Below, piece after piece: positions 1-54,947 of a stretch of DNA of 54,947 nt (within the stretch, counting starts at the first letter, position 1; each line of letters starts with the position of its first letter). The stretch spans positions 1-54,947 of the forward strand of contig NZ_FOIF01000009.1 of NCBI RefSeq assembly GCF_900111575.1. The letters are read 5' to 3'. The position numbers were made by a program, and so were the translations under genes. Origin of the DNA: Anaerobranca gottschalkii DSM 13577. Its GTDB lineage: Bacteria; Bacillota; Proteinivoracia; Proteinivoracales; Proteinivoracaceae. The notes beneath the pieces were generated by a model, which worked only from the letters and a program-made list of their open reading frames with translations, did no database searches and was not told where the DNA came from.

Positions 1-222
1 TGCTTTCCGACCACAAGATGTACAGAAGCGACTCTTACAGGTAAAGCCTACATATCTGACTTCATTACATGTCGGACAACAAAATTTGCTATATCCTTCA
101 CTCATATCTTTACAAGTTAGCATCTTTTTTACTTCTGACAATACTGTTGGCCTAATTGGGTATTTTTCTTTAAACTCTCCCCATTTATCTTCAAATATTT
201 GTTTTATTATTCCAGTAGCCAT
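1..222 (-). CDS. IS91-type transposase, N-terminal fragment (cut by window edge)
   Basis: The first 74 codons of a gene that runs off the left edge. The ATG follows GGGGTGAG. The translation has a cysteine-rich zinc-binding pattern (FCCPTCNE, then CKSRFCTSCGRK), which I recognise as the N-terminal zinc domain of IS91/IS801-type transposases, enzymes that move DNA by rolling-circle single-strand transfer with catalytic tyrosines. The catalytic part lies outside the window, so intactness cannot be judged. It lies about 70 bp beyond the terminator of the minJ-like gene and is probably an insertion behind that operon. The cysteine spacing is seen directly; the family is an inference from it. Confidence 0.7.
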   Translation of the reverse strand, partial: MATGIIKQIFEDKWGEFKEKYPIRPTVLSEVKKMLTCKDMSEGYSKFCCPTCNEVRYVGFTCKSRFCTSCGRKA

Positions 223-290
223 AAACAACTCACCCCACTACATAATAACATTTATCCACATACCTAGCAATCTATACTTTCCTAAGCAAC

Positions 291-316
291 AAAAAAAGAA
301 GGGAAGCCCCCTTCTT
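291..316 (-). terminator. Rho-independent terminator after the minJ-like gene
   Basis: On the minus strand, AAGAAGGG pairs with CCCTTCTT around a short loop and is followed by seven T. It overlaps the stop codon of the MinJ-like gene and would end the ftsE-minJ transcript. Confidence 0.8.
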
Positions 317-1610
317 AATTACCACAGATTCTCTTCCACAACTTTTCTAAAGGACTATCCCCTTTAATAGCTACCCCTAACTCTGGATCCTTAGGAATGA
401 TCAGTAAACCCAATTGTTTCCTTTTCCCAAAAAGGGGAGCTTGAACATGTCTATGTCTTCCATTGTTATCTATAACTTCGAATTTAATATATGTGGAAAC
501 ATCTACTAATAGCTCTTTAAAATGTTCTTCATTCTCCACAAAAACTCCATTTACCCTTGTTATGATATAACCAGGCTGGATTCCCATTTTTTCAGCCACC
601 GAATTAGGTAATACCGCCAATACCTTAACACCTTCATCGGGTGCTGTAAATAATGGCTCTCCTTGCAATTCTTTATTTATAGAAGTGACAATAAGAAATT
701 CATGGGCCAATGGTGCAAATAAAACGGGAATAAAGGTAAAATAAGGAAAATATGCCGCCCCTACTGCAAGGATAATTAACATTATACTATAAAATGCTAA
801 TTTAAATGCAGTTTTTTTAGATTTTTCCCTAGGATTAGTAGATATGGCAAGATCACTATATCCTAAGGCAGCCATTACCGGTAAAGTGGCATACATTAGT
901 TGATAACCTTGAGGAATAGTTATATTAGCTTTGATAAGGGGCCACCAATCAGGCATTGCTATAGTAGTTCCTGCCACTTCATCAGGTAAGAAACTCATAG
1001 CCATTAGGACAACAATCGGAACTGGCCAAAATCTCACTAAACTGTAACCACCGACAAATTGATCTTTAATTTTGACAAATACTGGAGTCGTCCCCTTTGC
1101 TCCACTTAAGTAAATCAAGATACTTTCAACAAGGTGTAAAATTCCCACCACTGCCATTAAGGCAGCTAGGTTGATATTAACAAAGGTATTAACAACAGAA
1201 GGTAAACTTTCCACAGGGAATATATGCAATATCCCCCGTACAAATAACACTAAGACACCGACGATTCCTCCGGCATAAGAAAAGCACATATAGCGGGGAC
1301 TGTACAATAGTAACAACAGTGCCACTGGCCAGACAAAAAGGATACCGGTGGAATTTATATCGACACCTACAAAAACCAATATAATACTACCTAACAAACC
1401 TCCAATTAAACCATATCCAAAGGATGTTAAAGTCTGCTTAAAAGGTCTAGTAATACTAATCCCAAAGATATTTATTTCCATCATCATTTGTTTTTTATAT
1501 TGCCTTTTAACTAATAACAGGACAATAAATATCGGTATAAGGAAACCATAGGGAAGACTATTGACCATTGTTTGTAAAATTAATTTAATTATCTCGATAA
1601 ATGGAAACAT
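315..1610 (-). CDS. MinJ-like membrane protein with C-terminal PDZ domain
   Basis: A 431-residue protein with many hydrophobic segments over roughly residues 1-310 and a PDZ-like domain over about 320-410 (VLPNSVAEKMGIQPGYIITRVNG). In Bacillus subtilis the gene after ftsE-ftsX-ctpB is minJ, which bridges DivIVA and MinD to place the division septum. The same position and architecture here suggest a MinJ-type polar or septal scaffold. It lies 38 bp behind ctpB. The start ATG follows GGGAGAGAG. It could instead be a PDZ membrane protein of unrelated role: sequence similarity among MinJ proteins is low, so the call rests mainly on context and topology. Confidence 0.65.
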   Translation of the reverse strand: MFPFIEIIKLILQTMVNSLPYGFLIPIFIVLLLVKRQYKKQMMMEINIFGISITRPFKQTLTSFGYGLIGGLLGSIILVFVGVDINSTGILFVWPVALLLLLYSPRYMCFSYAGGIVGVLVLFVRGILHIFPVESLPSVVNTFVNINLAALMAVVGILHLVESILIYLSGAKGTTPVFVKIKDQFVGGYSLVRFWPVPIVVLMAMSFLPDEVAGTTIAMPDWWPLIKANITIPQGYQLMYATLPVMAALGYSDLAISTNPREKSKKTAFKLAFYSIMLIILAVGAAYFPYFTFIPVLFAPLAHEFLIVTSINKELQGEPLFTAPDEGVKVLAVLPNSVAEKMGIQPGYIITRVNGVFVENEEHFKELLVDVSTYIKFEVIDNNGRHRHVQAPLFGKRKQLGLLIIPKDPELGVAIKGDSPLEKLWKRICGN

Positions 1611-1648
1611 TTTCTCTCTCCCATCACCTTTCTTTTCACCCTATACTT

Positions 1649-3049
1649 CTATTTGAAAAACTCAATTGCTTTTTGCAATTGTAAATCCCTTTCCCTTTGA
1701 AGTTCTGCAAAGACAGCATTAATCTTTTCTCCTGTTTGTCTATCTACTATACCTGTAGCTGGAAGGCCGTTAGCCCTTTGGAATTTTATTACCCCTTCTT
1801 TAGTTTTCTCTGTGAAATTAGGGTCATCTCTGTCTTCCCCATAACCTAAATAATACAATATTTTATGGAGAATTACCACATCTAAACCGCTGCTCCCTAC
1901 TTCTAACCGACCTTTATAAACGAAATTTGAAAATCTAGCTTCTGGTGGCTGTTCCACTTCAATATGGGGAGAAACACCAACACCATCAATTACTGCTCCA
2001 CTTGGGGTAAAATATTTTTGAACAGTAAGTTTTACTGCACTACCATCCCTTAAATCAATCAATGTTTGAACAGAACCTTTTCCAAAGGTCTTCTGACCTA
2101 TTAAAGTTCCTGCCTCCCTATCCTTTAAAGCTCCTGCTAAGATTTCTGAAGCACTGGCACTAAATTCATCAATTAATACCACTACTTCAAAGTCCCGTTC
2201 TTTTAAATTTGAAGTATAAGTGCGAACCCTATTACCATGTTTATCTTCCATATAAACCACTTCACCTTCGGGAACTAAAAGCTGGGCAATATTAACCACA
2301 ACATTGAGGTATCCTCCAGGGTTGCCCCTTAGATCAATGATTAAGTTTTCCATTCCCTGTTCCCTTAAACTTCTTAAAGCTTTAGCAAAATCTTCATCTG
2401 CTCCTTCTGCAAATCTGGTAAGTTTAATATAACCTAATCCTTCTTGAAGAAGTTCATATTTCACCGCTGTAGTTGTAATAATACCCCGAATAATAGAAAC
2501 TCTGATAATGTCTGGCAACCCTTCTCTAATAATTCCCAATACCACTTCAGTATCAGGCTCACCCCGAATTAAATCCACTGTCTCAGATAAACTTAAGCCT
2601 TCGACACTTTTACCATCAACTTCTACAATAATATCACCAGGTAAAAGACCAGCCTTTTGTCCCGGACTTCCATCCATAGGTGTTACAACAGTTACCCTTC
2701 CGTTATTCATGGTAACTTCAACACCTATCCCCCCATAACTCCTTCCAGAACGGATCTGCATATCTTCAATATCCCTTGGCGTAAGGTATTCGCTGTAAGG
2801 ATCCCCTAATGCAGATATAATCTCACGGTAAACATGATTTTCTATCTTTTCCCACTGATAATCATTAAAATAATAATCATTTATTATATGTATTATTCTG
2901 TTTAGCTTTTCTACGAATTGGGGACTAGAATTATTCCCGAAATCATCTGCTAAACTTTTTGAACCGATATTATACCCTACTACAAAAAAGAAAAAATTAG
3001 TTATAAACAATAACACTACTAATGCTGTTAAAATCCTAGTTTTTTTCAC
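1649..3049 (-). CDS. ctpB: C-terminal processing serine protease (CtpA/CtpB, S41 family)
   Basis: A secreted or membrane-anchored S41 protease of 466 residues. In order it has an N-terminal hydrophobic anchor (about 5-28), a PDZ domain (about 95-170), the S41 protease core with the catalytic Ser in EFSASASEIL and Lys in KTFGKGSVQ, and a C-terminal peptidoglycan-binding domain (about 385-445, ILYYLGYGE to TGIVDRQTG). In B. subtilis CtpB cleaves the SpoIVFA regulator during sporulation; the family also trims cell-wall enzymes. The downstream GTG at 3049 is preferred because GGGGTG lies six bases before it; an upstream GTG at 3058 is possible. It sits between the M23 hydrolase and the MinJ-like gene. 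Confidence 0.88.
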   Translation of the reverse strand: MKKTRILTALVVLLFITNFFFFVVGYNIGSKSLADDFGNNSSPQFVEKLNRIIHIINDYYFNDYQWEKIENHVYREIISALGDPYSEYLTPRDIEDMQIRSGRSYGGIGVEVTMNNGRVTVVTPMDGSPGQKAGLLPGDIIVEVDGKSVEGLSLSETVDLIRGEPDTEVVLGIIREGLPDIIRVSIIRGIITTTAVKYELLQEGLGYIKLTRFAEGADEDFAKALRSLREQGMENLIIDLRGNPGGYLNVVVNIAQLLVPEGEVVYMEDKHGNRVRTYTSNLKERDFEVVVLIDEFSASASEILAGALKDREAGTLIGQKTFGKGSVQTLIDLRDGSAVKLTVQKYFTPSGAVIDGVGVSPHIEVEQPPEARFSNFVYKGRLEVGSSGLDVVILHKILYYLGYGEDRDDPNFTEKTKEGVIKFQRANGLPATGIVDRQTGEKINAVFAELQRERDLQLQKAIEFFK

Positions 3050-3149
3050 TATTATCACCCCGCCAGATTATTATGCCCTCTAAGACACCTAACTTTTAAT
3101 ATATTATATATTATTATTCGCTAAAGATTAATATTTCCCTTTTTAAAAG

Positions 3150-3193
3150 AAAAATAAAAAGGCAAGTTTTTGTGATAAATCACAATCCTTGCC
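3150..3193 (-). terminator. Terminator after the M23 hydrolase gene
   Basis: On the minus strand GGCAAG and CTTGCC flank an inner hairpin (TTGTGA/TCACAA), followed by TTTTTATTTTT. It lies 13 bases after the stop of the coiled-coil M23 gene, so ctpB and minJ probably also have their own promoter in 3050-3150. Confidence 0.75.
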
Positions 3194-3206
3194 CTTATTT
3201 ATAACT

Positions 3207-4427
3207 TTAGTAGAAAAGGAGTGGATTAACCCTTTGTCCGTTTACCCTAATCTCAAAGTGTAAATGGGGTCCTGTGGAGTTTCCAGTACTGCCGACAGTA
3301 CCAATTCTCTGTCCCTTTTGAACAGTATCTCCTGCTTTTACAAATACATCATGGAGGTGGGCATATACAGTGACATGGCCGTTATCATGGTAAATAACTA
3401 CATATCTACCATATCCGCCACCTTCCCTATTGCCTAAAAATCCTCTATCAGTGGGGGCTCCTGACCTGCCTACAGCTATTATTACCTCTCCTCCATCGGC
3501 AGCCACTACATCTGCTGGTCTACCTATGTAGTTAGGAGAAGCTGGCCATCTGTTATGGGGTATACCAATGTCCACTCCCCAGTGCATGCCACCCCATCTA
3601 GGACCAAAGTGGGAGGTTATCCAAGCATATCCGAATTCTGGTACTGGCCATGCGTATTTTCCAGTGGTTTGCCCAGTATTTTGCTGTTGTCTCTTTCTTA
3701 TCTCTTCTTCCATCTTCTTAATTTCTGCTTCTATTTCCTTAAGAGCTTCTTCCATTTGTTTGATATATGAATCTAGTCTATGCATCTGACTCTGTAATTT
3801 TCTGGCCAATGCATTTTGTTCTGCCATATTTTTTTCTATTTGAACTTGGACATCAAGGGCTTCTTCTTTTAATATTATAAGCCTTTGTCTCCTATTGACC
3901 TGTTCAATTCTCTCTTCTTCTAAAAAAGCTTTTTTCTCCTTAATTTCCTCTACTAAACGGACGTCATCTTCTATCATAGTCCTTAGGAAATTAAATCTTG
4001 TAATGAAATCTGAAAAGTTTGTCGCAGAAAGGAGAACTTCTAAATAACCAACACTTCCCCTTTGATAAAGGGCCCTCATCCTAGCTTCAAAATAGGCAGT
4101 TTGTTCTTCTAAATATCTTTCTGTTTCAGCAATTTCCTGTTCTTTTAACTGAATAAGAAGTTCAGTATTTTTGATTTCAGTATTAATTGAATCAACCCGT
4201 CTTCTTTGCTGGACTAATTCTTCTTCAATTTGGGCAATATTCCTTTGAATTTCCCTGATATTATCTTCTAGCTCTTTCTTTTCCCTTTCAGCCTCATTAA
4301 TACCCCTCTGGACTTCCTTCAATTCATCCCTTTTTTCATCAAGTTGATTAGCCCAAGCTGGTAAAATAGCTGATAATGTTAGTATTAAAGAAAGTGCGAT
4401 TATTAATATGACCTTTAGTTTCCCCAT
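3207..4427 (-). CDS. Secreted coiled-coil M23 peptidoglycan hydrolase (EnvC/CwlO-like)
   Basis: A signal peptide (about 1-27, ending near PAWA) is followed by a long charged coiled coil (about 28-250) and a C-terminal M23/LytM endopeptidase domain. The zinc ligands are visible in HWGVDIG and HLHFEIR. Such enzymes cut peptide cross-links in the wall. The coiled coil is the part through which FtsEX activates EnvC in Gram-negatives; CwlO plays the FtsEX-dependent role in Bacillus with a different catalytic domain. Lying directly behind ftsX, this is probably the FtsEX-controlled hydrolase. All catalytic ligands look present. ATG at 4427 is chosen because GGAGGAG lies about nine bases upstream; a TTG at 4436 sits too close to that site. 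Confidence 0.85.
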   Translation of the reverse strand: MGKLKVILIIALSLILTLSAILPAWANQLDEKRDELKEVQRGINEAEREKKELEDNIREIQRNIAQIEEELVQQRRRVDSINTEIKNTELLIQLKEQEIAETERYLEEQTAYFEARMRALYQRGSVGYLEVLLSATNFSDFITRFNFLRTMIEDDVRLVEEIKEKKAFLEEERIEQVNRRQRLIILKEEALDVQVQIEKNMAEQNALARKLQSQMHRLDSYIKQMEEALKEIEAEIKKMEEEIRKRQQQNTGQTTGKYAWPVPEFGYAWITSHFGPRWGGMHWGVDIGIPHNRWPASPNYIGRPADVVAADGGEVIIAVGRSGAPTDRGFLGNREGGGYGRYVVIYHDNGHVTVYAHLHDVFVKAGDTVQKGQRIGTVGSTGNSTGPHLHFEIRVNGQRVNPLLFY

Positions 4428-4461
4428 AGAAAACAATCTCCTCCTTCCCTTTTTTTATAAT

Positions 4462-5361
4462 TTACACTTTCAAAAATCTCCTTAGTGAAATTCCACTACC
4501 TAAAGCACCTAAACCTAAACCAAGAACTGTTAAATACCTCACTAAAATAGGGAAAATTTGGTCAAGGGTAAGCAATGGAATTGTTATCATACTTTCAGGA
4601 ATATTATTATAAACTGTTTCTAATGCATAGTTGTAGCCATAGTATAGGATTAATAAAGAAATACCTGTTCCAATTGCCCCTAACAATAATCCTTCAATAA
4701 TAAATGGCCAGCGGATAAACCAATCTGTTGCACCAACGAATTTCATTATTGTGATTTCTTTCCTTCTCGCATAAACTGTAAGTTTAATTGTATTTGAAAT
4801 TAAAAATACTGCCATAATAAACATAATAGTCATAAAGCTAAAACCAATCCACTGTATTAAATTTAGAGCGGTAAAGAGTTTTTCTACAACTTCTTGGCCA
4901 TATTGGACATTATCAACAAAAGGTATATTTTCAATCCTTTGAGCAATATCTCCAACCTGTTCAGGATCTTCTAATGCTATCTCAAAACTTGCCGGCAAAG
5001 GATTTCTTTCATCAAAACCAGCAGTTATATCTTCATATTCCCCTAATATTTCCCGCAAACGTTGAAGGGCCTCTTCTTTAGAAACATAGCGGATTTCTTT
5101 TATACCTCGAATGGTTAACAGTTCATCCCTTACTAAATCTATATGTTGTTCTTCAGCTTCTAAATCCAGGTATGCAACAATTTCAACTTGGGACTTTAAT
5201 TCATCAATCATCACTTGTAAATTACTATTGAAAATTATAAAAATACCTAAGACTAATAATGTGGCAAAGGTCACTCCTGCAGAAGCTATGGTCATCCAGC
5301 GATTTTTGGAAACCCCTAAGACAGCCTCTTTTGTAAAATAGAGGGCATTTCTAAAAATCAT
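4462..5361 (-). CDS. ftsX: Cell-division ABC transporter permease FtsX
   Basis: A 299-residue FtsX: an N-terminal membrane segment (about 20-45), an extracellular domain (about 45-160, with SQVEIVAYLD) and three C-terminal membrane segments with the conserved cytoplasmic stretch VYARRKEITIMKFVGATDWFIR. FtsX passes the ATP-driven signal of FtsE across the membrane to wall hydrolases. The ATG at 5361 is preferred: GGGAGG lies nine bases upstream, and it overlaps the ftsE stop by 11 bases, typical of translational coupling. An upstream ATG at 5385 would lie deep inside ftsE and has no better ribosome site. Confidence 0.95.
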   Translation of the reverse strand: MIFRNALYFTKEAVLGVSKNRWMTIASAGVTFATLLVLGIFIIFNSNLQVMIDELKSQVEIVAYLDLEAEEQHIDLVRDELLTIRGIKEIRYVSKEEALQRLREILGEYEDITAGFDERNPLPASFEIALEDPEQVGDIAQRIENIPFVDNVQYGQEVVEKLFTALNLIQWIGFSFMTIMFIMAVFLISNTIKLTVYARRKEITIMKFVGATDWFIRWPFIIEGLLLGAIGTGISLLILYYGYNYALETVYNNIPESMITIPLLTLDQIFPILVRYLTVLGLGLGALGSGISLRRFLKV

Positions 5362-6037
5362 TGTTATAACCTCCCTTAACATCATCTCTGACTATTTTTC
5401 CATTTTTTACTCCGATTACCCTGTGGCGATATCTATCAACTATATCTCTGGCATGGGTGGCCATAACAATTGTAGTTCCCCTTAAATTAACTTTATTAAG
5501 TAAAGACATAATTTCTTCAGATGTTTCAGGGTCGAGATTACCCGTTGGTTCATCACAAACTAGTAAAGAGGGTTGGTTTACCAAAGCTCTGGCAATAGAA
5601 ACCCGCTGCTGTTCTCCCCCTGATAATTGATGGGGATAATTTTTAATTTTATCTTGTAATCCAACAAATTCTAGGACTTGTAAGACTTTCTTTTTAATTT
5701 CCCGGCTCGGTGTATTAATTACCCTTAAGGCAAAGGCAACATTATCATAAACATTTTTTTCTGATAGCAAACGGAAATCTTGGAAAACAACTCCCATCTG
5801 CCTTCTCAGATATGGAATTTCCCTGTCTTTCATCATAGTGACATTGCGATTAAACATAAATAGCTGACCTTTTTTAATATCAACTTCTTTATAGATTGCT
5901 TTAAGTAAAGAGGATTTCCCTGCACCACTAGGTCCTACAATATATACAAATTCACCTTTATCTATTTTTAAATTAACATCTGTTAATGCATAAGTACCAT
6001 TGGGATAACATATTGAAACATTTTGAAAAATTATCAC
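5351..6037 (-). CDS. ftsE: Cell-division ABC transporter ATPase FtsE
   Basis: A 228-residue ABC ATPase with Walker A GPSGAGKSS (about residues 36-44), signature LSGGEQQR (about 138-145) and Walker B LLVCDEPTGNLD (about 157-168). It powers FtsX at the membrane to control wall hydrolysis. It is the first gene of the ftsE-ftsX-M23-ctpB-minJ series and overlaps ftsX. Confidence 0.96.
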   Translation of the reverse strand: MIIFQNVSICYPNGTYALTDVNLKIDKGEFVYIVGPSGAGKSSLLKAIYKEVDIKKGQLFMFNRNVTMMKDREIPYLRRQMGVVFQDFRLLSEKNVYDNVAFALRVINTPSREIKKKVLQVLEFVGLQDKIKNYPHQLSGGEQQRVSIARALVNQPSLLVCDEPTGNLDPETSEEIMSLLNKVNLRGTTIVMATHARDIVDRYRHRVIGVKNGKIVRDDVKGGYNNDF

Positions 6038-6275
6038 AAAATTTCACTCCTCATTCTAAGTATATTTGGTGTAACTAAAAAATTGCTGCGTCAATTAAAG
6101 ATAGAGGATCAATAAATTCTTTTTGACATTTATTATTTCGACACATTTCCTGTAATTCCTCTATAATAATTTTCAATTCAGCAATTTTTTTCTATATAAA
6201 TATTAAAGCATTGAATTTCTTCCTTTACAATGGTAAAATCTTCTCAAGATTGTCACCAAAATACTATCTCCTGAG
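6038..6275 (-). other. Intergenic stretch with a possible decayed reading frame
   Basis: About 340 bp separate the divergent ftsE and birA. On the minus strand, roughly 6080-6230 translates as EEIQCFNIYIEK and then, after a one-base change of frame inside a run of seven A, as AELKIIIEELQEMC followed by a short tail and a stop. The amphipathic helical composition looks protein-like, but there is no good start and I do not recognise a family. It may be a remnant or chance. No T-box or other riboswitch pattern was seen here. Confidence 0.25.
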
Positions 6276-6304
6276 TTGACAATCCACCTTTCATAACTTA
6301 TACT
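6276..6304 (+). promoter_or_regulatory. SigA-type promoter for birA-bioY
   Basis: A perfect TTGACA (6276-6281) is separated by 17 bases from TATACT (6299-6304), about 70 bp before the birA start. I did not find a clear BirA operator palindrome around it. Confidence 0.7.
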
Positions 6305-6377
6305 TTTGATACAATCTTAGTTTTCTTTTATGCTGGAAGTTTTTTTCTGATATATTTTGTGAACAGAGGTGCTATTG

Positions 6378-7358
6378 ATGGATATCACTATAAAAGTACT
6401 AAAGATCCTATTAGAAAATCCCCACAAAAGACTATCTGGTCAATACATAAGTGAAAAATTAGGAGTTAGTAGAAACGCCGTTTGGAAAGCTGTAGAAATA
6501 CTACGTAAAGAAGGTTACCAGATCGATGGGGTAACTAACAAAGGATATTCCTTAAAAAAAATCCCAACTGATATAAACAGCTATTACTTAGAACTTTCTT
6601 TAGGTAGTTTTTGGCAAAGGGTTATTGTAGAAAAAGAAGTCGAATCAACTAATAAGTTAATGAAAGAACTAGGAAATTCTTTGCCAGATAAAAGTGTGTT
6701 AATTGCCTCAAGACAATGGGGTGGCATCGGAAGATTAGGTAGGTCTTGGTCATCCCCAGAAGGGGGCCTGTGGTTTTCCCTTTTACTGAAACCCCAACTA
6801 CCAATGGAAGAATTGCCCTTAATAACCTTGACGATGGCTGCTGCTATGTGGGAAGGACTATATAATCATCTAGGTATTGAGGTAAAAATCAAGTGGCCTA
6901 ATGATATCATCTGGGATGGAAAAAAACTGGCCGGCATTTTAACGGGTGTGAAAGGGGATATGGATAAAGTAGATTACCTCATTGTTGGAATAGGGATAAA
7001 TGTAAATAACCCTATACATCCTGAACTGAAAGGTATAGGGTTATCTCTAAAGGATGTAGTCAAAAAAGAAGTAAATCTTAACTATTTACTGATAGAAATT
7101 TTAAATTGTATCCAAAAATATTACCAGTTATTTTTAACTGACAAAAGGGAAGATATTTTAATCATAAACAAAGAACAGTCCACACTTTTAGGAAAAAGAA
7201 TTATAATTTCTAGCTTTAAAGGAAAAGAAGAAGGTTTTGCCAAAGATATCGGCAATGATGGCAGCCTAATTATTGAAGATGACAATAAACAGATTAGGAA
7301 GGTGTTTAGTGGTGATGTTTCCCTCAAAGAATGGTATAAAAATTCTAATACTAACTAG
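6378..7358 (+). CDS. birA: Bifunctional biotin-protein ligase / biotin repressor
   Basis: A 326-residue BirA. It has an N-terminal winged helix (about residues 1-60, SGQYISEKLGVSRNAVWKAV), a central ligase domain with the biotin/ATP loop GGIGRLGRSW and KWPNDIIWDGKKLAG, and a small C-terminal domain. It attaches biotin to carboxylase carriers through biotinyl-AMP and, because it keeps the DNA-binding domain, should also repress biotin genes. The ATG at 6378 follows AGAGGTG by six bases; a GTG at 6369 overlaps that ribosome site and is less likely. Its end overlaps bioY, so supply and use of biotin are coupled. Confidence 0.93.
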   Translation: MDITIKVLKILLENPHKRLSGQYISEKLGVSRNAVWKAVEILRKEGYQIDGVTNKGYSLKKIPTDINSYYLELSLGSFWQRVIVEKEVESTNKLMKELGNSLPDKSVLIASRQWGGIGRLGRSWSSPEGGLWFSLLLKPQLPMEELPLITLTMAAAMWEGLYNHLGIEVKIKWPNDIIWDGKKLAGILTGVKGDMDKVDYLIVGIGINVNNPIHPELKGIGLSLKDVVKKEVNLNYLLIEILNCIQKYYQLFLTDKREDILIINKEQSTLLGKRIIISSFKGKEEGFAKDIGNDGSLIIEDDNKQIRKVFSGDVSLKEWYKNSNTN

Positions 7359-7848
7359 CTTCTTTGCAATTTTAACGTATATAGGGGCATTAATTCAAGT
7401 TCCTATGTATCCTGCTCCCATAAGTTTACAAACCCTTTTTGTAATGTTTGCTGGACTCCTTTTAGGTAGCAAATATGGCGTGTTAAGTCAATTACTCTAT
7501 ATTTTTTTAGGTCTTTTAGGACTTCCTATCTTTACCGGAGGTGGAGGAATAGGCTATGTTCTAACTCCAACCTTTGGGTTTATCATCGGTTTCCTTCCTT
7601 TAGCCTATTTTTCAGGATTTGCTAAGGGAAATAATTTTAAGGTTATTTCAATGTTATTATTAGGGAATCTAATTCTCTACTGTATTGGAATTACCTATCT
7701 TTGGTTTATATTAAACAAAATAGCTGGTAATGATTTAAGTTTAATCACCCTTTTAAAAGGAATGACCATTTACCTCCCTGGTGACCTATTGAAAATTTTT
7801 ATTACAATTCCTATAGCATTAAAGATTAGAAAAAGACTTAATATATAA
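7315..7848 (+). CDS. bioY: Biotin transporter BioY (ECF substrate-binding subunit)
   Basis: A hydrophobic 177-residue protein with about six membrane segments and the BioY hallmarks PMYPAPISLQT and GLPIFTGGGGIGYVLTPTFGF. BioY captures biotin and works alone or with the shared EcfAT energy module. ATG at 7315 lies inside the end of birA in another frame, behind AAGGTG; the overlap of about 44 bases suggests coupled translation. No biotin synthesis genes are visible, so the pair suggests biotin scavenging. Confidence 0.9.
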   Translation: MFPSKNGIKILILTSFFAILTYIGALIQVPMYPAPISLQTLFVMFAGLLLGSKYGVLSQLLYIFLGLLGLPIFTGGGGIGYVLTPTFGFIIGFLPLAYFSGFAKGNNFKVISMLLLGNLILYCIGITYLWFILNKIAGNDLSLITLLKGMTIYLPGDLLKIFITIPIALKIRKRLNI

Positions 7849-7852
7849 ACTA

Positions 7853-7874
7853 AAGGAGGCGAATCTGCCTCCTT
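7853..7874. terminator. Bidirectional terminator between bioY and transketolase
   Basis: AAGGAGGC and GCCTCCTT form an 8-bp stem around GAATCT between two convergent genes. T-rich sequence follows on the plus strand. Confidence 0.75.
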
Positions 7875-7877
7875 GTC

Positions 7878-8813
7878 TTATTTTCTACCTATAACTTTTT
7901 TTACTTTTTCTACAATATTATCTGGAGTTAAACGGTATTTTTTAAGTAAAGCATCGGGAGTTCCCGATTCACCGAAAGTATCCTCAACTCCGACAAATTC
8001 TACTGGTACTGGTTGATGTTGAGCTAATACTTCACAAACAGCACTACCTAATCCACCAAAAATGTTGTGTTCTTCTGCAGTAACAACGGCACCGGTTTTT
8101 GCTGCCGATTTAATCAGCAAATCTTTATCAATAGGCTTGATAGTATGGATATTAATTACTTCTACACTAATCCCTTCTTTTTCTAAAATTTCTGCCCCTT
8201 CTAAACTTTGACTTACCATTATTCCTGTAGCAACTATTGTTACATCATTACCTTCTTTTAAAACTACACCTTTTCCAATTTGGAAATTATAAGTTTCATC
8301 ATTGATCACAGGAACTCCAGCTCTACCTAATCTTATGTATACAGGCCCTTCCATTTCTGCAGCAGCTTTTACCGCCTTTTCAGTTTCTGGACCATCGGCT
8401 GGAACTATTACAGTCATATTGGGTATAGCTCGCATTAAAGCTATATCTTCTAAAGCTTGATGGGTTGCTCCATCTTCACCAACTGTTAAACCAGCATGGG
8501 TAGCAGCTATTTTAACATTTAATTTAGGATAAGCAATTGAATTCCTTATTTGATCATAGGCCCTGCCAGTAGCAAAAATTGCAAAGGTAGAAGTAAAGGG
8601 AATTTTACCTGCTGTAGCTAACCCCGCAGCTGTTCCCATTAAATCAGCTTCTGCTATCCCTACGTTAAAAAATCTTTCAGGAAACTCTTTATAAAAATTT
8701 GCGGTTTTCGTAGATTTTGATAAATCAGCATCTAATACCACAATATCTTTATTATTCCTTCCTAACTCCACTAAAGCCTTACCATATGCATCCCTAGTAG
8801 CTATTTTAGTCAT
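7878..8813 (-). CDS. Transketolase, C-terminal subunit
   Basis: A 311-residue protein matching the pyrimidine-binding and C-terminal domains of transketolase (GIAEADLMGTAAGLATAGKIPF, then EDGATHQALEDIALMRAIPN). With the adjacent N-terminal subunit it makes a split transketolase, which moves two-carbon units between sugar phosphates in the pentose phosphate pathway with thiamine diphosphate. The glutamate in the GIAEADLMG motif matches the family's catalytic Glu. It starts 13 bp after the partner gene, behind AAGGAGG-like sequence. Confidence 0.92.
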   Translation of the reverse strand: MTKIATRDAYGKALVELGRNNKDIVVLDADLSKSTKTANFYKEFPERFFNVGIAEADLMGTAAGLATAGKIPFTSTFAIFATGRAYDQIRNSIAYPKLNVKIAATHAGLTVGEDGATHQALEDIALMRAIPNMTVIVPADGPETEKAVKAAAEMEGPVYIRLGRAGVPVINDETYNFQIGKGVVLKEGNDVTIVATGIMVSQSLEGAEILEKEGISVEVINIHTIKPIDKDLLIKSAAKTGAVVTAEEHNIFGGLGSAVCEVLAQHQPVPVEFVGVEDTFGESGTPDALLKKYRLTPDNIVEKVKKVIGRK

Positions 8814-8826
8814 CTATCTTACCTCC

Positions 8827-9630
8827 TTACTCTAGTTCTTTTAAGGCTTGTTGCAATTGTTCTTCACTAGGTGCTGTGCCATGCCACTCTGCTTTGTTTT
8901 CCATAAAGGAAACCCCTTTACCTTTTACAGTTTTAGCAATGATTATTGAAGGTTTGCCTTTAGTATTTTTAGCATTTTCGATAGCTGCCAATATTTCATC
9001 ATAATTATGGCCATCGATAACCTGTACATGCCAGTTAAAAGCTTCCCATTTTTTATCTAGTGGTGTTACACCCATTACATCTTCAACATCACCATCAATT
9101 TGTAGACCATTGTAATCTAAGAAAGCAATAACATTATCTAACTTGTAATGGGCAGCAGTCATGGCAGCTTCCCACACTTGTCCTTCTTGAACTTCTCCAT
9201 CACCTAGCAATACGTAAACATAATATGGGCTGTTATCTAACTTCCCTGCTAAAGCCATACCATTGGCTACTGATAACCCTTGCCCAAGAGAACCTGAAGT
9301 CATATCCACTCCAGGGATAGCTTTCATATCGGGATGACCTTGTAATAATGAATCGATTTTTCTAAAACCTTTCATTTCTTCCTTAGGGAAAAAGCCCCGC
9401 TCTGCTAAAACACCATAAAGAACTGGTGAGGCATGGCCTTTACTTAACACAAAGCGATCCCTATCTTTTTTGTGTGGATTTTGAGGATCAATGTTCATTA
9501 CATGGAAATATAGAGCTGTTAGAATTTCTACAGCTGATAATGAACCTCCTGGATGACCAGATTTCCCTGCAGTAACCATTTCTAAGATATTTCTCCTCAC
9601 TTGTTTAGCAATTACCTTTAGATTTTCCAC
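8827..9630 (-). CDS. Transketolase, N-terminal subunit
   Basis: A 267-residue thiamine-diphosphate-binding half of transketolase. It shows the cofactor motif [20 protein letters not shown] (about 144-163) with the downstream Asn in [10 protein letters not shown], plus [10 protein letters not shown] and [12 protein letters not shown]. Split transketolases are common in anaerobic Firmicutes and archaea. It pairs with the gene at 7878-8813. GGAGG lies just before the ATG. Confidence 0.92.
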
Positions 9631-9651
9631 AATTTTTACCTCCTTTAAAAA

Positions 9652-10482
9652 TTATTCTATACTGGAAAAACCTTCACCTAAAGCTTCAGTGACATCACTA
9701 ACAACTACAAATGCTTTCTTATCTACTTCATAGACGATTTCCTTAAGTTTAGCAATTTCCATTTGACTTACTACACAAAAAAGGATATCCCTTTTTTCAC
9801 CGGTATAAACTCCTTTACCTTTTAAGCTTGTGGCGCCTCGGTTTAATTTATACAAAATAGCTTCACTAATTTCTTGGGGGTTATTAGAAATGATGTAAGC
9901 CATCTTAGAAACCCTAAAACCTTGTTGTGTCAAATCAATTACTTTACCGGTTACATAAACAGAAATTAGTGCATACATGGCAAGTTCTGCATTAAATACC
10001 ATTCCAGCAAAAGCAATTACTAAAAAGTCAATAATTAAAATTGATTGTCCTACAGTGAAACCAAAAAATTTGTTTAATAGCTGCCCAGCTAAAGCCGTTC
10101 CCCCTGTAGATCCACCGGCTCTAAATATAATGCCTAAACCTACTCCCATCAATACGCCTCCGAAGATGGTAGCTAATAAAAGGTCTTCGGTAAAAACAGG
10201 GGTCCATTCTGTAAAAGCGATCAATGCAGGTAATAAATAAGTTCCCACTAAACTTTTTACACCAAACTTTTTACCTAAATAAACGACCCCAGCAATAAAT
10301 AGGGGAATATTCACAACTACTATAGTGATACTTACCGGTAAACCGAATAAGTAATAAAGGACTGTTGCTAAACCACTTACTCCCCCTGCAGCTATTTTAT
10401 TGGGGATAAGTAAACCATTTAAACTTATTGCCATTATAAAGCATCCGATTACTATCATCGTATACTCTTTAATTAAACGCAT
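9652..10482 (-). CDS. YitT-family membrane protein (DUF2179)
   Basis: A 276-residue protein with five or six membrane segments over about 1-190 and a C-terminal cytoplasmic DUF2179-type domain (RGATSLKGKGVYTGEKRDIL), the usual YitT architecture. Conserved stretches GGVSGLATVLYY and FRAGGSTGGTALAGQLLNK are visible. The biochemical role of the family is not settled. It is 11 bp behind the DUF2993 gene and 21 bp before the transketolase pair, so it is probably part of the prfB transcript. Confidence 0.88.
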   Translation of the reverse strand: MRLIKEYTMIVIGCFIMAISLNGLLIPNKIAAGGVSGLATVLYYLFGLPVSITIVVVNIPLFIAGVVYLGKKFGVKSLVGTYLLPALIAFTEWTPVFTEDLLLATIFGGVLMGVGLGIIFRAGGSTGGTALAGQLLNKFFGFTVGQSILIIDFLVIAFAGMVFNAELAMYALISVYVTGKVIDLTQQGFRVSKMAYIISNNPQEISEAILYKLNRGATSLKGKGVYTGEKRDILFCVVSQMEIAKLKEIVYEVDKKAFVVVSDVTEALGEGFSSIE

Positions 10483-10493
10483 TATTTCACCCC

Positions 10494-11135
10494 TTATCTT
10501 ACTATTTTTCCTGTAATATTTAAGTAACCTTCTTTTACATCAATATTTTCTATTTGAATACTAGTTAATTGTCCAAAATCTAACCTAAATTCATAACCCT
10601 TTAGAAAATCTATTACTTGTTGTTCAAATCCAGGTAGGTTAATTATTACCTCTTGAACCTCGAAAAACACTTCATTATTAGCTTTTACTTCAAAAAAACC
10701 TTTAATACTAGCTTCTAATGTTATAAAAAAGAGATTTACAGGTAATGAAATACTTCCTTGACCTTCTGAAAGAATAATATTTAATTCGCTACCCCAATTG
10801 TTTTTAATATAATAATTTAATTCTTCTTCACTAACTATCCCAGAAAATCTAAAGTCACCGCTATTTAAACCTAAGTCACTGAATGTAATAAATAGTTTTT
10901 CAAAGGTTAGGCCTGCATTATATTCCTCAATAACAATATTACCGGTTAATTCCCCTTTAAGCAAGGATAGAATAAAAGGTCTTGGGGAAGTAATAATTAT
11001 TTGATAATCCTCAACACCTACTTTACCAAGTTCCTTCCCTGTATAAAGGTCCAATAAATAAGGTGTAGCTATTTCTAAAACAACTAGTAATAAAAGACAA
11101 AGGATTATTAAACTTAAAAATATTTTTTTATACAT
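10494..11135 (-). CDS. DUF2993-like (LmeA-type) lipid-binding protein, membrane anchored
   Basis: A 213-residue protein with an N-terminal membrane anchor (about 5-26) and a beta-rich extracellular part ([36 protein letters not shown]). The pattern resembles DUF2993 proteins, which in Actinobacteria bind phospholipids or mature lipomannan (LmeA); the role in Firmicutes is unknown. Its ATG overlaps the end of prfB by eight bases, so translation is coupled to it. Confidence 0.6.
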
Positions 11136-12238
11136 TTTTTTCTACCACCAAACTTTTTAAATAACCGTCAATAAACTTATCGATATCTCCATCTAAAACC
11201 CCTTGGGCGTTGGCCACTTCAACATTTGTTCTGTGATCTTTAACCAAACTATAGGGATGGAAGACATAAGTTCTTATTTGACTTCCCCAGCCTATTTCCT
11301 TTTGCTCTCCCCTTATTTTCTCTAACTCCTTTTGCTGTTCTAACCGCTGCTTTTCCGCCAATTTTGCAGCCAGAATTTTTAAAGCTGCGGCTTTATTGGA
11401 GTGTTGGGATCTTTCATTTTGACATTGTACTACTATCCCTGTAGGAAGGTGGGTAATCCTAACGGCAGAGTCAGTTTTATTAACATGCTGACCTCCCGCT
11501 CCACTGGCTCTATAAGTATCTACTTTGATTTCATCAGGGGATATCTTTATTTCTTCTCCCTCTTCCATTTCCGGCAAAACATCTACCGAGGCAAAGGAAG
11601 TGTGCCTTCTGCCAGAAGAATCAAAGGGAGATATTCTAATTAATCGATGGACACCCTTTTCCCCTTTTAGATATCCAAAGGCATTTTTCCCTTTAACTAA
11701 TATTGTAACACTTTTAAGTCCAGCTTCTATATCTGGTAAATAATCTAAAATTTCTACGGTATAACCTCTTTTTTCTGCCCATCTCGTATACATCCTATAA
11801 AGCATCTGGGCCCAATCATAAGACTCCAATCCACCTGCTCCAGGGTGTAGTGATAAAATAGCATTATTACCGTCATATTTCCCAGACAATAATAGGCTTA
11901 ATTCTAGATTTTCTAAGTCTTTTTCTAAACCTTGAACACTTTCTTCTAACTCTCTAAGGAGCTGGGGATCTTCTTCTAATTCTAACAAATCTAGGAGTTC
12001 TTTACCGGTTGTTAGGATTCCCTCAAGTTTTGTAAATTTATTAACAACATCTTTTAATTCCGATATTTTACTTAATATTTGAGAGGATTTTTCCCTATCT
12101 TCCCAAAAATCCGGTCGAGCCATTTCTTCTTCTAAACGGAGAATTTCCTCCTTCTTACCCTCTACATCAAAGGGAAACACCCAATTCTACTAGTCTATTC
12201 TCCATTTCCCGAAATTTACTTTTCAGTTCTGGAAACAT
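11128..12238 (-). CDS. prfB: Peptide chain release factor 2, with programmed +1 frameshift
   Basis: Release factor 2 (about 369 residues) ends translation at UGA and UAA. The RF2 tripeptide SPF (in [11 protein letters not shown]) and the catalytic GGQ (in [10 protein letters not shown]) are present. Translation begins at ATG 12238 ([12 protein letters not shown]), reads 23 codons to CTT, meets an in-frame TGA at 12167-12169 and continues in the +1 frame as GAT GTA GAG. This is the classic RF2 autoregulatory frameshift: low RF2 lets the ribosome slip past its own stop. The usual AGGGGG stimulator just before CTT is replaced by a weaker GGGTG five bases upstream, and the base after TGA is T, not C. 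The larger frame alone begins at about 12180. Confidence 0.95.
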
Positions 12239-12281
12239 TTTTATCACACTCCTTAAACAAATTCAGTGGCTAATGGAACCA

Positions 12282-14783
12282 TTAGCCACAGCATTTTTTG
12301 TATTTCTTGCCACTTCCACATGGACAAGGATCGTTTCTCCCCACTTTATTAGTTTTAACAGGGGTTTGTTTTACATTACTTTCTGAACCGGCAGCAGAAG
12401 TTTCCTTAGCTACTGCCACCGCCCGTCTTACTGGTGTGGAAGTTATCTGAACCCTAAAGATCAATCTAGCCACTTCTTCTTGAATACTTTCTATCATTGC
12501 TTGGAACATATTATATGCTTCAAATTTATACTCAATTAACGGATCCTTTTGACCAAAGGCCCGCAAACCAATGCCTTGCCTTAAATCATCCATAGCACTG
12601 ATTTGGTCCATCCACTTTCTGTCAACTGTCCTTAAGACAATTACCCTTTCTAGCTCTTCCATCAGTTCTTTTAACTCTTCTTTCCGTTTCCGGTAGTTTT
12701 CTCTAACCTTTTCTTTAAAGAGTTCTAAAATTTCTTCCCTGTGTAAACCCTGTAAATTCTCTAAAGAAACATCATCTGGAAGTAAATAAGTGGATTCAGC
12801 ATATTCAAGTAATCCCTTTAAATCGTAGTCTTCAGGGTATAATTCTTCATGGGCAAAAAGATCTACAGATCTTTCGATTACTTTATCGATCATGCCGATA
12901 ATTTTATCTTCTAATTTCTCTCCAAGGAGTACTTCTTTCCTTTGTCTGTAAATTACTTCCCTTTGTTGATTCATTACATCGTCATATTGAAGAACATGCT
13001 TCCTTATATCAAAGTTTCTAGCTTCTACCCTTTTTTGAGCATTTTCAATTGTTTTACTGAGGAGAGGATGTTCAATTGGAGTATTATCATCCATCCCCAA
13101 TTTATCCATCATCCCCATAATTTTCTCTGAACCAAAAAGTCGCATCAAATCGTCTTCAAGGGAGATATAAAATTGGGATACCCCTGGGTCTCCTTGACGA
13201 CCAGCCCTACCCCTTAACTGATTGTCAATCCTTCTAGACTCATGCCTTTCGGTACCTATAATGTAAAGTCCACCTAACTCCTTTACACCTTCCCCAAGGA
13301 CAATATCGGTACCCCTACCAGCCATATTGGTAGCAATAGTGACAGCCCCCCTTTGTCCCGCTTGGGCAACAATTTCCGCTTCCTTTTCATGATATTTTGC
13401 ATTTAACACAGTATGGGGAATACCCTTCCTCTTTAACATTTCAGAAAGGAGTTCAGACTTTTCTATACTTATGGTACCAACAAGGACAGGCTGTCCTTTG
13501 CGATAACATTCTTCAACTTGCCTAATTACAGCTTGAAATTTACCTTTTTCTGTACGATAAACAACATCAGGTAAATCTATTCTAATCATTGGCAAATTAG
13601 TAGGAATAACTACTACATCTAAACCGTAAATTTTACGAAACTCTTCTTCTTCTGTTAAAGCAGTACCGGTCATTCCTGCTAGTTTTTTATACATTCTGAA
13701 GTAATTTTGATAAGTGATTGAAGCTAAAGTTTGACTTTCCCTTTCAATTTTAACCCCTTCTTTAGCTTCAATAGCTTGGTGTAAACCATTGCTATACCTT
13801 CTACCGTGCATTAAACGGCCGGTAAATTCATCGACAATTATAACTTGATTGTTTTGTACTACATAATCCCTATCCCGTTTCATTAATACATGGGCTCTCA
13901 GGGCTTGGTTGATATGATGGGATATTTCCATATTTTCATCATCATAAAGGTTTTCAATACCTAACTGTTTTTCTACTTCTCTAATACCCTCTTCAGTGAG
14001 GACTACAGTATTAGCCTTTTCATCTACAGAATAATGGACTTCATTTTTTAGTTTAGGTATTAATTTAGCATAACGGTAGTACATACTGATATCTTGTTCT
14101 ACTTGTCCTGAGATAATTAATGGAGTCCTTGCTTCATCTATTAAGATACTATCTACTTCGTCAATAATTGCATAGTGAAGATCCCTTTGTACAAGGTCTT
14201 CTTTGTATAATGCCATATTATCCCTTAAATAATCAAAGCCAAATTCATTATTAGTACCATAGGTAATATCACAGGCATAGGCTTCTCTTCTTTCACTAGA
14301 GCTCATGCCATGGACAATTAATCCTACTTTTAGCCCTAAAAATTCATAGATTTTACCCATCCACTGACTGTCCCTAGTGGCAAGGTAGTCATTGACAGTA
14401 ACTACATGGACACCTTTTCCTTCTAGGGCATTTAAATAGGCCGGTAAAGTGGCAACTAAAGTTTTACCTTCACCGGTTTTCATTTCCGCTATTCTACCTT
14501 GATGTAGTACAATACCACCTAGTATTTGTACATCAAAGTGGCGCATACCTAAGGTTCTAACTGCCCCTTCCCTGACTACAGCAAAGGCTTCTGGCAAAAT
14601 ATCATCAAGGGTTTCCCCTTTTGCCAATCTATCTTTAAACTCAGCGGTCTTGTTTCGTAATTGTTCATCAGACAATTTTTTAATCTCTTCTTCAAAGCCA
14701 TTGACAACATCGACGATTTTACTTAAACGCTTAATTTCTCTATCGTTATATGATCCAAAGATCTTAGATATTAATCCAATCAT
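12282..14783 (-). CDS. secA: Preprotein translocase ATPase SecA
   Basis: An 833-residue SecA, the ATPase that drives proteins through SecYEG. Visible parts are Walker [20 protein letters not shown] (about 101-119), the DEVD box [17 protein letters not shown] (about 207), helicase motifs [13 protein letters not shown] and [13 protein letters not shown], and a C-terminal zinc-binding SEC-C tail [16 protein letters not shown] that contacts SecB or ribosomes. Length is normal. It lies about 45 bp upstream of prfB, the same secA-prfB order as in Bacillus and Clostridia. Confidence 0.98.
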
Positions 14784-14881
14784 TTTTCAACCCCCTGAAC
14801 CTATTCTGTTACTAAGGGAAAGTTTCCCCAAAATTTTCTATTATTTTATTTTAACACTTCCCCATAAAAAAAACAACTAAA

Positions 14882-15481
14882 TTAGTTCTCTATCCCCTTT
14901 AGATATTGTTGATAATCGGAAAAGTAATTGAAGTTTTTGATAAACTCTAAATCTGGATCGATTTTTTTAAGTTCTATCTCTGGAATATAGTATGTATTAA
15001 ATTCATCGAGTATAATTTTAATTTTATGTAAGTCTTGAAGTAAAGTCTCTTTCACTCTAGGGAGAATTTTTTTGCTATATATCCCGTAAAGGGGTTGAAA
15101 ACGACCATTGGCTATAGGAACTACAATATCCCCTTTATCCCTTTGACTGATTATGTATTCCACCACTTTGGGATTAACTAGGGGGGTATCACAACCTATG
15201 ATAAAGGTTTGGGGATTTTTACTGTAATATAAAGCACTGTATACCCCTAATAAAGAACTTTTAGTACTGATTTGTAAAGGGTCATTATAGTAATTTACCC
15301 CAAAAACTTTGGTATTTTGCAAACCATTATCTATTACATTAATATTGGCAAAGAGTGGACCAATAGTAGAAATAATATGATCTACAAAGGATTTACCTTC
15401 TATAGTAAGATTACCTTTATGTAAACCCATTCGGGTAGAACCACCACCAGCTAATATTGCTAAATCTAAGTCTTTGTACAT
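14882..15481 (-). CDS. mobA: Molybdenum cofactor guanylyltransferase MobA
   Basis: A 199-residue nucleotidyltransferase of the MobA type. It has the N-terminal loop LAGGGSTRMGLHKG with Arg and Lys ligands, and FIIGCDTPLVNP for metal and base binding. MobA adds GMP to molybdopterin, implying a molybdenum or tungsten enzyme elsewhere. No other cofactor genes are nearby, so it stands alone between secA and a repeat element. A related sugar nucleotidyltransferase is a less likely alternative. Confidence 0.8.
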   Translation of the reverse strand: MYKDLDLAILAGGGSTRMGLHKGNLTIEGKSFVDHIISTIGPLFANINVIDNGLQNTKVFGVNYYNDPLQISTKSSLLGVYSALYYSKNPQTFIIGCDTPLVNPKVVEYIISQRDKGDIVVPIANGRFQPLYGIYSKKILPRVKETLLQDLHKIKIILDEFNTYYIPEIELKKIDPDLEFIKNFNYFSDYQQYLKGIEN

Positions 15482-15542
15482 TTTCCATCACCTGATTTTT
15501 TTAAATTAATTATATCACAAATTTACCATAAAAAGAATAAAG

Positions 15543-15728
15543 GCTGTGGTAATTAAACATTCTAACAAAGTTCTGCGTCGAGATTTAAGGCTTCTATCTA
15601 AAAGGAAGAAGGAATTTTTCCCCTTCTTCCTTTTATCTAATCAGCTCTTAAATCTATCTCCTCAACTTAATCGTATCTTTGTTTAATTACCACAGCTGAT
15701 GATGACTTTGTCTATATTTTGTCTTCAG
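15543..15728. repeat. Palindromic non-coding element, copy A
   Basis: Bounded by 17-bp perfect inverted repeats, GCTGTGGTAATTAAACA at 15543-15559 and its complement at 15680-15696. The right side extends about 30 bp further (GATGACTTTGTCTATATTTTG). The arms fold back on each other imperfectly and meet in a GGAAGAAGG/CCTTCTTCC hairpin at the centre. The same sequence recurs at 42790-42931 and 54601-54870. It has no reading frame, so it is MITE-like or a folded intergenic repeat. Confidence 0.85.
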
Positions 15729-15734
15729 TCTGAC

Positions 15735-15758
15735 ATGGTTAAAACTATAACCATGTTT
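15735..15758. other. Perfect stem-loop of unknown role
   Basis: ACATGGTTA and TAACCATGT form a 9-bp stem around AAACTA just beyond the small PspC gene. On the plus strand it is followed by TTTTAGTAGTTTTT. No plus-strand gene is seen upstream, so it may be a minus-strand 3-prime stabiliser or a weak terminator. Confidence 0.4.
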
Positions 15759-15767
15759 TAGTAGTTT

Positions 15768-15953
15768 TTACATTTTTGAAGGAATAATAATTGCTGCTAT
15801 AATATAAGCTATGAGTCCGCCTCCCGCCATTAAGGCGAAAAATACCCACAATAGTCTAACTATTGTAGGGTCGATGTTAAAATACTCTGCAATACCACCA
15901 CACACCCCTGCTATCATTTTATTGCTTTGGGAACGATAAAGCCTTTTTTCCAT
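15768..15953 (-). CDS. PspC-domain membrane protein (small)
   Basis: A 61-residue protein that is essentially one PspC domain: KRLYRSQSNKMIAGVCGGIAE then a membrane helix ending in AAIIIPSKM. PspC-type proteins respond to envelope stress. It closely resembles the N-terminus of the next gene upstream, which points to tandem duplication. GGAGGG precedes the ATG. Confidence 0.88.
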   Translation of the reverse strand: MEKRLYRSQSNKMIAGVCGGIAEYFNIDPTIVRLLWVFFALMAGGGLIAYIIAAIIIPSKM

Positions 15954-15984
15954 ATTTTCTCCCTCCTAAAATTTCCTTTAATAA

Positions 15985-16437
15985 TTATTTCTTGCTAAAA
16001 ATAAGATATACACCTAAAAGGATTAATATACCAGGAAAAGCATATCGGGCATAATAAAAGAATAATCTATAATTTATCCGATATAACCAAGATAAATCTA
16101 CGAAGTTTTTACTTAGCCAGAAACCTCCGATTAAGATTAACAATAAACCAAAAACTTTAGACCCAGCTGAACTTTTACCCTCTTTTACTTCATAAACTTC
16201 TTTTTCCACACATTCAGCACTCTCTACATCTCCAGATTCTTTATACCCTTTAGGTGCCTGGGGCATAATGATGGCAGCAATAATATAAGCTATCAGTCCA
16301 CCTCCTGAAGTGGTAGCAGCAATTAGTACCCAAAGTAGTCGGATTAACACCGGATCTATTCCTAGATATTCACCGATACCTCCACATACCCCACTTATCA
16401 CCACATCTTTTCTGGAGCGATACAATTTTTTCTCCAT
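15985..16437 (-). CDS. PspC-domain membrane protein (long)
   Basis: A 150-residue protein with an N-terminal PspC domain (KKLYRSRKDVVISGVCGGIGE), a charged linker (about 65-95) and two more hydrophobic segments near the C-terminus. ATG at 16437 follows GAGGAAGGTG; a longer TTG-initiated frame would read through that ribosome site. With the small paralogue 31 bp downstream it forms a likely envelope-stress pair. The exact signal is unknown. Confidence 0.87.
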   Translation of the reverse strand: MEKKLYRSRKDVVISGVCGGIGEYLGIDPVLIRLLWVLIAATTSGGGLIAYIIAAIIMPQAPKGYKESGDVESAECVEKEVYEVKEGKSSAGSKVFGLLLILIGGFWLSKNFVDLSWLYRINYRLFFYYARYAFPGILILLGVYLIFSKK

Positions 16438-16453
16438 AAATATCACCTTCCTC

Positions 16454-16479
16454 AAAAAACCCAGTGCCTGAGCACTGGG
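16454..16479 (-). terminator. Terminator after hpf
   Basis: CCCAGTGC and GCACTGGG make an 8-bp stem around a four-base loop, followed on the minus strand by six T. It ends the hpf transcript and abuts the ribosome site of the long PspC gene, which implies a separate or read-through start for that gene. Confidence 0.85.
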
Positions 16480-16485
16480 CAGTTT

Positions 16486-17022
16486 TTAATATTGAGGCTC
16501 AATTAAGCCATAATCCCCATTTTTCCTACGATATACTACGTTAATATCGTCGGTTTCACCATTTACAAAAACGAAGAAATCGTGGCCTAATAAATCCATC
16601 TGTAAAATAGCCTCATCTACAACCATGGGTTTCATATTAAATTTTTTCACCCTGACAACCTTTGGTTCATCTAAATCTTCTTCCACTTTTATAGTAGAAT
16701 CTCCCATAAAGTCTTTAATACTTTCTTGACGGGCTTTTCTGTTTACCCGGGTTTTATATTTCCTAGTTTGCCTTTCTAACTTTTCTATTACCATGTCTAT
16801 AGAGGCATACATATCTTGTGATTCTTCCTCTGCCCTTAACAATAATCCACCGTTTAGTAACACCGTCACCTCTACGATATGGGAATCTTTTGTTACACTT
16901 AAAGTAACTTGAGCTTCTGTATTTTCATCAAAATACTTTTCTAGCTTGCCAATCCTCTTTTCTACATGTTGCCTTAATCCTTCTGTTACTGGAATGTTTT
17001 TTCCCCTTGTGATAATCTTCAT
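16486..17022 (-). CDS. hpf: Ribosome hibernation promoting factor, long form
   Basis: A 178-residue long HPF. The N-terminal S30AE domain (about 1-100, TRGKNIPVTEGLRQHVEKRI) binds the decoding site; the C-terminal dimerisation domain (about 120-178, VVRVKKFNMKPMVVDEAI, then GLIEPQY) joins two ribosomes into inactive 100S particles. Both domains are complete. It is a single gene closed by a strong terminator. Confidence 0.95.
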   Translation of the reverse strand: MKIITRGKNIPVTEGLRQHVEKRIGKLEKYFDENTEAQVTLSVTKDSHIVEVTVLLNGGLLLRAEEESQDMYASIDMVIEKLERQTRKYKTRVNRKARQESIKDFMGDSTIKVEEDLDEPKVVRVKKFNMKPMVVDEAILQMDLLGHDFFVFVNGETDDINVVYRRKNGDYGLIEPQY

Positions 17023-17145
17023 AGATACCTCAACTCCTTTTGTTAGGTGTTAATTAATAATATTCCCCATTAATTCGAAAAATCCTTCTATTCTTTACAA
17101 AATAAAAGGATTTTTCTAAAATATTTTATTCTTCTTTTATAATTT

Positions 17146-17529
17146 TTAATCCAATTTCTTTTTACTTTGATCTAACATTTCTTTCCATGTATCTCTAAGA
17201 CCAGTGATAATAGATAGTCCTTCTTTTATCTCCCTTTGATCATATTTAGCACTGCCTGTTATTAACCTATGTATTACAAAATCATATAAAGAGCTCAAGT
17301 TTTTTGTAATCTCTCCACCCTCTGGCTTTAAATTTACCATTAACTCAGTTACTATATCCAGTGCTTTATCAATTTTTTGGCGAAACTCTTGTTTCTCCCC
17401 TTTATCTAGATGCTCCAACCCATTGTTAATATTTTTGATTGCACCATTGTATAACATTAAAACCAGTTCCCCCGGTGAAGCAGTTTGAATTTGAGTTTGT
17501 CGGTATTGTTGATATGGATTGTTAAGCAT
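17146..17529 (-). CDS. fliS: Flagellar export chaperone FliS
   Basis: A 127-residue FliS (NPYQQYRQTQIQTASPGELV, LMLYNGAIKNINNGLEHLDK), which holds flagellin unpolymerised before export. In Bacillus fliS follows fliD. Here it sits 17 kb from fliD and flagellin but has its own SigD-type promoter, so it should still be made with them. GGAGGGG precedes the ATG. Confidence 0.95.
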   Translation of the reverse strand: MLNNPYQQYRQTQIQTASPGELVLMLYNGAIKNINNGLEHLDKGEKQEFRQKIDKALDIVTELMVNLKPEGGEITKNLSSLYDFVIHRLITGSAKYDQREIKEGLSIITGLRDTWKEMLDQSKKKLD

Positions 17530-17573
17530 TTTTACCCCTCCAGTTTTTCTATTATAAAATCATTATACTCTAT

Positions 17574-17600
17574 ATATCGGTTGTATGGAAGTAAACTTAA
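17574..17600 (-). promoter_or_regulatory. SigD (sigma-28) type promoter of fliS
   Basis: On the minus strand TTAA (17597-17600), 15 bases, then ACCGATAT (17574-17581). This matches the motility sigma factor pattern TAAA-N15-GCCGATAA well. The -35 and spacing are the same as at flgM and flagellin in this window. Confidence 0.75.
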
Positions 17601-17614
17601 TAAGATTTTAATTT

Positions 17615-18181
17615 TTAATACCTAAAATCATCTTCCATGATGTTTTTGATCATTTCTAGTTTCGCAGATTTATAAAGTTCTTTCCCCACCCCTTTTACAA
17701 AGGGATTTACGTAATTAAACTGCCATTCTCGGTAAGCTAAATTGGCAAATAAAATTGTATTGCGAATAGTTCTCTCCCGTTGAATAGTATCTATTTTCTT
17801 GCCGTCAACAAGAATGATTTGGGCAAACTTGTCCTTTTCCAAAACATCCTCAATACAAAAGTAGTTAAAATAACCAGTAGCGCAATCCCGAGGTACAACG
17901 GGCTTTCTAACCCTAATAGGAACAAACAATAATTCAGGATTCAAGGGCAATGGCACAGTATTTCTAATATTCAATTTAAGTCTGACAAATTTTTTTAATC
18001 CCCCCAAATCAACGGCTAAAAGGGCAGCTAAGTCAGCTACTATTTTTTTACTATCCCGTTTATCTAACAATACTTCACCTTTTTTTAAGTGAATTTGACT
18101 GGCAATTCCCCTACCTGGTAAATAAATTGGGATAATCGCTGCAATTTCCCTTATTATCTTCCCTAAGTCGTTCTTCTTCAT
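17615..18181 (-). CDS. ComK-like competence regulator (tentative)
   Basis: A 188-residue soluble protein. The middle part (TVPLPLNPELLFVPI, RKPVVPRDCATGYFNYFCI) and the following DGKKIDTIQRERTIRNTI resemble ComK, the DNA-binding activator of competence genes in Bacillus: the proline-rich core, a Gly plus aromatic turn, a short strand and a basic helical end occur in the same order, and the length is right (ComK has about 192). Identity is low, so this is a reading by eye. The gene stands alone with a strong ribosome site (GGGAGGAGG) and a promoter overlapping an SOS-type box. comFC is in the same window, but the uptake machinery is not. An unrelated SOS-induced regulator is the alternative. 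Confidence 0.45.
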   Translation of the reverse strand: MKKNDLGKIIREIAAIIPIYLPGRGIASQIHLKKGEVLLDKRDSKKIVADLAALLAVDLGGLKKFVRLKLNIRNTVPLPLNPELLFVPIRVRKPVVPRDCATGYFNYFCIEDVLEKDKFAQIILVDGKKIDTIQRERTIRNTILFANLAYREWQFNYVNPFVKGVGKELYKSAKLEMIKNIMEDDFRY

Positions 18182-18234
18182 TTTTTTCCTCCTCCCTTAT
18201 CTCACACACAGCTTATTTTTAATCTTTATAATAT

Positions 18235-18263
18235 ATTTTAATCGAACATATGTTCTATTGCAA
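18235..18263 (-). promoter_or_regulatory. Promoter with embedded LexA/SOS-type box
   Basis: On the minus strand the promoter is TTGCAA (18258-18263), a 17-base spacer, then TAAAAT (18235-18240). Between them is the palindrome CGAACATATGTTCT (read on the plus strand, 18243-18256). It matches the Firmicutes LexA (DinR) consensus CGAACRNRYGTTYC at 13 of 14 positions. A repressor bound there would block the polymerase, the typical layout of an SOS gene. Confidence 0.7.
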
Positions 18264-18269
18264 GGGAAA

Positions 18270-18298
18270 AATAAAAATCTTCCCCTTTTAGGAAGACT
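18270..18298 (-). terminator. Terminator after the SH3 gene
   Basis: On the minus strand AGTCTTCC pairs with GGGAAGAT and is followed by TTTTATTTTT. It separates the broken SH3 gene from the SOS-type promoter. Confidence 0.7.
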
Positions 18299-18305
18299 TT
18301 TTATT

Positions 18306-18702
18306 TTAACGTTGATCAGATAAATAATTACCGTGTACATAGGCTACCCTGCCTAGATAGTCAACCCTATACCAACCATTGTTAACTTGACCGGTAATTA
18401 TTACTTCTTGTCCTGGACTAAAACTACCAACCCTTTCACTATCTGTTGTAGCATCAGCCCTGACGTTTAAAGAGACAGTGGATTTGAGGCATTTCTTCCT
18501 CTTCTTCATTTTCTTCATCTATATCATCTGTTTCATCTTCAACAATATCTCCTTTATTCCTTTCAATTGATGGAGGTTCTAAGTGATATTGCCCTGGTTT
18601 TACCCTACTACTTTGTACCCATTTTTGATTACCAATAACTATCCCTATTAAGGTGAATACAAGAAATATAATTAAAAAAATCGTAAGTTTAGGACGCTCC
18701 AC
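18306..18702 (-). pseudogene. Membrane-anchored SH3-domain protein, frameshifted
   Basis: Two overlapping frames fit one gene. The upstream frame (GTG 18702) gives a membrane helix (LTIFLIIFLVFTLIGIVIG) and an acidic linker (DDIDEENEEEEE). The other frame, ending at 18306, gives a bacterial SH3 domain (VSLNVRADATTDSERVGSF, NGWYRVDYLGRVAYVHGNYL). Removing one A in the run near 18485 would join them as EEE-CLKSTVSL. Such proteins bind the cell wall outside the membrane. It is either a recently broken gene or a sequence error. A programmed shift is unlikely, as no slippery heptamer is present. Confidence 0.75.
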
Positions 18703-18794
18703 AAATATATCCCTCCAAAACTTAGTAAATAATACTAAACATAATATACTTTATTTCGACAAAGATCTGGATAATCCTTTAAAAAAAAGAAAAA

Positions 18795-18812
18795 AGACCT
18801 CAAAAAAGGTCT
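18795..18812 (-). terminator. Terminator after jetD
   Basis: AGACCT and AGGTCT form a 6-bp stem with a T-rich loop, followed on the minus strand by TTTTTTCTTTTTTTT. It closes the Wadjet operon. Confidence 0.75.
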
Positions 18813-18820
18813 AAAAAAGT

Positions 18821-20131
18821 CTAACTTCCCTTTAAAATATGGATAATATCTTTTACATAATCTTCTATTAATAGTTCTTGATAACCACAATATCCCTTAT
18901 CCAACATTTCTTTAACCAATGGAGCCAATTCCTTAGAAGTAATTCCCTCTAACTTTTTCCGTCTATTATCGTCATACTTATTGTTTGATATAGAAATTCT
19001 ATAATTATCTATATCATATCTCCAAAAGACCAGTTTTTCTCCATATCTCTTTTTCAATTTTTCTGCTATTTGTAAGCCCTCTGGATCAAAATCCCCTGCA
19101 TAATATATCCTTTCAAGATTTGCCACCCCTTTATCTAAAAAGACCAAAGATGCTAATTTTAATTGACCAGATGAACATAATAGTGAGGGTTTAACCTTTT
19201 GAGTTTTTACAAAAACTTCACTAAAAACGGAAGGATTTTCAAATACAAAAATAACTTTATTTTGACAATAGATTTCTTCTATCGAAGATAAATTCCAAAG
19301 GTTAAGGTGGATAGGTTCGTTATTTTCTACAAAACCGGCTATCCCATGGTGTATTCCATAGGCAGTAATAGCTTGTATGTTCCCACAAACTGTGTAATTT
19401 GAAATTTCATCCTTTAGCAATCCAAAACAATACAACAATTCCTTTTTTTCTTCACTATTTTCTGGGAAGGGGACACCCTTAAAATATCCCAAACCATATA
19501 GGAGCAATTGGCCTCCCAAAGTATTTTCATCGAAAAAATGGGGATCCTTTGTCAACTTAGAAGAAAAAATCGCCAACCTTTCTAAGCTTCTAAAGTCATG
19601 CAAATAATTTAGTCCTTCTATTACTTTTTCTAAAACAATGGTTAAATTGTTCTTATCCCCTTCATATTCCTTTATTATCCTTTGATAACCATAGCCTTTA
19701 TTTTCTAAGGCTTTAGCCAACCAGTTTCCTCCAGGGGTTTGGGAAAATTTGTCTAAAATCCCTTGAAAAAACCCCTCCTTTTCCTCTAGTTTAAGCCTCT
19801 GAATTTCCTTTTTTGTCTGCAAATTATTGTTAAAATACAATTTTAATACTCTCTCAAAATTACAATTACTAAATCTTGTATTACTAAAAACCTTTAAAAA
19901 CTTCTTAACAGATATTTTAGCGTCTTTAACATCTAAATACTTAATATCTATTTTACACAATAGGTCCTTTTCTTCTTCATTAAGATTATTTAAATAGATA
20001 CTGCCACCAACTACACCTAAAGACTGATATCTATTTCTTATCTCCTCCATAAATCTAGAATACCTTTTATGATTATTCCGTAAAAAATCCGCCATTTCTT
20101 GCTCTAGATCAAGTATTTTTTCTTCATCCAT
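18821..20131 (-). CDS. jetD: Wadjet system nuclease subunit JetD
   Basis: A 436-residue protein with a C-terminal Toprim nuclease domain. FVFENPSVF (Glu about 298) and GDFDPEG (Asp about 347 and 349) provide the acidic metal site, and CGYQELLIED near the end is typical of JetD. The N-terminal part (about 1-250) is helical and links to the SMC core. In Wadjet, JetD cuts DNA once the JetABC motor has stalled on a small circle, destroying plasmids. All acidic residues are present, so it should be active. It is the last gene, 18 bp after jetC. Confidence 0.92.
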   Translation of the reverse strand: MDEEKILDLEQEMADFLRNNHKRYSRFMEEIRNRYQSLGVVGGSIYLNNLNEEEKDLLCKIDIKYLDVKDAKISVKKFLKVFSNTRFSNCNFERVLKLYFNNNLQTKKEIQRLKLEEKEGFFQGILDKFSQTPGGNWLAKALENKGYGYQRIIKEYEGDKNNLTIVLEKVIEGLNYLHDFRSLERLAIFSSKLTKDPHFFDENTLGGQLLLYGLGYFKGVPFPENSEEKKELLYCFGLLKDEISNYTVCGNIQAITAYGIHHGIAGFVENNEPIHLNLWNLSSIEEIYCQNKVIFVFENPSVFSEVFVKTQKVKPSLLCSSGQLKLASLVFLDKGVANLERIYYAGDFDPEGLQIAEKLKKRYGEKLVFWRYDIDNYRISISNNKYDDNRRKKLEGITSKELAPLVKEMLDKGYCGYQELLIEDYVKDIIHILKGS

Positions 20132-20149
20132 TTAAATCACCTATCATTT

Positions 20150-23100
20150 TTATAGATTTTTAAGTTCCAATTGGTTTCCTCTCCAAAGGTAATGGGTAAC
20201 ACAAACATATTCAGAGTTATCTGGCCTCTCTATCTGGGCAATAGCTAAATTATCAACAGTATCATAAGTTCCCCATAAAACCTGGGAATTTAAAACATAA
20301 TCTAATTCCATTTCCTTCAATACCCTGAACATATCCCTAATATTTTCTTCATCTACACCAGCAAAGGCTTCATCTAGTGCCACAATCCTCGGGCAATCCT
20401 TTTTAGCCATATCATAACGGGAATAAACAGCAGTAAACAAAGGTACATACATTGCCATCGCCTTTTCTCCACCACTTAATTGATAAAAGGCATTGTTGGT
20501 CAGTTCCTTTTCCCTCTCTCCTTCTTTACTACTATAAAGTTTAAATTCATACCACTTCCGGTAATCTAAAATTTCTTTGATAACTGTAAAATAATTTTTC
20601 CTTTCACCTTCTTCACTTTCCCGTAGAATTTCCCTTACCCTCGATGAAAAGTGTTTTGACAGGTGTTCAATATCTTTCTGTTCAACTACTTCTTTTTCCA
20701 AAATTTCAATCAACCGTTTTGTATCTAACTGAAATTCATTATCAGCCCTTTTAGGTACCCATTTTAAACTTAATTTTAAAGTACTAGAAGTATTCATAGA
20801 ATCCATAATCCCATTCATTTTTTTAATCCAATTCTTCGATTGACGGATTTTAGCACTAACCTTACGGGAAACGGTTTTAATTAAAATCTCTCTAAAAAAT
20901 TCCTTCTCTTTATCTTCCAAAAGTAATTTATTTTCTTCTAATTCTTCACTTATCCTTTCTTTCAACAAAAATAGATCTACTTCTTTACCATCAACCCTAA
21001 AGCGATAATCCATCCTCTCAGCATCAAAATACAGTTGTTGATATTTAAAATATTGAGAATCTTCGTCAGCTTCTTTGTGGAAAAATTCTATTTTGGTAAG
21101 TTTAGGGAAATAATCCCGTAAAACTCCATTATACCTCGAAAAACTTCCATAGAGATTGCTTTCATAATCATTTTTAGATTTTTTAGCAGTAAATTCAAAA
21201 TTCCTTTCAATTTCCTCTGCTAAATTGTGTATATCTTTGAACCTTTCCTTAGAAAAAATATATCCTAACTCCACTTCTTTTGCGAAAATATCCCGATAAA
21301 CTTCTAGGATTTTCTCTTCATTGTTCATTTTTACTTTTATCTCTTCAATCCGCCTATAATTATTTTTAACCCTTTCTTCTAACCCGGCAATTTCCCTAGT
21401 ATACTTTTCAATTTCACTAGGATTTCTTTCTTTTATTTTATAGCACCTGTCTAGTTCTTCTTGTACCTCTTCATAACCTAATTCCCTTAACCGCTCCTCA
21501 CAAGCCTGTTTTCTGTTTTCCCTATCTTTAATAAACCTGTTTTTTCTATCTAACTCCCCTAAAATCCTGTCTATATCCTCTTCTAAACCCCTTATAGTTT
21601 CTTCAGCCATAACTAATAAATCCTCTAAAACCTCTTTATTATTAACTAAAGATTCTAAGCGATTTAAAGCAGAGATATATCTTTCTATTCCCTGTTCTCC
21701 CCGAAGATATCCTTCATAGTTTTTTTCTAGTGCTAATCCTTCTGTAGCGGTGTATACTTCTTTTTTAACTTCTTCCAATTCACTTAACAACACTTCTTTT
21801 TCTGCCAAAACCTTAGTTAGTTCCCTTTGCAAGTCCCTTAATGCTGCCGTTGCTTCATCGACAATCTCCATTCCTTTTAAAATATCAAGACTTGAAGGGT
21901 AATTTTTTAATTCTCTCTCTATCCTTTCTATTTCATATTTTAAAGTCCTGATTTTTTCTTCTTCTTCCAAAATCAATCCTTTTATTTTATCTATTTCCCC
22001 TTTTAATAAAGAGATTTTCTCTAAACGATATTTTTTCCTAGCAGATTCCCCTATATATTTTACAGAATAATTTTCTGCAACTTTACCTTTAATAATCCCA
22101 ATTCCATAGTTACCCTTTTCATCTAAATATGTTGTTCCACTTTCATCTAATTGGATGCTCTGTAACACTAAATCGATATCTTCATAAGTTATTTCTCCAA
22201 TGGCAGTTTGATCAACCTTTAAATATTGGCTTAAGTTATGACTTAAAAAAGCCGGCTGAGGAAACAAATATTTATCCCTTCCCCCTTTATCGGCAGTTAG
22301 GATCTCTTCTTTATATTTTTCTGGAATAATTAAAGCATCTAAAAGCCCCATATCCAAAAGGGCTACTTCTATTTTCCCTCGAACTTCTTCACTAACATTG
22401 GGAAGAAAATCCACAGCTTTATACAGTGGCAAATATGGTATATTTAGCCTTTCTAAAAGCTCTCTATTTTTTTCGACTTCTTCATCTTTAGGAAATTCTA
22501 TTTCTTTAGCTTCTTCAAGTTCTTTAATTTTCCTTTGTAATTCAGAAATATTATTCAAAAACTCCTCAATTTTAAGTTTGCATCCTTCTATTTTCCCTTG
22601 TCTTACCCCTTTTAACCTATGGTATAGATTTACTACACCATCTTTTAATGTAGCTAAATCATCTCTTCTTTCTAAAGAAAAAACTAAACTAGAAATACTT
22701 TGAAATTCTTTGTCATCTAATATCATATATTCATTGTTTCTACTCCATTTAACAACATTTTCTACGTATTCTTCTTTAATAACTGTTAAATATTCTTCAG
22801 ATTCCCTGACTTTATTTTGGGCACCTTTAACTTCCCTTTCCAGCTTATCTTCTTTTTGTAAAACCTTTTCTAACTCAGCTTTCTTAAGTTTAAATTTTTC
22901 TAAAACTTCTTTACCTTTTTTAATCTTATCCCGGTGTTTTTCTGCCCCTTCTCCCATCAATTTTATATTAAGATCTTCTCTAAAAAGTTGATGCCCTCCA
23001 TAACAACATTCTTCTGCATAATCATCCATCTCTTGAAGAGTTTTATCTATATCTTCAGCTATTAACTGAAATTTAGCAAAATTTTTTTCCCTTTCACCTT

Positions 23101-24199
23101 CCTTTTCCTTTAATCTACCTTTTTTTGTATCTAATTCATCATTTTTTACTTTTTTCTCCCGATACCCTTCAGCCAACTCAGCCTTTATCTCCTCTAACTC
23201 ATCCCGAATATTTTTTATATCACTTCGGGAAAACTCCTTTAACTTCTGTTCTGCCAATTCTAATTGATCTTTTAATTCTTGTAATTTTACCCTAGATACC
23301 CTTACTTCCCCTTGTTCTTTTTCTACTAATTCCAAAAGATTCCTTTGTTCCTTTTTTATCTTTTCTATTTCCCGATATTTTTCTAAATACTTTTTCCCTT
23401 TATCATAAATAATAAACTGATTATATTTTTCATATGGCTCTCCTAAACTTTTTAAAGCCTTTAAAGCTTCCTCTAAATCTTTAATCCGCCCTTGAATATT
23501 ATCCATATTTTCCATAGCTTCAGACATTGGTCGTAAATCATCTTCAGTCAGCTGCCTCAAGGAGTTTTCTAAAATACCGTAAATAGTAGTTGGTTTAAAG
23601 TCCTTAGAAAGTTTAGGGCTACGGATATTAATCAAAAGATCCATTAACTCATCGAAGTTTTCCAGATCACTATAGCCATACAAAAATTCGTTGACTTTCC
23701 TTTTATACTCTGTTTGAGATTCTGTATAAAAATCCCCTTCACTTAAACGATTTCTCAGTTCCCTTTTTGTTAAAGGAATTTTTTCATAACCTTTGTCAAT
23801 ATAAAGATAAAAATCCTTTTTCACCCTTTTACCATCGGTAATAATAAAATACCAAGAATCTAATGGTTTACCTTTAACAGCCTTTAATCCCATGCCAAAG
23901 GTTAAGTACCTATCCCCTTTTTTAAACTCGGCATAAAGGTAGGCGGTCCTTTCATTTTCCCCTTCTTTCATTAAAAGATAATTTTCTATCCTCCTTGCAG
24001 AAGTCCCAAAGGGGTCAATCCTCTCTGGCCGTTTATTACCATCTAAAAGGAGAGGTATAAAACTTTGCATTGTTACCGATTTCCCTGAACCATTGGCACC
24101 TCTTAGGAGGAGTTTGCCATTTTCCAATTCAAATTCCTCTTCGTCATAATACCAAAAGTTTACTAAACCCAATTTATTTAACAACCATCTATCCCCCAT
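20150..24199 (-). CDS. jetC: Wadjet SMC-like ATPase JetC
   Basis: A 1,349-residue SMC/MukB-like ATPase. Walker A GANGSGKS is at residues 34-41, long coiled coils span about 240-560 and 690-1000 around a hinge near 590-680, signature LSGGEKAMA is at 1241 and Walker B RIVALDEAF at 1256-1264. The late KEMELDYVLNSQVLWGTYDT segment is typical of JetC. It extrudes DNA loops and senses the size of circular DNA. It is longer than the type I proteins I recall, which together with the long JetB suggests another Wadjet subtype (perhaps III), but this is tentative. The gene is intact despite its length. The start at 24199 follows GGAGGAG. Confidence 0.95.
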   Translation of the reverse strand: MGDRWLLNKLGLVNFWYYDEEEFELENGKLLLRGANGSGKSVTMQSFIPLLLDGNKRPERIDPFGTSARRIENYLLMKEGENERTAYLYAEFKKGDRYLTFGMGLKAVKGKPLDSWYFIITDGKRVKKDFYLYIDKGYEKIPLTKRELRNRLSEGDFYTESQTEYKRKVNEFLYGYSDLENFDELMDLLINIRSPKLSKDFKPTTIYGILENSLRQLTEDDLRPMSEAMENMDNIQGRIKDLEEALKALKSLGEPYEKYNQFIIYDKGKKYLEKYREIEKIKKEQRNLLELVEKEQGEVRVSRVKLQELKDQLELAEQKLKEFSRSDIKNIRDELEEIKAELAEGYREKKVKNDELDTKKGRLKEKEGEREKNFAKFQLIAEDIDKTLQEMDDYAEECCYGGHQLFREDLNIKLMGEGAEKHRDKIKKGKEVLEKFKLKKAELEKVLQKEDKLEREVKGAQNKVRESEEYLTVIKEEYVENVVKWSRNNEYMILDDKEFQSISSLVFSLERRDDLATLKDGVVNLYHRLKGVRQGKIEGCKLKIEEFLNNISELQRKIKELEEAKEIEFPKDEEVEKNRELLERLNIPYLPLYKAVDFLPNVSEEVRGKIEVALLDMGLLDALIIPEKYKEEILTADKGGRDKYLFPQPAFLSHNLSQYLKVDQTAIGEITYEDIDLVLQSIQLDESGTTYLDEKGNYGIGIIKGKVAENYSVKYIGESARKKYRLEKISLLKGEIDKIKGLILEEEEKIRTLKYEIERIERELKNYPSSLDILKGMEIVDEATAALRDLQRELTKVLAEKEVLLSELEEVKKEVYTATEGLALEKNYEGYLRGEQGIERYISALNRLESLVNNKEVLEDLLVMAEETIRGLEEDIDRILGELDRKNRFIKDRENRKQACEERLRELGYEEVQEELDRCYKIKERNPSEIEKYTREIAGLEERVKNNYRRIEEIKVKMNNEEKILEVYRDIFAKEVELGYIFSKERFKDIHNLAEEIERNFEFTAKKSKNDYESNLYGSFSRYNGVLRDYFPKLTKIEFFHKEADEDSQYFKYQQLYFDAERMDYRFRVDGKEVDLFLLKERISEELEENKLLLEDKEKEFFREILIKTVSRKVSAKIRQSKNWIKKMNGIMDSMNTSSTLKLSLKWVPKRADNEFQLDTKRLIEILEKEVVEQKDIEHLSKHFSSRVREILRESEEGERKNYFTVIKEILDYRKWYEFKLYSSKEGEREKELTNNAFYQLSGGEKAMAMYVPLFTAVYSRYDMAKKDCPRIVALDEAFAGVDEENIRDMFRVLKEMELDYVLNSQVLWGTYDTVDNLAIAQIERPDNSEYVCVTHYLWRGNQLELKNL

Positions 24200-24203
24200 T
24201 TTT

Positions 24204-25334
24204 CTACTCCTCCTTTTCCAAATAATCTTCAGGATAATCCCCCATTACCTTACCTATCAAAGGTTTTACATAAATTTTATCCCCTGTTTTTTCCAGCATA
24301 TTAAATCCCTTCATAAACTCTAAGATTTCACTGACCAAATAATCTAGTTTTCCTTCCCGGTATTCTTTACTCCAACCTCTATCTTTATCTTTTTTTAGCC
24401 TTTTGATAATCTCCCAAAATTCTTCCTTGTCAATACAAATCCATGAATTTTCAGCTAAAACTAATTCTCCCCTTTTCAATAATTCCAACAATCTTTTGTT
24501 TAGAAGTAGTACTATATCGGAAATCCCAGTAGAGTTGGGAAAACTATCTTTAATCCTCTCTCCTTCATCTAATACCACTAAAGCTCCTTCCCTATGAACA
24601 TGTAACTTCCAATCTAAATACTTTGCCAAATCTTCCTCTATCCTGGATTTATAGTTTTTAATATAACCAAAGTCTTGATCCTCCGACCCGTAATTATACA
24701 TAACTGGGTTCAATACCAAAGTTCGGTAAACCCTATGTCTACGGAAAATCCCCCGCTGTTCATCTACCGAATCTGGGGCAAAGTTTAGGAGATCCTCTAA
24801 ATTTTTAGCAAAGGAAATATCTACAGGAAAGGTTCTGACTATATACTTAGAAATTCCGGTATTTTCATAAAGGACCTCTGCCCCTTCACTATCGGCAAAA
24901 TCCTGTTCTTGTCCGTCAGTCACTTTGATCAGCTTTAAATTTTGGGCAAACTTTAAGACTCTAATCAACGACCTCCTGTTGGAATAGATCGTCCAATCTA
25001 TCCTTTCTAAATCAAAATTACCGTTAATATAGTCAATTAAACTGGATAAAACAAACTGTTCCTCTTTCCCTTTATCTTCCAAAAACATCAACAGCAGCAT
25101 CAATAGGCAATAATCTAGTTTTTCTTTAAAATCCCCTATTCCCATCCAAGGTTCTACTCGGCCAGGGAATTTTTCTAATTTAATAAAGTCTTGGTGGATA
25201 ATTAGATTATAGCCTAATTTTTCTTCCACAAAGGATTTAAAGGACTTATAACTGTCTTTGATGTCATAATATAAATCCCTATTTTCCCCTTTTAAAATTA
25301 TATAGTTATCTAACAGTGTTTTTAGTAAATTCAC
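24204..25334 (-). CDS. jetB: Wadjet subunit JetB (DUF4194-like)
   Basis: A protein of about 376 residues with winged-helix character: LVVLDEGERIKDSFPNSTGISDIVLLLNKRL and EFWEIIKRLKKDKDRGWSKEYR near the C-terminus. It corresponds to the MukE-like kite subunit that dimerises and binds the JetA-JetC ring. The GTG at 25334 is preferred since GGAGGAA lies about eight bases upstream; a GTG at 25349 is possible. Position between jetA and jetC and the four-base gap to jetC support the call. It is longer than the type I JetB proteins I recall. Confidence 0.85.
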   Translation of the reverse strand: MNLLKTLLDNYIILKGENRDLYYDIKDSYKSFKSFVEEKLGYNLIIHQDFIKLEKFPGRVEPWMGIGDFKEKLDYCLLMLLLMFLEDKGKEEQFVLSSLIDYINGNFDLERIDWTIYSNRRSLIRVLKFAQNLKLIKVTDGQEQDFADSEGAEVLYENTGISKYIVRTFPVDISFAKNLEDLLNFAPDSVDEQRGIFRRHRVYRTLVLNPVMYNYGSEDQDFGYIKNYKSRIEEDLAKYLDWKLHVHREGALVVLDEGERIKDSFPNSTGISDIVLLLNKRLLELLKRGELVLAENSWICIDKEEFWEIIKRLKKDKDRGWSKEYREGKLDYLVSEILEFMKGFNMLEKTGDKIYVKPLIGKVMGDYPEDYLEKEE

Positions 25335-25356
25335 CAAAAATTCCTCCACCTTTTAC

Positions 25357-26829
25357 TTAATTAAAAAGTAAGATATAGTTAGGCATTATTAGAATACCGT
25401 CTTGACAGTTTAAAGTGATCTTTTCCCCATCTTGTAGCAAGACTTGGTACTCTCTGCCATACTCAGTTTTACTTTTTTTAGTTTTATTGTTATTTGCCCG
25501 GGATAGCCATCTTAATAGAGTATTTCTCTGAAAAGGGGTAAGAGTAGGTAAATCTTTAAAAACTATTTTATTATCAACAATTAACTCTTCTATAACCTTT
25601 CTTTCCCTTTCCGCCCGTTCCCTTAGTTCCCTTTTTAACTTTTCCTTTTGCTCCCTTTTATCTTCTATCGGGGTTTTTGTTAACCTTTCCCGATATTTTC
25701 TAGTCCTTGGTTTTACCACAACCTGATGGGGCTTTTCTTCAAAGATACTGCTATTTATACTTTCCGTTTCCCTAATAGGGTTCCCTAAAATATGGCGGGT
25801 AGAAAAAACTCCTATAGTTACTGCCGATAACTTGTGGGCCTCTTCTAAATCCTTACAGTTGTAAAAGAGTTCTAAAAGTTTTCGATACTCCAACTTTCTG
25901 TTGGCACCACTGTTTCGCCGCTCTGATATTTGGGAAGCATAGCGGGTTATTTTCATGATTATTTCATTAGTAATATCTAAAATTGTTTCACAATCACTTT
26001 TTCTCTCCTCAGTAGATAAAAACCAATTTTGGATACTCTGCCATCTAGCCAAGTTTGTTCTCATAAATTCCCCTTCATCTAGTTTGTAATTTAACCTAGG
26101 GATAGTTTTTTCATGTTCTAATACTTTATTTAAAAGGGCTTTTACCTCATCTTCATCTATTTCACTAAATATTTTTTCTAGATAGATAATATTACCTTGT
26201 ATTCCTTTAATAAACTCTTTCAGGTATTTGATAAAGTCTTTTTTATACGTTATAAATTCCATTGTCTTCATCAATTCCTCTACCTTAGGGGTATAGAAAC
26301 TTTTGATATAATCTTGATAGTTTTCATTGATCTTTTTAAAGTAATCACTTATTTCATTCCACCAGCTGTAAACCTTTTTAGGGGGAGCCCCTTTGATTTC
26401 CAGAAAACTTTCAAGTTTTTTTCTAAAAGTTTCTACCAAATCTGTGTCTAGAGATCCTTTATTTTCCCCTTGAAGTTTCTCTAGTTCTATAATCATCCGC
26501 TCAATTTCTATGGTGTATTGAGAGAGCTGGTACTTAAACTGGCGATTTTTAAATTCCTCTAATGTTTTTGCCTTTTTACTGTCCTGCAGGACCTCTAAAT
26601 TTTTATTTTCCACTAAATAATCTAAGTCGTTTTTAAGATTATCTAAAGTGTAATCTTTAAATTGGGGATATTTTTTTAGTTCATTGTAAATATCCTCTTT
26701 ATAATGCCAGTACTTATACCGCAAATGGTTATGATACATTATCCGGATAATAGGACGATACCGCCAAGTATTCTCCATCGCCAAATATTTAACTTGTTCT
26801 ATTTGCTTAAAGACATCACTATTTATCAC
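25357..26829 (-). CDS. jetA: Wadjet subunit JetA (kleisin-like)
   Basis: A 490-residue, mostly helical charged protein. The N-terminal part (KYLAMENTWRYRPIIRIMYHNHLRYKYWHY) looks like a winged helix; the middle is coiled coil (about 100-330); a basic linker (TRKYRERLTKTP) leads to a small C-terminal domain. This matches the kleisin (MukF-like) role: closing the JetC ring and carrying JetB. Few residues are conserved in the family, so the assignment leans on gene order. The second GTG (26829), behind AAAGGGTGG, is preferred to the one at 26838. It begins 12 bp after the ABC permease gene. Confidence 0.85.
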   Translation of the reverse strand: MINSDVFKQIEQVKYLAMENTWRYRPIIRIMYHNHLRYKYWHYKEDIYNELKKYPQFKDYTLDNLKNDLDYLVENKNLEVLQDSKKAKTLEEFKNRQFKYQLSQYTIEIERMIIELEKLQGENKGSLDTDLVETFRKKLESFLEIKGAPPKKVYSWWNEISDYFKKINENYQDYIKSFYTPKVEELMKTMEFITYKKDFIKYLKEFIKGIQGNIIYLEKIFSEIDEDEVKALLNKVLEHEKTIPRLNYKLDEGEFMRTNLARWQSIQNWFLSTEERKSDCETILDITNEIIMKITRYASQISERRNSGANRKLEYRKLLELFYNCKDLEEAHKLSAVTIGVFSTRHILGNPIRETESINSSIFEEKPHQVVVKPRTRKYRERLTKTPIEDKREQKEKLKRELRERAERERKVIEELIVDNKIVFKDLPTLTPFQRNTLLRWLSRANNNKTKKSKTEYGREYQVLLQDGEKITLNCQDGILIMPNYILLFN

Positions 26830-26841
26830 TAAAACCACCCT

Positions 26842-28500
26842 TTAAAATTCAATTTTTTCCCAACTTTTTACCCCTATTTTTTTAAACACATAGAAAAACT
26901 GAAAAACAATGGTTAATACAGATAGAATAATTATTATAGGTAAACTAAAATATTTACTAATTAACATAAAAACCTTAATTTCACTAAAATATAGGGCAAA
27001 CATACCCACCGAAAAAAGTAAATATGCTAGTGGAAGTACAAAGGTTATTATTCCACCAATAAATTTATTTTTAGAATAATATTTTTGATAATATAAAACT
27101 TCTACACTCTGATATAGTATGCTATAGCCAATTGTTACTATGCATTGGAATATTATAAGCAGTAAAGTAATAATTACAGAAACTTCTAATAATAAAGCTA
27201 ACACAGTTAAACCTACAGTTAATACAACTAAAGTAGGAATAGAAATCATTATTATACTAGATAATAAAATTTCCTTTGACGATATAGGTAAATACTTCAA
27301 AATAGAATACTGATATTTGGCTAGCATAGGATTCAACATTATTTCACTACTAATAAAAGGTACAGCTACACCTGTGTAAACTAGAAATATGCCTAAAAAA
27401 ATTATTATTTTTAAAGCAAAAATCGGAGTTTCAGAAAAAAATGTTGCACTTACATATATTAATATTAAATATAATACGATAAAGAAAACTCCACCAACCA
27501 TTATATCGAAATTTTTAGCAGCTCTTATCCATTGATATATTATTAAATTTATTATTTTTGAATTTTTACTATTTTTCCATAGAGTATTTTTATTAAATTT
27601 AGTTTTTCTATATTTTTTAGTATTAGAATCCCAACTTTCAACTACAGAGCTATTCAACCAGCCAATATAAAAGGTTTTTTGAGCAACTTTATAACTTATT
27701 GCGATGATTACTATTGGAATTATTAATGTGAAAATTAAAGAAACAAAAATTTTGTTGGAAGACCCTATACCTACTAAAACCAACAGCTCACTTCCTGAAT
27801 AAGCAGGTATAAGATACAATAACTTTTGATTATCCGATAGACTTCTTAATATTTCAACCACCCAACTAGGAATTGTCATATTAAAAAACAAAAATGCAAA
27901 AAACCATAACGATAATAATAAATTTCCTATATTAAAAAAGTAACGAAAAATTTTAATAGAAAAATTCTTTATAAAATAAATACCAAATAAAACACCTAGA
28001 CTAGTTGAAGTTGTAGCTACAGCTAAATATACTATCGGCAATATTAAATAAAATCCTATTCTTACATTCATTGATAATGATAAGGCTAAAATAAAAGGAA
28101 AAAAAAATATAGCTTCTTTGCTAACTGTTTTCAAAATATGATTTATCAACTTATAAATTAAAATAATACCCGGTTGTAAAGGAGTAGACATTAAATAATT
28201 TAACTCAGGGGATCTATAAAAATTTTGTACCAAGTGGGATAAACTTGAAAAAAATTGAAACATAAAAATTACCATAAAAGTAACAGTAAATAAAACTATA
28301 AGTTGGCTTTCAGGAGTATAAGTTAACCAATCTAATCTATCAAAAAGTCTAACATTTATCCATCGAATAATAGCGAAAAAACAAATTGTTATTATAATAA
28401 AATACAGTAATGTTTTAATCTTTTGTTTTAAATTTTTGAATAACCTATTATATAACATTAACCATTGAACTTTGTAAAGAGAAATTAAAGTTTTTATCAT
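26842..28500 (-). CDS. ABC-2 type exporter, membrane subunit
   Basis: A 552-residue, highly hydrophobic protein with about 12 membrane segments, very rich in Ile, Phe and Lys. The stretch SHLVQNFYRSPELNYLMSTP is the conserved cytoplasmic part of putative ABC exporters of this kind. Its ATPase is the next gene upstream. The substrate is unknown. Only 12 bp separate it from jetA, so exporter and Wadjet are probably co-transcribed. Base composition is more AT-rich than its neighbours. Confidence 0.85.
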   Translation of the reverse strand: MIKTLISLYKVQWLMLYNRLFKNLKQKIKTLLYFIIITICFFAIIRWINVRLFDRLDWLTYTPESQLIVLFTVTFMVIFMFQFFSSLSHLVQNFYRSPELNYLMSTPLQPGIILIYKLINHILKTVSKEAIFFFPFILALSLSMNVRIGFYLILPIVYLAVATTSTSLGVLFGIYFIKNFSIKIFRYFFNIGNLLLSLWFFAFLFFNMTIPSWVVEILRSLSDNQKLLYLIPAYSGSELLVLVGIGSSNKIFVSLIFTLIIPIVIIAISYKVAQKTFYIGWLNSSVVESWDSNTKKYRKTKFNKNTLWKNSKNSKIINLIIYQWIRAAKNFDIMVGGVFFIVLYLILIYVSATFFSETPIFALKIIIFLGIFLVYTGVAVPFISSEIMLNPMLAKYQYSILKYLPISSKEILLSSIIMISIPTLVVLTVGLTVLALLLEVSVIITLLLIIFQCIVTIGYSILYQSVEVLYYQKYYSKNKFIGGIITFVLPLAYLLFSVGMFALYFSEIKVFMLISKYFSLPIIIILSVLTIVFQFFYVFKKIGVKSWEKIEF

Positions 28501-28517
28501 AATACCCCTCCTTTATA

Positions 28518-29255
28518 CTATTTACTAAATTCTTCTTTTGTTAATTTTACAAATATTTCTTCTAAATTTGTAGCCATTTTACTTTTTTCTTTAAGTTCTG
28601 CTAAAGTTCCTTCTGCTACAATTCTACCCTTGGAGATTAAAGCTATACGATCACAAATACTTTCTGCCATTTCTAATACATGAGTTGTTAACAAAACAGC
28701 AGTATTTTTCTTATATGCTAAATCTTTAATTAAGTCCTTGGCTTTTTTTGAACTCAATGCATCCAAGCCTAAGGTCGGTTCATCTAATAATAAAATTTTA
28801 GGATTATGAACTACCCCTGCCATTAAAGCAATTTTCCTTTTCATCCCCTTAGAATATGTGCCTATTAAGTCATCCTTTTTTTTCTCTAACTCAAAAATGT
28901 TAAACAAGTAATCCAATTGTTCCAATCTCTCACTTTCTTTTAACCCATAAATATCTCCAATGAAATTTAAAAACTGCCAACCTGTTAATTTATCATATAA
29001 AAACGGCTCATCTGCTACATATCCTAAGTTTTTTTTAGCTTCTACTGGATTTTTTACAATATCATAGTTGCATAAAGTTACTTTCCCTGATGAGGGTAAT
29101 AATAAACCACTACAGATTTTAATAGTTGTAGTTTTACCTGCACCGTTAGGTCCTAGAAAACCCAAAATTTCTCCTGGTTTTACTTCAAAACTTATACCTC
29201 CTACTCCTTCATTATTGCCATAATACTTTACTAAATTTTCAACCTTTAACATCAT
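28518..29255 (-). CDS. ABC exporter ATP-binding subunit
   Basis: A 245-residue ABC ATPase with Walker A GPNGAGKTTT (about 34-43), signature YSKGMKRK (about 135-142) and Walker B ILLLDEPTLGLD (about 155-166). It is of the type that partners two-subunit drug, antibiotic or lantibiotic exporters. It is the first gene of the exporter-Wadjet series; GGAGGTG precedes the ATG. No resistance or bacteriocin genes lie nearby to suggest a substrate. Confidence 0.93.
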   Translation of the reverse strand: MMLKVENLVKYYGNNEGVGGISFEVKPGEILGFLGPNGAGKTTTIKICSGLLLPSSGKVTLCNYDIVKNPVEAKKNLGYVADEPFLYDKLTGWQFLNFIGDIYGLKESERLEQLDYLFNIFELEKKKDDLIGTYSKGMKRKIALMAGVVHNPKILLLDEPTLGLDALSSKKAKDLIKDLAYKKNTAVLLTTHVLEMAESICDRIALISKGRIVAEGTLAELKEKSKMATNLEEIFVKLTKEEFSK

Positions 29256-29296
29256 TACACCTCCAAATAGTTATATCTTGAACTAAAAAAATAATA

Positions 29297-29321
29297 AACC
29301 TTAAGTCCCACACTTAAAGTT
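29297..29321 (-). terminator. Terminator after the small broken gene
   Basis: On the minus strand AACTTTAAGT and ACTTAAGGTT pair (two G-T pairs) around GTGGG, followed by TATTATTTTTTT. It isolates the exporter-Wadjet operon from upstream transcription. Confidence 0.7.
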
Positions 29322-29392
29322 ATCTCAGTTTTACTTTTTAAGTTACACTCATAGCTTTTTTAATCTTACTAATTTCTTTAAAAGCAATAAAA

Positions 29393-29654
29393 TTATGTAA
29401 TATAATAATTTACTATTCTTTCTGCTATCTCTTCAGCTATTTCTTCTTTGTAAACATAGGAAGTTAATTTTCTATCATTTAACGTAACTAACCAAATATT
29501 TTCATTTATAATAAATTTTGGGACATAAACTTCTTTAATAACTACCTTTTGAGAATTTTTTTCTACAATCCCGATATCCTCTAAATACTCCTTCATGGTT
29601 TTCCATCCAAATTTAGTAGCTATTTTTTATTTGTTCAAATACATAGTCTTCCAT
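29393..29654 (-). pseudogene. Small uncharacterised protein, frameshifted near its N-terminus
   Basis: The open part codes 67 residues (ATG 29596) of an alpha/beta protein (VVIKEVYVPKFIINENIWLV, EEIAEEIAERIVNYYI). Just upstream another frame starts at ATG 29654 behind GAAGGTAGAG and reads MEDYVFEQIK. Adding one A to a run of six would join them as FEQIKKIATKFGWKTMKEYL, a protein of about 87 residues. I do not recognise the family. The short form might still be made from the internal ATG, but it has only a weak ribosome site. Confidence 0.6.
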
Positions 29655-29745
29655 TTTTATCTCTACCTTCTATACTAAATTAATTTTTATTCTAATATCA
29701 GTATAGCTAATTATTATTAAATAAACAATAAATACCTATTAGTTT

Positions 29746-30530
29746 TTAAAATTTATACCTTTTATTATCACCTTTTAAAGTGTAAACACCTACCCCAATT
29801 AAAATAGCAATACAAACAAGGGCTGTGGTGATAACCACTGGATATTGACCAGCAAAACCCTGTTCAGAAAGGTGTTAATTACAATTCCTGTATAAGCCCA
29901 AAGAAAAACTAAACCATAAGGAATATCTTTATTCTTAATTACCACTGAGCTACCAATAATTGTACCTACTAATAAAATAATAACCATCCAAGTTCCTTCT
30001 GAAAGGCTAAAACCACCCCAACCAATACTCACTAAAAAGATAGTTAAATTTGCTATTGTGGCGACGGTTATCCAACCATAGTAAACACTAAAGGGAAGGC
30101 TCACCATCCAATATTCACCGGTTGTTTCTTTAGAAATTCTTATTAAAGACAAGAGTATTATCAACATCGGTATAACGGTCAAGGAAATCAAGTCATAATG
30201 CCATAGGAAAATCCATAGTGTATTAGCAAGGGAAGATATTACAAAGTAAAGGCCTATAGTATTAAATTTTTCTTTACTAATTCTAGAAGAATATTTTCCT
30301 ATTAAGCCTAGTTGATAAATGAGATATACAAATAATAAAAGATAAATGATTCCCCAAATGCTGAAGGTTATCCCTGCCGGGGCAAATAGGTTAGGATAAG
30401 AATCAGAAATATCTTCTGTTCTCATTCCATTGATAAGCAAAATATTAGCTAAACTATTAACGATGACCATCAACAAAAAGGTTATTACTGTAAAGATTTT
30501 TATTGGCCTTTAAGCTTCTTTTTTAAACAC
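29746..30530 (-). pseudogene. TspO/MBR-like membrane protein, doubly disrupted
   Basis: The open part (29799-30476) is a five-helix TspO/MBR-like protein (DSYPNLFAPAGITFSIWGIIY). The family binds porphyrins or related ligands in membranes. The GTG at 30530 behind GGGGGG reads VFKKEA and hits TAA at 30510; the same frame continues as RPIKIFTVITFLLM into the body. Near 29873 a missing base in a T run diverts the C-terminus; restoring it gives FSEQGFAGQYPVVITTALVC, a proper last helix ending at 29746. Both lesions point to decay, although an internal start at 30476 could give a truncated product. Confidence 0.7.
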
Positions 30531-30641
30531 AAACAACCCCCCTTTATTTTTTATTCCTATTTAAGGAAATCCCTGTATATTTATATAATTTCGATAAATT
30601 TAAGCAAATTCCTTTATTTTCTAACTTTTTAAATCAATTAA

Positions 30642-30704
30642 TCAAAGAAAAATAACCTTAAGTCGATTCTGACCTAAGGTTATTTCAGTTCATCGGCTAT
30701 AAAA
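30642..30704. repeat. 63-bp direct repeat, copy 1, carrying a terminator hairpin
   Basis: Almost identical to 31992-32054 (about two differences). It contains AATAACCTTA/TAAGGTTATT as a 10-bp stem followed on the minus strand by TTTTTC, so it works as a terminator for the ImmA/IrrE module. The stop codon of a short upstream frame (TATAG) falls inside the repeat. Confidence 0.85.
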
Positions 30705-30830
30705 GATATTTTTTAAAGCTACCTATGTCTTCTACTTTCATTCGGCAAGCCCCTCCACTCCTTTTTTAATTTTACTTTTTAGTTCAAGTAAAAACTCAAA
30801 ATTATCTTTATGACTGGAAACATCTGGGTT
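30705..30830 (-). other. Remnant reading frames between the ImmA-like gene and its terminator
   Basis: After the TAG that ends the ImmA/IrrE gene, the same frame stays open for 30 more codons (NPDVSSHKDNFEFLLELKSK). Its TGA overlaps the ATG of a 14-codon frame MKVEDIGSFKKYLL as ATGA, behind GGAGTGGAGGGG. This looks like the start of a third, coupled gene that is now mostly deleted. No product is claimed. Confidence 0.35.
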
Positions 30831-31532
30831 CTATTTTATAACACTTTGGATTTTCTTCTCCAATCCACCTAAACTTATAACATATGAGGGTTTTACCAAT
30901 TCTGCGTCCAGTTCCAAATCTATAAATTTCTGCACTAAACTCTTAGGCTTGTTGTCAAAATTAGCTAAAATTTTTTCTTTTAAATCTAAATCATTATATT
31001 TTGTAACGGCTTCTTCAAATAGTTCTATTAAAACAGCCTTATATGGTGCCTTGAATACATCCATACATTTTATGATTCTATCGATAAAATCTTCATCATC
31101 CAATGAATAGTAATAATCATACAGATTGCCAAAAATCATTTTTGCAGCAAAATAGTCTGCTCTTCTCTCATTTAAATCCATATCAACGGCAATATTATGT
31201 GTAGCTTCCCTTAAATTAGGATCATAAAATAAATGATATATTTCATGCCATGCTACAAAATATTGATATACACGGGGCTGGGCTGTATTGATAACTGGTA
31301 TTTTAATACTTCCCTTTGTAATAATAGCACCGCCCCAATACTCATCATCAATAGGAATCTGGATTAAGTGATTCTCTCTTAATACCGAAAAAGACAGCTT
31401 ATCCTGTCCCATTACCCTAGACTTATTAAATCTGACTATAAAATCATTTATTAATCTTAAAATGTCATCTTTAATCAGGTTATTTTTTTCAACAACCTGC
31501 TCAAGGTTATTACTAGTTATTAATTCTGACAT
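30831..31532 (-). CDS. ImmA/IrrE-type zinc metallopeptidase
   Basis: A 233-residue protein with the zinc motif HEIYH (in YFVAWHEIYHLFYD) and the following glutamate motif NERRADYFAAKMIFG, both typical of ImmA/IrrE (COG2856). Such peptidases cut a partner helix-turn-helix repressor and control mobile elements, stress responses or toxin-antitoxin pairs. Its likely partner is the HTH gene directly upstream, whose stop lies 13 bp before this ATG. The ATG at 31532 is preferred to a GTG at 31565 that overlaps the HTH gene. The catalytic residues are complete, but its partner is broken. Confidence 0.85.
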   Translation of the reverse strand: MSELITSNNLEQVVEKNNLIKDDILRLINDFIVRFNKSRVMGQDKLSFSVLRENHLIQIPIDDEYWGGAIITKGSIKIPVINTAQPRVYQYFVAWHEIYHLFYDPNLREATHNIAVDMDLNERRADYFAAKMIFGNLYDYYYSLDDEDFIDRIIKCMDVFKAPYKAVLIELFEEAVTKYNDLDLKEKILANFDNKPKSLVQKFIDLELDAELVKPSYVISLGGLEKKIQSVIK

Positions 31533-31545
31533 AATATCACCATTC

Positions 31546-31919
31546 TTAATCGTAATACAGTTCACACATATGAACTATATCTTCTAAAATACCAAACATC
31601 TTTTGAGCATTGGGTTTCATGGCATGATTTTTTGGCGCATTGTCAGACAATGCAAAAACAAGTTCCTTCTTTGTATTATACTTTGGAACATAGTCAAGTA
31701 GTTGTTGTTCATCTATACCCTGATTTTCTAGTATTTTTCTAATATGAGTCTTAAAAGTAGCAAAGCTATCAACTTCTCCCTTGATTAATTTATCTAAAGT
31801 AGGTCTTGAAATATTGATAATCCTAGAAAAAGAGACCTTTGTATACCCATTATCTTTAATATTTTCAAAATATTTTCACCTATTAGCTTTCTATTTTCAA
31901 ATAATAATTCCATACTCAT
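31546..31919 (-). pseudogene. Helix-turn-helix regulator, frameshifted; partner of the ImmA-like protease
   Basis: The frame from ATG 31919 (MSMELLFENRKLIGENI) is diverted after about 17 codons and stops early. Supplying one A near 31868 gives KYFENIKDNGYTKVSFSRIINISRPTLDKLIKG and then an open frame to the stop at 31546. The whole would be a DNA-binding protein of about 125 residues, with the recognition helix in SRPTLDKL. It lies immediately before the protease and behind a 17-bp palindrome, as expected for a self-regulated repressor or antitoxin. Either the gene is inactivated or the base is a sequence error. Confidence 0.7.
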
Positions 31920-31922
31920 TTT

Positions 31923-31958
31923 TTACAGATATGTAAAAAAATTTTTACATATCTGTAA
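31923..31958. promoter_or_regulatory. 17-bp perfect palindrome, likely operator of the HTH/ImmA pair
   Basis: TTACAGATATGTAAAAA (31923-31939) is repeated inverted at 31942-31958 with a two-base spacer. It lies just before the ATG of the HTH gene, where an autorepressor would bind. No clear Shine-Dalgarno sequence lies between it and the ATG. Confidence 0.75.
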
Positions 31959-31991
31959 TATAGGTAATTAAATTCAATATCAGCTCCCTTT

Positions 31992-32054
31992 TCAAAGAAA
32001 AATAACCTTAAGTCGATTCTGACCTAAGGTTATTTAAATTCATCGGCTATAAAA
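31992..32054. repeat. 63-bp direct repeat, copy 2
   Basis: Same sequence as 30642-30704 in the same orientation, 1,350 bp away, with the same terminator hairpin. The two copies bracket the HTH/ImmA module. Confidence 0.85.
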
Positions 32055-32200
32055 TACTTTTGATCAGCTCCAAGGCTGCATAGGGGGATAAAGTTCCAAA
32101 ATTAAGGCTATCTGGCTGTTGCTCTAAGTTATTAATTTTATTAAAATCAATAAAAATAATTAAAAAATAATTTAAACAAAATTATTTATCAGTCAACACA
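32052..32200 (-). other. C-terminal coding remnant ahead of repeat copy 2
   Basis: About 44 open codons on the minus strand end in NNLEQQPDSLNFGTLSPYAA and then ALELIKSIL before a stop inside the repeat. The composition looks like a real protein tail. It has no start and no family I recognise. It sits relative to repeat copy 2 as the 14-codon frame does to copy 1. Confidence 0.35.
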
Positions 32201-32318
32201 ACTTATGCTATGTTTACTCTGATTGGGTGTAACCCCACACCCTCTATCCCCTCCAAGTATCTCCCATATAATAGAAAACAACCAACACGAAAGCAGATAG
32301 AAAATAGGAAAACTTTTC

Positions 32319-32572
32319 TTAAGAATCCTTAAATTTAAAAACAGGATCATTATCATGGATTAAATATTTGGGAGTTTTTCCAAAGAGAGTAGCATTTCTA
32401 AATTGCTGAGTAAGCCAAAACATATTAGGATTTTTAGTTGTAGCGTAATGTATTATTTTTCTAGATCCATGTTCAATTATAATTAACACATAAAGCACAT
32501 CAAATTTTAAGGTAGGGATAGTAAAAAAATCAGTAGCCCAAGTAACATCAAGTGGTTCTTTAACATAAAATC
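32319..32572 (-). pseudogene. Integrase/DDE transposase remnant, catalytic-core half
   Basis: About 84 codons of an rve-type integrase core on the minus strand: DVTWATDFFTIPT (first catalytic Asp), SRKIIHYATTKNPNMFWLTQQ and PKYLIHDNDPVF (second Asp). It ends at a stop after FKDS. Its missing C-terminal half lies next to it on the opposite strand, so an inversion has split the gene. No N-terminal part is found. Confidence 0.8.
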
Positions 32573-32856
32573 AAAGCCTACTTCATTTAGATCCCCTTGG
32601 CAAAACCCTTATGCTGAAAAGGTTATTGGGATAATTAGGATTTACTAAATTATATTATCCCTTTTAGTGAAAGACATCTAGATTGGTTACTTAACGAATA
32701 CATTATTATTACAATACAAGTAGAAACCACCAAGGTATAAATGATAATACCCCTATCAGGAAACCTAAGTATATCCCTGTAGGTGCTAAAGAATTAAAAA
32801 TAAAAACTACCCCTGTTCTTAATGGTTTATATCATGCTTACAAAAGAGTAGCTTAA
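32573..32856 (+). pseudogene. Integrase/DDE transposase remnant, C-terminal half (opposite strand)
   Basis: On the plus strand the text reads SKPTSFRSPWQNPYAEKVIG (with the catalytic Glu in NPYAEK), then in shifted frames PFSERHLDWLLNEY and YNTSRNHQGINDNTPIRKP, ending at TAA 32854-32856. At least two base gains or losses are needed to read it through. It is the missing end of the integrase whose core lies on the minus strand immediately to the left. Confidence 0.8.
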
Positions 32857-33145
32857 TTCCAGTAAAAAATGACTAATTTCCCCTTTTCCTTTTTTATAAA
32901 GGCTTATTTGTCATGCCTTTATTTTTTTGTACCTTAATTTACATGTTTAATTTTCATAAATAATAGATTTTTTGTAAAATTTACTCAAAATTGGGTCAGA
33001 CAGACTTTTTGCAGGGGACATCATTTTTTTCACCCTTTTTTAGTTTTATTATATCAGATGGTGTTGATGGGTTAAATACCTGTGGAATAGTTTGGTTTTA
33101 GAAATATTTTATTTAGTTTGTTTATTGTTTGAGATATTAAAAAAG
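32857..33145. other. AT-rich intergenic stretch with a possible IS end
   Basis: No coding sequence is seen. GGGTCAGACAGAC followed by GCAGGGGACATC at about 32994-33025 stands out in AT-rich surroundings and could be one end of the element that carried the integrase. No matching inverted partner was found by eye. Confidence 0.3.
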
Positions 33146-33171
33146 AGCCAGAGGTATTCTCTGACCCTTTT
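33146..33171 (-). terminator. Flagellin terminator
   Basis: On the minus strand GGGTCAGAG pairs with CTCTGGCTC around a short loop and is followed by six T, directly after the flagellin stop. Confidence 0.8.
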
Positions 33172-33178
33172 GTTTTTA

Positions 33179-33991
33179 TTAGCCAAGTAATTGAAGTACT
33201 GATTGTGGAGCCATGTTAGCTTGAGCAAGCATTGCTGTAGCAGCTTGTTGTAGGATGTTTTGCTTAGTAAACTCCATCATTTCTTGAGCCATATCTACAT
33301 CACGAATACGGGATTCAGCAGCTTGTAAGTTTTCAGCAGCATTATCTAAGTTCTTAATAGTATGTTCTAAGCGATTTTGCCAAGCACCTAATGTCGATCT
33401 TTCTGAAGACAAACTTTCGATAGCATCATTTATTACAGTTATAGCGTCATCGGCACCAGTTTGAGTAGAAATATCAACACCATCAACACCTAAACCAGAA
33501 GCAGTCATATCTTGAATATCAATTGTTAAAGTTTGACCTGCATTTGCCCCAATGTGAATCTCCTTACCTGTAAAGGTTCCATCTAATAAATTTTGAGTGT
33601 TAAACTCAGTATTGCTACCAATTCTATCCAATTCTTCTATAAGAGCAGCTACTTCTTTTTGTAATTCAAGACGATCTTCATCGGTGTTTGTATCGTTTGC
33701 AGATTGTACTGCAAGTTCTCTCATCCTTTGAAGTATAGCATGGGATTCATTTAATGCACCTTCAGCAGTTTGAATTAAAGAAATGCCGTCTTGTGCATTT
33801 CTAGATGCTTGCCTTAAACCTCTGATTTGGCCTCTCATTTTTTCAGAGATAGCAAGACCTGCTGCGTCATCTCCAGCTCTGTTGATTCTAAAACCAGAAG
33901 ATAATTTCTCCATTGATCTAGCACCAGCAGCATTGTTAATAGATAATTGTCTGTGAGCATTCATAGCCATTAAGTTGTTGTTAATACGCAT
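33179..33991 (-). CDS. Flagellin
   Basis: A 270-residue flagellin with the conserved N-terminal D0/D1 region (MRINNNLMAMNAHRQLSINN, GFRINRAGDDAAGLAISEKM) and C-terminal D1/D0 region (AESRIRDVDMAQEMMEFTKQ, ending in SVLQLLG). The variable middle is very short, giving a minimal flagellin like B. subtilis Hag. It is exported by the flagellar type III system with FliS as chaperone. AGGAGG lies just before ATG 33991; upstream in-frame codons belong to the leader. The leader is long and structured, which suggests post-transcriptional control. Confidence 0.97.
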   Translation of the reverse strand: MRINNNLMAMNAHRQLSINNAAGARSMEKLSSGFRINRAGDDAAGLAISEKMRGQIRGLRQASRNAQDGISLIQTAEGALNESHAILQRMRELAVQSANDTNTDEDRLELQKEVAALIEELDRIGSNTEFNTQNLLDGTFTGKEIHIGANAGQTLTIDIQDMTASGLGVDGVDISTQTGADDAITVINDAIESLSSERSTLGAWQNRLEHTIKNLDNAAENLQAAESRIRDVDMAQEMMEFTKQNILQQAATAMLAQANMAPQSVLQLLG

Positions 33992-34020
33992 TTTTACATT
34001 CCTCCTTGAATTTGTTTTTA

Positions 34021-34036
34021 GAAGCATCCATGCTTC
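34021..34036 (-). promoter_or_regulatory. Leader hairpin with GGA in the loop (possible CsrA site)
   Basis: On the minus strand GAAGCA and TGCTTC form a stem that presents TGGA in the loop, about 30 bases before the flagellin ATG. CsrA binds GGA in hairpin loops. The flagellin ribosome site AAGGAGGAAT would be the second site, as in the B. subtilis hag leader. csrA and fliW lie 2.5 kb upstream. Confidence 0.5.
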
Positions 34037-34047
34037 ATATTTTTATG

Positions 34048-34079
34048 GGTACTGTTAGGCCGCGGCTCCTTTTAGTACC
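34048..34079 (-). other. Upstream leader stem-loop of flagellin mRNA
   Basis: GGTACT and AGTACC enclose a GC-rich loop (GGAGCCGCGGCC), near the 5-prime end of the flagellin transcript. It may stabilise the mRNA or offer another GGA. Confidence 0.4.
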
Positions 34080-34090
34080 TTATGAATATA

Positions 34091-34117
34091 TTATCGGTGA
34101 AATTTAAAATAACTTAA
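34091..34117 (-). promoter_or_regulatory. SigD (sigma-28) promoter of flagellin
   Basis: On the minus strand TTAA (34114-34117), 15 bases, ACCGATAA (34091-34098), a near-perfect motility promoter. It predicts a leader of about 95 bases. Confidence 0.85.
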
Positions 34118-34136
34118 GAGGTTTTAATAAAATTTT

Positions 34137-34475
34137 TTATTTTTTTCGATCTAAAAATAGAGAATGGTTTGGGTTTTGGTTGTATGCTTGATAAAGTTTT
34201 TTCCCTTTGTTAATTTCTCCCCTTTTTTGTTTACTTTCCTTTAATCTTTCTTCCATCTCTGTTTGTAATTGTGTATGGAGCTCTAGAGTTTTTTGAAGTA
34301 TTTCTTTGATTTCTCCTTGGCTTTCTTCAGGTACAGTCTTTCCTTCCAAGTCCTTCATTAAACTATCCCGTTTGTTTAGGATCTCCTCTAACTTTTCCCA
34401 ATCCTCTTGTTCTAGTGCCTGTTGTTGTTCTAAGTAGGTGTGGTAAATTTTTTGGTACTGCTCAATCAAATTCAT
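34137..34475 (-). CDS. FliT-like flagellar chaperone
   Basis: A 112-residue charged, helical protein (IEQYQKIYHTYLEQQQALEQ, KLEEILNKRDSLMKDLEGK), at the usual place of fliT behind fliD. FliT-type proteins hold the cap protein FliD before export. The family is poorly conserved, so the name depends on position, size and helical make-up. ATG 34475 is chosen because GGGGGA precedes it; an upstream ATG at 34487 is possible. Confidence 0.65.
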   Translation of the reverse strand: MNLIEQYQKIYHTYLEQQQALEQEDWEKLEEILNKRDSLMKDLEGKTVPEESQGEIKEILQKTLELHTQLQTEMEERLKESKQKRGEINKGKKLYQAYNQNPNHSLFLDRKK

Positions 34476-34499
34476 ACAATCCCCCATCTTTAATATTCA

Positions 34500-36011
34500 T
34501 TATCGGAACATTCCCATTAACTGTTGATTTAACCACATAGATTGACTGTACATTTGATCTAATGCTTTTTCCATAGCGACAAATTGCTTCCAGTACCTTT
34601 CCTCTACCCTCTCTAACCTTTCTTCAAAGGTCTCTATTTGCCGGTCTAATCTTTGAATACTCCGGCCAATAAAGCTTTGATCTACGATATTGGAACTCCG
34701 ACCCGCTTCACTGGCGATCCGGTTGATAGAACGGTCTAAGGTTCTAGTCAGCCTTTGGGATAATCCTTCTATCCCTTGATTAGGATCACCAGCAAAAAGC
34801 CTGTAAATCTTTTCTCCATCTTCTTCAATAGCTTGACGGAGCTTATTTTCATCAATTGTCAAAATACCCCTATCGGTGTAGTGGCGGGAACTAATTCCTA
34901 TTTGGGACAACATATTGACATCTAATCCCGGTATTGCACCGGTTATGGTAGTTCTAAGGTCAGATAAGGCACTTTGTAGCAATCTATCATTCCTCAGGTG
35001 TCCTGTTCTAGATCGCTCTTCCCACCGCTTTATCTCCCACTCCGATAATTTTTCCCGTTGTTCATCGGTCAGTGGAGGATAATCCCGGTGTCGCTCTTCA
35101 TAGAGTTTTTCATTGATGGCAGTTACCAATTCATTGTATTTATCCACAAATTCCTTTATGTTATTGAAAATCATTGAATGGTCTTGATTTACCGTTAAAG
35201 TTGTAGCTCCTGTTTCTCTAATATTAAAGTTAATTCCAGCAAAGGAAAACTGGTTGCTCTCCCTTTCTAAAGTATAGCCATTAACTTTTACTTTGGCTTT
35301 TTGCCCTTCTTGGTATTTGGATTCCGGATTTGTTAAATCTAATTTTAAGATATCTTCCAAAAAGTTTCCCTCTAAATTAAGGCTTTTGCCTGTTTCTTTT
35401 GTTGAAATAAAGATTTTATCTTCAGTGCTGTCGTAAAAGAGTTGGACACCGGCTGGAGAGTTGTTGATGGTATTTAAAGTTGCCGTTAAGTTACGGCGAG
35501 GATCTAAATAAACCCATTGTTCTCCACTTTCTTTTTTTTCATTATAAACAGTTTCATCAAAAGTAAATTTCACTTCGTTGATGGTAAAGGTATGGTTTCC
35601 TTCTTCATTAAAATTAAATCCTTCAAACAACTCTGTTAAAGATTTGCCGGCTCCGGCGTTTTTGACACCTATCTCCCCTGCACTATTGGCAGTACTTCTA
35701 GTAGCAACACTAATTACCTCTATAGTGTAGTTACCACTTAAGGCACTGGAAGTCGGTGTCGCTGTTAATACATTGGGATTAGTTGCTGTAGCGGAGCGGA
35801 CGGTGTATTTGCTAGATAATCTCATGTCGAAGGCAGTATTCCTGAAGTTTAATAATTTTGTATTGATAGTCCGGTAATCTTCTTGTCGCCACTGGAGAAT
35901 CTGCCGCTGTTGTTTTAGACGGTCTAAGGGCATCCTTTCAGCCTTCATTATCTGTTCTAACATCCCTTGGGTGTCCATTCCACTTCCTAATCCGCCGATT
36001 CTAAAACTCAT
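34500..36011 (-). CDS. fliD: Flagellar filament cap protein FliD
   Basis: A 503-residue FliD (HAP2). The N-terminal domain (SFRIGGLGSGMDTQGMLEQI, MPLDRLKQQRQILQWRQEDY) and C-terminal domain (EERYWKQFVAMEKALDQMYS, SMWLNQQLMGMF) are the parts that form coiled coils in the filament. It caps the growing filament and folds incoming flagellin. Start and length are normal. Confidence 0.96.
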   Translation of the reverse strand: MSFRIGGLGSGMDTQGMLEQIMKAERMPLDRLKQQRQILQWRQEDYRTINTKLLNFRNTAFDMRLSSKYTVRSATATNPNVLTATPTSSALSGNYTIEVISVATRSTANSAGEIGVKNAGAGKSLTELFEGFNFNEEGNHTFTINEVKFTFDETVYNEKKESGEQWVYLDPRRNLTATLNTINNSPAGVQLFYDSTEDKIFISTKETGKSLNLEGNFLEDILKLDLTNPESKYQEGQKAKVKVNGYTLERESNQFSFAGINFNIRETGATTLTVNQDHSMIFNNIKEFVDKYNELVTAINEKLYEERHRDYPPLTDEQREKLSEWEIKRWEERSRTGHLRNDRLLQSALSDLRTTITGAIPGLDVNMLSQIGISSRHYTDRGILTIDENKLRQAIEEDGEKIYRLFAGDPNQGIEGLSQRLTRTLDRSINRIASEAGRSSNIVDQSFIGRSIQRLDRQIETFEERLERVEERYWKQFVAMEKALDQMYSQSMWLNQQLMGMFR

Positions 36012-36027
36012 CTTCTCACCTCCTAGA

Positions 36028-36387
36028 TTACACCCGCTTGTCCATTAAAATTCCTACCATTTCTGTAATTTTACCTACTAGATCAAGAATTTCTTCTGGG
36101 GGTATTTCCCTGATCACTTCTTCCGTTTCCCTATTAATTACTTTGACCATAGTTCTATTGGTAGTTTCATGGATTTCAAACTGAAGCTTTTTGTCTATAA
36201 AGTTAACCGCTTCATTTAGCACATCTACTGCCCGTTCTAAGAATTCTGGAGTGAACTTTTCCTTATCTTTACCGTAACTTTTATTTAGATTTGGGTTTTG
36301 CATATCCTTTTGTCCTGTGGTCAAATTATCAGTTTTTATCTGCTCCACTGGTTTAGTTTTGGTTACTGAAAGGGTATCGATTTTCAA
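36028..36387 (-). CDS. flaG: FlaG-family flagellar protein
   Basis: A 119-residue FlaG: a variable N-terminus, then the conserved KLQFEIHETTNRTMVKVINR and EVIREIPPEEILDLVGKI. FlaG affects filament length in several bacteria; its mechanism is not known. It sits between csrA and fliD with short gaps. Confidence 0.93.
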   Translation of the reverse strand: MKIDTLSVTKTKPVEQIKTDNLTTGQKDMQNPNLNKSYGKDKEKFTPEFLERAVDVLNEAVNFIDKKLQFEIHETTNRTMVKVINRETEEVIREIPPEEILDLVGKITEMVGILMDKRV

Positions 36388-36400
36388 CTTTCCTCTCCTC

Positions 36401-36631
36401 CTACTCCCTTTTGGTAATATAGCTGGCTAGTTTTTTAAGGTCCCCAGTAGGTTTAGCCCCCATTTTATTTAAGTTTTCCACATCTTGATAAAGTTCTTCC
36501 CGACAGATATTGACCCACTTCGGTGCTTCTATCCCCAATTTTACTAAATCACCCTTAACTTCTAAGACAGTAACTTTAATATCCTTACCGATGACTATCC
36601 CTTCATCTTTTTTCCTAGTTAAAACTAACAT
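36401..36631 (-). CDS. csrA: Carbon storage regulator CsrA (RNA-binding)
   Basis: A 76-residue CsrA (MLVLTRKKDEGIVIGKDIKV, VKLGIEAPKWVNICREELYQ). CsrA dimers bind GGA motifs in mRNA and block translation. In B. subtilis its target is the flagellin leader and FliW is its antagonist. The RNA-contact residues at both ends (LTR, and RREELY-like CREELY) are kept. Two bases separate it from fliW, so both are made together. Confidence 0.97.
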   Translation of the reverse strand: MLVLTRKKDEGIVIGKDIKVTVLEVKGDLVKLGIEAPKWVNICREELYQDVENLNKMGAKPTGDLKKLASYITKRE

Positions 36632-36633
36632 CT

Positions 36634-37083
36634 TTATCTACCACCTTCTGCCCTTTTCTCTCCTGAGAATAATGGATATTTGATAGGCCAGTTTGTTTCT
36701 GTTAGTATAACCTGTTTTCCTTCCATAGTTTCACTATTTAAAATAATCGGTGCCATGAGGTTAGTGGTAGCCTTGTGAAAGTCATCGGGGACATTAACTA
36801 CTGTAAAAACTTCACCTTGCCCCTCTTCCTTTATCCCGATATCTTCCAATAACTCTCTATCTAACTGGACTTTATAATCGGTAAAAAGGTAGGGGCGGGT
36901 TAATAATAAACTTATATCTCCATCTTCTACTGACTGTAGCCAATAAAAGGCTTCATTGGTATCTGGCTCTTCTAAAAGAATGTACTTGGTTAGGTGTTCA
37001 AATCCCGGTATCCCTTGGGGAAAGGTAATGATCTTTTCTTCCTTAACTTCTAAGACTCCAAAACGGGCTGTTTTTAATTCCAT
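36634..37083 (-). CDS. fliW: Flagellar assembly factor FliW (CsrA antagonist)
   Basis: A 149-residue FliW (FGVLEVKEEKIITFPQGIPG, FYWLQSVEDGDISLLLTRPY, VNVPDDFHKATTNLMAPIIL). It binds flagellin or CsrA: free flagellin draws FliW off CsrA, which then stops more flagellin synthesis. It is adjacent to csrA and in the flagellar operon. Confidence 0.96.
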   Translation of the reverse strand: MELKTARFGVLEVKEEKIITFPQGIPGFEHLTKYILLEEPDTNEAFYWLQSVEDGDISLLLTRPYLFTDYKVQLDRELLEDIGIKEEGQGEVFTVVNVPDDFHKATTNLMAPIILNSETMEGKQVILTETNWPIKYPLFSGEKRAEGGR

Positions 37084-37099
37084 TTAATCACTCCCTTCC

Positions 37100-37987
37100 C
37101 TATCTTAGGTAGTCTACCAATGTCGGTTGAATTATCCTAGCTGTTACATTTAAACTAGCTTGATGTAAAGCTTCAATATCCTTTAGTTTCATTACAGCTT
37201 CGTACATATCCACATCTTCTACCTCTATTTGTAACCTTATAAGATTAAATTCCGCTGCTGCCATCCGCTCAGAAGTCAACTCCAATTGATTAAGCCTAGC
37301 TCCTAAAGCTGCCCGCTCCATTAGGAGATTTTCAAAGGCCTTTTTAACATCAGTATAACCTTCTTCTATAGCATTACGATCACCGCTATTCAAACCATCC
37401 CTTAAAGACATTAGACCTTGAAAAACAGGATTAAATATGTCTTCCCCTTTCATGCCGGTATCCATTGTTTGCCCTATTCCCATTTCAAAGGGTTTAGGAT
37501 CTTGATTTCCGTGGAAAATAATTTCAGTTATTAAACCACCATCCCTAACAGCCTCAAAGGGAGGCTCGGTATAAGTCCCTGCAAAAATATAGCGGTTAGC
37601 AAAGGTAGAATTAGAGTTTATTAACATATCTTCTAAAATACCATTGACTTCTTTAGCCATCATCTTCCTTTGACTTCCATCATAGGTATCGTTTAATGCC
37701 TGAACAGAAAGTTCCATAGCCCTGTGGATAGCATGACCGATTTTATCTAATAGCTCATCGGAATACTCTAAAATACTCCTGGCAGTATCGATATTTTTCC
37801 GATATTGTTTTATTTCATTAACCTCTGTCCTAACTCTTAAGCTCCTAACTACATCTCCAGGATCGTCGGAAGGTTTGTTGATCCTTTTTCCTGTAGCTAA
37901 TTGTTGACTAACATGGGCGAGCCTTTGGTTATTTCTAGATAGGTTGTTTAACATATTTTGCATTAACATTCTACTGGTTATCCGCAT
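37100..37987 (-). CDS. flgL: Flagellar hook-filament junction protein FlgL
   Basis: A 295-residue FlgL (HAP3) with flagellin-like ends (MRITSRMLMQNMLNNLSRNN, RINKPSDDPGDVVRSLRVR; near the end YEAVMKLKDIEALHQASLNV). With FlgK it joins hook and filament. It is 11 bp behind flgK. Confidence 0.95.
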   Translation of the reverse strand: MRITSRMLMQNMLNNLSRNNQRLAHVSQQLATGKRINKPSDDPGDVVRSLRVRTEVNEIKQYRKNIDTARSILEYSDELLDKIGHAIHRAMELSVQALNDTYDGSQRKMMAKEVNGILEDMLINSNSTFANRYIFAGTYTEPPFEAVRDGGLITEIIFHGNQDPKPFEMGIGQTMDTGMKGEDIFNPVFQGLMSLRDGLNSGDRNAIEEGYTDVKKAFENLLMERAALGARLNQLELTSERMAAAEFNLIRLQIEVEDVDMYEAVMKLKDIEALHQASLNVTARIIQPTLVDYLR

Positions 37988-37998
37988 TTAATCCCCTC

Positions 37999-39507
37999 CT
38001 ACCTTCCAACTATTCCTAATCTGTTGACAATTAAATCTATCATTTCATCAATGGTAGTTGTTAAACGTGCGGCGGCAGCATAGCTGTGCTGATACTGTAC
38101 CATTTTGGTCATTTCTTCATCTAAAGAAACTCCCCGGAAAACCTCTTGCCTTAATTCAAATTGTTGAGCTAATGCCCTTTGGTTTTCCGTCATTTGGATA
38201 GTTTCATTTGTTTCTATACCTAAATCGGCAATAACTGCTCTATAGTATTGGTCAAAGGTCACTTCTTTACCGGCATAAGATAAATTACCGCTATGTCTAA
38301 GTTCTGCCATCTTTACGGCATTAGAGCCATCACCTAAGTTAGCATCAGGATTTTCTGGGTCAAAATTCTCTCTAGCAGCTATTTTAGTTAAGTTTTTCAT
38401 TATCTCCGGGTTGACTTCTAACTTTTTAATTAACTGGATTTTTTCATCTATGCCTAATCCAGCAATATCTATTTCTTCTCCATCAAAGACAAAGAAAGCT
38501 ACACCATTTTCTCCACTTAAATCAAATCCTTCGTTATGCTGTTTATTTATAGCATCGACATAACCTAAGGCGTATTCTGCCAAATGACCTCGATATCTAT
38601 GTACTGCATCTTTGGCATCTAAAATTCCCTTCACTTTACCGTGGAGGATGTTGCCGAATACATCAACTTCATCGCCTTCTTCATCGGTTACTTTATCGCC
38701 ATTACTATTAACTAAAATAATTGCCCCATTTTCTTCTTTAAAGCGGGCTACTTCTGTACCTAATCCTACAAAATCAACTAGTGTTACTCCAGCGAAGGAT
38801 AGTTTTAAGTCTCCTCTACTGTTTTCCTCCATATCTACATTGATTAGTTCTGTTAATTTATCTAACATTAAATCCCGCTGGTCTAAAAGGTCGTTAGGGT
38901 AATCCCCCATAGCTGTAACCTTTACTATCCTTCTATTGATATCGGTAATTTGATTAAGTAAAGAATTAATCTCCGCCACTGCACCCTTTAGTAATTCATC
39001 ATAATCCCTATCTACCTGTTCTAGTTGGCGATCCATTGTTTTAAAGGCATCTACCATTGTTATCCCTGCCTGCCTTACCAAAGCCCTAGAGGATAGTTCT
39101 GTAGGTTCTATCGCTAATTGTTGGAGGGCAGACCAAAATTCATCTACTGCCCGGCGAACACTACCTTCCGACGGTTCATTGAATATCGCTTCAATTTGTT
39201 CCATCCCTAATTTTTTTTGGCTCCATTGGGCTAATAAGGAATTTTCTAATCTCCATTGGTTGGCGGTATATTTATCAAATTGCCGTTGGATTGCTACGAC
39301 ACTGACCCCTGTTCCTATTTGCCCAGCCTTCATCGGCCTGATATTGGAAGGGCTGGTATAAGGTCCTGTCGCCGAAGTTATCACTTCTTGACGGGAATAT
39401 CCTTTAGTATTGGCATTAGCTATATTGTGTCCAACAGTATTTAAAGCTACTTGTTGGGTCTGCAAAGCCCTACGGGCTAATTCTAATCCTGAAAATGTCG
39501 AACGCAT
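37999..39507 (-). CDS. flgK: Flagellar hook-associated protein FlgK
   Basis: A 502-residue FlgK (HAP1). It has the N-terminal rod/hook motif (FSGLELARRALQTQQVALNT, GHNIANANTKGYSRQ) and a C-terminal helix (MTKMVQYQHSYAAAARLTTT). It forms the first junction ring on the hook. Length and both ends are normal. Confidence 0.96.
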   Translation of the reverse strand: MRSTFSGLELARRALQTQQVALNTVGHNIANANTKGYSRQEVITSATGPYTSPSNIRPMKAGQIGTGVSVVAIQRQFDKYTANQWRLENSLLAQWSQKKLGMEQIEAIFNEPSEGSVRRAVDEFWSALQQLAIEPTELSSRALVRQAGITMVDAFKTMDRQLEQVDRDYDELLKGAVAEINSLLNQITDINRRIVKVTAMGDYPNDLLDQRDLMLDKLTELINVDMEENSRGDLKLSFAGVTLVDFVGLGTEVARFKEENGAIILVNSNGDKVTDEEGDEVDVFGNILHGKVKGILDAKDAVHRYRGHLAEYALGYVDAINKQHNEGFDLSGENGVAFFVFDGEEIDIAGLGIDEKIQLIKKLEVNPEIMKNLTKIAARENFDPENPDANLGDGSNAVKMAELRHSGNLSYAGKEVTFDQYYRAVIADLGIETNETIQMTENQRALAQQFELRQEVFRGVSLDEEMTKMVQYQHSYAAAARLTTTIDEMIDLIVNRLGIVGR

Positions 39508-39517
39508 ATTATCCCTC

Positions 39518-40009
39518 CTATGCTTTGATATCTAGGAAACTTCCACCTTTTCCTTTAGGTTTAGGTTCTTTGCTATATATTTTTTCATCTTCCCCTGCTA
39601 TGGTGTTGAGGGAAAGCTGGACCATTTTCAAAGACTGATCTAACAGCTTTTTATTTAAGCTATTGATGTCAGAAAGTTTTTCAATAACCTTTTTTAGTTC
39701 TAAAGTTATCCCCGCCAATACCTCTTCTTCCTCTTTTTTTAATACATTTCTTAAACTATCCCAATTAAGATCTTGATGTGGTAAATTTAAAGCTTCAGCT
39801 AAACTTTTTTGAATTTCTAACCGTTCTAATTCAAAGGCACCTAGTTTTTTAATTAGCTCTTCTTCCTGCTGAATAATAGAGTCTAGTTTTTCCATTTTTG
39901 CCAGGACTAAAGCTGCTTTTTTCTCTTCACTGTATTTTAATAGCTCTTTATATCCCTTTGTTTGCTCTTTGAGATTTTCCGCCATTTTTTTAATATATAT
40001 TTCCCGCAT
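39518..40009 (-). CDS. flgN: FlgN-family flagellar chaperone
   Basis: A 163-residue helical protein (KMAENLKEQTKGYKELLKYS, LNLPHQDLNWDSLRNVLK) in the FlgN position between flgM and flgK. FlgN carries FlgK and FlgL to the export gate. Family conservation is low; context is decisive. Confidence 0.85.
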   Translation of the reverse strand: MREIYIKKMAENLKEQTKGYKELLKYSEEKKAALVLAKMEKLDSIIQQEEELIKKLGAFELERLEIQKSLAEALNLPHQDLNWDSLRNVLKKEEEEVLAGITLELKKVIEKLSDINSLNKKLLDQSLKMVQLSLNTIAGEDEKIYSKEPKPKGKGGSFLDIKA

Positions 40010-40011
40010 AG

Positions 40012-40278
40012 CTACCTCCTACTTAACATTTTTACAGCGATTTGGGCAGGATCTATTGTGTATGTTCCTTCTTCAATTTTTTTCTTAATTCCTTCAACTT
40101 TATCCATCCGTACATCCGGTGTTTCTGCCAATGCCTTCTTAGCAATGGCAATTTCTTTCGCCCGTTGGGATATTTCAAATTTATCTTCTAATTTATGCTC
40201 CCTTTTAATGTCGATATTTTTTTCTTTATTGGTCAAGTTATAACTTTTGATTATTCCCGTTAAATTGTTAATTTTCAA
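40012..40278 (-). CDS. flgM: Anti-sigma factor FlgM
   Basis: An 88-residue FlgM. The C-terminal half (KFEISQRAKEIAIAKKALAE, RMDKVEGIKKKIEEGTYTID) is the SigD-binding region. FlgM holds the motility sigma factor inactive until it is exported through a finished hook. TTG 40278 is the start, behind GGAGGCGG. A SigD-type promoter upstream gives the usual feedback loop. Confidence 0.93.
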   Translation of the reverse strand: MKINNLTGIIKSYNLTNKEKNIDIKREHKLEDKFEISQRAKEIAIAKKALAETPDVRMDKVEGIKKKIEEGTYTIDPAQIAVKMLSRR

Positions 40279-40315
40279 AGGTACCGCCTCCTAAACAATT
40301 CAATTGTTAATATAT

Positions 40316-40342
40316 ATATCGGAAATTTTTCTTAAAGCTTAA
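40316..40342 (-). promoter_or_regulatory. SigD-type promoter of the flgM-fliD operon
   Basis: On the minus strand TTAA (40339-40342), 15 bases, TCCGATAT (40316-40323). Spacing equals the two other SigD-type sites; the -10 matches less perfectly. Confidence 0.65.
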
Positions 40343-40345
40343 ATA

Positions 40346-40369
40346 AAAAGAAGGGATACCCCTTCTTTT
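40346..40369 (-). terminator. Terminator between yvyF and flgM
   Basis: On the minus strand AAGAAGGG pairs with CCCTTCTT around GTAT and is followed by TTTATTT. It lies just after the yvyF stop and immediately before the flgM promoter, separating the two transcripts. Confidence 0.75.
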
Positions 40370-40385
40370 CCGTCAAAATATTCCT

Positions 40386-40802
40386 TTACCTATCCCTTTT
40401 AACTAACCGATCCCGCATAAAATGGAAACTGGCTTTTTTATCACTTTTAGGAAGGTTTAAGCCATCTTTTTTAGTGTTTAAACTAGAAAACTCTTTTTCT
40501 AATTTTTCCCCACATTCTTTACAAAAACGGCCACTAGGGATAGGGGAACCACAAAGTTCACAATCTAATAATAAAGCTTCTGAGACGTTAATCAACCTAT
40601 TTTCCCGCAAAAATTTCAAAATAGTTTCTACTGCTACCCCTGTCTCCTCGGAAACTGTTTGAACATCAGAATTAGGGTTATCATAGATGTAATCCCTAAC
40701 TATTTCATATTCCTTATCTTCTTGCTGGGCACAAGCAGGGCAGATATCCCTCCTAAGTCTTTGAAAAAGCTTTCCACATTTTGGGCAATTCCTTACATCC
40801 AT
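40386..40802 (-). CDS. yvyF: YvyF-type flagellar operon protein
   Basis: A 138-residue protein with two zinc-ribbon-like cysteine pairs (CPKCGKLFQRLRRDICPAC near the N-terminus, CELCGSPIPSGRFCKECG near 80-97) and a helix-turn-helix-like middle (VQTVSEETGVAVETILKFLR). This is the TIGR03826-type protein found before flgM in Bacilli and Clostridia. Its function is unknown; DNA or RNA binding is likely from the motifs. It lies 15 bp behind comFC. Confidence 0.9.
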   Translation of the reverse strand: MDVRNCPKCGKLFQRLRRDICPACAQQEDKEYEIVRDYIYDNPNSDVQTVSEETGVAVETILKFLRENRLINVSEALLLDCELCGSPIPSGRFCKECGEKLEKEFSSLNTKKDGLNLPKSDKKASFHFMRDRLVKRDR

Positions 40803-40817
40803 CTTTTTCCCTCCTCT

Positions 40818-41495
40818 TTAATTTGCTAAAACTAGGGCGATAATTTCACTACAACGGGTTTTCTCCAACTCTTTACTAGCATGTAACAGGGTGTTTCCTG
40901 TAGTTGATATATCGTCAATTAATAAAATCCTTTTTCCTTGTAACTTAAGTTTAGGGTTTAAGATAAATTCCCCTTCCCAATCTTGGCTCCGCTTTACCAG
41001 ATCTAAAGTGTGCTGTGGGGGACGCTTTCCCCTTTTAGTCAAGGTCTTTACTAAAGGTCTTTCCATCAACTTTGCCAATTCATTAGCTAAAAGGTAACTT
41101 TGATCAAAACCCCTAGCTTTCAAAACCTTTTTACTGGCAGGAATGTAAGTTACTATATCAAATTCTTCCGGCAAATAGTCTTTTTTAAGCCTATCTAACA
41201 TGGCTTTTGTAAAACCTTTTTTTAAATACTGATGGTTATTAAATTTAAATCTATGGATCAGTTCTTTCCAATTCCCTTCATAAAGGGCTACTGCCATTAT
41301 TTTTAAACTTTTATTGCAATAGGGTCCATGATAAAACCCTCCACAATTTTTACAGGTGTTATAATCTTTGTAGTAGGTTATATCTTTTTCACAATCTAGA
41401 CAAATTGGAAGGGTGTTTTTTACTCTCTTTCCACAGGAAATACATTTAACTATATCAGGAAAGATGAAAGTTGAAATGGCATATAAGATTTCCAT
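40818..41495 (-). CDS. comFC: ComF family protein (ComFC)
   Basis: A 225-residue ComFC: an N-terminal zinc finger with CISCGKRVKNTLPICLDC and CKNCGGFYHGPYC, and a C-terminal phosphoribosyltransferase domain with the PRPP loop ILLIDDISTTGNTLL. It takes part in natural transformation in Bacillus, probably in recombination of incoming DNA. comFA is not in the window. Confidence 0.93.
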   Translation of the reverse strand: MEILYAISTFIFPDIVKCISCGKRVKNTLPICLDCEKDITYYKDYNTCKNCGGFYHGPYCNKSLKIMAVALYEGNWKELIHRFKFNNHQYLKKGFTKAMLDRLKKDYLPEEFDIVTYIPASKKVLKARGFDQSYLLANELAKLMERPLVKTLTKRGKRPPQHTLDLVKRSQDWEGEFILNPKLKLQGKRILLIDDISTTGNTLLHASKELEKTRCSEIIALVLAN

Positions 41496-41608
41496 TATCT
41501 ATCTTTACCCCTTCCTTTGCTAGCTTTATTAAAGGATTCGACATTTTCCCCTTGTTATCCTGCATTTAATTTAGTAAATAGGTCCTATTTTCCCTTAAAT
41601 ATATTGCA

Positions 41609-42499
41609 TCAATCTCCCAACAGCTCTGCTACTGTTACGAAGGTGTACCCTTCCTCTGTCAGCCACTCTAAAATTTCAGGCAATGCCTTTAAAGTCAATT
41701 CCTTCCCTTCATGGAAAAGAATAATACTTCCTGCCTTTGTTTTTTCCTTAACCCTCCTGACTATTTCTTCAGAGCTTGTCGCCATCCAATCCCTTGTATC
41801 TACATCCCAAAGGATTATCCGATACTCTAATTTATAGGCTAATTCTAAGGTTTGCCGATTATAATCGCCGTAGGGAGGCCTAAAATAGCGATAAGTCATA
41901 TAATCACCTAATATCCTTTCAGTTTTAGTTATTTCCTGTTCCCCCCTATCCCTACTTAATTTAGTAAAATAAGGGTGAGAATAGGAGTGATTAGCTATTT
42001 GGTGCCCCCTATCATAAATTTTCTTGACTAAATCCTCCCTTCCCTGTGCCCTTTGACCAATAAGGAAAAAAGTAGCTTTAACATCATATTGATCTAAAAT
42101 CTCTAAAAGGGGAGATAATGTTGTAGCATTGGGACCATCATCAAAGGTTATTGCCACCCTTTTTTCCCTATTACTACCGGCATATATCACAGGTACTATA
42201 GGAGTTGGTGGTTTAGGAGGTCGTGGCGGAAGAGGTGGTGGCGGAAGGGGTGGTGGAGGTGGTTGTGGTATATAGATGGGAGGGGGGGCTATAGAAACAC
42301 CTTCAATAGTATCTAAAGTTATAACTCCAACTACCCAATCTTCCCCTATCTTATATAGTATCTCTTGAACTGTTTCTCCTGGGGGTTCTATTGGAATTGG
42401 AGGGAGTGGCTTTTCTTCCATCGATCCTAACAAAATACCTATCATTAAAATATTCAAGAGGATAAATACCCGGTTAATGACAGAATAATCTTTGTCCAA
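41609..42499 (-). CDS. Membrane-anchored polysaccharide deacetylase (NodB family)
   Basis: About 296 residues: an N-terminal anchor (about 8-27), a proline-rich stalk (about 70-95, PPPPLPPPPLPPRPPKPP) and a NodB deacetylase domain. The zinc site residues are seen in AITFDDGPN and ANHSYSH, and RYFRPPYGDYN and DTRDW follow as usual. It removes acetyl groups from wall peptidoglycan or another polysaccharide. TTG at 42499 is preferred because AAAGGGGGA lies six bases upstream; an ATG at 42535 would place that site inside the gene. Confidence 0.9.
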   Translation of the reverse strand: MDKDYSVINRVFILLNILMIGILLGSMEEKPLPPIPIEPPGETVQEILYKIGEDWVVGVITLDTIEGVSIAPPPIYIPQPPPPPLPPPPLPPRPPKPPTPIVPVIYAGSNREKRVAITFDDGPNATTLSPLLEILDQYDVKATFFLIGQRAQGREDLVKKIYDRGHQIANHSYSHPYFTKLSRDRGEQEITKTERILGDYMTYRYFRPPYGDYNRQTLELAYKLEYRIILWDVDTRDWMATSSEEIVRRVKEKTKAGSIILFHEGKELTLKALPEILEWLTEEGYTFVTVAELLGD

Positions 42500-42584
42500 A
42501 AAAATTCCCCCTTTACCTTTCATACTATTCAACATATGAAAAGTTAAGGGGTTTAGAACCTAAAAATCGACAATTTATCTAATT

Positions 42585-42728
42585 TTATTTAATCGATGCT
42601 ATAGTTTCTGCTAAACGGTAAATACTGTTGGTTAGCTGTTCTAATCGGCTTTCTACCCGGACCAGTAAATATACCGTCACTGCAATAGGAAAGCCGAAAT
42701 TAGCCACAGCATTTAGTATATTTTCCAC
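42585..42728 (-). CDS. YvrJ-family small membrane protein
   Basis: A 47-residue protein with one membrane helix (NAVANFGFPIAVTVYLLVRV) and a short charged tail (ESRLEQLTNSIYRLAETI), the YvrJ pattern. GTG 42728 follows AAAGGAGGTG; the longer open frame upstream has no ribosome site. Function is unknown. It lies near DUF2922 and DUF1659 genes, a frequent trio in Firmicutes. Confidence 0.85.
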   Translation of the reverse strand: MENILNAVANFGFPIAVTVYLLVRVESRLEQLTNSIYRLAETIASIK

Positions 42729-42789
42729 AATCCCACCTCCTTTCACTTCATAAATAGACTTATCTATTTTTCGAAAAGGAAGAAGGGGA

Positions 42790-42931
42790 GAAACCTTCTT
42801 CCAAACTGAAGACAAACTATAGACAATACTACCATCAGCTGTGGTAATTAAACAAAGATACGATTAAGTTGAGGAGATAGATTTAAGAGCTGATTAGATA
42901 AAAGGAAGAAGGGGGAAAATCCCTTCTTCCT
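42790..42931. repeat. Palindromic non-coding element, half copy B
   Basis: One arm of the element found at 15.5 and 54.6 kb, in inverse orientation: the CTGAAGACAAACTATAGACAA end, then GCTGTGGTAATTAAACA, then GATAGATTTAAGAGCTGATT and the GGAAGAAGG centre. It is flanked on both sides by GGAAGAAGG/CCTTCTTCC hairpins (42778-42803 and 42903-42931). It lies between the YvrJ and DUF2922 genes, where the right hairpin can serve as terminator. Confidence 0.85.
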
Positions 42932-43144
42932 TTAAAAAATTTCTGTAACTTCTCTAGCCACTAAGCGGGCTGTTACCTTTTCCACTAAACTTCCGCCCGT
43001 TGAAGTAAAGACATCTTTAGCTATAATAGTATCCATAACACTCTGGACTTCACCACTATCTATTGGCTCTATTGGATCATTAAGGGATAAAGTTACTGTC
43101 CTTCCTTCTTGATTTCTAAAAACTAATTGTAAAGTTTTGCTCAT
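42932..43144 (-). CDS. DUF2922 family small protein
   Basis: A 70-residue protein (LQLVFRNQEGRTVTLSLNDP, then SVMDTIIAKDVFTSTGGSLV), matching DUF2922. Function unknown. It is 38 bp behind the DUF1659 gene with a good GGAGGGG site, and both are probably on one transcript. Confidence 0.88.
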   Translation of the reverse strand: MSKTLQLVFRNQEGRTVTLSLNDPIEPIDSGEVQSVMDTIIAKDVFTSTGGSLVEKVTARLVAREVTEIF

Positions 43145-43182
43145 CTAACTCCCCTCCTTTTCTAAATAATAGATTTAACAAA

Positions 43183-43398
43183 CTAAACCAACTTACTTTG
43201 ATCTATCCTCATCACATCTAAAAGAGGATAAATCTGTAATGAAGCTAAAGCTTCTGCCACTTCTTTTAGGGCTTCATTACTGGCATCTGTTTTAACTCTG
43301 TTAAAGGTACGGTTAATTTTAATACTGTTGCCTTCATCATCTACATCCCTTTCTAAAACCAGTATCAACCTAGAGTTTTCAATAATAGCCTGTGCCAT
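43183..43398 (-). CDS. DUF1659 family small protein
   Basis: A 71-residue protein (LERDVDDEGNSIKINRTFNR, then DASNEALKEVAEALASLQIY), matching DUF1659. Function unknown. ATG 43398 follows GGAGGTGATAGGT; a GTG nine bases upstream overlaps that site. It is first of the DUF1659-DUF2922-YvrJ series. Confidence 0.88.
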   Translation of the reverse strand: MAQAIIENSRLILVLERDVDDEGNSIKINRTFNRVKTDASNEALKEVAEALASLQIYPLLDVMRIDQSKLV

Positions 43399-43460
43399 AC
43401 CTATCACCTCCTTTTCACACTACATAATGCATAGGGATAAGAAAATTACCACAGGAAAAA

Positions 43461-43510
43461 TAAAAAAAACAAGATTTTATCCCCCGTTTAGGATAAATCT
43501 TGTTTTTTTA
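43461..43510. terminator. Strong terminator after the GGDEF gene
   Basis: AAAAAACAAGATT and AATCTTGTTTTTT pair across a GC-containing loop, with T runs on either strand. It lies just after the GGDEF stop and can act in both directions. Confidence 0.85.
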
Positions 43511-43514
43511 TGTA

Positions 43515-45197
43515 TTAATTAAGCAAATCCCTTTTATTATAAACTGAGACTTTATTTTTCCCAGTTTCTTTAGAGCCAACATACATAGTTCGGTCAGCTT
43601 TTCTCATTAAATCTAAATGGTCATCGGCATCGGTAGGATATTCTGCTATCCCAGCACTAAAACTTAAGAATTCCTCAATCCCTTCTTCGATAATTAGAGG
43701 GGTATTAGCTACTTCTTTTAAAATCCTTTTAGCCACCTTTTCAGCGGTAACTTTATCGGTATCGGGGAAAAGTATGACAAACTCATCTCCACCATACCTA
43801 AAGAGTACATCATATTTTCTTATATATTTTCTAAAAATAGATGCTAAGTCAATGAGAACTCTATTGCCCACTGTATGCCCATATGTATCGTTAATCCTTT
43901 TAAAATCATCTAAATCAATTACCATTAAACTGACCTTTGACCCTTCTAAAGCTGCCTTTTCTACTTCTTGCTGGATCCGCTGTTGAAAATAGCGGTAATT
44001 ATATACTTTCGTTAAATCATCGATAATAGCTTTAGTTTCCATATCTTTAAAGGTTTTAGCATTAGCAAGGGCAACTGCCGCCTGGTTAGCCAATATTTCT
44101 AAAAGGAGTACTTCTGTTTTATTAAATGCCTTTTTCTTGTATTTAATTCCCGTTATAACTCCAATTAAATTTTCTCCTCTAATCATTGGAACAGCTAACA
44201 ATGAATAAGACTGATCTAATGCATTGTTAAATATCCGGGAATCTTTGGCTGTATCCTCCACCAATACCGTTTGCTTACTTTGGGCACAATAACCAGTGGC
44301 TCCTTGACCTAGTTTTAAATTAGTTTTCTCCAAATAGTCCTTCATATCTCCTTTGCAATATACTGCTTTAAGTTCTTCATCTCCCTCTAACAAAAAAATA
44401 TAAAGGGAGTTTAGTTCTAGCACTTGACTACAATGTTCTCCTACCTTTGATAAAGTTTTTTCAATATCTAAACTGGCATTAATTTCTGTAGTTATAGTAT
44501 AAATACCATGAAGCTGTTCATTTAATCGGGCAACTTTTTTATATAACCGGAAAACATATGAAGAAGTAACTAAAGGAACAAAAATAATTACTATTGAAAT
44601 GGGATCATAATTATACAGTCCCGCCATTATAATCCCTAAAGGTACTGTAATAAAATATGTTAATAAATCCCATTGAATATCGTGGAGTAAAATTTTAACA
44701 GTATAATTTCTATCTAACAAATGATAAAAGGTAGCTAAAATTACGTGGTTAATTACTATAATAGTAAATACCATTAGAAATAAAGGAATAATAGAATAAT
44801 TATCAAATGCTTCCCAAGTTCCTCCAGAAATACTGAAAACATAGCCTCCAACTATAGTAGATGTAGAAACAATTCCCACATTAAATAAGGCATCAATTAC
44901 TTTTCGTTTATCAAAAATAAGTTGAGTTAAGAGTATACCTAATGAAACAATCAAAACTGGTAAAAAAAGGTCTTGGAAAACATAAAAGGCACAGAGAATA
45001 AAGGCAAAAGCTAAAGACAAATGACCTTTAGCAAGGGGTATTGTCATTCTCTCTAATAAAGAAGACAATACTAAAAATAAAAGGATGAGACCAAAATTAT
45101 CACTAGTAAATAGTTCTCTACTAGATATACCCCCTAAAGACAGTAAAATAATCCCTAAACCTGCCACCGCTCCTTTAAAAACTTTTTGTTTTCCCAT
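43515..45197 (-). CDS. Membrane GAF-GGDEF protein (diguanylate cyclase)
   Basis: A 560-residue protein: about seven membrane segments (1-205), a GAF sensor domain (about 225-365, with GATGYCAQSKQTVLVEDTAK) and a GGDEF domain (about 385-550). The active-site GGDEF is intact (FRYGGDEFVILF) and an inhibitory RxxD (RKYD) lies five residues before it, so it should make cyclic di-GMP and be product-inhibited. The N-terminal membrane part is of the MASE kind and may sense an external or membrane signal. It is a likely switch between motility and surface life near the flagellar genes. No EAL domain is present. Confidence 0.92.
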   Translation of the reverse strand: MGKQKVFKGAVAGLGIILLSLGGISSRELFTSDNFGLILLFLVLSSLLERMTIPLAKGHLSLAFAFILCAFYVFQDLFLPVLIVSLGILLTQLIFDKRKVIDALFNVGIVSTSTIVGGYVFSISGGTWEAFDNYSIIPLFLMVFTIIVINHVILATFYHLLDRNYTVKILLHDIQWDLLTYFITVPLGIIMAGLYNYDPISIVIIFVPLVTSSYVFRLYKKVARLNEQLHGIYTITTEINASLDIEKTLSKVGEHCSQVLELNSLYIFLLEGDEELKAVYCKGDMKDYLEKTNLKLGQGATGYCAQSKQTVLVEDTAKDSRIFNNALDQSYSLLAVPMIRGENLIGVITGIKYKKKAFNKTEVLLLEILANQAAVALANAKTFKDMETKAIIDDLTKVYNYRYFQQRIQQEVEKAALEGSKVSLMVIDLDDFKRINDTYGHTVGNRVLIDLASIFRKYIRKYDVLFRYGGDEFVILFPDTDKVTAEKVAKRILKEVANTPLIIEEGIEEFLSFSAGIAEYPTDADDHLDLMRKADRTMYVGSKETGKNKVSVYNKRDLLN

Positions 45198-45279
45198 AAA
45201 GCCCCCTCCAAAGTAAAGAAAAAACTAAAATATATTAAATTTTAGCATAAATTTTGCAAAATTACCATATCTTTTTTTC

Positions 45280-45314
45280 AAAAAAAAAAGACCCTGCTGA
45301 GGGGGGGGCAGGGC
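45280..45314 (-). terminator. GC-rich terminator after the glycosyltransferase-like gene
   Basis: On the minus strand CCCTGC, a loop with a run of C, GCAGGG, then a long T run. The plus strand shows eight G in a row in the loop, unusual for this AT-rich DNA. Confidence 0.8.
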
Positions 45315-45391
45315 CGAGGGGTAGTGTATCACTTCAAGTAATATATTAGCAAAATTTGTCGAAAAAACAAGTATTTTGGGTACTATTTTTA

Positions 45392-45853
45392 TTAAATTTT
45401 ATTTAGTACTTTAGGACTAGCCGTTATATCTGAAAAATAAAACTTTATTGTTTTCTCTAATTCTGATAAAGTCAATTTATTTGTATCTAAGAGAATAATA
45501 ACATCTCCATTACAGCTTTTTAGGAAATATTCTATAACGGAATTCCTTGAACTATCTAAAACTTTTAGAAAATAAAATTGTCTTGCTAATTTCCTTCCGA
45601 TGTTTAAGGTTTGATCGGTAGAACCAAGATCGAAAATCACCACATCTACAGGACAAAGTAAATTTTCATCAAAATAACAAAGTGAAGCAATATATCTAAT
45701 TATTTTCTCTAAATTTTCTTCCCAATTATAAACAAAAAGAACCATTGAGGTTTTAGGTCTAGTAATCTTTTTCCCCTTTATTAAACCAAAACTCCATTTT
45801 AATAAACTGAATAATCCAATTATAACCAACATCCATAGAATACTTTCTTTCAT
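45392..45853 (-). CDS. Short membrane-anchored glycosyltransferase-like protein
   Basis: A 153-residue protein: one N-terminal membrane helix (about 4-22), then a GT-A-like fold with the nucleotide-sugar motif VDVVIFDLGSTDQTLNIGRK and DVIILLDTNK. It is only the first half of a family 2 glycosyltransferase and lacks the acceptor part, so it may be a truncated enzyme or a regulatory relative. It lies behind degU on what is probably the same transcript. GGGGTGA precedes ATG 45853. Confidence 0.6.
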   Translation of the reverse strand: MKESILWMLVIIGLFSLLKWSFGLIKGKKITRPKTSMVLFVYNWEENLEKIIRYIASLCYFDENLLCPVDVVIFDLGSTDQTLNIGRKLARQFYFLKVLDSSRNSVIEYFLKSCNGDVIILLDTNKLTLSELEKTIKFYFSDITASPKVLNKI

Positions 45854-45911
45854 AAACAAATCACCCCTGCTTTACTATATGCAAGGGGTGGGCAAGTGTA
45901 CCAAAAATTTA

Positions 45912-46577
45912 TTATAAATGTACAAAACCTTCTTTTATTCCCTTTACCACTGCTTGCGTTCTATCGTAAACTCCAAGCTTTTTAAATACTCTACTGACAT
46001 GATTTTTAACTGTTTTTTCACTGATGTTTAATTGATCACCAATTTCCTTGTTACTCCTTCCCTCTGCCATTAGTTGATAAACAACTAATTCCCTGTCAGT
46101 TAAATCATAAACATTTTCCACTATTACTTTACCATTACTTGAAGATTTTTTCCCTTTTTGTAGTTCTTTAAATAATTTTATAGTTAAAGATGGATGAATA
46201 AATGCATCTCCTGTGTAAACATTACGGATCCCTTCAACAATCTTTTCACCTTCTAAATCCTTTAACATATAGCCTTCAGCCCCAAATTTAATAGCCTCTA
46301 ATATGTACTCATCCCCATCGTGGATTGTTAACATAATTACTTTTGTGCTAGGATAATTAGTTTTAATCCACTTTGTCGCTTCTATACCATTCATTTTAGG
46401 CATATTTATATCCATTAAAACAATATCCGGTCGGTATTTTTCCACCAATTTACAACCTTCTTCTCCATTTTCACCTTGACCTACTACTTCAAAATCCCTT
46501 TCAAAATCTAAGATTTTAATAATCCCTTGCCGTAAAAGTTTATGATCTTCCACCACTACAATTCTAATCTTCTCCAT
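45912..46577 (-). CDS. degU: Response regulator, DegU-like (NarL/LuxR type)
   Basis: A 221-residue regulator: receiver domain (about 1-120, phosphoacceptor Asp in DIVLMDINMPKMNG, Lys in GAEGYMLKD) and C-terminal LuxR helix-turn-helix (about 150-215, LTDRELVVYQLMAEGRSNKE, ISEKTVKNHVSRVFKKLGV). With DegS it controls exoenzymes, motility and competence in Bacillus. The name rests on similarity and on the DegS-like partner. Confidence 0.85.
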   Translation of the reverse strand: MEKIRIVVVEDHKLLRQGIIKILDFERDFEVVGQGENGEEGCKLVEKYRPDIVLMDINMPKMNGIEATKWIKTNYPSTKVIMLTIHDGDEYILEAIKFGAEGYMLKDLEGEKIVEGIRNVYTGDAFIHPSLTIKLFKELQKGKKSSSNGKVIVENVYDLTDRELVVYQLMAEGRSNKEIGDQLNISEKTVKNHVSRVFKKLGVYDRTQAVVKGIKEGFVHL

Positions 46578-46636
46578 CTATATCCCCTCCACCTTTTTTA
46601 CACATATGTAACCATGTGCTAAAATTTTTGTTAGTA

Positions 46637-47788
46637 TTATTGTGAGTCTTTGTTATAAGGGATTTCCACAATAATCATTGTCCCTTGTCCTAAACCAGTC
46701 TTTATTTGGAATTTGCCTTTCAATAAACCAACCCTTTCTTTTATACCAATAATTCCATAACATTCAAGGGTAGGGTCAGCTAGATTTTCCTTTAATTCAA
46801 AACCAACTCCATTGTCTTTTATAATAATTTTAATATTGTTATTATCTACTTCCATTTTAACCATAGCTAAGGAAGCTTTACTATGTTTATATATATTTTG
46901 TAAAGCTTCTTGGATTATACGAAAAATAGTTACTTCTATCTCACTATCAAATCTCTGCTCTTTCCCAAATAACACAAATTCAACACGGATATTGTTTTTT
47001 TCACTAAAATCTTCACAATACCTTTTTAATGTAGTTATTAGCCCCAAATCATCTAATACCATAGGTCGCAATTGGTGAATTATCCGGCGAATTTCACCTA
47101 AGGTATCTCTAACTTTATTCTTTATATCGGTTAATTCTTCTTTAGCTTTTTGAGGATCAATACCTAACATCTTCTCAGCTATTTCGGTGCTTAAAATGAT
47201 ATCCGCTAAACTTTGTGCCGGCCCATCATGGATTTCTCTAGCCAACCTTTTCCTTTCTATCTCTTGAGCTTGAATAATTTTATATCCAATATCTTTTTGT
47301 TGCTTATATTCAGCGGCCTGTTGTGACATATTCTTAATATTTACCAACAAATAATCAAGGGCTACAGAAACGTGATTAATTAAATGTTCCGCCTTTTCCA
47401 CCATTTTTTCTAAACTCCTAAGACGAATTTGTAGTTCATTCCTTTTTTCCAAAAGGTCTTTTTCCTTTTGTCGATATAAAATTAAGTCTAATTTTAATTG
47501 ATGGGCATATTCATAGGCTTCTTGGATAGCTTTTTGATCATATATATTAAAATTTTTGCTAACCTCCATCAATCTAATCCTTGCTTTTTTTTCCTTTACT
47601 TCAGTTTCATCAACCAATTTTACTATTTTTTTTGCCTCTATTTCCATTTCCGAAAGGTTAGTTTTAACTTTATTCAATTCCATCCTTGCAGATTCAGAAA
47701 TATCAAATATTGCTTCTTTACCTTGGGTAATACTTTCTATAATCTTGTCAGTTACATTATCTAGTAACTTTATATCTAAATTATCCAA
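46637..47788 (-). CDS. degS: Sensor histidine kinase, DegS-like
   Basis: A 383-residue cytosolic kinase without membrane segments. A long coiled coil (about 1-175) precedes the HisKA_3 domain with the phosphorylated His in RLAREIHDGPAQSLADIIL and the ATPase domain (NNIKIIIKDNGVGFEL, then CYGIIGIKERVGLLKGKF). The lack of a membrane part and the N-terminal coiled coil are typical of DegS. The start is TTG 47788, behind GAGGTG by six bases. degU follows after 59 bp. Confidence 0.88.
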   Translation of the reverse strand: MDNLDIKLLDNVTDKIIESITQGKEAIFDISESARMELNKVKTNLSEMEIEAKKIVKLVDETEVKEKKARIRLMEVSKNFNIYDQKAIQEAYEYAHQLKLDLILYRQKEKDLLEKRNELQIRLRSLEKMVEKAEHLINHVSVALDYLLVNIKNMSQQAAEYKQQKDIGYKIIQAQEIERKRLAREIHDGPAQSLADIILSTEIAEKMLGIDPQKAKEELTDIKNKVRDTLGEIRRIIHQLRPMVLDDLGLITTLKRYCEDFSEKNNIRVEFVLFGKEQRFDSEIEVTIFRIIQEALQNIYKHSKASLAMVKMEVDNNNIKIIIKDNGVGFELKENLADPTLECYGIIGIKERVGLLKGKFQIKTGLGQGTMIIVEIPYNKDSQ

Positions 47789-47905
47789 TTAAAACACCTC
47801 ATTAAAAGGAAGTCTAAAGTTTATAATTCTACATTTTTCTACAATTTCCTGCATAAAACTTCTGAATAATTAGTTGTAAGGACTTATTTACTAATTAATG
47901 GTATC

Positions 47906-47988
47906 AAAAAAGCACATCTTATTGAATCAATATCCTAAATATAGATCATTATCTACCTAATTAGGAAAAGATCAAAAAAGATGTGCTT
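47906..47988 (-). terminator. metK terminator with a large loop
   Basis: On the minus strand AGCACATCTT and AAGATGTGCT pair over a loop of about 57 bases and end in six T. It lies just after the metK stop. Confidence 0.7.
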
Positions 47989-48000
47989 TAATTTCAAGTA

Positions 48001-49185
48001 TTATTTAACTTTTTGAGCTAAAATTTCCGCCTTATCTGTTTGTTCCCATGGTACCTGGATGTCAGTTCTTCCAAAGTGACCATAAGCTGCAACTTGTTTA
48101 TATATAGGTCTTCTCAAACCTAAATCCCTAATTATGGCACCAGGTCTTAAGTCAAAGGTTTCTTTAACAGCCTTCTCAATTTTCTCTACAGGCACTTTTT
48201 CTGTACCAAAGGTTTCCACCATTATTGAAACAGGTTTTGCTACACCAATGGCATATGCCAATTGTACTTCACACTTATCAGCTAAACCGGCTGCTACTAC
48301 GTTTTTAGCTACATAACGGGCAGCGTAAGCAGCTGAGCGGTCTACTTTTGTTGGGTCTTTTCCAGAGAAAGCTCCTCCACCGTGTCTAGCATAACCACCA
48401 TAGGTATCAACAATAATTTTTCTACCGGTTAACCCTGCATCCCCTTGTGGACCACCGATAACAAATCTACCGGTAGGGTTAATTAAAAATTTAGTATTTT
48501 CATCTAAAAACTCTGTAGGAATTACAGGTTTAACAACATGTTCAATGATATCTTTTTTTAGAGTTTCTAAAGAAACTTCAGGACTATGTTGAGTAGAGAC
48601 AACTACAGTAGTAACTTTAGTTGGTTTACCATCAACATATTCCACTGTTACTTGAGTTTTTCCATCAGGACGTAAATAAGGTAATATATCAGATTTTCTC
48701 ACTTCAGAAAGTCTTCTTGACATTTTATGGGCTAAAGAGATAGGCAATGGCATAAGCTCTGGAGTTTCATTACATGCAAACCCGAACATCATCCCTTGGT
48801 CTCCAGCCCCTATAGCATCGATATCTTCCATTTCACCTTCTTTTGCTTCTAAAGCTTTATCTACACCCATAGCTATATCTGGAGATTGCTCATCAATGGC
48901 AGTCAATACTGCACAAGTTTCAGAGTCAAAACCAAATTTTGCCCTTGTATAACCTATTTCCTTCACCGTTTCCCTTACAATTTTCGGAATATCCACATAG
49001 CACTCTGTGGTTATTTCTCCCGAAACCAATACTAATCCTGTTGAAACCATAGTTTCAGCTGCAACCCTCGCATTGGGGTCTTTTTCTAAAATGGCATCTA
49101 AGATAGCATCAGATATTTGGTCAGCAATTTTATCAGGATGCCCCTCAGTTACCGATTCAGAAGTAAATAAAAATCTGCGGCTCAT
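48001..49185 (-). CDS. metK: S-adenosylmethionine synthetase
   Basis: A 394-residue MetK with all family signatures ([50 protein letters not shown]). It makes S-adenosylmethionine from ATP and methionine. ATG 49185 follows AAGGAGG; upstream in-frame codons overlap the riboswitch region and are not the start. The leader holds an S-box riboswitch, so product shuts off its own synthesis. Confidence 0.97.
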
Positions 49186-49226
49186 ATTGTTAACCTCCTT
49201 ATATGTATAGAGTGGATTTTGTGCAA

Positions 49227-49258
49227 TAAAAAACCCCTTCAATTTTAAATGAAGAGGG
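49227..49258 (-). terminator. Riboswitch-controlled terminator before metK
   Basis: On the minus strand CCTCTTCA pairs with TGAAGGGG, followed by six T. It lies directly after the S-box aptamer and forms when S-adenosylmethionine is bound. Confidence 0.85.
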
Positions 49259-49354
49259 CTCAGCCTCTCTCATCTGCGGGAATTAGCACCGTGCTAAATT
49301 TTAGCCGGTTGCCGGGGTTCTTCGGGCCCGTCCCTCCACCTCTCTTGATAAGAG
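49259..49354 (-). ncRNA. SAM-I (S-box) riboswitch aptamer
   Basis: On the minus strand it begins CTCTTATCAAGAGAGGTGGA and continues with GGGAC, CCCGGCAACC, GGTGCTAATTCC and CAGATGAGAG, the conserved S-box core in order. It binds S-adenosylmethionine and controls metK through the terminator that follows. Confidence 0.96.
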
Positions 49355-49372
49355 TTTTCTATTGTCATAACT

Positions 49373-49401
49373 AGTTTAATTAAAGATAACCCATTAGTCA
49401 A
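49373..49401 (-). promoter_or_regulatory. SigA-type promoter of the metK leader
   Basis: On the minus strand TTGACT (49396-49401), a 17-base spacer, TAAACT (49373-49378). Transcription would begin just before the S-box. Confidence 0.7.
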
Positions 49402-49493
49402 GCCCTTTTAAATATTTATTTTTTATAAATAAATTCACAAAAAATTAACATAATGATATAATAAATTTAAAATCTAAACATTAGGTGATGAAA

Positions 49494-50282
49494 ATGTATA
49501 AAATGGCTGTATTTGATATTGATGGAACATTATTAAATTCCCAATCCCAAATCTCCAAGGAAAATTTAGAAGCTGTAAAAAAAGCTAAGGAATTAGGAAT
49601 AAAAATAATATTGGCAACAGGAAAACACCATCTATCTGCCCAACCCCTTTATCAACTATTGGACTTAACAGATCCCCAAGTAAGTTGTAATGGTGCAATT
49701 ATATATTGCCCTGAAAGTAAAAAAATTATTAAAACAAATCCTATCGATAAGGAAACATATTTAAGTACCTTAGAAAAATTAAAAGAATTTCCTTTTCCTT
49801 CCGTTGTTTATACTGCAAAAGGTTTTTATAGTACTTATTCACCAGAAGATCTAACGAAGATAATCCGAGTAGGTGAAAATAAAATAGAATATATTACCGA
49901 TTATAGTAATTTAGAAGATGTAGCTAAAATACTCTTGGTATTGCCATATCACCTGAAAAGGGAAGAAAAATTAATTAGAGATATGGCTAATGAAAATATT
50001 TCCGTAGTTAGAACTTCAGAACATTTTTTAGAATTTGTCGCCCCTGCTAGTAATAAAGCTTTGGCAGTAAAATACATAGCTGATATGTATAATATATCAG
50101 AAAAAGAAATTATCGCCTTTGGAGATAGTGAAAATGATGTGGAAATGTTGAAAATGGCCGGGTTAGGGGTATGTATGGGAAATGGCAGTAAAATAGCCAA
50201 AGAAAATGCAGATGTAATAGTCAGTGATAATGATAAAAATGGTGTTAAAGAAGGCCTTTATAGGTTTGTAATCAATCGGTAG
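49494..50282 (+). CDS. Cof-type HAD-IIB phosphatase
   Basis: A 262-residue haloacid dehalogenase phosphatase. It has motif I FDIDGTLLNS, the Lys in APASNKALAVKYIA and motif IV FGDSENDVEMLKMAGLGVCM. The cap type places it in the Cof/YidA group, which dephosphorylates sugar phosphates or flavin-related compounds; the substrate is not predictable. ATG 49494 follows AGGTG by six bases. Its stop is 15 bp before the GTPase gene, so the two are co-transcribed. Confidence 0.9.
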   Translation: MYKMAVFDIDGTLLNSQSQISKENLEAVKKAKELGIKIILATGKHHLSAQPLYQLLDLTDPQVSCNGAIIYCPESKKIIKTNPIDKETYLSTLEKLKEFPFPSVVYTAKGFYSTYSPEDLTKIIRVGENKIEYITDYSNLEDVAKILLVLPYHLKREEKLIRDMANENISVVRTSEHFLEFVAPASNKALAVKYIADMYNISEKEIIAFGDSENDVEMLKMAGLGVCMGNGSKIAKENADVIVSDNDKNGVKEGLYRFVINR

Positions 50283-50297
50283 TTGGAGGTGGAATTA

Positions 50298-51272
50298 ATG
50301 CCGGCAAATTTAACTCCCCAGTACTACGAAGCAGAAGAAGCCTATAAAAAAGCAACTACTATAGAAGAAAAAATTAGGGCATTACAAGAAATGTTAGCAG
50401 TTATTCCGAAACACAAGGGTACTGATAAGCTGCAAGGAGATATTAAGAAAAAAATCTCTAAACTTAAAAAGGAAGCAGAAAATAATTCAAAGGGGAAAAA
50501 GTCTGGCTTTGATCCCTTTAATATCGAAAAACAAGGGGCAGGGCAAGTTTTCGTATTAGGTTATCCCAATTGTGGTAAATCCGCCTTTGTCGGTGCATTA
50601 ACCAATGCAAAAACCAATGTACAAGACTTTCCCTTCGCTACTCAACAACCTGTGGTAGGAATGATCCCCTTTGAAGAAGTCTATATTCAACTTATAGATA
50701 CTCCACCTATAACGGAAGAGGGAATTCCAGGTAATTTTAGCAACGCCTTAAGACACTGTGATCTTATATTAGCTTTGGTAGATTTAAGTAGTGATAACTG
50801 TGTAGAGCAGCTACAAGGTATAATTGACAATTTAAAAAAGCGGAATTTATTAGTAGAAAACAAGTCACCTAAAACTTTTACTTTAGATGATATTATCTTT
50901 TTAGGGACAAAGTCTGACCACCCCACTTCTGCCGATAATCTTCAAATTATTTACGAGTTGATTTCCAATTGCCCTAAAATATTACCTATATCTATTTACT
51001 CAGAAGAACTAAAATCTTTACCAAAAGTCATATATGAAAAATTAAATGTTGTTAGAATATATACCAAAGCCCCAGGAAAAAAACCAGATTTTGAACGACC
51101 TTATATACTCAAAAAAGGGTCGACAGTAATGGATTTAGCCCTAGAAATCCACAAAGATATAGCCGCAAATTTAAAATCTGCTAGGGTTTGGGGTTCTGCA
51201 AAATTTCCTGGACAAAGTGTTGAACACACATACCTTTTAGCTGATAAAGATATTGTTGAATTATTAACATAA
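50298..51272 (+). CDS. OBG/DRG-type GTPase with C-terminal TGS domain
   Basis: A 324-residue protein: a helical N-terminal region (about 1-70), a GTPase domain with G1 GYPNCGKSAF (about 89-98), G3 DTPP and G4 GTKSDH, and a C-terminal TGS domain (about 255-322, IYTKAPGKKPDFERPYIL, then SVEHTYLLADKDIVEL). The order resembles eukaryotic and archaeal DRG proteins, which act in translation or ribosome assembly. This kind is found in scattered Firmicutes and is not one of the common EngA/Obg/YchF set. The switch II segment is DTPP rather than DTPG, a variation worth noting. ATG 50298 follows GGAGGTGG. Confidence 0.85.
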   Translation: MPANLTPQYYEAEEAYKKATTIEEKIRALQEMLAVIPKHKGTDKLQGDIKKKISKLKKEAENNSKGKKSGFDPFNIEKQGAGQVFVLGYPNCGKSAFVGALTNAKTNVQDFPFATQQPVVGMIPFEEVYIQLIDTPPITEEGIPGNFSNALRHCDLILALVDLSSDNCVEQLQGIIDNLKKRNLLVENKSPKTFTLDDIIFLGTKSDHPTSADNLQIIYELISNCPKILPISIYSEELKSLPKVIYEKLNVVRIYTKAPGKKPDFERPYILKKGSTVMDLALEIHKDIAANLKSARVWGSAKFPGQSVEHTYLLADKDIVELLT

Positions 51273-51282
51273 TAAAGCATTA

Positions 51283-51308
51283 AAGCCGTCTAGGTTGCTA
51301 GACGGCTT
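51283..51308. terminator. Bidirectional terminator between converging genes
   Basis: AAGCCGTCTAG and CTAGACGGCTT form a perfect 11-bp stem around GTTG, between the GTPase gene and the Ig-like protein gene. Confidence 0.85.
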
Positions 51309-51311
51309 AAT

Positions 51312-52082
51312 TTATCTAACTGAAAACTCAATTATACTCCTTAACCTTAGTCCACTTTCATCTTCAATTCCATGTAATTCTATTTTATAATTTCCAGCTG
51401 CCCTTAAAGGAGGTATTTCTAAATTATAACTTTCACCTGATTCTAAGATAAAATCAACTCCATCACTATGCAAAGGGTCAGGCAATTGCATCCAATGGCC
51501 ATTTTCATTTTTAATATATAATTTTAAACCTAATGTTTTATTAGTAAAAATCAAATTGTTCCAACGATCATTAGTTACTAAAATTTCAATTTTATCATTT
51601 GATCTAGGATGTTTTGTTAATAACTCAGTTTTAAAAGTTGGGTAGGGATAAATATAGAAAGTAGATTCTCCTTTAATCAAATTAACGTAATCTTCTCTAT
51701 ACCAGCCTTCAAAAACCACTTTATATTCCCCTTCTGTCAACAAATCATGATTTATCTTTATTTCAGTTTCTTCTTCTGGCAACAACATATGAATAGCAGG
51801 AATAAAATCTAGGGGAAGAATAATTTGCTGCCACATCCCGTTTCCTTCCCGCTTAAAGATATTTATACCATAATAGTTGTCAGGAAAAAGCAAATTTTGA
51901 TTAGATTGATTTGTTAATTTAAAAACAATAGTTTCTTCTTTACCATAACGCCTTAATAAACTTTCTACTTTTAATTTAGGTTCCTCTACATTGGGGACAT
52001 TAGAGGATAATTGAATTTTAGCAATAGTAAATACCGATATTGTAACTATGATTAATGTTGTAATCACTATTTTTTTATTCAT
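51312..52082 (-). CDS. Secreted protein with two tandem Ig-like domains
   Basis: A 256-residue protein with an N-terminal signal anchor (about 5-24) and two related beta-sandwich units (about 35-140 and 150-255). Each reads as loop-strand-aromatic: NLLFPDNYYGINIFKREGNG, then WQQIILP in the first; NLIFTNKTLGLKLYIKNENG, then WMQLPDP in the second. The pattern resembles bacterial Ig-like domains of the Big_14 kind. It is probably a surface protein; no ligand is known. It forms its own unit, converging on the GTPase gene. Confidence 0.65.
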   Translation of the reverse strand: MNKKIVITTLIIVTISVFTIAKIQLSSNVPNVEEPKLKVESLLRRYGKEETIVFKLTNQSNQNLLFPDNYYGINIFKREGNGMWQQIILPLDFIPAIHMLLPEEETEIKINHDLLTEGEYKVVFEGWYREDYVNLIKGESTFYIYPYPTFKTELLTKHPRSNDKIEILVTNDRWNNLIFTNKTLGLKLYIKNENGHWMQLPDPLHSDGVDFILESGESYNLEIPPLRAAGNYKIELHGIEDESGLRLRSIIEFSVR

Positions 52083-52152
52083 TATAATCCTCCTTCCCCA
52101 TTTTAGTTATACATTATATTAGACTTTATTTCTTACAAAAAGTTTCATTTTT

Positions 52153-53334
52153 CTACAAATTTGTTTCTAAAATTAGCTTACAAAAAGCTGCCGTTCCTTC
52201 CCACAATACTCCTTCATCAATATTGAATTTGGGATGGTGGTGGGGATAAACTATCCCTTTTTCTTCATTACCAGCCCCTAAGAAGAAAAAACAACCCGGT
52301 GCTTTGTTTAAAAAATAAGCCATATCCTCTCCACCCATAGTAGGTTTTTTCAAATTTATTATATCTTCTCTAGAAAATATTTCTATTAATTTTTTATTAA
52401 CAAATTCTGTGACTTCTTTGTTATTTACCAGTGGTGGATAACCTGAAATAATTTCCACTTTAGCATAGCCACCATAACTTTTAGCTATTCCTTCCACTAA
52501 CAATTCCAAACGGCTGAAGATTTCCTTTCCTGCTGCTTCTTCTAGGTATCTAATTGTCCCTGTCAAAAGAACCTCTTCTGGAATTATGTTAAAGGCAGTT
52601 CCTCCTTGAATTTTACCAAAGGAAATTACTGCAGTATCAGTAGGTGCTAAATTTCTACTTACTATGGACTGTACAGAAGTTATAATATTGCCGGCAATTA
52701 AGATAGGGTCAACAGCTTTTTGGGGCATTGCTCCATGTCCACCTCTACCCTTTATAGTAATTTTAAATTCTACTGTAGCAGCCATAATTGGATTATAGCT
52801 TAGCCCTATTTGCCCACCCTTTAATTCAGGAAAAATCAGTCCTATATGACAGCCATATATCCTTTGAAAAGGGTAATCCCTATATAAGCCATCGTCTAAC
52901 ATCCTTTTTGCTCCACCATAACCCTCTTCCCCAGGCTGAAAGATCAATAATAAATTATTTTTTAATTTATCTTTGTTATTGTATAAATATTTAGCTGCTC
53001 CTAATACCATGGCAATATGGGCATCATGGCCACAAGCATGGTTTTTCCCAGGATAAATAGATTTATATGGCAAGTCATTTTCTTCTTCCATCGGTAAACC
53101 ATCGATATCAGCCCTCAAAGCTACTATAGGGTAATCAGAATCTACTTCCAAATATGCAATTACACCGGTTTTAGCATAACGCCTTAATTCTGAATAACCA
53201 ATTTCCTTTAATATTTCCTCTATTTTAACAGCTGTTTCTTCTACATCAAATCCTACCCCAGGGTGTTGGTGAAACCACCTTCTCCAAGAAATTATTTCTT
53301 TTTCCAAAGCCTTAATTTCCTTTATTAAATCCAT
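52153..53334 (-). CDS. M20 family amidohydrolase (aminoacylase / IAA-amino acid hydrolase type)
   Basis: A 393-residue M20D peptidase. The metal ligands are seen in KNHACGHDAHIAMVLGAAKY, FQPGEEGYGGAKRML and the C-terminal FLGAGNEEKGIVYPHHHPKF. Such enzymes remove acyl groups from amino acids or cut small peptides in the cytoplasm; the exact substrate cannot be read. GGAGGGG precedes the ATG. It is a single gene. Confidence 0.93.
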   Translation of the reverse strand: MDLIKEIKALEKEIISWRRWFHQHPGVGFDVEETAVKIEEILKEIGYSELRRYAKTGVIAYLEVDSDYPIVALRADIDGLPMEEENDLPYKSIYPGKNHACGHDAHIAMVLGAAKYLYNNKDKLKNNLLLIFQPGEEGYGGAKRMLDDGLYRDYPFQRIYGCHIGLIFPELKGGQIGLSYNPIMAATVEFKITIKGRGGHGAMPQKAVDPILIAGNIITSVQSIVSRNLAPTDTAVISFGKIQGGTAFNIIPEEVLLTGTIRYLEEAAGKEIFSRLELLVEGIAKSYGGYAKVEIISGYPPLVNNKEVTEFVNKKLIEIFSREDIINLKKPTMGGEDMAYFLNKAPGCFFFLGAGNEEKGIVYPHHHPKFNIDEGVLWEGTAAFCKLILETNL

Positions 53335-53431
53335 ATAACCCCTCCATCAATGTTTATCAATAATTTAAATTTTACCATTAATTTATTATAAGAAAAATAA
53401 ATCTTTAGTATCAAACTTCATCTTTAAATAC

Positions 53432-53459
53432 AAAAAAGTGGCCTAGTGCCACTTTTTTA
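53432..53459 (-). terminator. Terminator after the rubredoxin-like gene
   Basis: AAAAAGTGGC and GCCACTTTTT pair around a short loop and end in T on the minus strand. It overlaps the gene's stop codon. Confidence 0.8.
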
Positions 53460-53789
53460 ACCCCATTTACCTTTGTTAATATGGTTTTCTATTTCAGCTA
53501 ATGCCGTTTGTTTGATAAATTCTGCCATTTCTAAGGTCTCAGTAAAGAGTTTTTTACAACCAGGATCTAAATTATCATCGATTCCTGCTTGGGCTAAATC
53601 TTGTAAGTCTTCCATAGTATTAACAAGTTCCCTTAATAATGAGTTAGTAAATCTTGATCTTTCTACCTTTTCTCTACTTTCTTCTACTAATTGGACAAAT
53701 TTCTCTTGAGGAGCTCCGCATTTAGGACATTTTTCTGGTGCACCTTCACCATTATGAATATAGTTACATACTCCACATTTCCACATCAT
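53457..53789 (-). CDS. Rubredoxin-like iron protein with helical tail
   Basis: A 110-residue protein. The N-terminal 32 residues are a rubredoxin-like iron knuckle pair ([13 protein letters not shown], then CPKCGAP) as found at the end of rubrerythrins. The rest (about 40-110) is a two-helix charged region ([40 protein letters not shown]) without the diiron motifs of rubrerythrin. It probably shuttles electrons in oxygen defence. ATG 53789 follows AAGGAGAGG. Confidence 0.8.
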
Positions 53790-53934
53790 TAACCTCTCCT
53801 TTTCATTTTTATCTTCCTTTAGCAAGAAAGTTACTACTAATTATCAGCAACTAATAATTATTACTGATATTTGTATTATATAAAAAATCTGACAGATTTG
53901 CAAGGGATTTATAAAATATTTTTTAGAGAGAATT

Positions 53935-54501
53935 TTATATAGTTATTGTTTTATCATCGGTTAGGTTTTCCACTATATCATACATATTAGTAATCGTCCC
54001 TACTGCCAGCTGCTCTTTGACATTATAAAAGTCTAAACAAGTACCACAACTTAAAATTTCTGTTCCTTTACCTTCCATTATTTTTAAATCCTCAACTGTT
54101 TGAGAGCCTTTTAAGGCTAAAAAGACGCCGCTGTTTACCAACATAATTCTCTTAGGAGCTACTTCCCTTTGAGCTAATGTATAAATAAAAGCTTTCATCA
54201 GTCCTTCCCCTAACTTATCATCACCATATCCTAAATACCTAGTCTTAATTAAATAAGTACCTTGTAAATCTCCCCCCTTTATTTGCAATTCTTCTCCCCC
54301 TTTGCTAATAATAATTTCAAATTTACCGCCACTTTCTATAACTTCCGTTTGTAAACCTAATTTACTACATAATTTTAAAACATTTTCCTTAGCCACATCA
54401 TTATCTACTATTGATTTAACAGGTAGCCCTTGCTCTATGGCTTTTTTAGTGTTAATTACCGGTTGTGGACAGGTTAATTTTGAATTGTCTACTATCTGCA
54501 T
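53935..54501 (-). CDS. yedF: YedF-type sulfurtransferase-like (selenium metabolism) protein
   Basis: A 188-residue two-domain protein: an N-terminal TusA/SirA-like domain with LTCPQPVINTKKAIE (the CPxP motif) and a C-terminal DsrE-like domain (IMLVNSGVFLALKGSQTVED, ILSCGTCLDFYN). The architecture is that of YedF, linked to selenium or sulfur trafficking in anaerobes. No selD or selenocysteine gene is visible in the window. GGAGG precedes ATG 54501. Confidence 0.88.
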   Translation of the reverse strand: MQIVDNSKLTCPQPVINTKKAIEQGLPVKSIVDNDVAKENVLKLCSKLGLQTEVIESGGKFEIIISKGGEELQIKGGDLQGTYLIKTRYLGYGDDKLGEGLMKAFIYTLAQREVAPKRIMLVNSGVFLALKGSQTVEDLKIMEGKGTEILSCGTCLDFYNVKEQLAVGTITNMYDIVENLTDDKTITI

Positions 54502-54600
54502 AAAAAAACCTCCTAACTCAAAATTAGTAATTAACAATATTTTACCATAACATGCGTTTTAATCTTCATTCTGAAGTATAACATTATCTTATAAGATAAC

Positions 54601-54870
54601 AGTTTGTAGACAAAGTCATTTTTTAAATGCTGTGGTAATTAAACATTCTAACAAAGTTTTGCGTCGAGATTTAAGGCTTCTATCTAAAAGGAAGAAGGGT
54701 ACCGCTCTAATTCGCCATCCATGGCTCAATAGAGCTTTCGGAACGTCCTGTTCCTCACCCCTTCTTCCTTTTATCTAATCAGCTCTTAAATCTATCTCCT
54801 CGACTTAATCGTATCTTTGTTTAATTACCACAGCTGATGATGACTTTGTCTATAGTTTGTCTTCAGTTTG
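54601..54870. repeat. Palindromic non-coding element, copy C with central insert
   Basis: The longest copy. GCTGTGGTAATTAAACA is at 54629-54645 and its complement at 54818-54834. Both sides extend outward with AGTTTGTAGACAAAGTCAT on the left and its near-complement on the right, so the arms reach about 45 bp beyond the 17-bp core. Between the two GGAAGAAGG arms lies about 60 bp not present in copy A (54698-54759). It holds GCTCTA/TAGAGC and GGAAC/GTTCC hairpins and is richer in G and C. Confidence 0.85.
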
Positions 54871-54898
54871 AAGGAAGAAGGGATAGCCCTTCTTCCTT
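54871..54898. terminator. GGAAGAAGGG hairpin at the end of copy C
   Basis: A perfect 12-bp stem (AAGGAAGAAGGG with CCCTTCTTCCTT) around ATAG. It lies just after the stop of the gene cut by the right edge and probably ends its transcript, though the T run is weak. Confidence 0.55.
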
Positions 54899-54903
54899 TA
54901 CTA

Positions 54904-54947
54904 TTAATTTTTACCTATATAACCGTATTTCTTTCCAAAGACAAAGG
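54904..54947 (-). CDS. Possible C-terminal end of a gene cut by the window edge
   Basis: The minus strand ends in FVFGKKYGYIGKN and TAA, followed by a hairpin. The composition and the hairpin suggest the last codons of a gene beyond the right edge. Too short to name. Confidence 0.35.
   Translation of the reverse strand, partial: FVFGKKYGYIGKN

Follow-up and report, generated by a model that had tools for sequence, protein, structure and literature searches.

A relic of an operon for an HTH regulator, an ImmA-type protease and a predicted PIN-fold nuclease between two terminator-bearing repeats in Anaerobranca gottschalkii

The 54,947-nt stretch of Anaerobranca gottschalkii DSM 13577 analysed here (contig NZ_FOIF01000009.1, hereafter the window) contains the damaged remains of a module of a known kind. 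Judged against its homologues, the locus has decayed, probably recently: each of its three genes is broken, and so is the promoter region. Two 63-bp direct repeats bracket it. We consider it probable that a horizontally acquired HTH-ImmA-PIN operon decayed here, and that repeat copy 1 is the leftover of a second unit that was duplicated and then deleted. What looks like a tidy cassette between repeats would then be a degraded operon with a duplicated terminator, and attention would turn to the intact operon, with its operator and the protein that is probably its effector. Coordinates of the features are given in Table 1.

Table 1. Features of the locus, in positions of the window.
Feature	Position	Strand	Remarks
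Repeat copy 1	30642..30704	-	Terminator hairpin fused to codon 14 of third gene
Third-gene remnant	30697..30741	-	MKVEDIGSFKKYLL, then stop supplied by repeat; homologous to start of 289-aa PIN-like protein
ImmA/IrrE-type metalloprotease gene	30738..31532	-	HEIYH; early TAG at 30831; intact frame would reach 30738
HTH gene (Cro/C1-type, HTH_26)	31546..31920	-	1-nt deletion near codon 19, close to 31870
Operator palindrome	31923..31958		17-bp arms; now 2 bp from ATG; about 49 bp missing
Repeat copy 2	31992..32054	-	Terminator hairpin 3' of truncated gene X
Gene X tail	32047..32125	-	Last ~25 codons (EQQPDSLNFGTLSPYAALELIKSIL, then stop), cut by insertion-sequence end
Insertion-sequence end	32126..32254		Multi-copy; sharp border at AGGTTATTAA

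An earlier note on this DNA had placed an HTH gene and an ImmA/IrrE-type gene between the repeats. Both are present and their identities were supported, but the note had not seen that both are broken. In an alignment with seven homologues one base is missing from the HTH gene, AATATcATTAAAG having become AAT-ATTAAAG. Read through the frameshift, its product scored 27.7 bits against HTH_26 (cut-off 22), as compared to 40.6 bits for an intact homologue. A single-base assembly error may formally account for the frameshift; the assembly is not generally indel-ridden, because the remaining long reading frames of the window (1349, 552, 503 and 502 aa) run uninterrupted. The early TAG in the ImmA gene falls 31 codons before the normal end, and the lost tail still reads as in homologues. 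The HEIYH motif, at residues 96-100, is invariant between the window and locus L026, and the score against Peptidase_M78 was 19.8, slightly under the cut-off of 22. Homology to the third gene (gene 3) ran for 14 codons and ended abruptly, exactly at repeat copy 1, with the blastn boundary at window positions 30697-30702 in the loci reaching this part. Neither the remainder nor another copy of gene 3 was found in the genome, and no TnsA was found elsewhere in it. The dN/dS of the ImmA remnant was about 0.09, like that of intact pairs. Because this is still the value of a constrained gene, the damage may be recent, or the shortened ImmA may still be useful.

The palindrome upstream of the HTH gene, with a 2-nt centre between its perfect arms, is the longest in the window and lies just before the HTH start, as the earlier note had reported. 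The operator reading is supported by homologues, since an inverted repeat of the form TTTGTAAAAATATTTTTTACAAA was present in all ten that were checked (arms of 7-15 bp). In nine of these, 48-57 bp separate its end from codon 2, and in L137 the distance is 92 bp; L132 and L137 have arms extended to 14-15 bp. The window palindrome has the same core, ATGTAAAAATTTTTTTACAT, as the homologue operators. Compared with seven homologues, the stretch from operator to ATG has lost about 49 bp, including a TATAAT-like (-10-like) box and a GGAGG Shine-Dalgarno sequence. The palindrome is best read as the operon's native operator, moved next to the ATG by this deletion. Template switching was considered as the origin of the perfect palindrome and is unneeded, given that natural arms reach 15 bp (L132).

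Searching 398 genomes of the phylum (Bacillota) with the ImmA protein gave proteins 85-91% identical in several other families. Gene order was compared in the DNA of these matches and in 14 named GTDB loci, and the loci came from Thermoanaerobacterium, Clostridium sp. N3C, Fonticella, Thermotalea, Acetivibrio, Lutispora, Tepidibacter and others. A single order was found, namely HTH (~124 aa), ImmA-type (~264 aa) and a 289-aa protein. Operons with this order were intact in about ten other genomes, and a few of the loci were truncated or broken. The operon of regulator, protease and predicted nuclease is intact in many other Clostridia and clearly horizontally spread. Directly after a truncated copy of the operon, L071 carries a second, different HTH-ImmA-PIN-like set (4684-6435); in L069, whose contig also has a decayed operon copy, the second set is seen only as pieces of its ImmA and PIN-like genes (9252-9867).

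The 289-aa gene 3 protein matched no Pfam, NCBIfam or PADLOC family above cut-off and no solved structure by sequence, and gene 3 was not found in viruses, phages or plasmids. The AlphaFold model (mean pLDDT 72.7, pTM 0.73) aligned mainly with PIN proteins, among them the PIN domain of an exosome subunit, Nmd4, HARP (RNA-free RNase P) and VapC. Structural matches had Z values of 6-10 (best 10.1), of which those under 8 may reflect only a common arrangement; the PIN fold is argued from the top 41 rows, nearly all of which are PIN proteins. With the model as query, Foldseek by itself found nothing that reached E 0.001, and its VapC matches were backed by the second aligner. Five acidic residues are invariant in ten sequences: D25 (ILDNN), E60, E162 (KNAGE), D189 and D191. 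Such a pattern is expected for PIN nucleases. Gene 3 is predicted from the model to encode a PIN-fold nuclease.

Six loci (L124, L125, L126, L127, L134 and L135) have an intact or nearly intact operon 520-580 bp upstream of the tnsA gene of Tn7-like elements; in a seventh, L136, gene 3 is decayed and tnsA is present as a fragment. The operon DNA of L127 and L134 shares about 91% identity with the L124 operon, but for TnsA and TnsB the identity is only 53-60%, so the operon seems to have been exchanged between Tn7-like transposons. We infer the working of the intact relatives by homology, along the lines proposed for Xre-COG2856-PIN operons (PMC2701414). The HTH protein would bind the operator and repress the operon, the ImmA-type protease would cleave the HTH protein in response to a stress or infection signal of some kind and relieve the repression, and the PIN protein would be the effector, acting on RNA. 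Tentatively, and with more doubt than confidence, the intact relatives may be regarded as an uncatalogued system of HTH, ImmA and 289-aa PIN-fold proteins under the conserved operator, travelling with Tn7-like transposons in thermophilic and anaerobic Clostridia and acting as a defence or addiction module.

The two repeat copies, which the earlier note had described as nearly identical, 1,350 bp apart and in the same direction, are indeed identical at 61 of 63 positions (97%), with 44 nt exact and a start-to-start distance of 1,350 bp. They are not a chance pair, because they are the only exact direct repeat of at least 24 nt in the window outside a MITE-like family. On the minus (operon) strand the repeat reads TTTTATAGCCGATGAA(CTG/TTT)AAATAACCTTAGGTCAGAATCGACTTAAGGTTATTTTTCTTTGA, and each copy forms a stem of 15-16 bp with a 6-nt loop and a T-rich tail (RNA fold z about -5 to -6). 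The terminator hairpins claimed for both copies were confirmed as the only two terminator-like sites in 30500-32300, where 0.4 would be expected. The repeat is a stop codon, a hairpin and a T-rich tail, which make up a gene's 3' end together with the terminator. The coding tails ending at the repeats read KKYLL (copy 1) and LIKSIL (copy 2), each followed by the stop. The earlier statement that the two repeats start with the stop codons of different coding tails holds to the letter, but at copy 1 this tail is the opening 14 codons of gene 3 and not a gene end. Of the two tails that were to be compared with third genes of HTH/ImmA operons, this one is a third-gene start, and that at copy 2 belongs to gene X, which has no convincing relative (best outside match in genomes, E 0.03).

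The genome holds the 63-bp sequence twice only, both times at this locus. No match was found in plasmids, phages, viral contigs, GTDB genomes or the 398 phylum genomes, and the sequence is absent from the homologous HTH-ImmA-PIN loci. In the 398-genome search, outside matches fell almost entirely on the AT-rich insertion-sequence end (query 135-215). A widespread ordinary terminator, named in the earlier note as what would count against its reading, did not turn up in the collections searched; within them the sequence is unique to this locus. As a candidate RNA family, the repeat gave two Rfam matches, both to eukaryotic snoRNAs far below gathering scores, and these were set aside as chance.

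Several neighbouring features were recorded. Eight more full-length copies of the insertion-sequence end were matched in the genome, 84-92% identical and for the most part close to the ends of contigs. Beyond it lie two halves of an rve/IS3-like transposase, at 32319-32567 (-) and at about 32576-32856 (+, recognised by eye only), whose opposite strands look as though an inversion had split the gene. The MITE-like element occurs at 15538-15725, 54624-54863 and 42774-42933, in 190- and 240-bp forms with 17-bp terminal inverted repeats GCTGTGGTAATTAAACA; it has 46 matches in the genome and none in a genome of the same genus. The membrane protein gene at 29746-30509 is TspO-like by eye, with no Pfam family above cut-off; compared with the family relative L140, its C-terminal part is in another frame, and the L140 gene carries a fused hydrolase-like domain. 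In family relatives the ABC transporter, TspO-like and flagellin neighbours are found apart from one another, so that none of the relatives compared offers a syntenic site at which an empty locus could be sought.

We infer the order and mechanism of duplication and deletion from the anatomy of the repeats. The 63 bp would be the stop codon and terminator of the upstream gene X. A 1,350-bp unit of terminator, operator, HTH gene, ImmA gene and the first 14 codons of gene 3 would have been duplicated in tandem at a TTTT microhomology, and the second unit would then have been deleted downstream of its first 63 bp, leaving copy 1. The spacing of the copies equals one such unit. TTTT forms the joint between copy 1 and gene 3 and is present in both partners in the same register (TTA TAG); TTTTATAG is common to both copies, and relatives of gene 3 have CTTTT or CTTTC at that point. 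In the 140 bp past copy 1 (30500-30641), no trace of another module copy or of the missing part of gene 3 rose above shuffles. Because no second-module trace lies between copy 1 and the next gene, the duplication is read only from the 63 bp. The earlier suggestion of two related modules, one of them largely deleted, fits this anatomy and is plausible. The main alternative, which would give the same appearance, is that the module was never duplicated and a deletion joined codon 14 of gene 3 to the last part of a gene X paralogue that lay downstream and carried the same terminator. The copies share exactly the stop codon and terminator, and their 5' edge, at TTTT, could plausibly be where a deletion was sealed; against this, no relative of gene X or of the terminator was found elsewhere in the genome, and we regard a joined paralogue as rather unlikely.

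The earlier note's cassette defined by its repeats is not supported by the comparison with homologous loci. The placement of the repeats would suit borders of a mobile or excisable element recombining, site-specifically or homologously, between the 63-bp copies; their 44 exact bases could allow recombinational loss, and the operon is clearly horizontally spread. However, none of the homologous loci and none of the 398 genomes has the 63-bp sequence, and none of ten intact operons checked has comparable bracketing repeats. Within 600 bp, eight of the ten had no bracketing direct repeat, and L130 and L134 had only short unrelated matches of 17 and 22 bp and a weak 54-bp one at 72%; the same border repeat was not seen around independent copies. 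The bracketed DNA also lacks an integrase, and the module itself is broken, its third gene being cut by the repeat, so that a cassette is very improbable. A dispersed terminator or small repeat element inserted twice would explain a hairpin-bearing repeat, but the genome's real dispersed element has 46 matches against two copies here, and gene 3 does not resume past copy 1; we hold such an insertion to be just as remote as the cassette.

CapH-CapP has a similar logic of HTH protein plus protease; the capP match obtained here was weak (E 2e-5), with a score far below that of PDC-M69B. The HTH and ImmA proteins both match profiles of the PADLOC candidate PDC-M69 (PDC-M69A and PDC-M69B; E 2e-7 and 4e-17), whose two components are adjacent here, the PDC-M69B profile being partly covered. 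The third gene, in contrast, matched no PDC-M69 model, and PDC-M69 is a candidate system only, for which no paper was found. ImmR-ImmA of ICEBs1 likewise has an HTH repressor and, as its partner, an ImmA protease (see PMC2701414), whereas no integrative element is present here. There is a close likeness to the Xre-COG2856 (ImmA/IrrE)-PIN operons, which were proposed to be three-component toxin-antitoxin-like modules (Makarova et al. 2009, PMC2701414) and likewise combine an HTH repressor, an HExxH Zn-protease and a PIN-type nuclease in one mobile, patchily distributed operon. They differ in that the HTH protein and the protease are here in separate genes, the PIN protein is 289 aa without a family match, and the window operon is broken. 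The window retains an Xre/Cro-type HTH protein and an ImmA/IrrE protease with HExxH (HEIYH; PDC-M69B E 4e-17); because its PIN gene is reduced to 14 codons with no other copy in the genome, it is a relic and not a complete member. Its relatives offer a testable three-gene candidate for a defence or addiction module near Tn7-like transposition genes.
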